NCBI RefSeq assembly: GCF_017939705.1
Contig: NZ_JAGKSQ010000014.1
Coordinates: 1-56,829, forward strand
Direction: 5' to 3'
Source: Halalkalibacter suaedae
GTDB lineage: Bacteria > Bacillota > Bacilli > Bacillales > Bacillaceae_D
DNA: 56,829 bases
Shown here: one piece after another, positions 1 through 56,829 of the stretch
Layout of the letters: every line of letters begins with the position of its first letter
How positions within the stretch are numbered: position 1 is the first letter of the stretch
Notes under the pieces: generated by a model
Told to the model about the DNA's origin: nothing
Seen by the model: the letters and a program-made list of their open reading frames with translations, nothing else
The model's database searches: none
Made by a program: the position numbers and the translations under genes

Positions 1-69
1 CCGCTCGACTTGCATGTATTAGGCACGCCGCCAGCGTTCGTCCTGAGCCAGGATCAAACTCTCCATAAA
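1..69 (-). rRNA. 16S ribosomal RNA, 5' end only (partial)
   Basis: The reverse complement contains the universal 16S 5' segment GAGTTTGATCCTGGCTCAG followed by the usual GACGAACGCTGGCGG stretch. Only about the first 69 nt are present because the window starts inside the gene. It is transcribed on the minus strand, downstream of lysS, matching the rrn operon that follows lysS in B. subtilis. The exact mature 5' end is not determined. Confidence 0.97.
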
Positions 70-187
70 ATTGGTTTGAGTTTAAATAGCTCAATACTTG
101 TTGCTGACTTTTAAAAAAGTCTAAATTCACGAGATGTCCTTACCGTTGAAACCAACAGTAAAATCTCTATTTCGCTTGGCTTTTGTT

Positions 188-204
188 CAGTTTTCAAAGA
201 ACTC
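188..204 (-). promoter_or_regulatory. rRNA leader boxA-like antitermination element
   Basis: On the minus strand the leader reads GTTCTTTGAAAACTG, which matches the boxA-type element (CTTTGAAAAC core) of Bacillus rrn leaders. It lies between the P2 promoter and the 16S 5' end. The rest of the leader (70-187) holds no gene. Confidence 0.6.
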
Positions 205-229
205 TTTGTCGTTTATTGGCGACTTTCAT

Positions 230-258
230 ATCATAGCAAAGCACCGAATATATGTCAA
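230..258 (-). promoter_or_regulatory. rrn operon promoter P2 (sigma-A)
   Basis: Minus-strand -35 TTGACA (253-258) and -10 TATGAT (230-235) are separated by exactly 17 nt. It sits about 160 nt upstream of the 16S 5' end, as expected for the downstream promoter of a tandem rrn pair. Confidence 0.85.
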
Positions 259-302
259 CAACTTTTTTAATGTTGCTTGTCCTCGTCTTAGCGACAAGAA
301 AT

Positions 303-332
303 AATATACCATCAAACTATATTGTTGTGCAA
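303..332 (-). promoter_or_regulatory. rrn operon promoter P1 (sigma-A)
   Basis: Minus-strand -35 TTGCAC (327-332) and -10 TATATT (303-308) with an 18-nt spacer lie upstream of P2. Together they form the tandem P1/P2 layout usual for Bacillus rRNA operons. The stretch 333-410 up to lysS shows no gene. Confidence 0.65.
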
Positions 333-410
333 GTCTTTTTTAAAAAAAGTTTAGCTTGTTTAAAAAGACGGTCAAGAACAGCTAATGCCGCCCCTGACCA
401 AATAACCCTT

Positions 411-1916
<1,506 letters not shown>

Positions 1917-1960
1917 TCATCATCTCCTCAGTTTTCTTTACACTGTTATCCCTCTATGTA

Positions 1961-1989
1961 GAAAAACTGTCAGTGACACGCACTGACAG
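1961..1989 (-). terminator. Rho-independent terminator of the folate operon
   Basis: A perfect 9-bp stem (CTGTCAGTG / CACTGACAG) with a 5-nt loop is followed on the minus strand by a T-run. It ends the pab-fol-yazB transcript and isolates lysS. The surrounding 1911-2147 gap contains no other gene. Confidence 0.85.
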
Positions 1990-2147
1990 CATTGTATTCA
2001 CACACGCATTATAGTGAAGTAAGTAAGAAAAGTCAAACAGCACTAGACGTTCCTTCTATACTTCCTTGTACTGATATACGGATCTGTAAAGTGTGTTAAT
2101 GGTATGTCCCCACCAGCTTCCACGCCGCTATTCAACTTTAATACGAT

Positions 2148-2345
2148 TTAGCTGTTTAAATCAAACTCTGAAATATTCAAGACAACAGCTATACGCTCTA
2201 GTATCTGTTCATCAGGTTCTCTATTTCCTCTTTCAATATCACCTAAAACTGAAACAGACATTCCTACTTCCTTTGCAAAATTCTCTTGGGTATATCCCTT
2301 GAGCTTACGATACGCTCTAATTCGTTTCCCACTGTTTCGTTCCAT
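2148..2345 (-). CDS. yazB: Small XRE-family helix-turn-helix protein, YazB-like
   Basis: This 65-residue protein consists almost entirely of one Xre/Cro-type HTH domain. The HTH core spans about residues 8-60, with helix 2 near YTQENFAKEVG and the recognition region near SVSVLGDIERG. It is likely a DNA-binding regulator, but the target is unknown. The ATG is preceded by GAAGGGG at about 7 nt. Its first 82 nt overlap the end of folK in a different frame, an unusually long overlap that implies translational coupling. It is the last gene of the folate operon, as yazB is in B. subtilis, and is followed directly by the terminator. Confidence 0.85.
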   Translation of the reverse strand: MERNSGKRIRAYRKLKGYTQENFAKEVGMSVSVLGDIERGNREPDEQILERIAVVLNISEFDLNS

Positions 2346-2824
2346 ACCCTTACCCCTTCTTCCTCTGGTAATTGATGAAATAATTCTAAGATCGTCTTTC
2401 CTAATGCTGAAATATATAAGGTTGGTGCAATCTCAGTTAAAGGAACTAGGACGAATGCTCGCTCCCACATACGAGGATGAGGAATCGTCAAATTCTCCAT
2501 CTCCATATTTTCTTGGTCAAAAAGTAAAATGTCAAGGTCTATTGTTCTAGGGCCCCATTTCACTTCACGAGTCCTTCCGCATTCTAACTCGATTCTTTGA
2601 GTCTCTGTCAATAACCTCTCCGCAGTAAGATCCGTTCGAACTAAGATAACCATATTTAAAAAAGCCTGTTGATCAATATATCCTACTGGATCAGTCTCAT
2701 AGATAGAAGATCGTTCAATGACATTTATTCTCTCATGTTCATCAAGCAAGAGAATGGCTCTTTCTAAATATTCTTCCCGTTGGCCAATATTAGATCCGAG
2801 TGCAATATAAGCTAGATGCTTCAT
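2264..2824 (-). CDS. folK: 2-amino-4-hydroxy-6-hydroxymethyldihydropteridine pyrophosphokinase
   Basis: HPPK transfers pyrophosphate from ATP to 6-hydroxymethyl-7,8-dihydropterin in folate synthesis. The 186-residue protein starts with the family pattern AYIALGSNIGQRE. It carries the signature WGPRTIDLDILLF near residues 93-105 and IPHPRMWERAFVLVPL near 117-132. The start ATG overlaps the folB stop by 4 nt, so translation is coupled. The last 20 or so residues are an extension beyond the usual HPPK end and are encoded in the stretch that overlaps yazB. Confidence 0.95.
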   Translation of the reverse strand: MKHLAYIALGSNIGQREEYLERAILLLDEHERINVIERSSIYETDPVGYIDQQAFLNMVILVRTDLTAERLLTETQRIELECGRTREVKWGPRTIDLDILLFDQENMEMENLTIPHPRMWERAFVLVPLTEIAPTLYISALGKTILELFHQLPEEEGVRVWNETVGNELERIVSSRDIPKRILQRK

Positions 2825-3183
2825 ACTCTTGACCTCGTAATCTCAACTGCAACCGATTGATAATGTCCCGGGATAGGTGGGTCCGGTTTTATTACTTTAA
2901 TTGTACACTCAGTTAAATTATCAAAAGACCTAAGTAATTCAGAGGCAACTTTCTCCGCAACCGCCTCAACTAATTTATATGGCTTTCCCTCAACAATCTG
3001 CTTAATGATACTGTATACATCTCCGTAATTAATTGTCTCATCCAACTGATCAGTTAACCCTGCCTTCGCTAAATCTAATCCTAGCTTCACATCAACAATA
3101 AAACGTTGCCCTAATTTGTTCTCTTCTTCAAACACGCCGTGATAGCCATAAAACGACATTTGATTTAAATAAATTCTATCCAT
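2821..3183 (-). CDS. folB: Dihydroneopterin aldolase
   Basis: FolB cleaves 7,8-dihydroneopterin to 6-hydroxymethyl-dihydropterin and glycolaldehyde. It has 120 residues from the chosen ATG, typical for the family. The family N-terminus FYGYHGVFEEE is clear, and the C-terminal half contains the conserved lysine region KVIKPDPPIPGH. I chose the ATG at 3183 (AGAGGG 10 nt upstream, 1 nt after the folP stop) over an upstream GTG at 3192 that sits directly on the ribosome-binding site. It lies between folP and folK in the operon. Confidence 0.95.
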   Translation of the reverse strand: MDRIYLNQMSFYGYHGVFEEENKLGQRFIVDVKLGLDLAKAGLTDQLDETINYGDVYSIIKQIVEGKPYKLVEAVAEKVASELLRSFDNLTECTIKVIKPDPPIPGHYQSVAVEITRSRV

Positions 3184-3184
3184 C

Positions 3185-3994
3185 CTATCCACTCCCTCTA
3201 ACTAGGGCATCCATCATTTTAGTCATACGGCTCATTTCCTTCACATTATGAACACGCATAATTGAACATCCTTTTGTCACACCATAGCAGACGGTGGCTC
3301 CCGTCCCCTCTACTCTTTCATCAATCGGTAAATTAAGTGTCTTTGCAACAATGGATTTCTTTGATGTCCCGAGTAACACAGGATACCCTAGCTGTACGAT
3401 TGTCTCTAAATTTCTCATCACTTCCATATTCTCTTCATACGTCTTTGCAAAACCTATGCCAGGATCAACAATAATGTTCTCTTCTACAACTCCAGCATCC
3501 TGACAGATTCTAATGCTTTCCTTCAAATCATTAATGACATCATCAATGAGATTGGTATACGAAACATCCCTTCGATTATGCATGAGCACAATCGGAACTT
3601 GATAAGTCGCAGCAACATATGCCATCTCATGATCCCACTTAGCACCCCATACATCATTAATAATCTCGGCTCCAGCTTGGATCGCTCGCTTTGCAACCTC
3701 AGGCTTATACGTATCAATGGAGATAGGCACAGTCACCACTTGTGAGACAGCTTCGATAATCGGCACAACTCGCCTTATTTCTTCGTCGGCGTCAACCATT
3801 GTTGCTCCCGGTCTTGTCGATTCTCCACCAATATCGATAATATCAGCTCCATCTGCAACCATTTCCTTCGCCCGACTAACCGCACTCTCTATTTCATTGA
3901 ACTGACCACCATCAGAAAAGGAATCCGGAGTAACATTTAAGATCCCCATTATAAGTGTCTTTTCCCGAAGTTTACTTTTTAAATCTTGATTCAT
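3185..3994 (-). CDS. folP: Dihydropteroate synthase
   Basis: DHPS condenses p-aminobenzoate with hydroxymethyl-dihydropterin pyrophosphate to give dihydropteroate; it is the sulfonamide target. The protein has 269 residues from the chosen ATG. It shows the first DHPS signature GILNVTPDSFSDGG and the second signature region DIIDIGGESTRPGA. The C-terminal half has the conserved PVLLGTSKKS segment. The ATG at 3994 has GGGAGG 9 nt upstream and lies 1 nt past the pabC stop, so it is preferred over the 5' extension into pabC. Confidence 0.96.
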   Translation of the reverse strand: MNQDLKSKLREKTLIMGILNVTPDSFSDGGQFNEIESAVSRAKEMVADGADIIDIGGESTRPGATMVDADEEIRRVVPIIEAVSQVVTVPISIDTYKPEVAKRAIQAGAEIINDVWGAKWDHEMAYVAATYQVPIVLMHNRRDVSYTNLIDDVINDLKESIRICQDAGVVEENIIVDPGIGFAKTYEENMEVMRNLETIVQLGYPVLLGTSKKSIVAKTLNLPIDERVEGTGATVCYGVTKGCSIMRVHNVKEMSRMTKMMDALVRGSG

Positions 3995-3995
3995 T

Positions 3996-4856
3996 TTATT
4001 GGTCCTCCCACAGTTCATCCTTACTCCAAAGAAGTGTTCGATTCTGTTTAAACGACTCCCTTAGCCTTGTTATTAAAGGAGAAGGTTCCTTGCGCTCTTG
4101 GGCTTCCTTAAAGAATAAAGGAACCACTTCTTGAATCGAGTTCGTTATAAAGCATTCATCCGAATTCAGTAAATCATCGGGTTGATAATGGCCCTCTTCG
4201 TAAGAGATATTCCATTTTTCTAATAAGGCTAGCACGTATTGCCTTGTAATACCATTTAAAATCCCCGTATCAATGGAAGGAGTATATACCCTTTCTTCCT
4301 TCACCCAAAAAACATTCGAGACTATCCCCTCAGCAATATAACCGCTATTAGTAAGAAAAATGCCCTCTGCATTACCCTCATTCCCTAACTCTCTTTTTGC
4401 TAGGATATTATTTAAATAATGATGCGACTTTAACCGCACATCTCCCTCAGGTGTATTTCTCGGTATTGAAAGAAACCTACCTCTTTTCTCTTTAGGGGTT
4501 AGGGGTAATGGTTTGATATAAACAATCGTCGTTGGCTCGAGATATGGACCTGTATAAAGACCAATATCCTCCTCACCAGCTGATACATTCCATCTTACAT
4601 AGGCATTAGATAGATTATTTATCTCTAAGAGCTCATTTATTACCTTAACAGCATCAGTCCTCGTATAAGACCACTTAATCCCTAGCTGTTCCAGTCCTTT
4701 ATGCAAACGTTGAAAATGGTCATCCAACAAGAATGGATGACCATTGATAACAGGGAATGTTTCAAAAAGACCTAGCCCATATACGAATCCATGGTCAAAA
4801 GCAGAAATACGGGCTTCTTCTCTCTTTATTATCTCCCCATTTAAATAGATGTACAC
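3996..4856 (-). CDS. pabC: Aminodeoxychorismate lyase
   Basis: This PLP-dependent fold-type IV enzyme releases pyruvate from 4-amino-4-deoxychorismate to give p-aminobenzoate. It has 286 residues. The N-terminus [20 protein letters not shown] and the segment [11 protein letters not shown] are typical. The PLP lysine is expected in the [14 protein letters not shown] region, and [15 protein letters not shown] carries the conserved glutamate. It starts at a GTG with AAGGAG 8 nt upstream and overlaps pabA by 16 nt. A D-amino-acid or branched-chain aminotransferase is less likely given the pabB-pabA-folP context. Confidence 0.92.
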
Positions 4857-5437
4857 GTAGTCTTCTCCTTACCATGCGTTTCAATAAAGTTTCTCAGCAA
4901 TTGTTTACCTTCTGCTGTCATAATAGATTCGGGATGAAATTGAACGCCTTCAATAGCTAGTTCACGATGGCGAAGAGCCATGATTTCTCCTTCTTCCGTT
5001 TCTGCTGTAACTTCTAAGCAATCTGGAAATGTCTCCTTTTTCACGATTAGAGAATGATATCTTGTTGCGGTTAACGGCGTTGACAGCCCTTTAAAGATCG
5101 TCTCTCCATTATGGCTAATATCGGATGTTTTTCCATGCATGAGACGCTCAGCTCTAACAACATCACCACCAAAAACCTGGGCAATTGACTGATGCCCTAA
5201 ACAGACGCCAAAGATAGGGATCTTCCCTGCAAAGTGCGAAATCGCTTCTAGACTAATTCCCGCCTCATTTGGACTACATGGCCCTGGTGAAATCATAAGA
5301 AACTCAGGATCAAGCTGTTCAATTTCCTCAATTGTAATTTGATCATTCCTTTTTACAATAAGGTCATGCCCCATTTCACCTAAATATTGAACAAGGTTAT
5401 ACGTGAACGAATCATAATTATCAATCATTAGTATCAT
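4841..5437 (-). CDS. pabA: Aminodeoxychorismate/anthranilate synthase glutamine amidotransferase subunit
   Basis: This class I glutamine amidotransferase supplies ammonia to PabB. In Bacillus the same subunit also serves anthranilate synthase TrpE. It has 198 residues. The oxyanion motif [11 protein letters not shown], the nucleophile motif IFGVCLGHQ (catalytic Cys about residue 79) and the C-terminal GVQFHPES with the catalytic His and Glu are all intact. It is placed between pabB and pabC, 13 nt after pabB. Confidence 0.95.
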
Positions 5438-5450
5438 CTTATTTTCCTCC

Positions 5451-6887
5451 TCAGCTCGACTGTACTGGCTTTTTACTCATCTCTTCTTCACTCATTTCAA
5501 GTGCCTTCCATAATGCCCTTGCTTTCTTCAATGATTCCTTATATTCATTCCTAGCAATTGAATCGATAACAATTCCAGCCCCTGCTTGCACATGTGCTTG
5601 ACCGTCCTTACAAACCATTGAACGAATCGCAATATTCAGTTCCATATTTTCGTCAAAACCAATCCAACCGATCGAACCCGTGTAAAGACCTCGTCTGACT
5701 GGTTCAAGCTCTTCGATAATTTCCATCGTTCTCACTTTCGGAGCTCCTGTTATTGTTCCTCCAGGAAAGGTTGCCTTAATAACATCATAGAGAGTATTCC
5801 CTTCAGCGAGAGTCCCTTTGACATTTGAAACAATATGCATAACATGAGAGTATTTTTCGATCACCATCAGTTCATTTACTTCAACACTTCCATAGGATGA
5901 AACTCGGCCTAGGTCATTTCTTTCTAAGTCAACAAGCATGACGTGCTCTGCTCGTTCTTTTTCATTGTTTATTAACGTTCCTGCTAATTCTTCATCCTCT
6001 TGCTCATTCTTGCCTCTCGACCTTGTCCCAGCAATCGGCCTAGTACTAAGCTCTTTTCCATATTTCTTTACAAGTAACTCTGGAGAAGCACTTACGATTT
6101 GAAAGTCCGGTGTATGAACATAGCTCATATAAGGAGAGGGGTTAAGCTTCCTTAAATTCTTATAAACTCGAAATGGCTCGACTGTTAATGGTTTCGTTTG
6201 GCGAACCGACAGATTGACCTGAAAAACATCTCCAGCACTAATGTAATTCCGAATCTTTTCAACCGCATGGCAGAATTCTTCCTCAGTTAGGGATGACTTT
6301 TCATTTCCTTGACGAGTATAAGGAGAATAGACGTCATCTCTGATACTCTCTTCTTTCTCCCACATATCGATATACATTTCAATTCTGTCTTTCAATTGTT
6401 GCTGCTCATGCTTATGCCCATGGACGATGACCCACATTTTCTTCTGGTCATGATCATAGATAAAAACATCATCAAACAACATAAAATATAGATCTGGCAT
6501 ATCTAGATCATCTCTAGCATTCATTGGAAGACTCTCTATTTCACGGACAATGTCATAATTTATATAGCCAATTGCTCCTCCTTGAAAAGGCGGAAGCTCT
6601 AATTGAGTTGCTTGATAGTAAGGAGCGAGAACTTCTTTTAAACTATCTAATAAAGAGCCACGCAACTCCCACACCTTATTCTCTTCTCGAACCGTTACAA
6701 GCTGGTTCTTTCCAGAGACAATTGCAAATGGATGTAATCCAATAATACTATAGCGTCCACCTCGACCGCTCTCAAGTAAGATATGTTGAGGCTCGTCTTT
6801 AGCAAGTTGCTGATAGCGTCTAAACCATTTTTCTTCAACAAGAGGGAAAGACCTCACTCTTTTAAGCCTTGTTGATTGTTTCGGCAA
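5451..6887 (-). CDS. pabB: Aminodeoxychorismate synthase component I
   Basis: PabB aminates chorismate to 4-amino-4-deoxychorismate with ammonia from PabA. The C-terminal chorismate-binding domain is complete, with [48 protein letters not shown] and GAGIVIDS. The open frame runs back to 7025, but that region contains the cysK terminator. I chose a TTG at 6887 because GGGGGTGA lies 5 nt upstream, giving 478 residues, close to B. subtilis PabB. An ATG at 6905 is an alternative without a visible ribosome-binding site. It is the first gene of the folate operon. Confidence 0.93.
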
Positions 6888-6910
6888 TGCCTTCACCCCC
6901 GTCATAGTTC

Positions 6911-6948
6911 TATCATCTATTCTACATGAGATGATAGCGGAAGCACAA
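6911..6948 (-). promoter_or_regulatory. Putative pabB promoter with palindromic operator
   Basis: Minus-strand -35 TTGTGC (6943-6948) and -10 TAGAAT (6919-6924) are 18 nt apart. An 8-bp inverted repeat TATCATCT / AGATGATA (6911-6918 and 6929-6936, 10-nt spacer) brackets the -10, so a bound dimer would block initiation. The protein that would bind is unknown. Confidence 0.45.
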
Positions 6949-6985
6949 CAATGGAAAATAAGAAAAGAGAAAGAGTGTATGCTTT

Positions 6986-7025
6986 CAAAAAATGCATCCA
7001 AAGCTCTGTTTGGCTTTGGATGCAT
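6986..7025 (-). terminator. Rho-independent terminator after cysK
   Basis: A perfect 13-bp stem (ATGCATCCAAAGC / GCTTTGGATGCAT, arms 6992-7004 and 7013-7025) is followed on the minus strand by six T residues. It ends the cysK transcript 5 nt after the stop codon. Confidence 0.9.
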
Positions 7026-7030
7026 ATGGA

Positions 7031-7954
7031 TTAATCTTCAAATTGATATAATGGAGTACTAAGGTATCTCTCACCATTTGATGGGATGATCGCTACGACC
7101 TTCTTACCTGCACCAAGCTTCTCAGCTAGTTGAAGTGCTGCATAAATCGCTGCCCCAGAAGAGATTCCTCCTAGAATACCTTCTTCACGTGCTGCACGAC
7201 GAGCGTATTCGAACGCTTGCTCTGTTGAAACTTGAATGACTTCATCATATACTTCTGTCTTTAAAATTTTCGGTACGAATCCTGCACCAATACCTTGAAT
7301 TTTATGAGGGCCAGGCTTCCCACCAGAAAGAATTGGAGAATCTGATGGCTCTACTGCTGCAATATGAAGGTTTGGAAAATGTTCTTTTAAGAAACCTCCC
7401 GCACCAGTAATGGTACCACCTGTTCCAATTCCTGAAACAAACCCATCGATTTGCCCATCTACTTGCTCAAGTAACTCTTTACCTGTAGTAAGACGGTGAA
7501 CTTCTGGATTTGCTTCGTTTTCGAATTGTTGTGGCATGAAATAGCCTTCTTCTTGAGAAAGCTCAGTCGCTTTGCGAATCGCTCCACCCATTCCTTCAGG
7601 TCCTGGAGTTAGTACAAGTTCAGCTCCATATGCACGAAGGAGGTTACGACGTTCCATACTCATTGTCTCTGGCATAACTAGTTTCGTTTTATAGCCTTTT
7701 GCAGCAGCAACCATCGCGAGTCCGATACCAGTGTTCCCACTTGTCGGTTCAACAATTGTTACACCCGGCTTAAGCTCTCCCGACTTCTCTGCAGCTTCAA
7801 TCATCGCAAGACCAATACGGTCCTTTACACTGCTACCAGGATTCATATATTCAAGCTTCAAATAAACATCCGCGTGATTCTCTGATCCAAGACGATTTAG
7901 CTTAACTAATGGTGTTTGCCCAATTAACTCTGTAATCGAATTTACTACCTTCAT
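7031..7954 (-). CDS. cysK: Cysteine synthase A (O-acetylserine sulfhydrylase)
   Basis: CysK makes cysteine from O-acetylserine and sulfide using PLP. It has 307 residues, the usual length. It shows the PLP-lysine segment [11 protein letters not shown] (Lys about residue 44), the substrate loop [11 protein letters not shown], the phosphate cradle [12 protein letters not shown] and the C-terminal SSGAA. GAGGGGGAG stands 5 nt before the ATG. It has its own promoter and terminator, so it appears to be a monocistronic unit between hslO and pabB. In B. subtilis cysK is controlled by CymR; I did not find a convincing CymR box here. Confidence 0.96.
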
Positions 7955-8002
7955 TCTAACTCCCCCTCAATCCCTAGTAATTTTATTGGTTTTATTAACT
8001 TG

Positions 8003-8031
8003 ATAGTATCAAACAGATGATTATAAGTCAA
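8003..8031 (-). promoter_or_regulatory. cysK promoter (sigma-A)
   Basis: Minus-strand -35 TTGACT (8026-8031) and -10 TACTAT (8003-8008) with a 17-nt spacer lie about 50 nt upstream of the cysK ATG. Confidence 0.7.
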
Positions 8032-8057
8032 TTTATGTCTCACAAATTCCCAAAAAA

Positions 8058-8936
8058 TTATTTCGTCTGCTCTAGAAGCTGTACAAGGTCCTCTTCAGAA
8101 AATGTATAGACTTCATTGCAAAAATGACATTTCGTCTCTGCTCCATGATCCTCATCAATCATGTCACGAATTTCGGTTTCGCCAAGACTAATTATTGCAT
8201 TTTCGATCCGTTCCTTCGAACAGCGACATTCAAATACGACTGGCATTGAATCAAGAAATTTAACATTATCATCCCCTAATAACGCTTGAAGCATTTCTTC
8301 TGGAGGCATACCAGCTTCTACTAACTTTGATACAGGTGGAATCGTCGAAAGTCGTCTTTCAATTTCTTCTATAATGACATCGTCAGCACCTGGCATTAAT
8401 TGAATAATGAACCCACCTGCCGCAAGAATTGAATTATCTGGATTAACTAAGACACCGACACCAACTGAAGACGGTGTCTGCTCTGAACTCGCAAAGTAAT
8501 AAGTGAAATCCTCACCTAGTTCTCCAGAAACAATTGGAACACTACCTGTAAAGTGCTCCTTCATCCCTAAATCTTTCACTACAGATAAATAACCACTTGT
8601 CCCGACTGCTCTCGCAACATCTAATTTACCATGTTCATTTAAGTCAAAATGCACTTGAGGATTTGAGACATAGCCCCTTGTTTCACCCTTTGTGTTTGCA
8701 TCAACGATAATGGCTCCAATAGGGCCATTACCCTCAACTTTCACTGTTAGCTTGGAATCACCCTTCAACATCGTTGCCATCATTGTACTTGCCATCATCG
8801 CTCTTCCGAGTGCAGCAGATGCAGTTGGCCAAGTCCCTTGTCTTGTCACAGCTTCGTTGACCATATCAGTGGCCACAAGAGAATAGGCTCTGACTTTTCC
8901 ATCAAACGCAGTTGCTTTTACTAAATAATCACTCAT
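8058..8936 (-). CDS. hslO: Hsp33 redox-regulated chaperone
   Basis: Hsp33 is a cytoplasmic holdase switched on by oxidative disulfide formation and zinc release. It has 292 residues. The C-terminal zinc centre is intact: CRCS near residues 238-241 and CHFC near 271-274. It follows coaX by 5 nt and precedes cysK, the same order as B. subtilis coaX-hslO-cysK. Confidence 0.96.
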
Positions 8937-8941
8937 CTTTA

Positions 8942-9715
8942 TTACCTACCTTTAGCATTTTTTTCATAAATCATTTGTAAACCATTTAGGGTCAAGAAAG
9001 GCTCGACAATATCAATAGTTTCTGTTTCCCCGGCAATTAACGACGCTAGCCCACCTGTCGCAATCACCTTAACAGAGTTGTCAGACAAGGCCTTCAATCG
9101 ATTAACAATTCCATCTACCTGTCCAACATATCCATAGAATATTCCTGCCTGCATCGCATGAACTGTATTTTTGCCCAAAATGTCTTTCGGCTTAATTAAT
9201 TCAATTCGAGGCAGCTTAGATGCCCGTGTATACAAAGCCTCAGTTGATATTGACAATCCCGGGGCGATCGCTCCACCCATATATTGCTTCTCCTCGTTAA
9301 TATAACAAAAAGTCGTTGCTGTTCCGAAGTCGACAATAACAAGCGGGCCATCATATAATGCAGTCGCTGCAACAGCATTAACAATTCGGTCAGCACCCAC
9401 TTCCTTTGGGTTATCATACTTAATGTTTAGCCCTGTTTTAATCCCTGGTCCAATAATCATCGGTTTAATTTTGAAGTACTTTTTGCACATATACTCAAGT
9501 GTAAACATAATCGGTGGTACCACAGATGAGATAATAATCCCATCAATGAGTGAAAAAGATAGCTTCTCATGCTCAAATAATGACTTTATTGTCATTGCCC
9601 ATTCATCTTCTGTTTTTTGTCTACTCGTACTAATTCTCCAATGGTACTTTAGTTCAGTTTGTTCATACACGCCTAAGACAAGGTTAGTGTTTCCAACATC
9701 TATTACTAATATCAT
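8942..9715 (-). CDS. coaX: Type III pantothenate kinase
   Basis: CoaX phosphorylates pantothenate in the first step of coenzyme A synthesis. It has 257 residues. The ASKHA-type phosphate-binding motif is at the N-terminus ([16 protein letters not shown]). The catalytic region DRIVNAVAA and the second phosphate motif [11 protein letters not shown] are present. It lies between ftsH and hslO, starting after the ftsH terminator. Confidence 0.96.
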
Positions 9716-9778
9716 CTCTCATCACCACCAGCAACATCCTCATCAAAAATTCAAATTCATTCCATACCTTCTTTTTAC

Positions 9779-9816
9779 TTAAAAAGAAAGAGGATGTCAA
9801 AAAAGACATCCTCTTT
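9779..9816 (-). terminator. Rho-independent terminator after ftsH
   Basis: A 12-bp perfect stem (AAAGAGGATGTC / GACATCCTCTTT, arms 9787-9798 and 9805-9816) is followed on the minus strand by CTTTTT. The 9-bp core GAGGATGTC is shared with the spoVG terminator at 34799-34846. Confidence 0.9.
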
Positions 9817-9823
9817 CGGCAAA

Positions 9824-11818
9824 TTATTCATCTTTTTTCTTTGTAGGTTCTTCAACATGCTCTTGAACAGTTGTAGGATCTACCTCTTTATCGTCATCAA
9901 CCTTTGAATTGATGTTCACCTTAACATCACTATCTGAATCGCCTTTTGCCTCGAGATGACGATTTGTATGATGGTTTTCAGGCAACTTCCCTTCATTGAT
10001 TAACGATTTAATTTGTTCCGCATCAAGTGTTTCTAATTTAAGTAGCGTCTCAGCTACTAAATCTAAGCTTTCTTTATTCTCAGAAAGGATCACCTTACAG
10101 CGCTCGTAACATTCTTTAATAATGCGTTGCACCTCTAAATCAATTTCATGAGCAATCGCATCACTATAATTCTGTTCATTTTGGATATCTCTTCCTAGGA
10201 ATACTTGGCCGCCGCCGTTACCTGACACAAATTGAATCGGACCAAGCTTTTTACTCATCCCATATTCAGTGACCATTTTCCGGGCAATACCTGTTGCACG
10301 TTGGAAATCGTTATGAGCACCCGTACTCGCCTCTCCAAATTGCAACTCTTCCGCAACACGTCCACCAAGTAAACCAATGATTTTATCAAGTAGTTCTGGC
10401 TCTGTCATAAAGTAACGATCTTCCTTAGGAAGCATGACTGCATAGCCTCCAGCCATTCCACGAGGTACAATCGTAACCTTATGTACCATATCAGCATTCT
10501 CAAGCTTCACACCTACTACAGTGTGGCCTGCTTCATGCCATGCAACAATGTTTTTCTCTTTAGGAGAAATCACTCGGCTCTTCTTAGCAGGACCAGCAAT
10601 AACACGGTCAATTGCCTCTTCAATATGAATCATACTAATTTTCGTTTGATCGCCACGTGCAGCGATTAACGCAGCCTCATTTAAGAGGTTCTCTAAATCA
10701 GCACCTGAGAAACCTGGCGTTCTCGTAGCAATTGCATTTAAGTTCACATCATCATCTAGCGGCTTGTTACGTGCGTGTACCTTCAATACTTCTTCACGAC
10801 CAATGACATCCGGACGGTTAACTTGAATTTGTCTATCAAAACGACCTGGACGTAATAATGCCGGATCTAGAATATCTGCACGGTTTGTAGCTGCAATGAT
10901 AATAATTCCTTCATTTGCACTGAAACCATCCATTTCAACTAGCAACTGATTAAGTGTCTGTTCACGTTCATCGTGCCCTCCACCAAGACCAGCCCCACGC
11001 TGACGACCAACCGCATCAATTTCATCAATAAAGATAATGCATGGTGCATTCTTCTTCGCATTTTCAAAAAGATCACGTACACGGGAAGCACCGACACCGA
11101 CAAACATTTCCACAAAGTCTGAACCACTGATTGAGAAGAAAGGAACACCGGCTTCTCCAGCTACAGCTCTTGCAAGTAATGTTTTACCTGTACCTGGTGG
11201 CCCAACTAGTAGAACCCCTTTAGGAATACGTGCACCAATAGCTGAGAACTTACGAGGGTCTTTTAGAAACTCAACCACTTCAATTAGTTCCTGCTTTTCT
11301 TCATCTGCACCGGCAACATCTTTGAACTTCGCCTTTTTCTTTTCATCACTAACCATCTTCGCCTTACTCTTACCAAAATTCATTACGCGGCTTCCGCCAC
11401 CTTGAGCCTGGCTTAATAGGAAGAAGAAGAGAATGAAAATAATAATGAACGGAATGATTGAAGTGAAGAAGGTTACCCAGCCACTTGTTTCATCTGCTCC
11501 TAAAATATCAACAACTAACTGGTTACCATCAGGTCCTGTTGCATTTGATAATAACTCAGCCGTTTGCTCGCTTTGTAAAAGATTCGTCTCAAAAAATTCA
11601 TCTTCACCTTGGTCGGTAAATTGACCACGTACTAAGTAAACACCACGAGCTGGCTTAACGGTCATCTCACGAACCTGACCTTGCTCAATTCGCTGAGTTA
11701 GCTCTGTAAAAGTTACAGGTTCTGTTTCCGTCTGATCATTACTAAACACGTTTACAATTCCGATAATTACAAGGAATATTAGTAAATAAAAGATGGTGTT
11801 ACGAAATATTCGATTCAT
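9824..11818 (-). CDS. ftsH: ATP-dependent zinc metalloprotease FtsH
   Basis: FtsH is a membrane AAA+ protease that degrades membrane and regulatory proteins, including in sporulation control. The 664-residue protein has transmembrane segments at about 6-24 and 113-136 flanking an extracytoplasmic domain. The AAA module has Walker A GPPGTGKT (206-213) and Walker [10 protein letters not shown] (261-269). The zinc-binding HEAGH is at 428-432. The C-terminal tail is charged and rich in Lys, Asp and Glu. A weak promoter (TTGTGA, 18 nt, TACGAT) may lie between hpt and ftsH. Confidence 0.98.
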
Positions 11819-11886
11819 GTTTGACCTCCTCCCACGACAATACAGCTTTAGTTATCGTATCATAACTGTCCTTTTTATCACAAATG

Positions 11887-12429
11887 TTAACTCTCATAGA
11901 TCTCAGGCTTTAAAACACCGATATAAGGTAGGTTACGATACCTTTCAATATAATCTAACCCATAACCAACGACGAAAGCATCTGGCACAATGAAACCAGC
12001 CATATCAGGAACCAAATCAACCTTACGTCCATCTGGTTTATCAAGTAATGTTACAACTTTGACTGACTTCGCTTTTCTGTAATGAAAAAGCTCAATTAAA
12101 TAGCTGAGTGTTAAACCACTATCAATAATATCTTCTAAAATCAAAACGTCTCGTCCCTCAACCGATGTATCGAGGTCCTTTAGTATTTTAACCTCTCCAG
12201 AAGAGACTAATCCCTTTCCATAGCTAGAAACGTCCATGAAGTCCATTTCAATATGGGTATCAATTCTCTTAGTTAGATCTGCCATAAAAGGCATAGCACC
12301 TTTTAATACACCTACAACTAAAGGAAAGCGACCTTCATATTCTTCCGTTATTCGTTGCCCTAATTCACGACATTTGTCTTGAATTTCTTGTTCCGAAATG
12401 AGTACCTCTTTAATCTCGTCCTTCATCAA
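11887..12429 (-). CDS. hpt: Hypoxanthine phosphoribosyltransferase
   Basis: The enzyme salvages hypoxanthine and guanine with PRPP. It has 180 residues, the same length as B. subtilis HprT. The PRPP-binding motif [17 protein letters not shown] lies near residues 95-111. The substrate region [21 protein letters not shown] marks the C-terminus. It is between tilS and ftsH. TilS and HprT are co-transcribed and physically linked to ftsH regulation in B. subtilis. Confidence 0.96.
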
Positions 12430-12449
12430 AAAATAAACCTCCTAAAATG

Positions 12450-13847
12450 TCAATCCTCTACATCGACAACTTGACGCCTGCAAGTGAGGACTAGTCTTTT
12501 CAACGTATTTCTATTAACGTTTGCAACTCTAGAACGATGGAGTAGCGGAACCCATAAAATGTTTTCCATTTTATCAACGACAAGCGGCCAATCATTTCGT
12601 TCATTATGGGCAACTTTCCGATCAATAAATAAACGCCTTATCTTTTTAGACCCGCTCATACCACGACAAAGCATTCGATCATGCGGAAGGACTTGTCGTA
12701 TAGTTAATGGTAATTGAACCTGCTCCAAATCTAATATAATTTGGTTATCAGCTTCGTTCAGATCTTGTTCTTCCGTCACGTGGGCTCGTATAAACCAATC
12801 TCCTAAAGCTATACTACCAGGAATAGCTAGCTCTTCTGACGTTTGAACCAATGTTTCCTGTTCAATCTTTAGAAATTGACATCGGTCATAGTCTCGCCGA
12901 AATAAAAAAGAGTTTGGTAAATAATGTTCCCCGTTCATGTGTTCACGATTCATCATGTGGAGCACTTGCTCAATATGTATAAAATTTGTCGATGGAGAAT
13001 TTTTCCCGTAAAGATAATTTAATATTAGATGAATCACTCTTCTTTGTAAAGGCATGTTAATCTTTGTGAAGGCTCGCTGTGAAATTGTAACGTTTTGTTC
13101 ATTTTTTGAGAGCATAAGCGTTGGTAAGATTTCCTCTGCTAGCTCCATCAAAAACTGTTGATCCTCAGAACACCATTCCTGCTGTCTCTGCATATGTAAG
13201 TGAACATTTGGATTCTCCCTTTTTAAAAAAGGAAGAAGATCCTCTCTAAACCGATTACGTGTATAGTTCCTCGAAGAGTTACTAGAGTCTCTTCTTGGAA
13301 CAATTGATACATCATTACAATAGTGCTCAATTTCCTGTTTCGTTATTCCTAAAAATGGCCGAATGATAGCTCCATGTCCTAACTTACGAAAGGCCGGAAT
13401 TCCTACTGCCTTTAAAGGGTTCCTGCCGCGAACACTCATCATGATCATTGTTTCCACTTGATCATCTCCATGATGCCCCGTAGCAATTCTACTATTTTCA
13501 TCTACTAATTCCTCAAACCACTGATAGCGAAGTTCTCTTGCTGCTAGCTGCGTCCCAATATTCCTCTGCTTGGCATATCCCCGAACATCCACATCTTTCT
13601 TCATATATGGGATGTGGTAATTTAAGCAATATCTCTCAATATAGGTTGCATCTTGATCAGCTTCATCACCTCTTAAATGATGATGTACGTGAACTGCCTT
13701 AACATTGATTTTCAGAATTGTTCGATGCTCCCAGAGAAAATGAAGCAACGCCATTGAATCAGGACCTCCCGATACAGCAACAAAAATAGTTTGACCCTCT
13801 TTTAAGAGTTTATGCTTCTCAATGAATTTAAGAACGTTTGATCTCAT
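12450..13847 (-). CDS. tilS: tRNA(Ile)-lysidine synthase
   Basis: TilS modifies C34 of tRNA-Ile(CAU) to lysidine so that it reads AUA. The PP-loop motif VAVSGGPDSMALLHFL starts near residue 24. The ATP-pyrophosphatase segments TGHHGDDQVET and RPFLGITKQEIE follow. The C-terminal TilS domains extend to about 465 residues. The open frame continues upstream into the yjjB-like gene, but the ATG at 13847 has AAAGGAGGA upstream (about 14 nt) and matches the family N-terminus. It overlaps the upstream gene by 20 nt, so the exporter pair and tilS are probably co-transcribed. Confidence 0.95.
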   Translation of the reverse strand: MRSNVLKFIEKHKLLKEGQTIFVAVSGGPDSMALLHFLWEHRTILKINVKAVHVHHHLRGDEADQDATYIERYCLNYHIPYMKKDVDVRGYAKQRNIGTQLAARELRYQWFEELVDENSRIATGHHGDDQVETMIMMSVRGRNPLKAVGIPAFRKLGHGAIIRPFLGITKQEIEHYCNDVSIVPRRDSSNSSRNYTRNRFREDLLPFLKRENPNVHLHMQRQQEWCSEDQQFLMELAEEILPTLMLSKNEQNVTISQRAFTKINMPLQRRVIHLILNYLYGKNSPSTNFIHIEQVLHMMNREHMNGEHYLPNSFLFRRDYDRCQFLKIEQETLVQTSEELAIPGSIALGDWFIRAHVTEEQDLNEADNQIILDLEQVQLPLTIRQVLPHDRMLCRGMSGSKKIRRLFIDRKVAHNERNDWPLVVDKMENILWVPLLHRSRVANVNRNTLKRLVLTCRRQVVDVED

Positions 13848-14277
13848 AACGTTGACCAATTCCTCCTTTTCCAATCGAAAAAAGAGATAATGCAAAGACA
13901 AGACCAGCTGCAATCGCTCCAGCCTGTAACATTGTTTCTATTCCTAGCTGCAACCCAAGAATATAATCACCATCAACAAAAGCAAGCATTGTAAAATACG
14001 CTCTGCTTCCTGGTACTAATGGAATGATTCCAGGGATACTAAAAATAGTAACGGGAACACGGATCTTCTTGGCTAGGATGTGGGATAATGCTGCTGCAGT
14101 TAATGAGGCAACAGCAGTCGCAAAAATCGTTGAAATTCCGTATGTAGGGAGTGTGGAGTGTAGAAACCAAGCTGATACACCAATTAATCCGCCAAACCAC
14201 ACAATTTTTTTGGGAACATTAAATATGACCCCGAAAGCAACGGTTGCTAAAAAACAAAGAATAAGTTCAATAACCAT
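13828..14277 (-). CDS. Threonine/serine exporter family, small subunit (YjjB/ThrE_2-like)
   Basis: This 149-residue, almost wholly hydrophobic protein has about four to five predicted membrane segments. The motif SIPGIIPLVPGSRAYF near residues 80-95 matches the conserved IPGIxPLVPG pattern of the ThrE C-terminal half. The family exports threonine/serine or, in some pairs, organic acids; the substrate here is unknown. It follows the YjjP-like gene by 27 nt and overlaps tilS. B. subtilis has no such gene between yabT and tilS, so the pair is an insertion into the conserved spoIIE-yabS-yabT-tilS order. Confidence 0.88.
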   Translation of the reverse strand: MVIELILCFLATVAFGVIFNVPKKIVWFGGLIGVSAWFLHSTLPTYGISTIFATAVASLTAAALSHILAKKIRVPVTIFSIPGIIPLVPGSRAYFTMLAFVDGDYILGLQLGIETMLQAGAIAAGLVFALSLFSIGKGGIGQRYEIKRS

Positions 14278-14304
14278 GTTGTTCTACCTGCCTTTCCTAA
14301 GGAG

Positions 14305-15057
14305 CTAAGTGAGGATAGCTATAGCAAGAGCAATTCCTGTAGCAATCGAAAGGGCAGTGATTAACGCCTCTGCTCCTCTACTAACTCCAGCAATTAGATC
14401 CCCCGACATAACGTCTCTTACTGCATTTGTGAGTGGTATCCCAGGCACAAGTGGCATAAGAGTCCCGATAATAACTTGGTCTAAATTATCTCCAAGGCCA
14501 AGCAGAACAAGAATGATTGCAACTGAACCACCAATAAATGCTGACATAAATTCAGCAAAGATCTTCACCTTTGTGTATTCCTGTAAGGTAACAATACACC
14601 AACTGGCAATAAAACCTGCAATAAACGCCGGAAACGTATCCATTAAATTCCCACCAAATAAATACGAAAAAGCCCCACCAGCAACTCCTGAAGCAATATG
14701 AATGAGATACGTCGGATAACTCATTGGTGCTTTAGCAATTTCCTCGAGCTGCCTTAGGGCTTCGTCACCATCAATCAATCCACTAACAAACTCTCTAGAA
14801 ACTTGGTTGACGAGTGTCACTTTATTCAAATCATGAAGCCGATCATCCACTCGTACCATTTGCATAACATCGCCTTTTTCATCTTCCTCAAATGAAAGGA
14901 AAATACCTGTTGTTGTTACAAAGCTATGAACATTTCGAAAGTGGGCTGATTTAGCCATCCGTTCTAATGTCTCTTCTACCCGGTACGTCTCTGCCCCGTA
15001 TGTCAGCATAATTTGACCAGATAGCATGCATATGTCCATCATTCTGTCTGAATTCAC
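14305..15057 (-). CDS. Threonine/serine exporter family, large subunit (YjjP/ThrE-like)
   Basis: The 250-residue protein has the ThrE N-terminal half. A soluble start (AETYRVEETLERMA, typical of the family) is followed by about five membrane segments including GVAGGAFSYLFGG. PLVPGIPLTNAVRD near residue 208 is the conserved pore-proximal motif. I chose GTG at 15057 because GGAGG lies 9 nt upstream; the longer frame to 15078 has no ribosome-binding site. With the downstream YjjB-like gene it would form a two-component inner-membrane exporter. Substrate unknown. Confidence 0.88.
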   Translation of the reverse strand: MNSDRMMDICMLSGQIMLTYGAETYRVEETLERMAKSAHFRNVHSFVTTTGIFLSFEEDEKGDVMQMVRVDDRLHDLNKVTLVNQVSREFVSGLIDGDEALRQLEEIAKAPMSYPTYLIHIASGVAGGAFSYLFGGNLMDTFPAFIAGFIASWCIVTLQEYTKVKIFAEFMSAFIGGSVAIILVLLGLGDNLDQVIIGTLMPLVPGIPLTNAVRDVMSGDLIAGVSRGAEALITALSIATGIALAIAILT

Positions 15058-15088
15058 AATGTAACGCCTCCAGATCAATCCATAATTC

Positions 15089-16078
15089 CTACATCATTTG
15101 TCCAAATAAGTATAGGATATATGCTAGAAGAAGAAAAGAGGAAAGCAGGAAAATTTCAACAAAGTAGGACTGTTTCTTTTCCTTCTTTTCTTTCTTTGGA
15201 ATCGGAGCTTGACTTACCCTTTTTTTCACTTTAGTTTTCCTTGATGACTGTATTACATTAGAGCCCTTTGATGATAGAGCTTTAACCATTTCTTCTTTCA
15301 TCTCAGTTGCATTCGTATATTTAGCTTGTAGCGCCTTTAACATCACTTCTCGGAATGGATGTAATAGAGCTTCTTCGTCAATTTTCTGCTTTAATAAAAT
15401 GAGTGGTTTCTCACCTTGTTTTTCAAATCGCTTAGGGTATGCACAATTGAGCATGATCATTGCAACTGCAAACAAATCATAGCTCGCTTCAGCCTTTCTT
15501 GATCCAAGTCCCCAATAACCACGATCAAAAAACTCTGTATACTCCTTAATGGATCGACCAATTAACGTAGTTCCACCAACATCAAGCCAGCGAATTCTAG
15601 CCGGTGGGCCTACGACAATAACATTCTCAGGCTTTAGATCACCAAACACCCAGCCCGCACGGTGAAGCCGATCTAAGTCTCCTAACAATTGAATCATTAA
15701 TATACCGAGCCACTCAGAGCCTTTACTTTTCATATAATCGTTCAATTGAGACCCTTTTAAGTACTCCATCGCATAGAAAGGAAATGTTCCTTCTTCTTTC
15801 ACAACATCGTCCACATCAAGTAAAGAAGGTCCAAGTATTTGCCCTTGAACCTTCGAAAAATGCTTTAAGACATTTACTTCTGATGTAATTGACATATTAT
15901 CAAGTCCAACCTTTAATGCAACAAGCCCTGACTTTGATTGGGCTAAATATACGGTCCCATTTGCTCCAGCCCCTAACACTCGGATAATTTGGTAAGGGTT
16001 TTGATGCCATTTCCCAATGAATTTATCACCAGCGTAGAACTTACATACCTTTTTCGAGTAGCTGTTCTTCATCATCAC
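15089..16078 (-). CDS. yabT: Membrane-anchored Hanks-type Ser/Thr kinase YabT
   Basis: In B. subtilis YabT is a DNA-stimulated kinase active early in sporulation that phosphorylates RecA, among others. The 329-residue protein has a glycine loop LGAGANGTV (35-43), the ATP lysine VALK (about 56), catalytic loop FGDLKPEN (145-152) and DVGGT (166-170) instead of DFG. A Lys/Arg-rich stretch (about 270-305) precedes a single C-terminal transmembrane segment. This matches the YabT architecture. The GTG start overlaps yabS by 38 nt. Confidence 0.95.
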   Translation of the reverse strand: MMMKNSYSKKVCKFYAGDKFIGKWHQNPYQIIRVLGAGANGTVYLAQSKSGLVALKVGLDNMSITSEVNVLKHFSKVQGQILGPSLLDVDDVVKEEGTFPFYAMEYLKGSQLNDYMKSKGSEWLGILMIQLLGDLDRLHRAGWVFGDLKPENVIVVGPPARIRWLDVGGTTLIGRSIKEYTEFFDRGYWGLGSRKAEASYDLFAVAMIMLNCAYPKRFEKQGEKPLILLKQKIDEEALLHPFREVMLKALQAKYTNATEMKEEMVKALSSKGSNVIQSSRKTKVKKRVSQAPIPKKEKKEKKQSYFVEIFLLSSFLLLAYILYLFGQMM

Positions 16079-16781
16079 CAGCCATCAAACTCCTTCTTGA
16101 ATTTGACTTCGTAAACTTCTGAAGTGCAACCTTCAAAGCAGGACCCGTCGGTGTAATACCTCCAGAAGACAACTTCTGAAAGATCCCAGTAAGTGAATTA
16201 AGCTGTGGTGACCAATCAAGGAGCTTATCAATGTCCTTTCTCTTACCTGGGAATGAATAGAGCGAAAATCGATTAGCACCCATTCTAGAAGTAAGGCTAA
16301 TAGACAAATCGGTCAGTGCTTCTTGTACCATTGGTAGTTTATTTTTCATACTTGCACTTGTATCAACTAAGATGAGAACATCTAAATTCATTGTTTCTCC
16401 AAGCTCATCTACAACTTCCATTACTTGCCCTCTTTTAGTAGGTGATAAATCTTCCATTTCTTGATTTTGGCCTAATATTTGTGAGAGCTCTTTATTCACT
16501 ACTCCATGAATCGTTTGTGTCATGGCCTTTCTCGTCACCATTTGAACTGTTTGGGCAAGCTGTTTTGCATAGACAATTTGACTTACCCCATTTCCAGCCA
16601 TGGCAATCGCTTCTATCTCTTCTATGCCTTGCTCACTTAAGTGGTTTTCATCAACAATTCCTATAACATTGACAGTAATTCCTTGTTCTTTTGCAAAAGC
16701 AGCAATCGCTATGGGATCTTCCCCTTGATTTGAATGTCCATCTGTTAACAATAGAATCTGTTTTAACGTACCTTTACTCAC
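16041..16781 (-). CDS. yabS: VWA-domain protein YabS
   Basis: This is a 246-residue homologue of B. subtilis YabS, of unknown function, encoded between spoIIE and yabT. The N-terminal segment (ILLLTDGHSNQGEDP) resembles the second half of a von Willebrand A fold. The MIDAS motif DTSAS appears only near residue 142, followed by the remainder of the fold, so the halves look permuted. GTG at 16781 is chosen because GGAGGGG lies 6 nt upstream and it matches the YabS N-terminus. The frame overlaps yabT by 38 nt. Confidence 0.92.
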   Translation of the reverse strand: MSKGTLKQILLLTDGHSNQGEDPIAIAAFAKEQGITVNVIGIVDENHLSEQGIEEIEAIAMAGNGVSQIVYAKQLAQTVQMVTRKAMTQTIHGVVNKELSQILGQNQEMEDLSPTKRGQVMEVVDELGETMNLDVLILVDTSASMKNKLPMVQEALTDLSISLTSRMGANRFSLYSFPGKRKDIDKLLDWSPQLNSLTGIFQKLSSGGITPTGPALKVALQKFTKSNSRRSLMAGDDEEQLLEKGM

Positions 16782-16868
16782 TATGATCCCCTCCAAGTTA
16801 TGAATAATACCATCATTCACTAGCTTAGAAGGTTTTATACGTGCTAACGGACTTTGTCGAACGATTCT

Positions 16869-19361
16869 TTATGAAAGGGCCGCCTTCTGTGTTTTCTTCC
16901 TCATAATGTTTGGTGCTTTATATAGAGGAATAGCGGACCACTTCGGTGTGTTTCGTTTCACCTTTGCTACGATTACAGTCATATCATCATCAATCGTACC
17001 ATGCTCTGTTCGAATAATTCGTTCAAGAATGATATCAGCCATTTCCTGCGGATCCTCTGTCTCAATTTCACTCAACATTCGCTTCATCCACATTTCCTTA
17101 TTTTCAACATGTTTAGGAGCATCATAGATTCCATCGCTCATCATCACGAGGAGATCACCTGCTTTTAGCTGCTCACTTACAACATCTACATCGAATTCTT
17201 GAATCATCCCCATCGGTAAATTACTCGCTTCGACCTTCAAGACGTTTGTGCCTCTTTTAATAAAACTAGGAATCGATCCGATCTTTAAAAATCTCGTGTT
17301 CGCATTTTGTAAATCAATCATTGCTAGATCAAGTGTTGAGAAGATCTCATCAGTTGTCCGGAGTGAAAGAACTGAGTTTACGGATTTAATCGCCACCGTT
17401 TCCTCAATTCCAGACTGTAATACCTTTTGCAAGAGCTGCAGTGTCTCATTACTTTCTAAATGTGCACGTTCGCCATTACCCATTCCATCACTTATGGCAA
17501 TGGCATATTTACCTGAACCGAGTTCGATTGTTGAATAACAATCTCCTGATACCCATGCCCCGCCTTTGGCAACATGGGCAACGCCAGTATCAATCACGAA
17601 CTGTTTTGCTGAGCTAAATGATACATGACTATACCCATTTGGATAAAACCCATTTTCCTCTTTCTTGACAATGACCGTTTCCCTTAGCAAATCAGATAGC
17701 ATTGGTGCAATAATCTTTTCACATTGTCCATGACTATTATCTGCAGATATACTCATCTCTATTTCAACATTTCCCTTTTCAAGACTGAAAATATCAATAT
17801 GTCCAACTTCGAATCCAACTGTTCTTAATGCATCAAGCATCTGTTCCTCTTGGTAATGATGTGCCTCTTTCTCTCTTTGAATCTCTTTTGCAAAATCACC
17901 CATTACTCTTGATACTCCAAGTAATTGGTCAGCAACGAGTCTACGACTTTCTAATACCTGCTTTTTCAATTTTTGATTTGCTTGGTACTGTTGATGTTCA
18001 TGACTAATAGCTTGGATGACTTTGTCTGGTTTGATGCAATGCCTTTTCCATTCCGCCATTAATACCTGATCTTTCACTTCATGATTTGTTTCTGTTTCTG
18101 TCATAATACGTTGCATTGAATCATAGGTTTTAGTAAAGTTCTGTACCCAGCAGCGTTCTTTTTTAAAGCAAGTCTGGCATGTTCTTTCAGTGACATTACT
18201 TAGAAAGTAATCAATTTCACGCTCATCCTCTTCGCTATTAGGTATTTGTGCAGGCGATTGAAAACTATTAGATAATGTTTGAAATAAGGTCGAGAACTGC
18301 TCCACTCTTCCAGCTGTAATATCACGTATTTTTCGTAAATACTGCTGCTGTTCCTTTGAATGCTCTGCTGTTCCCGGAATAAATCGAGCAATATACTGAA
18401 TAAAACTCTTTGGAGTAAGAAAGAAAACAAGAATCGCAAGCATCGATTCCATTAATGTTACAGTCACTTGAGTTGAACCCTCTCCGTACAAGCCTATTAA
18501 GAGTGTACCGACTAGTAGTCCTATTCCAACACCAAGTTTATTGCCTTCTTTAAGAAGTCCACCTAATAGACCTGCAAATGCAAGTAAGCTCATTTGGTAT
18601 AAGCTTGCTACGCTCGCTAAGCTCAAAATGAGTCCAGTTACGACACCAACTGTTGAACCAATTGCTGCTCCTCCTACAAATGCAAAAATTAATACAAGGT
18701 ATCTAGCAAGCATATGTTCAACCGTTATATCTTGAAATACCCAACCAACAGTACCTGTCATAACAGAGGCCAAAAGGATAATTAAACAAACAATTTCTTC
18801 ATTACGTAAAGGCTGTTGCAATCTCTTCCCTGTCATAATCGGTACACTTTGCAAAAAGATCATTGTCAAAATGAAACTTAAACCCGCTTCAACTGTTGCC
18901 ATCATTAGTTCATAAGTTACAATTGTCCCTTCTGTAACAAGAACGAATGCTAAGCGCGTAACCATACTTGCAGCAAAGACCGTATAAGGTAATGCCTTTG
19001 TAGCATCTTGACCTGTCTTAACCACAATCTTCTGAATAACAATATAAACCACAATCCCACTCAGTATAAACAATGCTTGTCCATGATACCCCGACAACGC
19101 TCCAGCAACTAAGGATAATGCAGCCACTCCTGTTCGTTCACGCTTAAGCATATAAATAGCAGCTAGGTATGGAAGAGCAAACGGTGCCAGCTCTGATAAA
19201 ATCATGGCCCTTCCTAATAAGAAACCTACTAATGCAATAAGCAACCCATATTGAAAAAGTGCAGCTCGGATCCATGACTTCATTTTGCCACCCATGTTCT
19301 TCATAACATCCAGTCCGTGCTCGGCAGGGTTCGTCCAATCTTTGGTCAATTTCCTAATCAT
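16869..19361 (-). CDS. spoIIE: Stage II sporulation protein E (PP2C-type phosphatase)
   Basis: SpoIIE dephosphorylates SpoIIAA-P at the polar septum and so activates sigma-F in the forespore. The 830-residue protein has about ten membrane segments in the first 330 residues and a central regulatory region with a CxxC-C cluster (CQTCFKKERCW). The C-terminal PP2C domain carries AISDGMGNGERA and VMMSDGIYDAP with the metal-binding aspartates. Length and layout match B. subtilis (827). The ATG follows GGTGG at about 7 nt. Confidence 0.98.
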   Translation of the reverse strand: MIRKLTKDWTNPAEHGLDVMKNMGGKMKSWIRAALFQYGLLIALVGFLLGRAMILSELAPFALPYLAAIYMLKRERTGVAALSLVAGALSGYHGQALFILSGIVVYIVIQKIVVKTGQDATKALPYTVFAASMVTRLAFVLVTEGTIVTYELMMATVEAGLSFILTMIFLQSVPIMTGKRLQQPLRNEEIVCLIILLASVMTGTVGWVFQDITVEHMLARYLVLIFAFVGGAAIGSTVGVVTGLILSLASVASLYQMSLLAFAGLLGGLLKEGNKLGVGIGLLVGTLLIGLYGEGSTQVTVTLMESMLAILVFFLTPKSFIQYIARFIPGTAEHSKEQQQYLRKIRDITAGRVEQFSTLFQTLSNSFQSPAQIPNSEEDEREIDYFLSNVTERTCQTCFKKERCWVQNFTKTYDSMQRIMTETETNHEVKDQVLMAEWKRHCIKPDKVIQAISHEHQQYQANQKLKKQVLESRRLVADQLLGVSRVMGDFAKEIQREKEAHHYQEEQMLDALRTVGFEVGHIDIFSLEKGNVEIEMSISADNSHGQCEKIIAPMLSDLLRETVIVKKEENGFYPNGYSHVSFSSAKQFVIDTGVAHVAKGGAWVSGDCYSTIELGSGKYAIAISDGMGNGERAHLESNETLQLLQKVLQSGIEETVAIKSVNSVLSLRTTDEIFSTLDLAMIDLQNANTRFLKIGSIPSFIKRGTNVLKVEASNLPMGMIQEFDVDVVSEQLKAGDLLVMMSDGIYDAPKHVENKEMWMKRMLSEIETEDPQEMADIILERIIRTEHGTIDDDMTVIVAKVKRNTPKWSAIPLYKAPNIMRKKTQKAALS

Positions 19362-19392
19362 TTTTCCACCACCCTATTTTAATCGTGGTTTC

Positions 19393-19459
19393 ATTATAAA
19401 CAGATTTCATACACAGTTTTTGTCAAAATGACCAAGCTAGATTGAGAAAACGTTCGACT
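19393..19459 (-). promoter_or_regulatory. spoIIE promoter: consensus hexamers with 22-nt spacer and upstream 0A-like box
   Basis: Minus-strand -35 TTGACA (19421-19426) and -10 TATAAT (19393-19398) are both perfect but 22 nt apart, too far for ordinary sigma-A use. AGTCGAA (19453-19459) upstream is one base from the 0A box TGTCGAA. This matches the Spo0A-activated, long-spacer class to which B. subtilis spoIIE and spoIIG belong. Confidence 0.8.
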
Positions 19460-19602
19460 CTTTTCGTCCTCAATTGGTATAGATTCCTATAGTATGCGTA
19501 ACTACGTTTAAGAAAGAGAACTATTATAGGAGATTATTGCAGACTATGCAGAAAAGTGAGGAAGGAAAGTTGGTTTAGATTTCACTATTGTAAAATGAAC
19601 AC

Positions 19603-19632
19603 AAAAAAACCTACATGCTAGCATGCAGGTTT
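19603..19632 (-). terminator. Rho-independent terminator after tRNA-Met
   Basis: An 11-bp stem with one A-C mismatch (arms 19608-19618 and 19621-19631, around the CATGCTAGCATG core) is followed on the minus strand by a run of seven T residues. It sits 14 nt after the tRNA 3' end. Confidence 0.85.
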
Positions 19633-19645
19633 GATCATTTATGTA

Positions 19646-19722
19646 TGGTAGCGGCGGAGGGAGTCGAACCCACGACCTCACGGGTATGAACCGTACGCTC
19701 TAGCCAGCTGAGCTACACCGCC
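19646..19722 (-). tRNA. tRNA-Met (CAT), elongator type
   Basis: The 77-nt minus-strand gene starts GGCGGTGTAGCTCAG, has anticodon loop TTCATAC and an encoded CCA. The G1-C72 pair and the close match to B. subtilis trnSL-Met1 indicate elongator methionine. The T stem (GTGGG / CCCTC) seems to contain one T-T mismatch. In B. subtilis a tRNA-Glu follows at this site; none is seen here. Confidence 0.95.
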
Positions 19723-19753
19723 ATAACTTGTCACTTCAATTGCGACAAGTAAT

Positions 19754-19782
19754 AATATATCATGATTATTTACATAGGTCAA
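19754..19782 (-). promoter_or_regulatory. tRNA-Met promoter (sigma-A)
   Basis: Minus-strand -35 TTGACC (19777-19782) and -10 TATATT (19754-19759) with a 17-nt spacer lie 32 nt upstream of the tRNA. Confidence 0.75.
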
Positions 19783-19797
19783 GTACTCTAAAAAAAA

Positions 19798-20532
19798 TTA
19801 TTTAAATTCTTTTGTCCACCCAGACGTAGCAATTGAAATGGTACCATTAAAATAATCCGACGCTTCTCTCTTCAAGTTTTGATGATCGCCGATATGAGGC
19901 AGATGTGTCAATAATAATTCTTTTGTATTTGCTCGTCTCGCTAACAAACCTACATCGTGACTATTCATGTGCCCGAATTGAGAAAGGTCATTGTTTGCAT
20001 ATGTGCTACATTCTGCAATAAGGAGATCACTCTCATCCGCAAATACCGCTAACTCCTCCATATAACTTGAGTCAGCAGTGTAGACAATCGATTTTTGATC
20101 ACACTCAATCCGCATCGCATAACAAGGAACGGGATGATTTGTTTTAAAAAAAGTAAATAAAAAGGGACCAATTTCTAGCGGTTCTCCCTCTTTATATTCA
20201 ATCGCCTGCACAAAACCTTCCTTTTGCAAAGATGAAAAAGCTTCCTTGTCGTCATTATGACCATATATCGTTGGCACTTTCCGTTGCTCTTCTGAAGCTG
20301 TTAATATCTGTGCATACTGATAGACACCTATATCCGCCATATGGTCATGATGGTAATGAGACAGAACAACACCATTTAATTCAGAAAGCAGACAGTACTT
20401 CTCAATTGATGACAGGACCCCACTCCCACAATCTAAGAGCAGCTTATTATCTCCCTTTTCTAGTAAATATCCTGATGTCGCATCTCCTTTTTCTGGATAC
20501 CCATGCCAAAAACCAACCACTGTGATTTTCAA
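19798..20532 (-). CDS. yhfI: MBL-fold metallo-hydrolase, YhfI-like
   Basis: This is a 244-residue metallo-beta-lactamase-fold protein. The zinc motif HYHHDH lies near residues 60-65. Further ligands are His (NHPVPCYAMR, about 134), Asp (YTADSSY, about 154) and a C-terminal TH (LLLTHLPH). The sequence closely resembles B. subtilis YhfI, a protein of unknown substrate in the tRNase Z/phosphodiesterase-like group. The start is TTG with GGAGG 10 nt upstream. B. subtilis yhfI is elsewhere; here it sits between yabR and tRNA-Met. Confidence 0.88.
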   Translation of the reverse strand: MKITVVGFWHGYPEKGDATSGYLLEKGDNKLLLDCGSGVLSSIEKYCLLSELNGVVLSHYHHDHMADIGVYQYAQILTASEEQRKVPTIYGHNDDKEAFSSLQKEGFVQAIEYKEGEPLEIGPFLFTFFKTNHPVPCYAMRIECDQKSIVYTADSSYMEELAVFADESDLLIAECSTYANNDLSQFGHMNSHDVGLLARRANTKELLLTHLPHIGDHQNLKREASDYFNGTISIATSGWTKEFK

Positions 20533-20599
20533 ATTAACCCAACCTCCACTGAATAGTTTTAGAATAGTAGTTGATTATGTTAAAAAGGCATTACATAAA

Positions 20600-20632
20600 G
20601 AAAAGCTACCATCTTTATTCATGGTAGCCTTA
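20600..20632 (-). terminator. Rho-independent terminator after yabR
   Basis: An 8-bp stem GCTACCAT / ATGGTAGC (arms 20606-20613 and 20622-20629) is followed on the minus strand by TTTTCTTT. It separates yabR from the yhfI-like gene. Confidence 0.8.
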
Positions 20633-20657
20633 AATCTATAATATAAATAGCAGCAAG

Positions 20658-21152
20658 TTAACCTCGACGAGCGCCTCGACCCCCACGCTTCGATTCAGTT
20701 TGACGCTTCAATGTAGAGATGCGTTCTTCACTATCTTTTAGGAAACGACTCATTTTATCTTCAAAAGATACAGCTGGCCTTGGTTGGTTCGGTCTTGCAC
20801 CACCTCGACCTCCACCTTGAGGACGACTTGGTCTTTGTCCGCCGCTCGGACGACCTGCTGGACGTGAAGCTCCTTCTGGACGCGGAGCACGCTCTGGGCG
20901 TTCTGGTCGCTCAGGACGATCCTGTGCTTTACGAATTGAAAGTCCGATTTTGCCATCACTTTCAACATTCACTACTTTTACAAGCACTTCGTCTCCAACC
21001 TTAAGAAATTCATTAATGTCCTTAACATAATTATCAGCGACTTCGCTAATGTGTACAAGGCCAGTGGAACCACCCGGTAACTCTACAAATGCTCCAAAAT
21101 GAGTAATTCCTGTAACCTTACCTTGTAACTTGCTGCCTGCTTCGATTGACAT
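20658..21152 (-). CDS. yabR: S1 RNA-binding domain protein YabR
   Basis: The 164-residue protein has one S1 domain (about residues 5-75: GSKLQGKVTGITHFGAFVEL, GLVHISEVADNYV, VKVVNVESDGKIGLSIR). A low-complexity tail rich in Arg, Pro and Gly follows, with RPERPERPERAPRPEG-type repeats and RGG-like ends. B. subtilis YabR is about 128 residues, so the tail is longer here. It is a probable RNA or ribosome-binding protein, precise role unknown. It has its own consensus promoter overlapping the end of divIC. Confidence 0.93.
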   Translation of the reverse strand: MSIEAGSKLQGKVTGITHFGAFVELPGGSTGLVHISEVADNYVKDINEFLKVGDEVLVKVVNVESDGKIGLSIRKAQDRPERPERPERAPRPEGASRPAGRPSGGQRPSRPQGGGRGGARPNQPRPAVSFEDKMSRFLKDSEERISTLKRQTESKRGGRGARRG

Positions 21153-21200
21153 GAAAAAATAGATCCTCCTTAAGAAATCTGAAAATGTTCAATTTTTTAT

Positions 21201-21230
21201 ATTATAACCGAATCCAAAAAAAAGTGTCAA
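21201..21230 (-). promoter_or_regulatory. yabR promoter (sigma-A, consensus)
   Basis: Minus-strand -35 TTGACA (21225-21230) and -10 TATAAT (21201-21206) are perfect with an 18-nt spacer. The -35 overlaps the divIC stop codon. Confidence 0.85.
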
Positions 21231-21607
21231 TCTGTTGATTTGCTAGGTAATTTAAACAAGGTTTCCCCAGGTCTAGTTAAATAATAATCCCGTCTAGCAA
21301 TCTCTGCTATATAGTCGGTATCATTGTAATTCTTAATATCTTCATGTAATTGCTTTTCTTCTATTCCAAGACTCTCTAACTCTTCTTCTAATGCTAGCTT
21401 CTCTTGGTTCTTCTCCTCAAGCGTTGAAACTTGAGATAAGATTGTCACAAAACCTAGACAAGTCAGAGCAACCGCAATAATTGCTAGAACACTTAGGCGT
21501 CGCAACAGACCTCTTCGTCTTCTTGCAGTTAGCTCCATTTCCATTTCCTTTTGCTGAATATATTGATTGTCCATTTCTCTCACTCGTGAAAGACGTTTTG
21601 TGACCAT
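21227..21607 (-). CDS. divIC: Septum formation initiator DivIC
   Basis: DivIC is a bitopic divisome protein that works with FtsL and DivIB. The 126-residue protein has a basic cytoplasmic N-terminus (RRRRGLLRR), one membrane segment (about 38-58) and an extracytoplasmic coiled coil (about 60-100). It ends with the conserved YIAEIARRDYYLTRPGE region. It follows yabQ by 14 nt, as in B. subtilis yabP-yabQ-divIC. Confidence 0.95.
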   Translation of the reverse strand: MVTKRLSRVREMDNQYIQQKEMEMELTARRRRGLLRRLSVLAIIAVALTCLGFVTILSQVSTLEEKNQEKLALEEELESLGIEEKQLHEDIKNYNDTDYIAEIARRDYYLTRPGETLFKLPSKSTD

Positions 21608-21621
21608 ACCTTATCCCTCCT

Positions 21622-22200
21622 CTATTCCTTTTTCTTCATGTATCGGATAAATCCCTTTATTTTTTGAATGATTGGTTTTGTTTTCTCAACTAAGCGGTTA
21701 ACCCCTGTCCATTTAAATAATAGGAAGAGGATCCATCTAAGCGGCTTCCAAACAATATTTAAGATAAAGAGAATAATGGTCAAACATGTAGTTAATACCA
21801 TAATACATAAGGAATAGAGCAGTTTCAATAAATACTTGATTGGGTTAATCAGCAGGACAATAATCAACCTGACAATAAAACGATAGAGTTGTATCGTTTT
21901 TTCAATCATATACTCCAGTACCCTCTGGTAGGTTTGTTTCATCAATGATTGATAACCAGCAAACCCACAAAGTAAAGCTAGAAAAATATAAAACCGAATT
22001 TCTCCATTATTGGAATGTAAAAGAACATAGAAAACAACAAGAGCCTGTACGAGCCAAAATAGTACATCATTACATGCGGTAATCCAATTAAACGAGGGTC
22101 TTCTTCGCGATAGTCGACCATACGTATCAATAGCTGCACCTAAATAAATCCCCATTGCAGCCATTGATAGCATCGTATACAGTTGAACCGTTAAGCTCAC
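21622..22200 (-). CDS. yabQ: Spore cortex biosynthesis membrane protein YabQ
   Basis: YabQ is an outer-forespore-membrane protein needed for spore cortex formation in B. subtilis. The 192-residue protein has about five hydrophobic segments (roughly 2-22, 42-62, 68-85, 100-130, 128-150) and a basic C-terminus (RYMKKKE). Its start overlaps the yabP stop by 4 nt, so the two are translationally coupled. Confidence 0.93.
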   Translation of the reverse strand: MSLTVQLYTMLSMAAMGIYLGAAIDTYGRLSRRRPSFNWITACNDVLFWLVQALVVFYVLLHSNNGEIRFYIFLALLCGFAGYQSLMKQTYQRVLEYMIEKTIQLYRFIVRLIIVLLINPIKYLLKLLYSLCIMVLTTCLTIILFILNIVWKPLRWILFLLFKWTGVNRLVEKTKPIIQKIKGFIRYMKKKE

Positions 22201-22508
22201 TTGAATAACTTCCCAAACAAGCCTTTAGATTTTTCCTGATTACTTTGATCAAGATAGACTAAATCATAGACTTTCCCCTCGATAGAAACAATCCCTTGCT
22301 CAACGTTTAGGTTTTTCATATGCAGGTTCTGTCCTCGTATCGACAAGAAACCCATAACCGTTTCTAACAAAAACTCCTCATTATCAAAGCTCTCAACTTG
22401 CTTAACTCCTGTAATATCTAAATGTTTTCGACCCTTTAAGATAATGTCATGGTCATTTGATTCTCGCTGCCTGCCCATTGGGGTACCAAACTCATATTGA
22501 TGATCCAT
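22197..22508 (-). CDS. yabP: Sporulation protein YabP
   Basis: This 103-residue YabP/YqfC-family protein is mother-cell expressed and in B. subtilis partners YabQ. The family pattern HDIILKGRKHLDITGVKQVESFDNEEF is visible in pieces: HDIILKGRKHLDITGV, then ESFDNEEFLLET and MGFLSIRGQNLHMKNL. The ATG has GAGGAGGGA upstream. A sigma-E-type -10 precedes it. Confidence 0.94.
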   Translation of the reverse strand: MDHQYEFGTPMGRQRESNDHDIILKGRKHLDITGVKQVESFDNEEFLLETVMGFLSIRGQNLHMKNLNVEQGIVSIEGKVYDLVYLDQSNQEKSKGLFGKLFK

Positions 22509-22537
22509 CCAGATCCCTCCTCATTTGCTTCTATAGC

Positions 22538-22566
22538 ATTGTATGAGATGGGGGGACTGTTTAGAA
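22538..22566 (-). promoter_or_regulatory. yabP-yabQ promoter, sigma-E type
   Basis: Minus-strand CATACAAT (22538-22545) matches the sigma-E -10 consensus exactly. TTCTAAA (22560-22566) is a weaker -35 with a 14-nt spacer. Sigma-E control fits the mother-cell role of YabP and YabQ. Confidence 0.6.
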
Positions 22567-22571
22567 CAAGC

Positions 22572-22832
22572 CTATTTCGATACAGGCTCCTCACTCGTAA
22601 TCGTATACATCATCGCTGCCTCTTCTTTTCGAACAACCTCTCTGACATCATCTATCCGAACAGTCACTAGCTTTTGTCCGAAACGAACAACAAGAATGTC
22701 ACCACCTTTGACATTTGAACCGGCTTTTGCAACCTGACCATTAATCGTAATTCTTCCTTGATCGCAAACTTCCTTTGCTAATGTTCTTCTTTTAATTAAA
22801 CGGGATACCTTCAAAAATTTATCTAGTCTCAT
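22572..22832 (-). CDS. rqcP: Ribosome-associated quality-control factor RqcP (S4 domain, YabO)
   Basis: RqcP binds stalled 50S subunits and works with RqcH in C-terminal alanine tailing. The 86-residue protein is nearly all S4 domain: MRLDKFLKVSRLIKRRTLA at the N-terminus and GQKLVTVRI in the middle. The second of two adjacent ATGs is chosen because AGGAGG is 6 nt upstream and this gives the B. subtilis length. It follows yabN by 10 nt. Confidence 0.95.
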   Translation of the reverse strand: MRLDKFLKVSRLIKRRTLAKEVCDQGRITINGQVAKAGSNVKGGDILVVRFGQKLVTVRIDDVREVVRKEEAAMMYTITSEEPVSK

Positions 22833-22842
22833 CATGGACCTC

Positions 22843-24294
22843 CTATTTTTCTAATGTTTTTGCTTCTTCCCAAATGACGTCAAGCTCTGATAATGAAAGC
22901 TCACTCATTTGTTTCCCTTGTGCTTGTACCGTTTCCTCTATATAAGTGAATCGTTTTTTAAACTTCCGATTTGTTCCTAGCAAAGCCTCTTCTGCTTCAA
23001 TATCATAAAAGCGGGCAAGATTAACGATCACAAAGAGAATATCTCCTAATTCCTTTTTCATTTCTTCTTTGCTTTCTCTTTTGATTTCTTCTTTAAATTC
23101 ATCTATTTCCTCTTGTAACTTTGCCCACATTGGTGCTGCATCATCCCAATCAAAACCAACCTTTGCCGCTTTCTTCTGTAGTTTCTTTGCTTCTAATAAA
23201 GCAGGAAGCCCTTTAGGTATAGAAGATAGAATGGAATGTTCTTCTCCTTGTTCCCCCTTTTCCTGTCGCTTAATCTCATCCCAATTTGCAACAACTTCAT
23301 CAGCATTTTCAATTTCAACAGTAGAGAACACATGTGGGTGACGGCGTATCATCTTTCCAGTTGTTGATTGGATAATATCTTGAATTGTAAAATAGCCATT
23401 ATCCTCACCAATTTGGGCATGTAGCATAATTTGTAGCAACACATCACCTAGCTCTTCAATAAGATGGTCATCATCTTCTTCGTCAATTGCCTCTAACACC
23501 TCATATGTCTCTTCAAGTAAATATTGTTTTAGCGACTGATGTGTTTGCTCCTGATCCCATGGGCAGCCTCCAGGACCACGAAGTCTTGCAATGACCTTTC
23601 GTAGTATTGAAAATTCCCCATATAGGAATGGATCCTCTTTCACTGGTGGCACATAGACAGCAGTTAAATTATTTAGCGTCGTAACCCGGTCTAATTCAAA
23701 TAGAGGTACCGTTGTTAAGCTTTCCTGCTTGGAGCCTACGGCTGTTGCAATCGTAACAGGGTAATCATCTGGTAATCTTTCCATCAATGTTAGCTTCACC
23801 TCTGAAGCAATCATTTCATCATACACTTGGACGATAATTATATGATGCGTTAATTCTAACTCATCTCGTTTCAAGTCTGTACCATCAACAATCTGACAGC
23901 CCTCAATCGGATCTATATTTAATGCTCCATACATCGGGTCGAGAAAGCTCTGTCCTCCAATGAACTCTAACTCTACTTGCTCACTAGCTAGAAGAAGCTG
24001 AATCGTTCTTTCTGCTACAAAAGGATGTCCAGGAACAGCATAATTAATCTCCTGTTGCTCCGTTTCAAGTAATTGCTTAACAATTCCATTATAGACGTCT
24101 TCAAATTGATCATAGGTCTCATATACATGATCAAATGAATGAAAGACAACGCCTTCCTCTTTAAGTTCAACTATCGCTGGATGATCATCTGTGCGGACAT
24201 AAATTTCTTTCTGCTGTTTTATGTATCTGTACACACCTAAGGACATTTGTTCCAAATCTCCCGCACCTAAACCAATTATGTTTATTTTTTTCAC
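22843..24294 (-). CDS. yabN: Tetrapyrrole methylase / MazG NTP pyrophosphohydrolase fusion YabN
   Basis: The 483-residue two-domain protein has an N-terminal SAM-dependent tetrapyrrole methylase-like domain (about 1-220, starting KINIIGLGAGDLEQM). The C-terminal MazG part (about 225-483) shows CPWDQEQTHQSLKQYLLEE, EELGDVLLQIMLHA and the second EExxE-type helix ELGDILFVIVNLAR. The MazG part probably cleans up non-canonical NTPs; the role of the methylase half is unclear. The start overlaps the upstream gene by 4 nt. Confidence 0.94.
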   Translation of the reverse strand: MKKINIIGLGAGDLEQMSLGVYRYIKQQKEIYVRTDDHPAIVELKEEGVVFHSFDHVYETYDQFEDVYNGIVKQLLETEQQEINYAVPGHPFVAERTIQLLLASEQVELEFIGGQSFLDPMYGALNIDPIEGCQIVDGTDLKRDELELTHHIIIVQVYDEMIASEVKLTLMERLPDDYPVTIATAVGSKQESLTTVPLFELDRVTTLNNLTAVYVPPVKEDPFLYGEFSILRKVIARLRGPGGCPWDQEQTHQSLKQYLLEETYEVLEAIDEEDDDHLIEELGDVLLQIMLHAQIGEDNGYFTIQDIIQSTTGKMIRRHPHVFSTVEIENADEVVANWDEIKRQEKGEQGEEHSILSSIPKGLPALLEAKKLQKKAAKVGFDWDDAAPMWAKLQEEIDEFKEEIKRESKEEMKKELGDILFVIVNLARFYDIEAEEALLGTNRKFKKRFTYIEETVQAQGKQMSELSLSELDVIWEEAKTLEK

Positions 24295-25886
24295 CTTTTA
24301 CACCATCCCTTTATTCGACTTCGGACCTTATTCATTTTCGGAATTGCGTTCCATTCATCCTCAGAAAAAATAGAAAATAACATTAGGCATCCAATAACGA
24401 CAAACGCGCCTATCGCCACTGTTGAAAGAGCAACCAATGCATCATTAATCCTTGTTTGTTCGATTCCTAATGAAAGGATACCATTTTTCCATAATAGACT
24501 AACTACTCCCATTACACCTAATAACAAAAGAATTGCTCGGAAATTGTTCAACTCACCTATATAGAGAACTCTCTTCTTTCTCGCAACAAACAGTAAATAG
24601 CTAATCATTATAATAAATGCAAAAACAGTAGAATATGCAGCGGCCATAATACCGTAGATTGGAATAAATAGAAGATGCCCAACTACCTTACTAACTAGTC
24701 CGGTGACAACAGCAATCACAGGTAAATGAATTTGATCATACCCTTGCAGGACCGCTGATAGTGTAATAAAAAAAGAGCTTAAAATAATGACAAATGCCAT
24801 TACTTGAAGAACATCAGCACCGATTGAATTCGTGAATAGCATATGGTTCGTTTCTTCAATAATAATCATTAACCCAAGACTTGCTGCTCCTCCAACAATT
24901 AAGGTTAGTCTGTAAGAAAGCTGTTGGAATTGATTAGCCTCATCTCTTTTACCTAAAGCAACTGCCTTTGAGACCATTGGTACTAAAGCTAATGTGAATG
25001 TTGTCGTAAGGACTGTACCGAGTTGTAATAATGGTTGTCCACGGTCATAAATGCCTTTCGTTACATATGCTTCTGCTGATGATAAGCCATACCCTTCTAA
25101 CAGTCGTACAATGGTCAAGGCATCGACCATTTGAAATAGAATTAATAACAATGAGCTTAAGCAAATAAATAAACTTTGCTTTGATATGTTCACGTAGGTT
25201 CCGGCAGCCTTCTTAAGAGAAAACCCCTTTAAAAACACTGCTTCTTTTAGCCAAGTCCCTTTTGTCATCATAGTCATGACGATTACTCCTGCAACTGCTC
25301 CGAAAATAGAGCCATAGGCTGCTCCTGCACCTATTTGATATGCTGAGAAACCTTGTGAAACAAAATAAATCGTGATTGCTATTATTAGCACAACCCGGAT
25401 AAATTGTTCTGCAATATGTGACATAGCTGTTGAGTAAAGTTCGCCCTTACTTTGTTGGTAGCCACGACTGACACTTAAAAACGGGAATAAAAATAAAATA
25501 AAACTTATTGCCTTTATTGGTTCAACTAATTGAGGGTCCCCCATTACCATTGCTAGACCAGATGCCTGAGTATAGGTAATGATCCAAAGAACAAGAGCTG
25601 CTACTAAATAACCGTAGAAAAACAAACTAGTTAGCTGTTTCGCCTCCTCCTCCTCACCTCTACTAAGAAGAGTGGCTCGTTGCTTTGAAAATACAACAGG
25701 CAGACCATACATTGCAAGAACCATCACAATTCCATAGATTGGATACACCTGTTGATACACGTAAAAACCAAGATCCCCAGCTAAATTTTGATAAGGGATC
25801 CGATATGCTGCACTTAACATTTTGGCGACTAGGGCCGCAACTGACAAAAGGGCCACACCCTTTAATATTCTCTGTTGTTCCTGCAA
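24291..25886 (-). CDS. yabM: Polysaccharide/lipid flippase family protein YabM (MurJ/SpoVB-like)
   Basis: This 531-residue multi-pass protein of the MOP superfamily has about 14 membrane segments (for example YGIVMVLAMYGLPVVFSKQRA split across TM2). It is a probable lipid-linked precursor or polysaccharide flippase; B. subtilis YabM is a close relative of SpoVB. A TTG at 25886 is chosen because GAGGAG is 7 nt upstream. An ATG at 25907 and a longer frame to 25973 lack a clear ribosome-binding site. Confidence 0.88.
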   Translation of the reverse strand: MQEQQRILKGVALLSVAALVAKMLSAAYRIPYQNLAGDLGFYVYQQVYPIYGIVMVLAMYGLPVVFSKQRATLLSRGEEEEAKQLTSLFFYGYLVAALVLWIITYTQASGLAMVMGDPQLVEPIKAISFILFLFPFLSVSRGYQQSKGELYSTAMSHIAEQFIRVVLIIAITIYFVSQGFSAYQIGAGAAYGSIFGAVAGVIVMTMMTKGTWLKEAVFLKGFSLKKAAGTYVNISKQSLFICLSSLLLILFQMVDALTIVRLLEGYGLSSAEAYVTKGIYDRGQPLLQLGTVLTTTFTLALVPMVSKAVALGKRDEANQFQQLSYRLTLIVGGAASLGLMIIIEETNHMLFTNSIGADVLQVMAFVIILSSFFITLSAVLQGYDQIHLPVIAVVTGLVSKVVGHLLFIPIYGIMAAAYSTVFAFIIMISYLLFVARKKRVLYIGELNNFRAILLLLGVMGVVSLLWKNGILSLGIEQTRINDALVALSTVAIGAFVVIGCLMLFSIFSEDEWNAIPKMNKVRSRIKGWCKR

Positions 25887-25980
25887 ACCTTTTCTCCTCA
25901 CAATCATTGATCTTCTCTTATCATACTGAATTACTAAGCAATCGCCAAGTATGGAAAAAAAAGCTACTTCCATTTCGAAA

Positions 25981-26020
25981 TAAAAAGAAAGCTCGTCTCC
26001 AACTAGAGAACGAGCTTTCT
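25981..26020 (-). terminator. Rho-independent terminator after spoVT
   Basis: A 10-bp stem GAAAGCTCGT / ACGAGCTTTC (arms 25987-25996 and 26010-26019) is followed on the minus strand by a TTTTTA run. It lies directly after the spoVT stop. Confidence 0.88.
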
Positions 26021-26021
26021 T

Positions 26022-26561
26022 TTATTGTTCCATCTGACGAGCGAGGAAACTTGCTGCTGTTTCTGCTAATTTTTGCTCAATCATTCCTGATAAGTCTTCT
26101 TCTTTACTAAAGATGATTACAGCTCCAATTGGGTCGCCGTTAGCAATGATTGGTGTAGCTACAAACCCTTTTAGTTCATCGCTATGGTCACCAACGAGGT
26201 TGTATTCCCCTGCTGTTGTTTCAAGGGTTGTTTTTCGGTTTTCCATTACTTTTTCAACGATTTCTCCAATAGCCTTATTAGCAAATTCCTTTTTCGATGC
26301 CCCAGCAACCGCGATAAATGTGTCACGATCTGCAATTAGCACGTAATGATTCAAGCTATCATATAGAGCTTCAGCATATTCTTTTGCAAAATCACCTAGC
26401 TCTGAGATAGGTGAATACTTCTTAAGGATGACTTCTCCATCTCGATCAACAAAGATCTCAAGAGGGTCTCCTTCACGGATACGAAGAGTTCTTCTAATTT
26501 CTTTCGGGATAACAACCCGTCCTAAATCATCAATACGACGTACGATTCCTGTAGCTTTCAT
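26022..26561 (-). CDS. spoVT: Stage V sporulation transcription factor T
   Basis: SpoVT is an AbrB-type forespore regulator of sigma-G genes. The 179-residue protein has an N-terminal swapped-hairpin DNA-binding domain (MKATGIVRRIDDLGRVVIP, then RIREGDPLEIFVD). A C-terminal GAF-like domain spans about 55-178. ATG at 26561 is chosen over a GTG five codons upstream because GAGG stands 9 nt before it and it matches the B. subtilis start. It is preceded by a sigma-G-type promoter. Confidence 0.97.
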   Translation of the reverse strand: MKATGIVRRIDDLGRVVIPKEIRRTLRIREGDPLEIFVDRDGEVILKKYSPISELGDFAKEYAEALYDSLNHYVLIADRDTFIAVAGASKKEFANKAIGEIVEKVMENRKTTLETTAGEYNLVGDHSDELKGFVATPIIANGDPIGAVIIFSKEEDLSGMIEQKLAETAASFLARQMEQ

Positions 26562-26622
26562 ACTGTATTGCCTCACTTTCTAATGATGTATTCACTTGAT
26601 GGTAAGTGTAATCTCTTAACCA

Positions 26623-26652
26623 TAGTATCTTTCGTAAAAAAAGAACTATTCA
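26623..26652 (-). promoter_or_regulatory. spoVT promoter, sigma-G type
   Basis: Minus-strand -35 TGAATA (26647-26652) and -10 GATACTA (26623-26629) with a 17-nt spacer are close to the sigma-G pattern (TGHATA, CATACTA). It lies 61 nt upstream of the spoVT ATG. Confidence 0.75.
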
Positions 26653-26719
26653 CCATTACATGAATTTGTTTGGTTGTCTAAATAATCCAGTGATACAATC
26701 ATTTAGTATTTGTGAGGAT

Positions 26720-29700
26720 TTAATTAGGGCTCTTTGCCTTTATGGCAGCATTTATAAATTGTTCTATTCGCTCCAAAATTTGTTCATCTGTTAGTGTTTT
26801 TGTTTTAATTGTACATTTAATTTTTCCATCAGATGACCCTAAACCAACTTCACGTCCAAGTTTTATGACCTGTTCCATTAGTTTTGCTCCATCAATTTCA
26901 TTCGTTGTTTCAGGTGAGACGATAATTTCAATTTGATCCTTTGCTTCAACAATTCGCTCAATCCTATGTTCATTAGCAAGGAGTTTCAGCGTTGTTAGAC
27001 GAAGTAAGAAATCGACTTGCTTAGGATACTCCCCAAAACGATCAAAGATTTCATCCCTTAAATCAGTGAGATCATCAATGGCTTCTGCTCCTTTGAATCG
27101 TTTATACATTTCAATTTTCTGCTTTGCATCCTGTATGAAGGATTCAGGAATATAGGCATCAATCTTAACATCCAATTCAGTTTGAAACACTGGTTCCTTT
27201 GGTTTATCTCCTTTTCGTTCTTCAATTGCTTCCTTAAGCATTTGGGAATACAAGTCAAAACCAACGGATTCAATGAAGCCATGCTGCTGAGCACCAAGTA
27301 AATTCCCAGCCCCACGAATTGACAAATCACGCATTGCTATTTTAAAGCCTGAACCAAGCTCAGTGAACTCCTTGATTGCTTGTAGACGTTTCTCTGCAAC
27401 CTCTGTTAGTACTTTATCACGTTGATACGTAAAATAAGCATACGCTACTCGATTCGAGCGACCGACACGTCCTCTAATCTGGTAGAGCTGAGAAAGTCCC
27501 ATCTTATCCGCATTGTAGATAATAAGTGTATTCACATTCGGAATATCGACACCCGTCTCAATGATCGTTGTTGTTACTAACACATCACTATTTCCTTCTA
27601 GGAATTCAAGCATCACTGTTTCCAATTCACGTTCATTCATTTGCCCATGGGCATAACTAATCCGAGCATCTGGTACGAGCATTGACAATTGTTCTGTCAT
27701 TCGCTCAATATCATCAACACGGTTATAAAGAAAGTACACCTGGCCACCACGTGTCAATTCACGTTCAATCGCTTCTCGAACGAGAGCAGCGTTGTATTCC
27801 ACTACATATGTTTGAACAGGGAAACGGTTCTCAGGTGGCGTCTCAATGACAGATAGATCACGAACCCCGAGCATAGACATATGTAATGTTCTCGGAATAG
27901 GAGTTGCCGTTAACGTGAGAACATCTATATTGGTTTTTAATTGTTTAATCTTTTCTTTATGAGTAACCCCAAAACGTTGTTCCTCATCTACGATTAACAA
28001 TGCCAAGTCTTTAAACACAACATCCTTTGAAAGTAAACGGTGAGTGCCGACAATTAGATCGACAGACCCTGCTTTTAACCCCTTAAGTGTCTCCGTCTGC
28101 TCTTTCTTTGAGCGAAATCTACTTAGCACACCAATGTTAATTGGATGATCAGCAAAGCGTTCACTAATGGTTTCAAAATGTTGCTGGGCTAAAATTGTTG
28201 TTGGAACAAGAATGGCTACCTGCTTACCATCCATAATAGCCTTAAATGCTGCTCGAATAGCTACCTCTGTTTTCCCATATCCAACATCTCCACAGAGCAA
28301 TCGATCCATTGGACGAATTTTCTCCATATCGACTTTAATTTCTTCAATTGCTCTAATTTGATCTTCTGTTTCCTGATATGGGAAGGAAGATTCAAACTCC
28401 GCTTGCTCAAATCCGTCCTTAGAAAAGGCAAAACCACGACTCGCTTCCCGCTCAGCATAGAGCTTAATCAAGTCATCTGCAATATCTTCAACAGATGACT
28501 GCACCTTTTTCTTAACCTTCTTCCAGTCATTTCCACCAAGTGCGTAAATCTTAGGGTCCTTATCCTCAGAACCGACGTATTTTTGAACTTGGTCAATTTG
28601 TTCAACAGGAACATAGAGTTTATCATTGCCTGCATAGCGTAAATTCAAGTAATCCTTGTGCAATCCATTTATCTCTAACGTCTCCACACCAAGGTATTTC
28701 CCAATTCCATGATTCGTATGAACAACCAAATCTCCAACTTTGAGTTCTGAGTAGCTTTTGATTCGCTCTGCATTAGATAACTTATTCTTTCGTTGTGGGC
28801 GCTTTACTTGCTTTTTGGCATATACTTCTTCTTCTGTAATGACAACAAGCTTACTAGCGGATAGCTCAAATCCACTACTAAGTGCCCCGACCATGATATG
28901 AATTTGCCCTATTTGCAAAGTCGTTGCATCCTCAACAACCCTTACATCCATTCCTTCTTCTTCTAATTGGATTGAAAGCCTTTTCGCTCGATCGTTTGAA
29001 CCTGCAAGAAATACAATTGCCTGTCCGGCCTTTTGCCATCTTTTGACCTCTGATTGTAAAAGAGGCAGTTGCCCATGGAATTCCTGCATTGATTTACAGG
29101 CAATCGAAACAATATTCTCCGGATTGGTTGACGTGACGTGCTTTAGGAATAATGACAGATAGATGATCGGATTCTGTCCTTGTTTCAACTTTTCAAAAAC
29201 GGAGACAGACATCGTCACATTATGAACGATTTCTCCTTGTTCAAGTAGTGCTGTATTCCATTCAGCTTCTTCCTTATCAAGATTATCCGATATTTCTTTT
29301 ACTCTAGATGTCTCATCAATCATAATCACTGCATCATCAGGTAAATAAGATAATAGTGAATGTTCGCCCTCATAATACAAGGACATGTACTTATACATAC
29401 CTTGAAAAGGCGTTCTTTGTTTTAATTGACTAATTTCGAAGGAGACATTTTGTGAGAGCTTTTCTTTGATTTCCGAGGATTTTATCTTTTTCAAAGTAGC
29501 AGACAAGGCAGCCCTAAGGTTTTCTTCAGCTTGAAGATAGTGCTCTTTATGAAGAATGATTTCGTTAGCCGGTCCAAGAATTACCTGCTTCCTCTCTTCA
29601 ATTGACCTTTGCGTATCAATTTGAAATGTTCTAATTGAATCAATCTCTGTATCAAATAATTCAATCCGAATAGGATTGCTCTCTGTTAAAGGATATAAAT

Positions 29701-30247
29701 CAATAATTCCCCCACGTACACTTACTTCACCTGGGGAGGAAACCATATCGACTCGTTGGAAACCCATTGTAATGACTTTTTCTAAAAACTGATCAATTGT
29801 ACCAATATCTAGGCCAATATCAAGTTTTAATTGATTTTCTCTCCATACGTCAATTGGAGGAAGCTGCCTTCTAATCCCGGCTAATGGAGCAATAATAATT
29901 CCCTTAAATGAATGGGTTAATTTATTTAAGATATCAATTCTTTGTGCTTTCATTTCTGGACTTGCTATCGCAATTTCCGCAGAAATCAGTTCATTTACTG
30001 GGTAAAGTAAAACTTGTTCATCATCAAGAAACCCAACTAAGTCCTCATATAATTTCTGTGCTTGATAAAGGTTATGGGTAATTACTAAAGTTGGTTTTCG
30101 TACGTCTAAATAGAGAGAAGAAATAAATAGCGTTCTTGCGGAGCCAGTTAACCCTGATACGAGCTGTTCTTTCATCCCAGCTTCAAGCGTTTCTGCTATT
30201 GCTCTTACTTCTTCATTCGAACGGAAATAATTTTGCAATCCTATCAT
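26720..30247 (-). CDS. mfd: Transcription-repair coupling factor Mfd
   Basis: Mfd removes stalled RNA polymerase from DNA lesions and recruits UvrA. The 1175-residue protein has the UvrB-like N-terminal modules, the polymerase-interacting domain (VGDLVVHTNHGIGKYLG, about 500) and a RecG-like helicase core. Helicase motifs include Walker A GDVGYGKTEVA, DEEQ (LLIVDEEQRFGV) and motif VI QIRGRVGRS. The C-terminal autoinhibitory domain is present. Length agrees with B. subtilis (1177). Confidence 0.98.
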   Translation of the reverse strand: MIGLQNYFRSNEEVRAIAETLEAGMKEQLVSGLTGSARTLFISSLYLDVRKPTLVITHNLYQAQKLYEDLVGFLDDEQVLLYPVNELISAEIAIASPEMKAQRIDILNKLTHSFKGIIIAPLAGIRRQLPPIDVWRENQLKLDIGLDIGTIDQFLEKVITMGFQRVDMVSSPGEVSVRGGIIDLYPLTESNPIRIELFDTEIDSIRTFQIDTQRSIEERKQVILGPANEIILHKEHYLQAEENLRAALSATLKKIKSSEIKEKLSQNVSFEISQLKQRTPFQGMYKYMSLYYEGEHSLLSYLPDDAVIMIDETSRVKEISDNLDKEEAEWNTALLEQGEIVHNVTMSVSVFEKLKQGQNPIIYLSLFLKHVTSTNPENIVSIACKSMQEFHGQLPLLQSEVKRWQKAGQAIVFLAGSNDRAKRLSIQLEEEGMDVRVVEDATTLQIGQIHIMVGALSSGFELSASKLVVITEEEVYAKKQVKRPQRKNKLSNAERIKSYSELKVGDLVVHTNHGIGKYLGVETLEINGLHKDYLNLRYAGNDKLYVPVEQIDQVQKYVGSEDKDPKIYALGGNDWKKVKKKVQSSVEDIADDLIKLYAEREASRGFAFSKDGFEQAEFESSFPYQETEDQIRAIEEIKVDMEKIRPMDRLLCGDVGYGKTEVAIRAAFKAIMDGKQVAILVPTTILAQQHFETISERFADHPINIGVLSRFRSKKEQTETLKGLKAGSVDLIVGTHRLLSKDVVFKDLALLIVDEEQRFGVTHKEKIKQLKTNIDVLTLTATPIPRTLHMSMLGVRDLSVIETPPENRFPVQTYVVEYNAALVREAIERELTRGGQVYFLYNRVDDIERMTEQLSMLVPDARISYAHGQMNERELETVMLEFLEGNSDVLVTTTIIETGVDIPNVNTLIIYNADKMGLSQLYQIRGRVGRSNRVAYAYFTYQRDKVLTEVAEKRLQAIKEFTELGSGFKIAMRDLSIRGAGNLLGAQQHGFIESVGFDLYSQMLKEAIEERKGDKPKEPVFQTELDVKIDAYIPESFIQDAKQKIEMYKRFKGAEAIDDLTDLRDEIFDRFGEYPKQVDFLLRLTTLKLLANEHRIERIVEAKDQIEIIVSPETTNEIDGAKLMEQVIKLGREVGLGSSDGKIKCTIKTKTLTDEQILERIEQFINAAIKAKSPN

Positions 30248-30354
30248 GCTTTTCCCCCTGTTAAGTCTACACCTAAAGTCTTAGAACCATATGTATGAGT
30301 TTACTCTCTTTTCTATTCTTGTTTAATATGCTAGAATCCTGCAATTGAAAAATG

Positions 30355-30403
30355 GGTTTATCCTAAAAGGTATCATTTATACCTTAACCCTTTAGGACAA
30401 ACC
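30355..30403. repeat. Imperfect inverted repeat in the mfd-fin gap
   Basis: GGTTT-(A)-TCCTAAA ... TTTAGGA-(C)-AAACC pair across the inner arm AGGTAT / ATACCT. It makes a long interrupted stem about 110 nt upstream of mfd. It has no T-run on either strand, so it is not an obvious terminator. Confidence 0.6.
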
Positions 30404-30414
30404 CCGAGTAATGA

Positions 30415-30492
30415 GCAATGTCGCTACATCTTTTAAAAGCCTTGAGAGGAGCGGGTTTCTCCTCTCAAGGCGAGTAGCGAACGGACCATTGC
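30415..30492. repeat. Long three-segment inverted repeat between fin and mfd
   Basis: Three nested arm pairs stack around one loop: GCAATG/CATTGC (30415-30420, 30487-30492), TCGCTAC/GTAGCGA (30421-30427, 30474-30480) and CCTTGAGAGGAG/CTCCTCTCAAGG (30440-30451, 30459-30470). The inner 12-bp stem works as the fin terminator. The outer arms are more than termination needs. Confidence 0.7.
30431..30470 (-). terminator. Terminator after fin
   Basis: A perfect 12-bp stem with loop CGGGTTT is followed on the minus strand by CTTTTAAAAG. It lies 64 nt past the fin stop codon and forms the core of a larger inverted repeat. Confidence 0.75.
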
Positions 30493-30533
30493 CAACCTCT
30501 AATTGGCTTTTCTAAATAGACCCTTTTCGTACA

Positions 30534-30761
30534 TTATTGAACCATTTTATCTAATTCGTGAAAATCTGGATTACGCATTAATGCCTCATGACAATCTTCA
30601 CAAATAGCACTAACATGAATATCACCGTCAGATGAATAAGTGACCATTTCTGTTCGTTCTGAACTAGTTAACTGATCAAACCCTAATGAGTTTGAATCTA
30701 AACTGTTTTCAATTGTCCCAAGTTCTGTTTGACAATGACGACATTTGTAATGGACCGCCAA
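30534..30761 (-). CDS. fin: Anti-sigma-F factor Fin
   Basis: Fin (formerly YabK) binds RNA polymerase in the forespore and helps switch from sigma-F to sigma-G. The 75-residue protein has two CxxC zinc knuckles: YKCRHCQTE near residues 5-13 and ICEDCHEA near 53-60. It sits between pth and mfd as in B. subtilis. A forespore-type promoter lies 35 nt upstream of the start. Confidence 0.93.
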   Translation of the reverse strand: MAVHYKCRHCQTELGTIENSLDSNSLGFDQLTSSERTEMVTYSSDGDIHVSAICEDCHEALMRNPDFHELDKMVQ

Positions 30762-30795
30762 CGGAAAGCCCCCTTTACTAGAAACTTAATATTTC

Positions 30796-30826
30796 TAGTA
30801 TGAACGGTAAGAAAGGGCTATATACA
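30796..30826 (-). promoter_or_regulatory. fin promoter, sigma-F/sigma-G type
   Basis: Minus-strand -35 TGTATA (30821-30826) and a perfect CATACTA -10 (30796-30802) with an 18-nt spacer. The -35 abuts the hairpin that follows pth. Confidence 0.78.
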
Positions 30827-30868
30827 AGGCCATTGAAAAAGGTGACAACATCCCTTTTCAATGGCCTT
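30826..30868 (-). terminator. Hairpin after pth, probable terminator
   Basis: A 14-bp stem with a one-base bulge (AAGGCCATTGAAAA on the left, TTTTCAATGGCCTT on the right) lies 66 nt past pth. The minus-strand 3' flank (GTATATAG) is not T-rich, so termination would be weak. Confidence 0.5.
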
Positions 30869-30933
30869 GCAGCAATAAGCAGAACCATTGCTACTTCAAT
30901 AATTATGCTATAAAGACGTGTTCTATAGAACAT

Positions 30934-31491
30934 TTAATTGAATTGATTCATAACCTCTAGAAATGGTTTTTCGGTCCATGCTTCTACTGCCTTAGATGCT
31001 TGCATAATTGACTCTGTTACATCTTCTCTTTGTTCAGGATGATATCGTCCTAAAACATAATTAACAATTGATATGCCTGGTTCTGGACGGTCAACCCCCA
31101 TACGAATACGCTTAAACTCCTGTGTACCGAAATGTTGAATAACAGACTTAATCCCGTTATGTCCACCAGCACTTCCTTTTTGACGTAAGCGGATTTTTCC
31201 AGTTGGCAGATCCATATCATCATAGATAATGACAACATCTTCAACAGTCATGCCGTAATAGTCCATTAATGGGCGAATTGATTCACCAGATAGATTCATG
31301 TAAGTGAGTGGCTTCAACAAGAAGAGCTTTTCTTGGTTGACTAGTCCAGTCCCGAAAACGCCTTTAAATTTTGATTGATTTAACTCAATATTGAATTGCT
31401 TCGCACAGTAATCAATACAATCAAAACCAATATTATGACGGGTACCTGCATATTTTTCTCCAGGATTTCCTAATCCGACTACTAATTTCAA
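30934..31491 (-). CDS. pth: Peptidyl-tRNA hydrolase
   Basis: Pth releases peptides from peptidyl-tRNA that drops off ribosomes. It has 185 residues, the usual length. The N-terminus MKLVVGLGNPGEKYAGTRHNIGF contains the catalytic His (about 20) and is family-typical in pieces (VVGLGNPG, GTRHNIGF). YDDMDLPTGKIRLR carries the catalytic Asp (about 93), and GSAGGHNGIKSV follows. It is preceded by ctc and its terminator. Confidence 0.97.
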   Translation of the reverse strand: MKLVVGLGNPGEKYAGTRHNIGFDCIDYCAKQFNIELNQSKFKGVFGTGLVNQEKLFLLKPLTYMNLSGESIRPLMDYYGMTVEDVVIIYDDMDLPTGKIRLRQKGSAGGHNGIKSVIQHFGTQEFKRIRMGVDRPEPGISIVNYVLGRYHPEQREDVTESIMQASKAVEAWTEKPFLEVMNQFN

Positions 31492-31534
31492 ACTGAACCT
31501 CTCCTAACTCCCTCGTCATTTAAGCCATTATAAA

Positions 31535-31575
31535 CAATAAGAGAGGTGTCTGAAGGGGAATACCTTCAGACACCT
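31535..31575 (-). terminator. Rho-independent terminator after ctc
   Basis: A perfect 13-bp stem AGGTGTCTGAAGG / CCTTCAGACACCT (arms 31544-31556 and 31563-31575) is followed on the minus strand by CTCTTATTGTTT. Confidence 0.85.
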
Positions 31576-31581
31576 TATTTC

Positions 31582-32205
31582 TTATTCTTCTTTTTCTGCT
31601 TCACCAACTACTTCTGGTTCAGCCTCATCTTCTGTTCCTTCAGGCTCTACTTCAGCAGCAGGCGCTTGAACAGTGACGATTGTCTCTTCATCTTCATTCG
31701 TAATTTGAACATTTACTTTTGATCGAATGTCAGCAATTTGAATCGAATCACCGATATTTAAATCAGATACATCAACTGAAATCTCTTCTGGAATATCTGA
31801 TGGTAAGCATTTCACTGCTACTTCATACATCAGATGTGAAACCATTCCACCTGCTTTTTCCCCTGGTGATTCACCAGTTAAATGAACAGGAACACTAGCA
31901 TCAATCTCAGATGTCATATCGACTTCAAAGAAGTCGATGTGCAAATACTCATTTTTAATTGGATCAATTTGTAGGTCATGGATCATAACTTGATGTTTTT
32001 TCTTACCTGAAACATCAAGTGAAAACAAACCATTTTTCCCTACTTCTCTTACTGTTTTTAGGAAGTCTACGCTCTCTACTGATACTGGTTGACTTTCTAT
32101 TTTATTACCGTACAACACGGCAGGAACATACCCTGATTTACGAATCTTTCTCGTTGCAGAACCCTTTAGATCTTCTCTTGGATTGGCTTTTAATACTGTT
32201 GCCAT
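31582..32205 (-). CDS. ctc: General stress protein Ctc / ribosomal protein bL25
   Basis: Ctc is the L25 family 5S rRNA-binding protein; in B. subtilis it is strongly induced by sigma-B. The 207-residue protein has the L25 domain (about 1-95) and the TL5/Ctc beta-domain (about 100-185). A very acidic tail (EPEGTEDEAEPEVVGEAEKEE in two overlapping pieces) ends it. The start ATG has GAGGTG upstream. A sigma-B-type promoter lies 42-67 nt upstream. Confidence 0.96.
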   Translation of the reverse strand: MATVLKANPREDLKGSATRKIRKSGYVPAVLYGNKIESQPVSVESVDFLKTVREVGKNGLFSLDVSGKKKHQVMIHDLQIDPIKNEYLHIDFFEVDMTSEIDASVPVHLTGESPGEKAGGMVSHLMYEVAVKCLPSDIPEEISVDVSDLNIGDSIQIADIRSKVNVQITNEDEETIVTVQAPAAEVEPEGTEDEAEPEVVGEAEKEE

Positions 32206-32246
32206 GATATCACCTCAACTAATTTTTAGATGTCTCTATATCATGT

Positions 32247-32272
32247 GTTCCCTTAAACAACATATTTCAAAC
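32247..32272 (-). promoter_or_regulatory. ctc promoter, sigma-B type
   Basis: Minus-strand -35 GTTTGA (32267-32272) and -10 GGGAAC (32247-32252) with a 14-nt spacer fit the sigma-B pattern GTTTAA-N14-GGGWAW. ctc is a known sigma-B gene in B. subtilis. Confidence 0.72.
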
Positions 32273-32294
32273 CATTTTTTTGTAATTAGCAATA

Positions 32295-33245
32295 TTAATC
32301 AAACAGGGTACTTACTGAAGCATGCTCATGAACACGAACAATAGCCTCTCCCATTAGAGCGGCAACAGAAAGTTCTGTTACCTTATCACTCTTTTTAGCT
32401 TCATCTAAAACAATTGAATTCGTGACAACTAACTCTTTAATTTTTGAATTATTAATACGTTCCATTGCCGGACCTGATAGAACAGGGTGTGTACAGCAAG
32501 CATATACTTCCTTAGCACCATGCTCCATAAGAGCATTAGCAGCAAGTGTAATCGTTCCAGCTGTATCAATAATATCATCAATGATAATCGCTGTTTTTCC
32601 TTCAATATTCCCAACGATATTCATTACTTCCGATACATTAGGCTTTGGACGACGCTTATCAATAATTGCAATTGGGGCTTTTAGACGATCAGCCATTTTA
32701 CGGGCACGAACAACTCCCCCATGATCCGGGGAAACGATAACAATGTCCTCTAAGTCTTTCGCTTGGAAATAATCAGCTAGGATTGGTACACCCATTAATT
32801 GGTCAACAGGAATATCAAAGAATCCTTGAATTTGTGTTGCGTGTAGGTCTAATGTCAACACTCTTGTTGCACCAGCTGTCTCAATTAAGTTCGCAACTAG
32901 CTTTGATGTAATTGGCTCACGAGCTCGTGCTTTACGATCTTGTCTTGCATAGCCGTAGTATGGCATAACAAGGTTAATTGTGCGTGCGGACGCTCGTTTT
33001 AATGCATCAATCATAATTAATAATTCCATTATATGCTCATTAGCTGGGGCAGATGTTGATTGGATTAAATAAACATCGCAACCACGAATACTTTCCTCAA
33101 TATTAATTTGGACTTCCCCGTCACTAAATCTAGTAACCGAGCAGTCTCCCATTGGGACACCAATATGTTCTGTGATTTCGTGTGCAAGCTTTGGATTTGA
33201 GTTTAATGTGAAAATTTTCAAACGCGGATCGCCGTATTTAGGCAT
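32295..33245 (-). CDS. prs: Ribose-phosphate pyrophosphokinase
   Basis: Prs makes PRPP from ribose-5-phosphate and ATP for nucleotide, His and Trp synthesis. The 316-residue protein has the class I features: [13 protein letters not shown] at the N-terminus, ATP region [14 protein letters not shown] near 100-113, catalytic [12 protein letters not shown] near 135-146 and the PRPP loop [11 protein letters not shown] near 223-233. It follows glmU by 29 nt, as in B. subtilis glmU-prs-ctc. Confidence 0.98.
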
Positions 33246-33274
33246 TATTTTTTCCCTCCGAAAATGTCTTTTTT

Positions 33275-34639
33275 CTATGATTGGTTCTTTAAATAATCTG
33301 GTTTATTGGTTTGTCTAGATCTGGCAATTGAGAGGGAATCTCCTGGAACGTCATCAGTGATTGTAGAACCAGCTGCAACAAGTGCTTTCTTGCCAACCGT
33401 AACTGGTGCAATTAGGTTCGCATTACACCCGATGAACGCCCCATCTTCAATAATTGTTTTAAATTTATTTTTCCCATCATAGTTAACAGTCACTGCACCA
33501 CAGCTAAAGTTGACATCCTTGCCAACTGTCGCATCTCCAATATAACTTAGGTGCGATGCCTTGCTTCCTTGACCAAGTGTTGACTTTTTCACCTCGACAA
33601 AGTTGCCGATTCTGACGTCATCTGCAATAGCCGATTGTGGTCTAATATGAGCAAACGGACCAATATTGACATTTTTCCCGATCTCACTATCATGAACAAC
33701 AGATTGTCGAATCACCGTTTGATCACCAACAGAGCTATCCTTAATCTCTGTATTTGATCCAATTTCGCAGTTTGCCCCAATACTAACCTTCCCCTGTAAA
33801 CTCACTCCAGGATGAATAACAGTATCTTGACCAATCACCACTTCGGTCGAGATATATGTATGCTCGGGATCTACAATTGTCACCCCTTGACGCATCCAGT
33901 ACTCATTTATCCGTCGCTTCATTACTTTTTCAGCTTGAGCTAAAGCAACACGATCATTAACTCCAAGTGTTTCCTCAAAGTCAGCTGTTTGATAAGCTGC
34001 AATCGTTTCACCTTGTTTTTTTAGTATTTCTATAACATCAGGTAAATAGTACTCTCCTTGTGCATTATCATTTCCAACTTTCGTTAATGCTTCAAATAAT
34101 GCAGCATTGTCAAAGCAATACGTTCCTGTGTTAATTTCCTGCACAGATAACTCTTCCTCTGTCGCGTCTTTTTGCTCAACAATTCGTTCAACAAGCCCCT
34201 CTGCATTTCGAATAACCCTACCATAACCAGTTGGGTTTTCTGCATTTGCTGTTAAAACCGTTACTTTTGCCTTTTCTACATCATGTGTGGCTAGTAACTG
34301 ATTAAGCGTTTCAGCTGTTAGGAGCGGTGTATCCCCACAAAGCACAACCGTTGTTCCTTTCTTATCCTCGAGTAAACTTGCTGTCTGCATGACCGCATGA
34401 CCAGTACCTAGCTGTTCTCCCTGTACAACATAGGATAATTGATCACCTAACTGATTTTGGACGACTTCTGCTCCAAAACCGACAACTGCAATTTTCTCTT
34501 GAAATCCAATAGCCGAGACTTGATCAACGATATGTTGAACCATTGGCTTTCCACAAACAGGATGTAATACCTTATAAAGAGATGATTTCATCCGTGTTCC
34601 TTGGCCTGCCGCTAAAATAACCGCATAACGATTGCTCAT
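33275..34639 (-). CDS. glmU: Bifunctional UDP-GlcNAc pyrophosphorylase / GlcN-1-P acetyltransferase
   Basis: GlmU performs the last two steps to UDP-N-acetylglucosamine for peptidoglycan. The 454-residue protein has a Rossmann uridyltransferase domain (about 1-228, [11 protein letters not shown] near residues 10-20). A left-handed beta-helix acetyltransferase domain (about 250-450) contains hexapeptide repeats and the catalytic region [12 protein letters not shown]. It is the first gene of glmU-prs and has its own promoter. Confidence 0.98.
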
Positions 34640-34672
34640 GGTTTCCCTCCAGATGTTCCATTTTCCCTTACG

Positions 34673-34701
34673 AATATACTCTAAAACACGTGCTATTTCA
34701 A
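34673..34701 (-). promoter_or_regulatory. glmU promoter (sigma-A)
   Basis: Minus-strand -35 TTGAAA (34696-34701) and -10 TATATT (34673-34678) with a 17-nt spacer lie 33 nt upstream of the glmU start. Confidence 0.68.
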
Positions 34702-34798
34702 GGATATATCAACATCCTTCACAATAATGATTATATTTCACCATTGAATACCAAGTATTTGATAGATCCTAGTAGACTTAATACTATATTAACACGTA

Positions 34799-34846
34799 GA
34801 AAAAGAGGATGTCGTTAAAGGTAGAGAGATAACCTTAGACATCCTC
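34799..34846 (-). terminator. Rho-independent terminator after spoVG
   Basis: Arms GAGGATGTC (34805-34813) and GACATCCTC (34838-34846), extended inward by imperfect pairing, are followed on the minus strand by TTTTTC. The core stem is identical to that of the ftsH terminator. Confidence 0.85.
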
Positions 34847-34890
34847 AATTATTTTCAAACATTCCATTCCAATTAAACAACTTCTAAAAA

Positions 34891-35196
<306 letters not shown>

Positions 35197-35223
35197 CTAA
35201 TAGAATGATTAATCATACCTATC

Positions 35224-35249
35224 ATTTCTCCAAAAAAATGGCTATTCCT
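35224..35249 (-). promoter_or_regulatory. spoVG promoter, sigma-H type with upstream AT-rich box
   Basis: Minus-strand AGGAATA (35243-35249), 14 nt, then GAAAT (35224-35228) has the same geometry as B. subtilis spoVG (AGGATTT, 14 nt, GAATT). A poly-A/T tract (35250-35290) upstream corresponds to the AT box that binds AbrB in B. subtilis. Confidence 0.75.
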
Positions 35250-35305
35250 TCTTTTTAACAAAAAAACTTTCAAACTTTTTACTTTTTTTATTAATTGGTC
35301 GTTTT

Positions 35306-35683
35306 TTAGCTATTCACTAATGCAATTACTTCAATTTCGACAAGAACATCCTTTGGAAGTCTAGCTACCTCTACACAAGAACGAGCCGGCTTATGTGTAT
35401 CAAAATATTCACCATAGACTTCATTAATTAACGGAAATTGATTCATGTCTTTAATGAATACCGTTGCCTTTACAACCGTCTCCAAAGATGCACCAGCTTC
35501 TTTGAGAACTGCCTTGAGGTTTTTAAATACTTGATGCGTTTGTTCTTGCACTGTGCCATCAACTAAGTCGCCTTCAGCCGTTAAAGGTATTTGCCCAGAA
35601 CTATAAAACAGATTATTTACTACAATCCCTTGTGAGTATGGTCCAATTGCATCAGGTGCACTTTTAGTATAAATTGTTTTCAT
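35306..35683 (-). CDS. ridA: RidA family 2-iminobutanoate/2-iminopropanoate deaminase (YabJ)
   Basis: RidA hydrolyses reactive enamine/imine intermediates from PLP enzymes. B. subtilis YabJ is co-transcribed with purR and was linked to adenine-mediated purine repression. The 125-residue protein has the YjgF signature: [20 protein letters not shown] region near 13-32 and the catalytic Arg segment [15 protein letters not shown] near 103-117. Its start overlaps the purR stop by 4 nt. Confidence 0.96.
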
Positions 35684-36531
35684 TCTAACCCCTCCACTTT
35701 TTCTGAATGTAATAACGAACGAACATTGCCAGGCTCTACTTTAATTGTTTTTTCACGAACATTTACCTCAGTTAGACGAGTTATTGATAAATAATCATCG
35801 ACAAGCCTTTCTTCAACACCGACTGATTCTACTAGTACACCAATGCCTACTAATTCTGCTTGAAATTCCTCTAGTAGGTCCATCATTCCACGAATCGTAC
35901 CTCCAGCCTTCATGAAGTCATCGACAATCAATACTCGTGACCCAGGTGCTAAACTCCGTCGAGCTAATGTCATTGTTTGGATCCGTTTGGATGATCCAGA
36001 CACATAATTAATACTAACCATCGACCCCTCAGTCACTAGATGATCGCGTCGAACGATACTAACCGGGACGTTAAGCTGTTGTCCAACCGCATAGGCTAAT
36101 GGAATTCCTTTTGTAGCAACCGTCATAACAGCATCAATCTTCTTATCTGCAAGAACAGAAGCAAATACTTGTCCAACCCGCTGAATAAACGTTGGATTTC
36201 CAAGTAAGTCCATCATATACAAATAGCCCCCTGGTAATATCCGTTCAGGGACAGCTAGCTCCTTGATCCAATCGTCGACATAGACTTGTACTTGTTCAGC
36301 GTTAATACGAGGAATATATTTCACTCCGCCGCTCGCACCTGAAATTGTTAATAAGGATCCATAGCCTTCTTCTTCAAAAATCTCTTTTACAATGACTAGG
36401 TCTTCACTAATTGAAGACTTTGCTGACTGGTACCGTTCTGAAAAATGCGTTAGTGATATGACTTGATGTGGATGTTGCAATAAAAAATAAGTCATATCAA
36501 CCAAACGCCCACTACGTTTTATCTTTTTCAT
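35680..36531 (-). CDS. purR: Purine operon repressor PurR
   Basis: PurR represses purine synthesis genes and is relieved by PRPP. The 283-residue protein has an N-terminal winged helix (about 1-75) and a PRT-fold domain. The PRPP-binding motif [13 protein letters not shown] lies near residues 200-212. It has the Bacillus PurR architecture. A PurBox-like inverted pair lies just upstream, consistent with the autoregulation known in B. subtilis. Confidence 0.96.
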
Positions 36532-36542
36532 GCTACCTCCAC

Positions 36543-36588
36543 AAAAACCGAATATTTTTTATTAACATAACATTTTTATCCGGTTTTT
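36543..36588 (-). promoter_or_regulatory. Inverted PurBox-like pair upstream of purR
   Basis: AAAAACCGAATA (36543-36554) faces TATCCGGTTTTT (36577-36588) across 22 nt. Each resembles the PurBox (AWWWCCGAACWWT), and the pair is divergent as PurR requires. It overlaps the end of ispE and lies 12-57 nt upstream of purR. Confidence 0.65.
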
Positions 36589-37459
36589 AGCAAGCATCTG
36601 TCGAACGAATTAGCCGAACCGCGTAAACATCATGACAAAAGCCTCTTAAACCGTTATATACACGGTGAAGTCTAGACTCATGCTCGACTAGACCAAAAAC
36701 AGTAGGTCCACTTCCACTCATTAAAACCCCATCAGCTCCAAAACGAATCATCTGTTCTTTAATATGTTTCACCTCAGGGTATAACCCAAGTGTCACATCT
36801 TCTAAAACATTATGGAGGTTATCGCATATCCCTCTGAAATCCTGTTGCTTAATCGACTCAATCATTTGCGTTGTCTTTGCATGTTCAACTTCATTGACTT
36901 TCAGACGCTTGTATATATCAGCTGTTGACACACCAATGGGTGGTTTTGCTAATATGACCCAGCATGGTGGTGGAGCTGGGATCGCCTGAATGATTTCTCC
37001 CCTACCTGTAGCTAATGCAGTCCCACCATATACACAAAATGAGACATCTGAACCAATTTCCGCCCCAAGGACAGCTAGCTCGTCCAAACTAAGACCTAGC
37101 TTCCAAAGTTGATTCAACCCCTTTAACGTCGCTGCAGCATCGCTACTTCCTCCAGCTAAGCCAGCTGCGACTGGTATATGCTTTGTAATGTAGATATGCA
37201 CACCTTTTTTAATACCGTACCTTTTTCTAAGTAAATCGGCTGCTTGATAAGCTAAATTTCGTTGATCACTCGGAACAAAGCCTGCAGACACATCTACGGT
37301 GATGCCGCTTTCTGTTTCGGTTAAATCAATTCGGTCAGCTAAATCAACTGTCGTCATAATCATTTCTACTTCGTGAAACCCATCTTCTCGCTTTCTGAGT
37401 GCATCAAGCGATAAATTAATTTTCGCAGGAGCTTTTACCGAACATTTCAATCTTGTCAC
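36587..37459 (-). CDS. ispE: 4-diphosphocytidyl-2-C-methyl-D-erythritol kinase
   Basis: IspE is the GHMP kinase of the MEP isoprenoid pathway. The 290-residue protein shows the first GHMP motif [13 protein letters not shown], the glycine-rich ATP motif [15 protein letters not shown] near residues 92-106 and the C-terminal [13 protein letters not shown]. It is between sspF and purR as in B. subtilis. Its 3' end carries part of a probable PurBox. Confidence 0.97.
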
Positions 37460-37542
37460 CTTCTATAATCCATTTGCTTACGCTATTTTATCACTAGTCA
37501 TTCCAACATACCACAGCTAACCATTTTTTGTGCTAAATTATA

Positions 37543-37579
37543 TAAAAAAAGGGTGCCCCAAAATTGAGTCACACCCTTT
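37543..37579 (-). terminator. Rho-independent terminator after sspF
   Basis: Arms AAAGGGTG (37548-37555) and CACCCTTT (37572-37579) are followed on the minus strand by a run of seven T residues. Confidence 0.85.
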
Positions 37580-37616
37580 ACATAGTATCTACTGTAGACT
37601 AATTACTTTTTAAGCA

Positions 37617-37796
37617 TTACTTATTCCTCTCGGCAAGTTGTTGTTCGGCAATTTCAATGGCCCTTTTCACCATATTTCCAGCATCCCTCGCTCTGATACC
37701 GCCCCAACCTTCATTCTGAACAGTATCGTAGAAACCAAGTTCTTTTGCGAGTTCCTCTTTAAATTGGTCTGACATGACTCCACGACGTCTACTCAT
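37617..37796 (-). CDS. sspF: Alpha/beta-type small acid-soluble spore protein SspF
   Basis: This minor SASP-family DNA-binding protein of the forespore has 59 residues from the chosen ATG. The sequence is a clear Ssp[41 protein letters not shown] and [18 protein letters not shown] at 37796 is preferred (GGGAG 11 nt upstream) over an ATG six codons upstream without a ribosome-binding site. A sigma-G promoter precedes it. Confidence 0.94.
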
Positions 37797-37870
37797 GTCT
37801 AAAACAACTCCCATTTCAGAAATATTGTTTCTTCGGCTGATCCGTATAAGTGAGAATCAAACCTTGCGTA

Positions 37871-37901
37871 TAGTATGATCTTTTTTGAACATAACTATGC
37901 C
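37871..37901 (-). promoter_or_regulatory. sspF promoter, sigma-G type
   Basis: Minus-strand -35 GGCATA (37896-37901) and perfect -10 CATACTA (37871-37877) with an 18-nt spacer. The -35 is inside one arm of the large hairpin that follows veg. Confidence 0.78.
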
Positions 37902-37938
37902 CCCCTAAAAGATTATTTTAGGGGGGCATAGTTATGTT
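37888..37938. repeat. 23-bp perfect inverted repeat between veg and sspF
   Basis: Two perfect 23-nt arms (37888-37910 and 37916-37938) with a 5-nt loop begin directly at the veg stop codon. Each arm contains six consecutive G or C (CCCCCC / GGGGGG). It is probably the veg terminator, although the minus-strand flank lacks a T-run. One arm holds the sspF -35. Confidence 0.9.
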
Positions 37939-38205
37939 TTATGCTTTTATAACTGTCGAATCAATACCTTCTTCACAAAGCATTAGTTCAACTGTTTCCG
38001 TAAGAATATCAGCATAGCTGTAAGAAACACGCTCAAATGCATTCTGTTGTTCATCGAGTTTCACGATAAACACTGAAGGGTATGTTTCTTCAAGTAGACC
38101 TGATCGCTCAGATGTTTTCCTACGACCACCGTTCGCTTTAATCGTGATTCTCTTCCCAACATTTGCATCTAACGCACGCTTAATATCAATCAACGTTTTC
38201 GCCAT
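37939..38205 (-). CDS. veg: Veg protein
   Basis: Veg is a small, highly expressed protein; in B. subtilis it stimulates biofilm gene expression by opposing SinR. The 88-residue protein matches the family: [19 protein letters not shown], then [14 protein letters not shown] and [17 protein letters not shown] at 38205 is chosen over GTG at 38223 because GAGGTG precedes it and it matches the family start. It has a strong promoter and a large 3' hairpin. Confidence 0.95.
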
Positions 38206-38232
38206 TAGGACACCCCACCTCACTGTATAATC

Positions 38233-38261
38233 AGTATACCACAGTCAACAAATTTCGTCAA
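38233..38261 (-). promoter_or_regulatory. veg promoter (sigma-A)
   Basis: Minus-strand -35 TTGACG (38256-38261) and -10 TATACT (38233-38238) with a 17-nt spacer. The region upstream is A/T rich, consistent with an UP-like element. Confidence 0.78.
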
Positions 38262-38408
38262 ACAAACAAAAAATTATAACAAGCGGACAAGAACATTGTC
38301 AATTATTTTGACAAAATTCAAACAATGTAAAATTTCTACCAATTCATACTTAGTATGACAAGTCCGACAATTAATATGTAAATAAATTGAAATTTGTTCT
38401 TAATTAAG

Positions 38409-38453
38409 AAAAAAACTTCTAAAAGATCTCAATTTTGGACCTTTTAGAAGTTT
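38409..38453 (-). terminator. Rho-independent terminator after yabG
   Basis: Perfect 13-bp arms AAACTTCTAAAAG (38413-38425) and CTTTTAGAAGTTT (38441-38453) are followed on the minus strand by TTTTTTCTT. Confidence 0.88.
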
Positions 38454-38458
38454 ACACA

Positions 38459-39319
38459 TTAAGAATTAAATTTCATCGGCATTCCACGTCTCATGACTCC
38501 CTTTGTTTCAATACCACCTAACCCTTTTTCTCCAGTAATCGTGCTACGGAGAACATCAGATAGACTCACCCGATCCATAAAGGAGGTCAAACTCACTCTT
38601 GAGGCAATATAGACTGGATCCAATGCATGAATATTGATTCGGTCTGGTGAACTAGCGAAATTCGCTCCTGCTTTAATTAGGGACTCAAAATGTGATTGAC
38701 ATGCCCCAGCAAAAATAATCAAATCATCACGATTCCAGGAATGTTTCCTGGCAATCCGAACACACTCTGCAAAGTACTTTGTGTTTCGATACGTTCGTAC
38801 ATCGTGATCATCGCCTCTAGATTTTAAGAGAGCATCATGGCCAGTTACAACAACAATGTCAGGCTGAACCATTTCGAGCAAGGATCCTATTTGCTCTGGC
38901 ATCTCCCTTTCATGTAGATGAACCCCATATACCGGCACTCCTAGTTTTTCATAGAGATCTGTACACTTCTTTAAATAGAGCCCATCACCATCTATATGCA
39001 AGACTCTCCCACGTAATTCAAAAAAGTCAGCTTCATTTTTATAACCAGCCGTAACCTCGTATTCGCCTCTCTGTTTCAACAGCTTCGCATCTTGCCTAAA
39101 TAGCTTATATGAATGCTCTTCTAACTCCTTTGCCTGTTTCTCTCGAAGGACACGATCCTCTTCGGAGACAAGGATAATATCCTCAATTGGAGCATCAGCT
39201 AATAAACGCATTTCCTCTCCAACTAATTCAACATAGGTATCACGAACATCAAGCACTCTAAATAATAAATCACAATTATATGACGGGCGAGTGACAATAT
39301 CCCCTTTTTTCAGCTTCAT
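38459..39319 (-). CDS. yabG: Sporulation-specific cysteine protease YabG
   Basis: YabG processes spore coat proteins in the mother cell. The 286-residue protein matches the YabG family: KKGDIVTRPSYNCDLLFRV at the N-terminus, DIVVVTGHDALLK with a candidate catalytic His near 160 and FAGACQSHFESL with a candidate Cys near 208. The end has TGEKGLGGIETKG. ATG at 39319 is chosen (GGAGG at 7 nt). A sigma-K-type promoter lies upstream inside the intergenic gap. Confidence 0.95.
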   Translation of the reverse strand: MKLKKGDIVTRPSYNCDLLFRVLDVRDTYVELVGEEMRLLADAPIEDIILVSEEDRVLREKQAKELEEHSYKLFRQDAKLLKQRGEYEVTAGYKNEADFFELRGRVLHIDGDGLYLKKCTDLYEKLGVPVYGVHLHEREMPEQIGSLLEMVQPDIVVVTGHDALLKSRGDDHDVRTYRNTKYFAECVRIARKHSWNRDDLIIFAGACQSHFESLIKAGANFASSPDRINIHALDPVYIASRVSLTSFMDRVSLSDVLRSTITGEKGLGGIETKGVMRRGMPMKFNS

Positions 39320-39339
39320 TGGCACGCCTCCTCTCCACT

Positions 39340-39367
39340 TAAGTTATGTTTGGAGACGGGCTATTGT
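39340..39367 (-). promoter_or_regulatory. yabG promoter, sigma-K type
   Basis: Minus-strand AC (39366-39367), 17 nt, then CATAACTTA (39340-39348), which fits the sigma-K -10 CATANNNTA. yabG is a sigma-K gene in B. subtilis. Confidence 0.65.
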
Positions 39368-39373
39368 GCTATG

Positions 39374-40803
<1,430 letters not shown>

Positions 40804-40867
40804 TGTTCGCTCCAATCTTTTTCAATCCGATCAACTGTATATGAATAACCACACTGTCTATTATAAC

Positions 40868-40903
40868 TATTTTACATAACAAAAACACAGAGTGATGTTC
40901 ACA
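40868..40903 (-). terminator. Rho-independent terminator after yabE
   Basis: Perfect 12-bp arms AAACACAGAGTG (40873-40884) and CACTCTGTGTTT (40892-40903) are followed on the minus strand by TTTTGTTATG. Confidence 0.85.
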
Positions 40904-40925
40904 CTCTGTGTTTCCAATGAATAGA

Positions 40926-42143
40926 CTACTCAAGGATTGTGATCTTTACAGTTCTCGTACCCCATTTATAGGCATCCGCCTTCGTAGGCATATGGACATC
41001 AATTTTGTTTCCAGATATGGCTCCGCCAGTATCGCCAGCAATTGCTGTACCATATCCCTCTACAAATACTCTTGAACCAAGTGGAATAACTCGAGGATCT
41101 ACAGCAATAACCTTCATATTTCGATTGGTATTAAGATTAATACCAGTCGCTGTAATTCCACTACAACCTGGACAATTAGCTGTATAAGCAGTTGATGTCA
41201 CTGTAATCGTTCTGCCTTTTTTATCTGAAGCACTCGCAGAACTAGTAGGTGCTTTGCTTCTAGATGTTGCTGGGACAGGTTGAGTACCGACAGCCACGAT
41301 ACGGTCTTGACTCTCTTTGACTGTCTCTGTCTTCACAAGTTCTCTAGAAATTTCCACACCATCTTCTAATATCACTTCATAATGCTTATTGATTTGCCCA
41401 GCTTCGCCTGATTGAACAACCTTTTCCTTACCCGTAAGAAGATCGCCATCTTTCCGGGTAACTGTTGCAAAATCAACATTCTCTTCCACCACATCGGTGA
41501 CTTTTTCTACTCGTATCACTTGAATGTCTGTTTCCTCGTCTAGCCTTTCATCTAAAGCTGGCTCCACGCGATCTAGTTCTCCTAATGAAACATTTTCTTT
41601 CTCTAAAAAGTCAGCGACAGTCGTCGAAGTTGTCCATAACTCAAGTTGTTCGCCGTCACTTGTAAGCTCTACTAAGAATGCAGATTCATAGATTATCTCC
41701 ATGTTTTCTGTAATCTCAGTGTCTAACCCAGGCTCAATTAAATCATGTTCTTTATATTGTATATCTAATTGATTTATCAGTTCCTCTACTGTTTTTACCG
41801 TTGTCCAGATAGACTCTTCTTCTCCGTCAATTGTTGCAGCTACTTGCTTCGCTTGAGTCCAAGTCACATCCATCTCGCCAGTAATCTCAGTATCCAAACT
41901 TGGCTCTACTAAATCATGTTCTTTCACTTGCCATTCCTGCTCGAGCATTAGTGCTTCAACAGTTGCAGCATGTGTTTCTATAACGGTCTCTTCACCATCA
42001 ATCATTACTGTTACAGTTGCCTTTGTCGTCTCGTATACAGCGTACGTAATCACGCTCACGAAGAGAATGAGACTTACCAAGGATATGATCCATTTCTTCC
42101 CTAAAATCGCTTTGGGAAGAAACTTAATCCTGTTTACTTCCAT
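40926..42143 (-). CDS. yabE: Cell-wall-associated Rpf/Sps-type protein YabE (3D-domain muralytic enzyme)
   Basis: YabE is an exported resuscitation-factor-like protein acting on peptidoglycan. The 405-residue protein has a basic N-terminus and signal/anchor segment (about 17-38). Three DUF348 repeats (about 40-210), each with DxxxxDxEIxE-like spacing, are followed by a G5 domain (about 215-285) and a C-terminal 3D domain. The latter has SGITATGINL, AVDPRVIPLGSRVFVEGYG and AGDTGGAISGNKIDVHMPT with the catalytic aspartates. The DUF348 part is strongly acidic. B. subtilis YabE has 437 residues. Confidence 0.95.
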   Translation of the reverse strand: MEVNRIKFLPKAILGKKWIISLVSLILFVSVITYAVYETTKATVTVMIDGEETVIETHAATVEALMLEQEWQVKEHDLVEPSLDTEITGEMDVTWTQAKQVAATIDGEEESIWTTVKTVEELINQLDIQYKEHDLIEPGLDTEITENMEIIYESAFLVELTSDGEQLELWTTSTTVADFLEKENVSLGELDRVEPALDERLDEETDIQVIRVEKVTDVVEENVDFATVTRKDGDLLTGKEKVVQSGEAGQINKHYEVILEDGVEISRELVKTETVKESQDRIVAVGTQPVPATSRSKAPTSSASASDKKGRTITVTSTAYTANCPGCSGITATGINLNTNRNMKVIAVDPRVIPLGSRVFVEGYGTAIAGDTGGAISGNKIDVHMPTKADAYKWGTRTVKITILE

Positions 42144-42172
42144 GTTACGCCCTCCTCTTTCTCAACGTCCGA

Positions 42173-42202
42173 ATTATAAACACTGTACCTCCCTCTTGTC
42201 AA
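42173..42202 (-). promoter_or_regulatory. yabE promoter (sigma-A consensus)
   Basis: Minus-strand -35 TTGACA (42197-42202) and -10 TATAAT (42173-42178) are perfect, with an 18-nt spacer, 30 nt upstream of the yabE ATG. The rest of 42203-42369 shows no gene; it contains one 0A-like site TTGTCGAGAA near 42272-42281. Confidence 0.82.
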
Positions 42203-42369
42203 CTAATTATTTTTTGTTTCTGACACATTGACCTCATTATCCATGAAGTTGCATCTAAAATAAACAAAAACTTCTCGACAAGTCCACTCTATGCAAAAAT
42301 GAGATTGTGTAGAACTAGTTCGAATGAATTCCCTATTAGACAAGCCATGCCATAACTCGCTAAAATCTG

Positions 42370-43140
42370 CTAGCGATTTATGCCAAAAAGTCTTATGGCA
42401 TTAGCTGTGGTCTGTCTTGAAATCTCTTCAAAACTCACTTCTTTTAACTCTGCAATTTGTTCAGCTACTAGTTTAACATATGCAGGTTCATTTCGTTTGC
42501 CACGGTACGGGTGTGGAGCCAAATATGGACAATCTGTTTCAATCAATAAACGATCCATCGGTATTTCTTTTGCCACTTGCTTTGGTCTTTTCGCATTCTT
42601 AAATGTAACTGGACCACCTAATGAGATATAAAAATTCATATCTAAGCATTCTCTTGCAATTTCAACACTTCCACCGAAGCAATGCATAATTCCGCCAACC
42701 TCATTAGCTTGCTCTTCTTTTAAAATAGTGACAATGTCTTGATCTGCATCACGATTATGAATGATTATTGGTAATTTCACTTTCTTAGCTAATTGAATCT
42801 GCTTTCTAAATACTTCCTTCTGGATATCCTTAGGTGATTTATCCCAGTGATAGTCCAAGCCCATTTCTCCTAGGGCTACTATTTTTGGATGTGAGGCTAA
42901 GCTCTCAAGCCAATTTAAGTGGTCATCCGTCATGTCAATCGCATCAACCGGATGCCAACCGACTGCCGCATATAATTCATCATATCTTTCGATTAATTCA
43001 AGGGCTTTGTTAATCGTTAGCTCATCAAAACCAACGACAACCATATGCCCAACACCAGCTGCCTTTGCACGTGAAATGACCTCTTCTACGTCATCTGTGA
43101 ATTGTTCAGCATTCAAATGTACATGTGTATCAAATAACAT
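42370..43140 (-). CDS. yabD: TatD family metal-dependent hydrolase (YabD)
   Basis: TatD-family enzymes are metal-dependent DNases; the B. subtilis homologue is reported to act on D-aminoacyl or nucleic acid substrates, so the substrate is uncertain. The 256-residue protein has the N-terminal metal motif FDTHVHLNA, GEMGLDYHWDKS near 92-103, PIIIHNRDAD near 126-135 and LLIETDCPYLAP near 200-211. ATG at 43140 is chosen with AAAGGTG 7 nt upstream. It lies next to metS, the usual arrangement. Confidence 0.94.
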   Translation of the reverse strand: MLFDTHVHLNAEQFTDDVEEVISRAKAAGVGHMVVVGFDELTINKALELIERYDELYAAVGWHPVDAIDMTDDHLNWLESLASHPKIVALGEMGLDYHWDKSPKDIQKEVFRKQIQLAKKVKLPIIIHNRDADQDIVTILKEEQANEVGGIMHCFGGSVEIARECLDMNFYISLGGPVTFKNAKRPKQVAKEIPMDRLLIETDCPYLAPHPYRGKRNEPAYVKLVAEQIAELKEVSFEEISRQTTANAIRLFGINR

Positions 43141-43197
43141 ACTCTTCACCTTTTCTCAATAGTTTCTATTTTACATGCTTGCTACTATTTCTTATGA

Positions 43198-43239
43198 GAG
43201 AAAATAATGACCCAAAAGGAAAAAATATCCTTTTGAGTC
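43198..43239 (-). terminator. Terminator after metS
   Basis: A 12-bp stem with one mismatch/wobble (arms 43209-43220 and 43228-43239) is followed on the minus strand by ATTATTTTCTC. Confidence 0.7.
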
Positions 43240-43246
43240 GCCATTC

Positions 43247-45545
<2,299 letters not shown>

Positions 45546-45562
45546 TTCATTAGTATACCCAA

Positions 45563-45592
45563 AATATACCTAACACAGTCCTCTTCTGTCAA
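45563..45592 (-). promoter_or_regulatory. metS promoter (sigma-A)
   Basis: Minus-strand -35 TTGACA (45587-45592) and -10 TATATT (45563-45568) with an 18-nt spacer. The -35 overlaps the stop codon of the HerA-type gene. Confidence 0.75.
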
Positions 45593-47418
45593 GAACGTGT
45601 ATAAAGTGTTGCAAATGGTGTTTTCTCCTTCTTAATTAAACCATCTTCACTTAAGCGCTCAAGCTCCATTTTCCAGGTCTGTACATCCCAGTTCTTTTTT
45701 GCTTCTTTGTTCAAATTAGTCAAGTGGCTCATGACATTCATCTCCGCCATTGGTAAATAAGGGTCGATCACTTTTAGCAATTCTGCTCTATCCTGATTGT
45801 TCATTTCATCTAACTCGTCAAATGGATTTAATGTGTGTGGACTCGTTGAATGTGCCATCCTAATTCGAATCGCCATCGTTCTCCCCATTATTGCTGATGA
45901 GACGAACACATCTCCTGATCTTAAATAAGGTAGACGTTTCCCTTCCTCATGGGTTAAATCTGTTTCTTCTTTTATCGTCTGAATATCTGTCCCACGAACA
46001 GTCCTAAAGACAAACTTTGTATTTAATTGAGCCGTGATCGTCTCATCGAGTAAAGTAGGTCTCTGTGTAGCAAAAATAAGAAAAACCCCATATTTTCTTC
46101 CCTCTTGGGCAATTTCCTTTAACACTGACTTTGCTGGTGCATCATATCCCTTTGGTGCAAAATTATGAGCTTCATCTGTGACAACGAGAAAAGGTGGGAA
46201 AAACTCTCCTTGTTTTTGCTGTAGCTTCGCATCGCGATACATTCTTCGTTTTCCATAGAGTGCTCCGATTACATAACTCGAAAAGACTTGTAAAAGCCAG
46301 ACTGCTCCCTGGATAACAACCAACTGACCTGCATAAATCCCCTGCTCGATTGCTCGGATATTTTGTTGAAACAAGCCAGCTTGATTAAGACGATGAACAC
46401 GCCATTGTATTCCTTTCACAGAAGCAAGTGGAAGACTACCAAATTGATCAAGTAGCTTCCTAAATAAATTATAGCGTGCTAGTTCATCACGCGACATTCC
46501 ACCATCATTGACAAATGCCTCTACCTTCTGCTTTCCAAGTTCCAACGCCTCTGCCAAGTGAGCGACTCGATCACTGAAGGATTGGTAACTGTCCTTGCGT
46601 TTATGAATTGATTGGATGACATTAACCATTGATTCTGTTAATGAACCGGCTGCCGATAATAATCGCTCGACATCTCTAGTTGATAGTGCAGAGAAATCAA
46701 CACCTACATCTTGTCCAATTTGCACAACAGTATAACGATCTCTGTAGGATTCGCCACTCCCTTCTGCTGCACTTGCTGAGAAGTTCATTTCAAAATGTGG
46801 ATCAAAAACAAGTGTCGGGATTTTAAGCTTCATTAGTTCCTCTAACATCACTCGTAGTCCAAATGACTTCCCTGACCCTGATCCACCGAATACACCAATA
46901 TGAGGATATTGCTGCATTGCTCGAATATCAAAAATAAAAGGAACACCATTTTGAGTTCTTAGTCCATCGTGATCATGAATGTGCAGGAGGTCTGTCAGCT
47001 TTTCTGGTAAGGTGTTATGAATAAAGTCTGTTGATTTGACCTCTCCAAGCACAAGCCCCTGTTCCGGTTCAGCTTTAACAAGGAGGTCTGCAATTTCTTC
47101 AAAATGTGGATGCCTAACATTTGCCCCTGTCTGAATCGGTTGAACGGCTTCTTCAAACAAGCGCACCTTTGCCAGATGGATATCATCGGCTCCAATATCA
47201 TAACCAATTTGCTCTAATGTTTTTAATACTTGGTCATCGGCAATCCCTTTATCAAATCCCATTGGAATGTATCGATTGTAGGAAAAGGTCTCAACAACCT
47301 CACCTTTTGGCTGATAGAGAGATTCATCCTCAATCACAACCATCTCGTTCATCCTAAACTTATGTGATTTGGAAGCTACATACACCTCATGCTGAGTCGT
47401 GACTCCAACAATTTGCAT
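45589..47418 (-). CDS. herA: HerA-type hexameric ATPase/DNA translocase
   Basis: HerA is a FtsK-HerA superfamily translocase that pairs with the NurA nuclease in DNA end processing, best studied in archaea. The 609-residue protein has a small N-terminal HAS-barrel-like domain (about 1-50). Walker A GGSGSGKS is at 178-185 and Walker B VVTDEAHN at 412-419. A sensor-like ATQRPTLLDE lies at 450-459 and FVFRT at 469-473. A helical insertion (about 255-350) separates the halves. It lies 13 nt after the nurA-type gene with AAGGAGGAG before its ATG, so the two form an operon. It is not at this locus in B. subtilis. Confidence 0.88.
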   Translation of the reverse strand: MQIVGVTTQHEVYVASKSHKFRMNEMVVIEDESLYQPKGEVVETFSYNRYIPMGFDKGIADDQVLKTLEQIGYDIGADDIHLAKVRLFEEAVQPIQTGANVRHPHFEEIADLLVKAEPEQGLVLGEVKSTDFIHNTLPEKLTDLLHIHDHDGLRTQNGVPFIFDIRAMQQYPHIGVFGGSGSGKSFGLRVMLEELMKLKIPTLVFDPHFEMNFSASAAEGSGESYRDRYTVVQIGQDVGVDFSALSTRDVERLLSAAGSLTESMVNVIQSIHKRKDSYQSFSDRVAHLAEALELGKQKVEAFVNDGGMSRDELARYNLFRKLLDQFGSLPLASVKGIQWRVHRLNQAGLFQQNIRAIEQGIYAGQLVVIQGAVWLLQVFSSYVIGALYGKRRMYRDAKLQQKQGEFFPPFLVVTDEAHNFAPKGYDAPAKSVLKEIAQEGRKYGVFLIFATQRPTLLDETITAQLNTKFVFRTVRGTDIQTIKEETDLTHEEGKRLPYLRSGDVFVSSAIMGRTMAIRIRMAHSTSPHTLNPFDELDEMNNQDRAELLKVIDPYLPMAEMNVMSHLTNLNKEAKKNWDVQTWKMELERLSEDGLIKKEKTPFATLYTRS

Positions 47419-47431
47419 GAATTTCTCCTCC

Positions 47432-48385
47432 TTAGTACGGTCTATTATTTCGTTTCTGTATAAAGAAACGATGCTTTAATTCTGGATCAATATATTGTTC
47501 AACTAGAGCATCGACAAGTTTATCCGTTACTCTGATTTCACGATCAATCATATCTAACCATAAAGGGATCCCCCGACCACCCATAGGGGTTAATGTTAAT
47601 AATACATTACCAATCTCTTCCTTAAAACTAGCTTGTTCCTCAAGTAAATCAAAGCCGATAATTGCCGGGTCTGAACTTAATCTAGCCCAAACCGACTGGA
47701 GTCCTGCTTTATGCTGAACGGCTTTAACATGAAGTAGCTCATCTTGATGTAAAACACCAAACAGTAGATCACGATCATATGTATAAGGCTGCTTCTTATA
47801 GGAGTGAAACGCCTCTAGAGTAACTAAGTTTTCAGTTGTAATCTCTTCAGATACTCCAACTAGTAGCACTTCATTTTCGAGTGCCTTCTTCCGCAAGCGC
47901 TCCCATTCATCTGGTGCGTCAATACGGTAATGATAAAGGGCTCCGTCCATAATCAGCAGTTTGAGACTTCTTTGTTCTAATAGCTGATATGCTGCTTCAA
48001 GTTCTAATTTTGCTAACATATATGAACGCCAATGTGTAGAACTCTCCTCTTCGTTTTCCTTTTCTAATAATGGGGTATATATATCTGAGGTATGACAACT
48101 AAAGCCTGTCGTTGTTTTAGCTATCGCTTGAAACAGGTAAAGAATATGAGGTGGCTCACCTTTTGTCTGATTAACCGAACCATCAACCGCTGCAATTTCC
48201 TTGCCATTCAACCAAGTCTTCAATGAATCTGTCGAAACTCGATTTAATTTTCGACAATCTGCACTAACAGTTTCAAGTTTTTGTCGAATAATCATTTTTC
48301 CTTCTGTCGAACGGTTATACGTATCCTTTAAAACATCATTAACATTTTTTATTTTTTCTACTAACTCTGGATAAATATGTAGCAT
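47432..48385 (-). CDS. nurA: NurA-type 5'-3' nuclease partner of HerA
   Basis: NurA nucleases resect DNA ends together with HerA. The 317-residue protein has the RNase H-like NurA core. The first catalytic Asp is in AAVDGS (65-70), and a second Asp is in LIMDGALYHYR (144-154). Downstream Asp/Glu-rich segments (FDLLEEQASFKEE, WLDMIDRE) could complete the site. Length and motifs fit bacterial NurA. It is the first gene of the nurA-herA pair, divergent from abrB. Activity is inferred from family membership. Confidence 0.82.
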   Translation of the reverse strand: MLHIYPELVEKIKNVNDVLKDTYNRSTEGKMIIRQKLETVSADCRKLNRVSTDSLKTWLNGKEIAAVDGSVNQTKGEPPHILYLFQAIAKTTTGFSCHTSDIYTPLLEKENEEESSTHWRSYMLAKLELEAAYQLLEQRSLKLLIMDGALYHYRIDAPDEWERLRKKALENEVLLVGVSEEITTENLVTLEAFHSYKKQPYTYDRDLLFGVLHQDELLHVKAVQHKAGLQSVWARLSSDPAIIGFDLLEEQASFKEEIGNVLLTLTPMGGRGIPLWLDMIDREIRVTDKLVDALVEQYIDPELKHRFFIQKRNNRPY

Positions 48386-48436
48386 TCCACATTTTCCCTC
48401 CCTGTCTAAACATGGCGTTTTAACAACATTTTTTTG

Positions 48437-48473
48437 AAAATGGAAAAAAATTAACTACAAAATGGAAAAAAAT
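48437..48473 (+). repeat. Two direct repeats upstream of abrB (candidate AbrB sites)
   Basis: AAAATGGAAAAAAAT occurs twice, at 48437-48451 and 48459-48473, 22 bp apart (two helical turns). A further TGGAA lies at 48487-48491. AbrB prefers bipartite TGGNA motifs, so these may serve AbrB autorepression and could also affect the divergent nurA promoter. Confidence 0.55.
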
Positions 48474-48475
48474 AA

Positions 48476-48504
48476 TTGACTTGTTTTGGAAACGCTGATA
48501 ATCT
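48476..48504 (+). promoter_or_regulatory. abrB promoter
   Basis: TTGACT (48476-48481) is followed by TAATCT at 17 nt (48499-48504) or GATAAT at 15 nt (48497-48502). Either way initiation would fall just upstream of the 0A boxes. Confidence 0.6.
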
Positions 48505-48521
48505 AAGAAAAGAAAGAAATA

Positions 48522-48538
48522 TGTCGAATATTGACTAA
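48522..48538 (+). promoter_or_regulatory. Tandem 0A boxes (Spo0A repression sites) in the abrB leader
   Basis: A perfect 0A box TGTCGAA (48522-48528) is followed 10 bp later by TGACTAA (48532-48538). The spacing and position downstream of the promoter match the Spo0A repression site of B. subtilis abrB. Confidence 0.82.
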
Positions 48539-48572
48539 AAAACTGTAACGAGTCTGAGAGGAGACTATATAT

Positions 48573-48863
48573 ATGAAATCTACTGGTATTGTTCGTAAAG
48601 TTGATGAACTTGGTCGTGTCGTTATTCCAATTGAACTTCGTCGTACACTAGATATTGCTGAGAAGGACGCACTAGAAATTTACGTTGATAATGATCGTAT
48701 TATTTTAAAGAAGTACAAGCCTAATATGACTTGTCAAATTACTGGTGAAGTATCTGACGAAAACCTTTCAATTGCTAATGGCAAAATCATCTTGAGCCCA
48801 CAAGGTGCACAAGAGATTATTAAGGATCTTCAAGAATATCTAACACGCACAACAAACGCTTAA
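48573..48863 (+). CDS. abrB: Transition-state regulator AbrB
   Basis: AbrB represses stationary-phase and sporulation genes during growth. The 96-residue protein is very close to B. subtilis AbrB: MKSTGIVRKVDELGRVVIPI and KDALEIYVDNDRIILKKY in the N-terminal DNA-binding domain, and the tetramerisation part from about 55 on. Cys 54 in NMTCQITGE is conserved. AGAGGAG stands 9 nt before the ATG. It is the only plus-strand gene, as in B. subtilis where abrB faces opposite to metS. Confidence 0.98.
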   Translation: MKSTGIVRKVDELGRVVIPIELRRTLDIAEKDALEIYVDNDRIILKKYKPNMTCQITGEVSDENLSIANGKIILSPQGAQEIIKDLQEYLTRTTNA

Positions 48864-48882
48864 TTATAGCTTTTTATAGTTT

Positions 48883-48924
48883 GGTGTTTCGACAGGATCT
48901 ATTCCTATCGAAACACCTTTTTTC
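48883..48924 (+). terminator. Rho-independent terminator after abrB
   Basis: Arms GGTGTTTCGACAGG (48883-48896) and CCTATCGAAACACC (48904-48917) with one mismatch are followed on the plus strand by TTTTTTCTT. It ends abrB against the convergent rsmI. Confidence 0.88.
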
Positions 48925-49785
48925 TTATTCTTGATGGTAGATCGCATACACTTCTCTTTTAGGAATTTTTCGTTCAACTGCTACTAGTTTTATCGCATCC
49001 TTTGAGGACTTTTCTGCATCAATATAATGATTAACATGCTCTAAAATAGTCAGTCTCTCCCACCATTGTTCCTGCTCTTCAATGTCGTTTGCTCCTTCAA
49101 CCACTAAACAAAATTCACCTTTTATTTTGCCGGTCTCACACCAAGTCATCGCCTCTTCTAATGTACCCCTTTGATATTCCTCATACCTTTTCGTTAGCTC
49201 TCGACAGATGGTTATTTTTCGATTACCAAATACGTTAAGCATTGCTTCAAGTGCCTCTTTGATTCGATGCGGGGATTCATAAAAAAGCAGAGTCGCATCC
49301 AGCTTCTTTAACTGCTCTAATCGTTCACGTCGTCGTTTAGATTGTCTAGGTAAAAAACCAATAAATTGAAAAGCTTCAGTTGATAAACCGGAGGCAACTA
49401 AGCTTGTTAGGGCAGCGTTAGCACCTGGTAAAGAGATAACAGGTAGGTTCTCGTTAATTGCTTCTCGAACCAATTCTTGGCCAGGGTCAGAAATCGCTGG
49501 CATTCCTGCATCACTTACTAGAGCAACGTTCTTGCCAGCTTTCACTTCTTCAATTAATTTTGGTCCACTCATTGTCTTATTGTGCTCATGATAACTAACG
49601 AGAGGGGATGAGATATCAAAATGGTGGAATAATTTCATTGTCTGTCGAGTATCTTCTGCTGCGACAACATCCGCTTCCTGAAGAATACGGACAGCACGAA
49701 ATGTCATATCCTCTAAATTACCTATAGGTGTAGGAACAAGGTATAGAGCTCCTTTTTCATTTGTAAAGCTATTTTGCTGCTTCAT
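48925..49785 (-). CDS. rsmI: 16S rRNA (cytidine1402-2'-O)-methyltransferase
   Basis: RsmI 2'-O-methylates C1402 in the ribosomal decoding centre. The 286-residue protein has the SAM/tetrapyrrole methylase fold: GALYLVPTPIGNLEDMT at the N-terminus, AAEDTRQTMKL, VSDAGMPAISDPG and SLPGANAALTSLVASGL. It overlaps trmN6 by 17 nt. The yazA gene that separates these two in B. subtilis is absent. Confidence 0.97.
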   Translation of the reverse strand: MKQQNSFTNEKGALYLVPTPIGNLEDMTFRAVRILQEADVVAAEDTRQTMKLFHHFDISSPLVSYHEHNKTMSGPKLIEEVKAGKNVALVSDAGMPAISDPGQELVREAINENLPVISLPGANAALTSLVASGLSTEAFQFIGFLPRQSKRRRERLEQLKKLDATLLFYESPHRIKEALEAMLNVFGNRKITICRELTKRYEEYQRGTLEEAMTWCETGKIKGEFCLVVEGANDIEEQEQWWERLTILEHVNHYIDAEKSSKDAIKLVAVERKIPKREVYAIYHQE

Positions 49786-50539
49786 TTATCGATCCTTCCT
49801 GGCGAGTGGTTCGCCCTTCATAAATCTCAAGGAACTGTTCACTATATGTCCCATCTGCTTTGTAAACAACAATTGGTGGGAGACAATTCACTCCAGGACT
49901 CCCATCCTTAATTCCTTCGATTAGAACCATATTTGCTTCCTTTTCTGGCTTTGGATGAATAAATTGTATCCGCTTAGGTTCAACCCTATATTCTCTCATC
50001 ATCGTCATAAGGTCTGTTAATCGCTCTGGTCTATGGACAAAGGCGACTTTTCCCTTTTGCTTTACATATTTACTTGAAAGACGAACAACATCTTCTAACG
50101 TGCAATGAATCTCATGGCGGGCAATGGCTAAGTGCACATTTTGATTAATTTCCTTTTCTGATACTGTCTGAAAATATGGAGGATTACAAGTAACCACATC
50201 AAATGACTGATTAAGCTCTAACTCCTTAATATCAGAAACAATAAAGGACACGCGATCTGTTAATTGATTTAATTGATTTGACCGTGCTGCCATATGGACA
50301 AGCCTCTCCTGAATATCAACACCGACAATAGTTGCTTTTGAACGCGTCGTGAGTAGAAAAGGGATTACACCATTCCCTGTACATAAATCGAGAATACTCC
50401 CTTTTTGAATCGGTACTCGTACAAAACGTGCTAATAATACAGCATCGATTGAAAAGGAAAATACCTCTGAGCTTTGGATGACTTTTAAATCTGTTCCCGC
50501 AATATAATCAGTTCGTTCCCCTTCTAGTAATGTCACCAT
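49769..50539 (-). CDS. trmN6: tRNA1(Val) (adenine37-N6)-methyltransferase TrmN6 (YabB)
   Basis: This is a SAM-dependent N6-adenine methyltransferase of the TrmN6 family. The 256-residue protein has motif I SILDLCTGNGVIPFLL near residues 47-62 and the N6-amino-MTase motif NPPY near 127-130. It corresponds to B. subtilis YabB. Its 3' end overlaps the rsmI start by 17 nt. Confidence 0.92.
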   Translation of the reverse strand: MVTLLEGERTDYIAGTDLKVIQSSEVFSFSIDAVLLARFVRVPIQKGSILDLCTGNGVIPFLLTTRSKATIVGVDIQERLVHMAARSNQLNQLTDRVSFIVSDIKELELNQSFDVVTCNPPYFQTVSEKEINQNVHLAIARHEIHCTLEDVVRLSSKYVKQKGKVAFVHRPERLTDLMTMMREYRVEPKRIQFIHPKPEKEANMVLIEGIKDGSPGVNCLPPIVVYKADGTYSEQFLEIYEGRTTRQEGSINEAAK

Positions 50540-50577
50540 ATTACCTCATTCCTATATAGAAACTATATATTTATCGA

Positions 50578-50615
50578 AAGAAAGAACAGATCCCCCATTT
50601 CTAGAAGACCTGTCC
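50578..50615 (-). terminator. Possible terminator after yabA
   Basis: GGACAGGTC / GATCTGTTC pair with two G-T wobbles (arms 50584-50592 and 50607-50615) and the minus-strand flank is TTTCTTTC. The match is moderate. Confidence 0.4.
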
Positions 50616-50626
50616 TAAATGTTACC

Positions 50627-50989
50627 CTATTTTTGATGTAGAAAGGAAAGACAAAATAAACAATCATCTCCACCAGAACGGATACTACCATAATGAGTGT
50701 TACATACGTGGAATCCTTCTTGATAGAGCCTCGCTAAGTTATCATATCCTTCACCAACAAATGACTTCTTAGCTTTTTCATCCTTGGTAGTCGTCTCAAT
50801 ATGACTCTCTTCTTGAACTTCAAGACGTTCACGGAGATTTTCATTTTCGACATGCAAATAATGATTTTCTTCTATTAAATAGGCTAATTGTTCCTTTAGT
50901 CCTCGTAATTCATTATGCAACTCACCTAGACGCTCTTCTAAATGACTTACTTGTGTAAAGATTGCCTTCTTATCCACGATGTTTTCCAC
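50627..50989 (-). CDS. yabA: Replication initiation control protein YabA
   Basis: YabA bridges DnaA and DnaN to restrain initiation. The 120-residue protein has an N-terminal leucine-zipper-like coiled coil (about 5-60). The C-terminal zinc domain ends [20 protein letters not shown] with the Cys and His ligands intact. It lies between ricT and trmN6. Confidence 0.96.
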
Positions 50990-50993
50990 CTCA

Positions 50994-51815
50994 TTATTCT
51001 GTGGCTTCGATCGGCTCCTTATTCGTTAACTCATCGAGTGTAAATTCAATTACACGTTCTCCATCAGCTAGTTCCACTTGAATAAGGTGCTCCAATAAAT
51101 TAAGACCTGTCACTTTCCCTTTTCCATGAGGAGTGTCTATACGCTTACCTATATCAGGTAACAGCTGTTTCGCTTCCTCATACGTGTCATTTTCATACTT
51201 CAAACAACACATTAACCTTCCACATAAACCAGAAATTTTAGCCGGGTTTAAGGAAAGATTCTGATCCTTCGCCATTTTAATAGAAACAGGCTCAAAATCC
51301 CCTAAAAACGACGAGCAACATAAGACCCGGCCACAAGGACCAATCCCACCGAGCATTTTGGCTTCATCCCTGACTCCAATTTGTCTCAGTTCAATTCTTG
51401 TTCTAAAGACAGCTGCTAGATCCTTAACTAATTCTCTGAAATCAATTCTTCCATCAGCAGTAAAGTAGAACAAAACCTTATTTCGATCAAATGTATATTC
51501 AACATCAACTAGCTTCATATCAAGCTGATGCTCAACAATCTTCTCTGTACAAACCTCGAATGCCTTTTTGGCAGCCTCAAGATTTTCCTCGACAGTTAAT
51601 TTATCCTTCTGAGTAGCGATACGAATGACTTGCTTCAAAGGCAATACTACATCATTCTCACCAACTGTCTTCGTTTCAATCACAACTCGTCCAAACTCAA
51701 TTCCTCTTGAGGTTTCAACGATAACCATTTCTTCTTTCTCTAACTGAAACGAACCTGGGGAGAAATAATAGATCTTTCCTGCCTTCTTAAAGCGAACACC
51801 TACGACTTGATGCAA
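50994..51815 (-). CDS. ricT: Regulatory iron-sulfur-containing complex subunit RicT (YaaT, PSP1 domain)
   Basis: RicT forms a complex with RicA and RicF that promotes RNase Y-dependent mRNA processing and sporulation. The 273-residue PSP1-domain protein carries a cysteine-rich part ([17 protein letters not shown] and [13 protein letters not shown], near 167-216) that ligands Fe-S clusters in the family. It is between holB and yabA. Confidence 0.96.
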
Positions 51816-51819
51816 TCTT

Positions 51820-52809
51820 CTATCCCTCCTGTATCGAAAGCATAAGCTTCTCCATCAAAAGCTGTGGATTGACATTAGAATGAAGATGTCTTTTTGCTTC
51901 AAGAACATAAGACATATTCATACTTAGCCTCTGCTGTGAACGATGAAGAGCCTGCTGCTCTATTAAACCGATTTGGTCGACAAAAGCTAAATGATCGACC
52001 TTACCTATCTTTGAAAACAATAGATCTCTAAACCATAAAAGGATCATATCCAATCCTGTTTCTAACTGCCATTTCTCTTTAAACAATGGCAACCACTTTT
52101 CTTGTATCGTAAAAAGTAGTTGTGTAGGCCGAGAATAGAGTTCCTCCATCAATTGTATCACTACGCTTCGTGCTTGTGCAATCCAATCTGCTTCTATCAT
52201 TTGTTCCACATCTTCATAACTTGTTGTCAAACTAGCCAGTAAGCTAGCATTTGTTGTTGAAATTCCCATATCCTCCAACATTTTTAGAAATAACTCTCGC
52301 TTTAATGGTGCAAAACTCAAAGACTGACTTCTAGATTGTATTGTTGGTAAGATTTTTTGAGTGTTCTCTGTCAATAATATTGCAAGCGTTGCACCATTGG
52401 GCTCCTCTAAAAATTTTAGAATGCTGTTTGCTGCACCTGTTGTCATCAAGTCAGCTTGATCAACAATATATACTTTTTTTGCAGACTCAACGCCTCTATA
52501 TGAAAATTCTTTTTGTAAATGCTCAACTTGATGCTTTTTTATTGATAAGCCATCAGGCTCGATCATGTGTAAGTCTGGATGATTTCCATGCTCAATTCGT
52601 TTGCAATCAACACAATATTGGCATGGGTCTATTCCTTTGACTTCCTTGCAAAAGAAGCTCTTCGCTAATTGAAGAGCTACTTTCCTTTTTCCTGTCCCTT
52701 TGCTGCCTTCAAAAAGGTAAGCATGGGCAAGACGGTTCTTTGCTAATGTTCGAGATAGTACATTGACGACCCTTGGCTGTATTTCTTCTAAATGTCCCCA
52801 TGTTTCCAT
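51820..52809 (-). CDS. holB: DNA polymerase III delta' subunit
   Basis: HolB is part of the clamp loader. The 329-residue protein has a P-loop-like GSKGTGKR near residues 36-43, a zinc cluster (CQYCVDCKRIEHG) and the SNC-type sensor region (TTGAANSILKFLEEP). It lies 4 nt upstream of ricT and 11 nt after darA. The yaaR gene between darA and holB in B. subtilis is absent. Confidence 0.95.
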   Translation of the reverse strand: METWGHLEEIQPRVVNVLSRTLAKNRLAHAYLFEGSKGTGKRKVALQLAKSFFCKEVKGIDPCQYCVDCKRIEHGNHPDLHMIEPDGLSIKKHQVEHLQKEFSYRGVESAKKVYIVDQADLMTTGAANSILKFLEEPNGATLAILLTENTQKILPTIQSRSQSLSFAPLKRELFLKMLEDMGISTTNASLLASLTTSYEDVEQMIEADWIAQARSVVIQLMEELYSRPTQLLFTIQEKWLPLFKEKWQLETGLDMILLWFRDLLFSKIGKVDHLAFVDQIGLIEQQALHRSQQRLSMNMSYVLEAKRHLHSNVNPQLLMEKLMLSIQEG

Positions 52810-52820
52810 GTTCTCACACC

Positions 52821-53150
<330 letters not shown>

Positions 53151-53169
53151 CTAAGACAGCTCCTTCTTG

Positions 53170-53796
53170 TTAAAATAACTTATCAATTTCAACCATTGCA
53201 TCCTTAAATACATTAGAAATCGGTTGATTTGCATCGATCTTTTTAATTCGATTTGGGTAGGTTTCCATTACCTTCTTATAGCCTTCACGAACGCGTTCAT
53301 GAAAGTGCATTGCTTCTTGATCAAGACGATTAATTTCACGATCATCATCATTTTTTATTCGTGTCAAACCGATCTCTGGATCAACATCAAAAAACAACGT
53401 CAAATCTGGTAAATAGCCTTCAATCGCAAATTCATTAATTGCCTTCACATTATCAAACCCAATTCCTCTTGCATAGCCTTGATAAGCTAGACTGCTATCA
53501 ATGAATCGATCACAAAGTACAATCTTTCCTTCGTTCAATGCAGGGATCACCTTTTCAACAAGATGTTGTCTTCTAGCTGCAGCATATAGTAGTGCTTCTG
53601 TGCGGCTGTCCATCTCTGTATGCTCTATATCTAATATAACCGTTCTTATTTGTTCAGCTATGCGAATGCCACCTGGTTCGCGTGTTCGAACAACACTGTA
53701 ACTCTTTTCCTTTAATGCTGCTTCAATTTCAGCTAAGACAGTTGTTTTTCCTGCCCCTTCTCCACCTTCAAACGTGATAAAAAAACCTTTACTCAT
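53170..53796 (-). CDS. tmk: Thymidylate kinase
   Basis: Tmk phosphorylates dTMP to dTDP. The 208-residue protein has P-loop [12 protein letters not shown] near 9-20, the DRF/RxP region REPGG near 39-43 and [13 protein letters not shown] near 92-104. ATG at 53796 is chosen with GGAGG 6 nt upstream; the longer frame overlaps yaaO further. It overlaps the yaaO stop by 8 nt. Confidence 0.97.
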
Positions 53797-55240
53797 TGTC
53801 ATCCTCCGAATCAATAACCAAAACATCCTTCAAATCGTGCTCCAGTTGAAACTTTGCCCCTACAGCTATCAATTTTTCTATTTCTTCAATTATACGCTTA
53901 TCTATCCTTTCACCTGGTAGAACTACAGGAATGCCTGGTGGATACGGAATAATAGACTCAGCTGAAATAAAACCTACTGCCTCGTTAAGTAAAACACGTC
54001 TTTTCTTTGCTTTACGAATGGCTAGGGAGCTTAATTCAAATTTCTTCACACCAATGTTAACCCTAGGAGACTCTCTTTCAGTATCATTGACTACATCATA
54101 AGCTTGTAGGAGTTTTCCTACAGAATGAATGGCCTGTATAGGTAGTTCTAGATCTACTTCACCTAATCCAAAAATAAATAACACATGCTTATCGTCAGCA
54201 AGTTCAGGATAGAGATTGTGTTTAATAAATATATCTTGAAGTTCAAAGCCTGTTAGTTTAGTTGTTGTTCTTATTGTAACTTTTAATGGGTCGGAAAGAT
54301 ACCAAACATTCCAATTCACGACTTCGATCTGTTTAATCTTAGATAATTCTTTTTTTACTACATCAATTCCTGCCAGAATAACATCAATTTCTGCTTTTGT
54401 TAAAGACTCAGCGTAAGACCTTGCTCCATCCAATGAGGCCATTAGTAAGTAAGACGGGCTGCTTGATTGAAACATTGCTAACGCTTCCTTTATCTTATGT
54501 TCTATATCACCATTTAGTTTCTCACTTATATGTAAAAAGGAACTCATTGTTAAAGCCGGAAGCATCTTATGTGCTGATTGCACAACCACATCTGCTCCTA
54601 CATCTAATGTTGAATATGGAAAAGGATCTCCTAAACAATAATGAGCACCATGTGCCTCATCAACTAAGACAAGCATATTTCTTTGCTTCGCTTCCATGAT
54701 CAAAGGCTTAAGGTCGAGACTTGTACCGTAGTAATTTGGATAAGTTAGTAGTAAACCTTTTGCTTCTGGAAAACGAGTGATTGCATCCTCAAACGTCTCA
54801 GTATTCACTCCAATGGGAAGAGTAGTAACTGGATCATATTCCGGTGCAAGCAGGATCGGAGTAACCCCTGCAATTTCCATAGCATGAAAAACAGACTTGT
54901 GGCTGTTACGCTGTACCAAAACCTGATCGCCTCGTTCAAAGCAGCCATAAATCATCGCTAAATTACCAACAGTCGTTCCACCTACAAGAAAAAAGGTTCG
55001 CTTCGCACCATATAATTCAGCCGCTTTCCTCTGGGCTTCAAGTATCGGCCCAGTCGGTGCATGTAGATCATCAAGACCAGCTAATTCTGTCACATCATAT
55101 GGTAATGCTCCCTTAAAGTCCTCATACATCTCATCATGAAAAAACAGACCATTTTTATGGCCAGGTACATGGAAAGAGACCGGGTTACGACGGGTATAGT
55201 GTTTGATTGCCTCAATTAAAGGCGTCTTCTGCCAATCCAA
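53789..55240 (-). CDS. yaaO: Orn/Lys/Arg decarboxylase family protein YaaO
   Basis: This is a fold-type I PLP enzyme of the arginine/lysine decarboxylase group; the substrate is not certain. The 483-residue protein has the N-terminal [13 protein letters not shown] and the PLP Schiff-base lysine in [10 protein letters not shown] near residue 228. LVDEAHGAH carries the PLP-binding Asp. The C-terminal family domain has [17 protein letters not shown]. The start is TTG with GGAG 10 nt upstream. xpaC and yaaN, which lie between csfB and yaaO in B. subtilis, are absent. Confidence 0.92.
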
Positions 55241-55288
55241 TTAACAACGTCTCCTTTGAATACTAAATATCAATCAGTAATATCCATT

Positions 55289-55317
55289 ATGATACAGTAC
55301 TTTCTTATCTTTGTTAA
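55289..55317 (-). promoter_or_regulatory. yaaO-tmk operon promoter (sigma-A)
   Basis: Minus-strand -35 TTAACA (55312-55317) and -10 TATCAT (55289-55294) with a 17-nt spacer lie about 50 nt upstream of yaaO. Confidence 0.6.
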
Positions 55318-55344
55318 GGAACATCACGGATACTGCCAGTTCTC

Positions 55345-55384
55345 TTAAAAAGGAAAAGGCAAGTCTACAGAAGACTTGCCTTTG
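55345..55384 (-). terminator. Rho-independent terminator after csfB
   Basis: Perfect 12-bp arms AAAGGCAAGTCT (55356-55367) and AGACTTGCCTTT (55373-55384) are followed on the minus strand by TTTCCTTTTT. Confidence 0.88.
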
Positions 55385-55386
55385 TA

Positions 55387-55587
55387 TCATATAAAATTAT
55401 TTGATAATGTCCTCACTTGTTTTACATAAGTATGATAGACTGCATCTTTCTCATCTGAATGGACTAGTTCACTTTCGCATGACAAACATATAAACGTGTT
55501 CACAACTTGTAATCCTTCAGGCTTCCTCTTATTACAGATCATACAATTATCGCCGAGCCGCACTTTCATTAATTTAGTCTTTGGCAT
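55387..55587 (-). CDS. csfB: Anti-sigma-G factor Gin (CsfB)
   Basis: Gin inhibits sigma-G prematurely and sigma-E in the forespore. The 66-residue protein has the two CxxC zinc motifs: NCMICNKR near residues 15-22 and FICLSCES near 33-40. ATG at 55587 is chosen with GGGGTGATC just upstream; the longer frame starts inside the promoter region. It is the first gene after the rRNA operon, as csfB is after rrnA in B. subtilis. Confidence 0.92.
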   Translation of the reverse strand: MPKTKLMKVRLGDNCMICNKRKPEGLQVVNTFICLSCESELVHSDEKDAVYHTYVKQVRTLSNNFI

Positions 55588-55605
55588 TATGATCACCCCT
55601 GACAT

Positions 55606-55635
55606 CAGTATCGGCTTTCAAATAAAAATTCATAC
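55606..55635 (-). promoter_or_regulatory. csfB promoter, sigma-F type
   Basis: Minus-strand GTATG (55631-55635), 15 nt, then GCCGATACTG (55606-55615). This fits the sigma-F pattern (GYWTA-N15-GGNRANAHTW) in most positions. csfB is a sigma-F gene in B. subtilis. Confidence 0.65.
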
Positions 55636-55690
55636 ACTCTTTCTTCTAAACTATTCAACTTAAACTAATTTGTGCCTGTATAAATAGAAA

Positions 55691-55987
55691 TTATCTTAAT
55701 GGGAAGGGGATGTCGGGAAACTTTTTAGATTTATTAAATAGTATTAGCCAATTATTAAAGTTTACTAGCTGATTTTGTGATAATATACTAGCCGATAAGA
55801 GCAACTCCCCCCTTTTTCTCGGAGAAAGAGGTCTTCTCAGCGGGCGAAAGCTGCCTTTTATCATGGGGCATGGCTCTTTATGAGCGGGATTGGGTATTTT
55901 ATGAGCCGATGCTAGCAACTTATGAGCCGAATTAAATGTATTATGAGCCAAATCTACACTATTATGAGCCTCAGTTAAACTCACCAT
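55691..55987 (-). CDS. Short ORF of repeat copy 1 encoding SAHK-type heptads
   Basis: The 98-codon minus-strand frame begins MVSLTEAHNSVDLAHN and contains five consecutive heptads starting with Ala-His-Asn/Lys. A short basic stretch (PMIKGSFRPLRRPLSPRKRG) and a hydrophobic-rich tail follow. No ribosome-binding site better than AAAAAGAT is seen and there is no recognised domain. It may be a by-product of the 21-bp repeat rather than a gene. Function unknown. Confidence 0.25.
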   Translation of the reverse strand: MVSLTEAHNSVDLAHNTFNSAHKLLASAHKIPNPAHKEPCPMIKGSFRPLRRPLSPRKRGELLLSASILSQNQLVNFNNWLILFNKSKKFPDIPFPLR

Positions 55988-56141
55988 CTTTTTTGATGCA
56001 CAAGCTGACAGTTGTTGGTTTGATTAATTTTAAATTTGGATTTGTTATTCTAGATATTGATCTTTCACTTAGTGGGGGGCTTTTTATTCATTGTGCTCTT
56101 TTAAAAAGAGCTAAGTGACTGAAATTCCAGCCAAATTCTCT
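55812..56141. repeat. Long repeat, copy 1 (with 21-bp sub-repeats)
   Basis: A unit of about 330 bp starts near TTTTCTCGGAGAAAGAGG. It contains five TTATGAGCC/G cores spaced exactly 21 bp apart (about 55880-55970), a linker and the hairpin GCTCTTTTTAAAAAGAGC-like palindrome near 56093-56110. The same order of elements recurs in copies 2 and 3. Confidence 0.88.
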
Positions 56142-56448
56142 ATTTACTCGAAGAAGCAGGTCACTTCAGCGGCCTAAAGATGCCTTTTACCATAGGGAAG
56201 GGCTTTTTTTGAGCGGGATTGGCTATTTTATGAGCCGAACTAGCTGTTTTATGAGCCAAATCTACACTTTTATGAGCCTCAGCTGAACTCACCTTTCCTG
56301 ATGCACAAGCTGACGGTTATTCGTTTGATTAATTTTAAATTGAATTTTATTATTCTTGATAATGATCTTTCACTTAATAGATGGCTTTTTATTCATTGTG
56401 CTCTTTTAAAAAGAGCTAAGTGACTCAAGTTCCAGCCAACTTCTCATA
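56142..56448. repeat. Long repeat, copy 2
   Basis: A unit of about 307 bp is collinear with copy 1 but has four 21-bp cores, one fewer. It contains the same linker (GATGCACAAGCTGAC...) and the same GCTCTTTTAAAAAGAGC palindrome near 56399-56416. The difference from copy 1 is exactly one sub-repeat plus small indels. Confidence 0.88.
56161..56292 (-). CDS. Short ORF of repeat copy 2 encoding SAHK-type heptads
   Basis: A 43-codon frame from a GTG (VSSAEAHKSVDLAHKTASS) continues through four heptads and ends FPMVKGIFRPLK. It is in the same frame and register as the ORFs of copies 1 and 3. Start and expression are uncertain. Confidence 0.2.
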   Translation of the reverse strand: MSSAEAHKSVDLAHKTASSAHKIANPAQKKPFPMVKGIFRPLK

Positions 56449-56611
56449 TTTTCTCGGAGAAGCAGGTCTCCTCAGCTGCCACACTTGCCTTTTTACCATG
56501 AGGTAGGGGCTTTATGAGCAGGATTGGCTATTTTATGAGCCACTGCCTGCAATTTATGAGCCGAACTAGCTGTTTTATGAGCCCAATCTACACTATTATG
56601 AGCCTCAGCTG
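56449..56611. repeat. Long repeat, copy 3 (truncated)
   Basis: The third copy begins TTTTCTCGGAGAAGCAGG and has five 21-bp cores (56514-56605). It then diverges near 56611 (AGCTGGAGTCC), so the linker and palindrome are missing. It lies about 90 nt before the 5S terminator. Confidence 0.85.
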
Positions 56612-56681
56612 GAGTCCTTGATGTTTCCTTGAAATTGGCCAAAGTCAGTAGCTCCTTGGTCTCGCCTTTGGCTCTTTTCAA
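56493..56681 (-). CDS. Short ORF of repeat copy 3 encoding SAHK-type heptads
   Basis: A 62-codon minus-strand frame starts outside the repeat (MKRAKGETKELL). It enters five heptads beginning Ala-His-Lys/Asn and stops after APTSW. It shares the frame of copies 1 and 2. No domain is recognised and it may not be expressed. Confidence 0.25.
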   Translation of the reverse strand: MKRAKGETKELLTLANFKETSRTPAEAHNSVDWAHKTASSAHKLQAVAHKIANPAHKAPTSW

Positions 56682-56699
56682 GATGCTTATCTATCTATA

Positions 56700-56737
56700 T
56701 AAAAATAAAAAAAGCACAATCCAAATGGATTGTGCTT
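56700..56737 (-). terminator. Rho-independent terminator of the rRNA operon
   Basis: Perfect 11-bp arms AAGCACAATCC (56712-56722) and GGATTGTGCTT (56727-56737) with a 4-nt loop are followed on the minus strand by a T-run. It lies just after the 5S gene. Confidence 0.95.
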
Positions 56738-56741
56738 AATT

Positions 56742-56829
56742 GCCCGGCAACGTCCTACTCTCACAGGGGGAAGCCCCCAACTACCATCGGCGCTGAAGAG
56801 CTTAACGACCGTGTTCGGCATGGGAACGG
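56742..56829 (-). rRNA. 5S ribosomal RNA, 3' part (partial)
   Basis: The reverse complement contains the conserved 5S segments CCGTTCCCATGCCGAACACG, AAGCTCTTCAGCGCCGATGG and GTGAGAGTAGGACG, ending GTTGCCGGGC. About 88 nt of the 3' part are present; the 5' end is beyond the window. It corresponds to the 5S of rrnA, which precedes csfB in B. subtilis. Confidence 0.97.

Follow-up and report, generated by a model that had tools for sequence, protein, structure and literature searches.

What kind of element is the repetitive DNA that lies between a 5S rRNA gene and csfB in Halalkalibacter suaedae? The window analysed here is a stretch of 56,829 nucleotides (contig NZ_JAGKSQ010000014.1), and the array occupies its minus strand at 55878-56604, in three clusters between the 5S terminator and csfB. 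On the 5' side of the array, on the same strand, stand the 5S rRNA gene (56742-56829, Rfam RF00001, cut by the window end) and its probable intrinsic terminator (56703-56735, identified by eye from a hairpin GCACAATCC/GGATTGTGC with a T run behind it). The downstream neighbour, also on the minus strand, is csfB/gin (55387-55605, Pfam PF10764 Gin, 9.9e-15), which served as the anchor for locating the site in relatives. A first-pass annotation of this DNA had described three tandem units with a strict 21-bp sub-repeat near the 5S gene, and had offered a repetitive peptide, a phased protein-binding array or a mobile repeat as readings.

The repeat itself was borne out. The pair GGCTCATAA-N12-GGCTCATAA occurs eight times in the window, always on the minus strand at 55899-56604, and never in 100 dinucleotide shuffles; TRF reports a 305-bp unit at 55920-56541 (85% matches) together with a 21-bp sub-period; and when 6-mers in the window were scanned at periods from 12 to 34, period 21 gave 30 matches, period 27 one and the rest none. 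Eleven exact GGCTCATAA cores are distributed over the three tandem units as four, three and four, all on the minus strand. Cluster A (55878-55970) has exact cores at 55899, 55920, 55941 and 55962, in 21-bp steps, and a variant CGCTCATAA at its 3' end near 55878; cluster B (56207-56278) has exact cores at 56228, 56249 and 56270 and a variant CGCTCAAAA near 56207; cluster C (56512-56604) has exact cores at 56533, 56554, 56575 and 56596 and a variant TGCTCATAA near 56512. Once these run-end variants are counted, the clusters hold five, four and five sites at a step of 21 bp, as had been claimed at first. Homologous cores of neighbouring units are offset by 308 and 326 bp. TRF also found a small 12-bp tandem repeat of 3.2 copies elsewhere in the window (23055-23094).

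The window array belongs to a family of intergenic repeats, for the most part apparently non-coding, that is dispersed through the genome. The strict core pair occurs 103 times in the 4.3-Mb source genome (G000; 19 forward, 84 reverse), against none for the reversed control, and 498 kb of that genome, a sample picked mostly for having matches, contain 37 arrays with 543 exact GCTCATAA cores. Other copies with the 21-bp phase thus exist in the genome, and the suggestion of a dispersed repeat was right, though no mobilising enzyme is tied to the arrays. Core-to-core steps of up to 130 bp in the 498 kb measure 21 (384), 42 (25), 103 (3), 20 (2), 41 (2), 63 (2) and 89 bp (1). Linkers, 87 in total and 130-258 bp long, separate the clusters at 29 arrays, and a model built from 20 linkers has 144 matches in the source genome, including some half-matches to the reverse strand, those listed sitting on contigs C1, C5, C11, C25, C27 and C28. 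Two copies of this genome-wide linker family lie on the minus strand of the window, at 56073-56199 (model R1, 44.8 bits, E 3.4e-12) and 56377-56483 (45 bits, E 2.8e-12). With 150 candidates scored per genome, the model has no match in the 12 other genomes of the genus. The genes secA, pyrG, rho, upp and mbl lie near arrays, and from synteny with B. subtilis we presume that many arrays are located on the origin-proximal left arm. At one array on C28, near 210.5 kb (L206, about 12440-12600), the DnaA-box-like words TTATACACA, GTGGACAACCTGTAGATAA and TTATCCA adjoin the repeats, in a gene context that we take to resemble the B. subtilis ywlC region.

Across these arrays it is the core and its spacing that are kept. 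Adjacent exact cores less than 35 bp apart are exactly 21 bp apart in 384 of 386 cases, and the internal phased positions hold 411 exact cores and 29 inexact ones, 28 of the latter with one mismatch, while 59% of spacer positions differ between random pairs. A scan of 200 kb of G000 with no preset word found 31 intergenic clusters at period 21, one at period 28 and none at the other 13 periods of 15-29. A weaker RATY stands 5' of the core in a set that admitted elements only when close to 21 bp and to the consensus, a biased count that is not used as evidence. Linkers are 92% identical within one array (0.009 indel events per aligned base) and 52% identical between different arrays (0.032), indicating that tandem copies are recent or homogenised and that the spacing has been held over long divergence.

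Such homogenisation is what would be seen in a selfish or neutral satellite, that is, a short repeat that propagates through slippage, recombination or gene conversion, does nothing for the host and is tolerated where it lies behind genes. The same explanation draws on the restriction of the linker to G000 among 13 genomes of the genus, on the greater likeness of nearby arrays on C11 (Spearman -0.32; 45 of 2000 permutations as low) and on the patchy distribution of arrays over Bacillales, and the fixed 21-bp spacing could itself come partly from homogenisation. It accounts poorly for a core and spacing that are kept far better than spacer and linker, for the orientation bias described next, and for a design that recurs with different cores in other genera. 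Because of the patchy distribution and the tandem homogenisation it stays a serious rival, one that we consider possible rather than probable.

Placement relative to genes was scored with our own open reading frame calls of at least 100 aa. Tandem genes flank 17 source arrays that run in their direction and two that run against it (p 0.0007); of the remainder of the 37, eight lie between convergent genes, seven between divergent genes and three at stretch ends. A same-strand intrinsic terminator is present within 330 nt upstream of 21 of the 37, the window array being scored among them, and an opposite-strand one at two; at the remaining 16 no same-strand upstream terminator was detected. Downstream terminators are rarer (two same-strand, four opposite-strand). 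The 52 distinct arrays in other genomes share the tendency, with the upstream gene in the same direction at 41, although the bias between tandem genes is weaker there (19 same, eight opposite); a further 21 are convergent and two divergent. Their upstream terminators are same-strand at 17 and opposite-strand at two, and their downstream terminators same-strand at seven and opposite-strand at 19, as expected between convergent genes.

Arrays that follow the direction of the upstream gene and stand behind its terminator might also act in RNA, with a repeated word bound in read-through transcripts as a decoy, a stability element or a back-up to termination. An alignment of 20 linkers does contain one helix of seven pairs, one of which changes on both sides, but the other six hardly vary and the covariation term is 0.11; the array in the window (55862-56290) folds no better than shuffles (z -0.29), and the spacing fits the helical repeat of B-DNA. 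Only the 16S rRNA, one tRNA and the 5S rRNA reach the Rfam gathering score in the window, the array being unmatched. We hold an RNA-level element to be improbable.

A REP/BIME-like mobile repeat moved by a RAYT-type Y1 transposase is less probable still. Its appeal lies in the inverted GGCTGG/CCAGCC pair in the linker and in the position of the sole Y1_Tnp match of G000 (C11:821330-821662; L078, 10922-11737) between two arrays, although arrays are dense around that gene anyway. The array-rich genome G248 has no Y1_Tnp match, congeners that lack the source core have at least one, and all 17 of the Y1_Tnp loci scanned in other genomes are without a phased repeat; the link to REP/BIME elements with RAYT is weak. 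A viral origin was rejected: a triple pattern matched six viral contigs, of which L208, L209, L211 and L212 look like coding proline-rich repeats and L213 repeats its word every 10 bp. On the viral contig L210 (349 kb), at 1883-1991, the word GGTACATAA, also seen in G248, occurs about six times every 20 bp before a putative ribosome site and an open reading frame.

The site itself can be followed in the genus through csfB, which is matched in 11 of 13 genomes. Arrays with a 21-bp step lie upstream of csfB, on the csfB strand, in four species: the source, G005, G006 and G009. The core words differ from that of the source, being GGACAATAA, CGACAGNAA and GGACAGAAA in G005, G006 and G009, respectively. 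G005 has five units of GGACAATAA/CGACAATAA type, with one step of 20, G006 four CGACAG/CGATAG units, and G009 five degenerate GGACAG-type units; an exact-repeat scan flags G000, G005 and G006, and the G009 array rests on row reading plus a looser core pattern. In these three relatives additional sequence stands between array and csfB. An Rfam 5S gene accompanies the csfB-upstream array in the source only, with none in the G005, G006 and G009 pieces, which end near contig ends, and no array was found in the csfB flank examined in the other seven csfB-bearing genomes.

The correct form of the sister-species core came from the period scan, a first guess having matched none of the 13 genomes and a looser sister-core pattern one. 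Pairs of SGACAGNAA 21 bp apart number 12 in G006, 11 in G009 and two in the source (at one locus, on C22), with none in the 10 other genomes and none for the reversed control. Of 18 distinct elements of this type, eight have a same-strand upstream terminator and none an opposite-strand one; 61 of their 64 steps measure 21 bp, a biased count that is not evidence, as loose units were added only at 21 bp. The array on C22 of the source (C22:665791-665902, L272) is of this sister-species type, with GACAGTAA about every 21 bp in an 82-bp higher-order repeat.

Beyond this site the core word varies by genome and the design is kept. None of the 12 congeners has adjacent pairs of the source core. Of 38 stretches from a search of other genomes, 14 from Bacillaceae were used and, among the remaining 24, L020 and L037 were inspected. 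The expected phase is present in relatives: GGTTCATAA mostly every 20 bp in G185, GGCACATAA and GGTACATAA every 20 bp in G248, GGCGCATAA every 21 bp in G026, GGCACATAA/GGCCCATAA in G030 and G075, and GGCTCATAA mostly every 20 bp in the Fictibacillus type, while Sutcliffiella halmapala steps by 21 and 19 bp. The scan with no preset word (periods 15-29, outside open reading frames) found three clusters in 393 kb of G009, all at 21; in 199 kb of G006 it found one at 21 and one at 27, and in 200 kb of G012 it found none. In 160 kb of a neighbouring genus, picked because it had matches, there were three at 20 and one at 21.

Aligned by eye, these dialects take the general form GG-NNN-ATAA, with central triplets that include CTC, TTC, CAC, TAC, CGC, ACA, ATC, CTA, CTT and TTG. 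A search of 249 Bacillales genomes for triples of this form at spacings of 20-21 bp was positive in 50, from 25 of 105 genera, and negative in the other 199; some matches, for example in G260, may be coding repeats. The reversed pattern matches 10 genomes. In a separate core search the reversed control was not clean, since its matches in G013, G019 and G238 represent a further array type with an apparently different word, AATACATCG. That word occurs every 20-21 bp at several loci of these three genomes, which belong to a neighbouring genus of the same family (L214-L221, L262-L269). The triplet is uniform within arrays beyond chance: all three triplets are identical at 29 of 65 listed loci in 17 genomes, against a mean of 0.8 when shuffled over all loci; shuffled within genomes, 5000 trials gave a mean of 21.0 and never more than 28.

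The best helical periods lie at 10.0-10.55 bp in nine species sets, the smallest of which have eight and nine pairs. Loci in other species were found with patterns requiring steps of 19-21 bp, of which 10-10.5 bp is half, so that the fit gains weight only from longer distances and from the odd multiples of 10 seen in G248. Pairwise distances in that genome include 30, 50, 70, 90 and 110 bp (R 0.97 at 10.05 bp), which may represent a few founding events copied in higher-order repeats. At loci L135-L163 of G248, GGNACATAA sites are joined by CGAAGTCCATAA sites, the latter standing at odd multiples of 10 bp within such repeats.

Twenty-one base pairs are also seven codons, and the first-pass annotation had pointed to one minus-strand frame, common to all three copies, of Ala-His-Lys heptads. 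The heptad runs are locally open, as it had said, but the three open reading frames over the window array (98, 43 and 62 aa) each occupy a different minus-strand frame and cannot belong to a single protein, since 308 and 326 are not multiples of three. Stops in the Ala-His-Lys frame occur in 28 of 260 distinct units, where column shuffling gives 22.7 and a plain shuffle of spacer bases 50.9, the shortage thus being due to spacer column composition. Spacers are equally diverse at the three codon positions, and no Pfam family over the arrays exceeds its cut-off (the best, Alanine_zipper, scores 16 bits against 23.1). The steps of 19-20 bp in some species also argue against a peptide. Four of the 37 source arrays do overlap an open reading frame of at least 100 aa: two are on the opposite strand (421 and 125 aa, the real start of the former probably lying beyond the array) and two are same-strand Ala-His-Lys frames, one of 104 aa and one of 216 aa that stays open through three units and their linkers (C11:742286-742830; L074 12189-12839, corresponding to C11:742189-742839). 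Even with this last array in its favour, we judge a repetitive heptad peptide very unlikely.

Among the matches listed, no catalogued element in Rfam, Pfam or the open-licence literature corresponds to the arrays. The closest in kind are the STAR elements of Staphylococcus, which have a GC-rich 14-bp consensus, T(G/A/T)TGTTG(G/T)GGCCC(C/A), with at least 40 bp between copies (PMC3532100). According to that paper they share with the arrays the character of interspersed intergenic direct repeats in several copies per locus, with loci that differ by species, a patchy distribution and no assigned function, and the words orientation, direction and terminator are absent from its text (PMC3532100). 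The 37 arrays are themselves interspersed intergenic direct repeats at many loci, but the STAR motif TNTGTTGNGGCCC has two one-mismatch matches in the window (6782 and 25832), as many as in nine of 100 shuffles, and none in the array. The TAACTGA direct heptamer repeats of Beggiatoaceae and cyanobacteria resemble the arrays in forming many short intergenic sets of consistent orientation, most of them reported to lie just 5' of start codons (PMC4679880). Two contiguous copies of TAACTGA, with up to one mismatch, have no match in the window.

MIRU-VNTR of Mycobacterium, bcr of the B. cereus group and BOX/RUP of pneumococcus are, like the arrays, dispersed small intergenic repeats, and MIRUs follow gene direction; to our knowledge these differ from the arrays in having neither a helix-phased core every 20-21 bp nor core dialects. 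Iterons and plasmid centromere arrays are protein-bound direct repeats of about 20 bp on one face of the DNA, and the arrays have the same fixed register on the helix, but iterons and centromeres typically occupy one locus beside their own rep or par gene, whereas the arrays occupy dozens of chromosomal loci. CRISPR arrays, with long identical repeats and unique spacers of about 30 bp, were rejected: the conserved part here is about 9 bp and the 12-bp spacer has a partial consensus. A DnaA-box cluster was rejected as well, TTATGAGCC differing from the nonamer TTATNCACA at three of eight specified positions.

Phasing, core conservation, dispersal, the core dialects and the array upstream of csfB in four species are direct observations, and terminator placement and orientation hold as statistical tendencies of the arrays. 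A core and spacing kept while spacer and linker drift suggest that something recognises both, and binding sites are the simplest account of a word conserved in helical register when the rest drifts and signs of coding or RNA structure are few; the tendency to follow terminators, together with the orientation, suggests that the arrays act at gene ends. We accordingly favour, at a probability of about one half, the reading that the arrays are rows of putative protein-binding sites on one DNA face near gene ends, forming a boundary. The phased protein-binding array proposed at the outset is hence the best of the three initial readings, its phase being borne out and its binding staying putative. 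Each unit presents a row of about three to six 9-bp sites (GGCTCATAA here, GG-NNN-ATAA generally), and these, being two helical turns apart, all face one side of the DNA. Arrays tend to stand behind the end of a gene, often past its intrinsic terminator, and to point in its direction; units have multiplied in tandem, presumably by unequal exchange, and the element is present at dozens of intergenic places in the source species. The likeliest agent would be a DNA-binding protein that acts cooperatively along the array, and the bound array may form a boundary that blocks read-through or organises the chromosome.

Several observations count against binding sites. Isolated GCTCATAA cores outside arrays are few (13 in 498 kb), so single sites seem unused; the 12 congeners lack the core pairs and the linker, and the triple is missing from four-fifths of the Bacillales genomes (199 of 249). 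Seven of the 37 source arrays are divergent and 16 have no same-strand upstream terminator, the bias is weaker in other genomes (terminators at 17 of 52), one Ala-His-Lys frame is open over 216 aa, and homogenisation could partly fix the spacing.

A broader and more speculative proposal, which we think rather unlikely, is that Bacillales would mark the ends of genes through a lineage-specific DNA-binding factor that reads rows of GG-NNN-ATAA, and the triplet would be a dialect changing together with that factor, so that the same site would keep its array while the word is respelled. If the arrays are selfish, they would be a bacterial counterpart to satellite DNA, organised in higher-order repeats, and the fixed phase of 20-21 bp would itself need explaining. 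If they are bound, many Bacillales would have a means of marking or insulating the ends of their genes that is so far uncharacterised, and the arrays would show cleanly how a binding word can change between species while orientation and helical phase stay constant.
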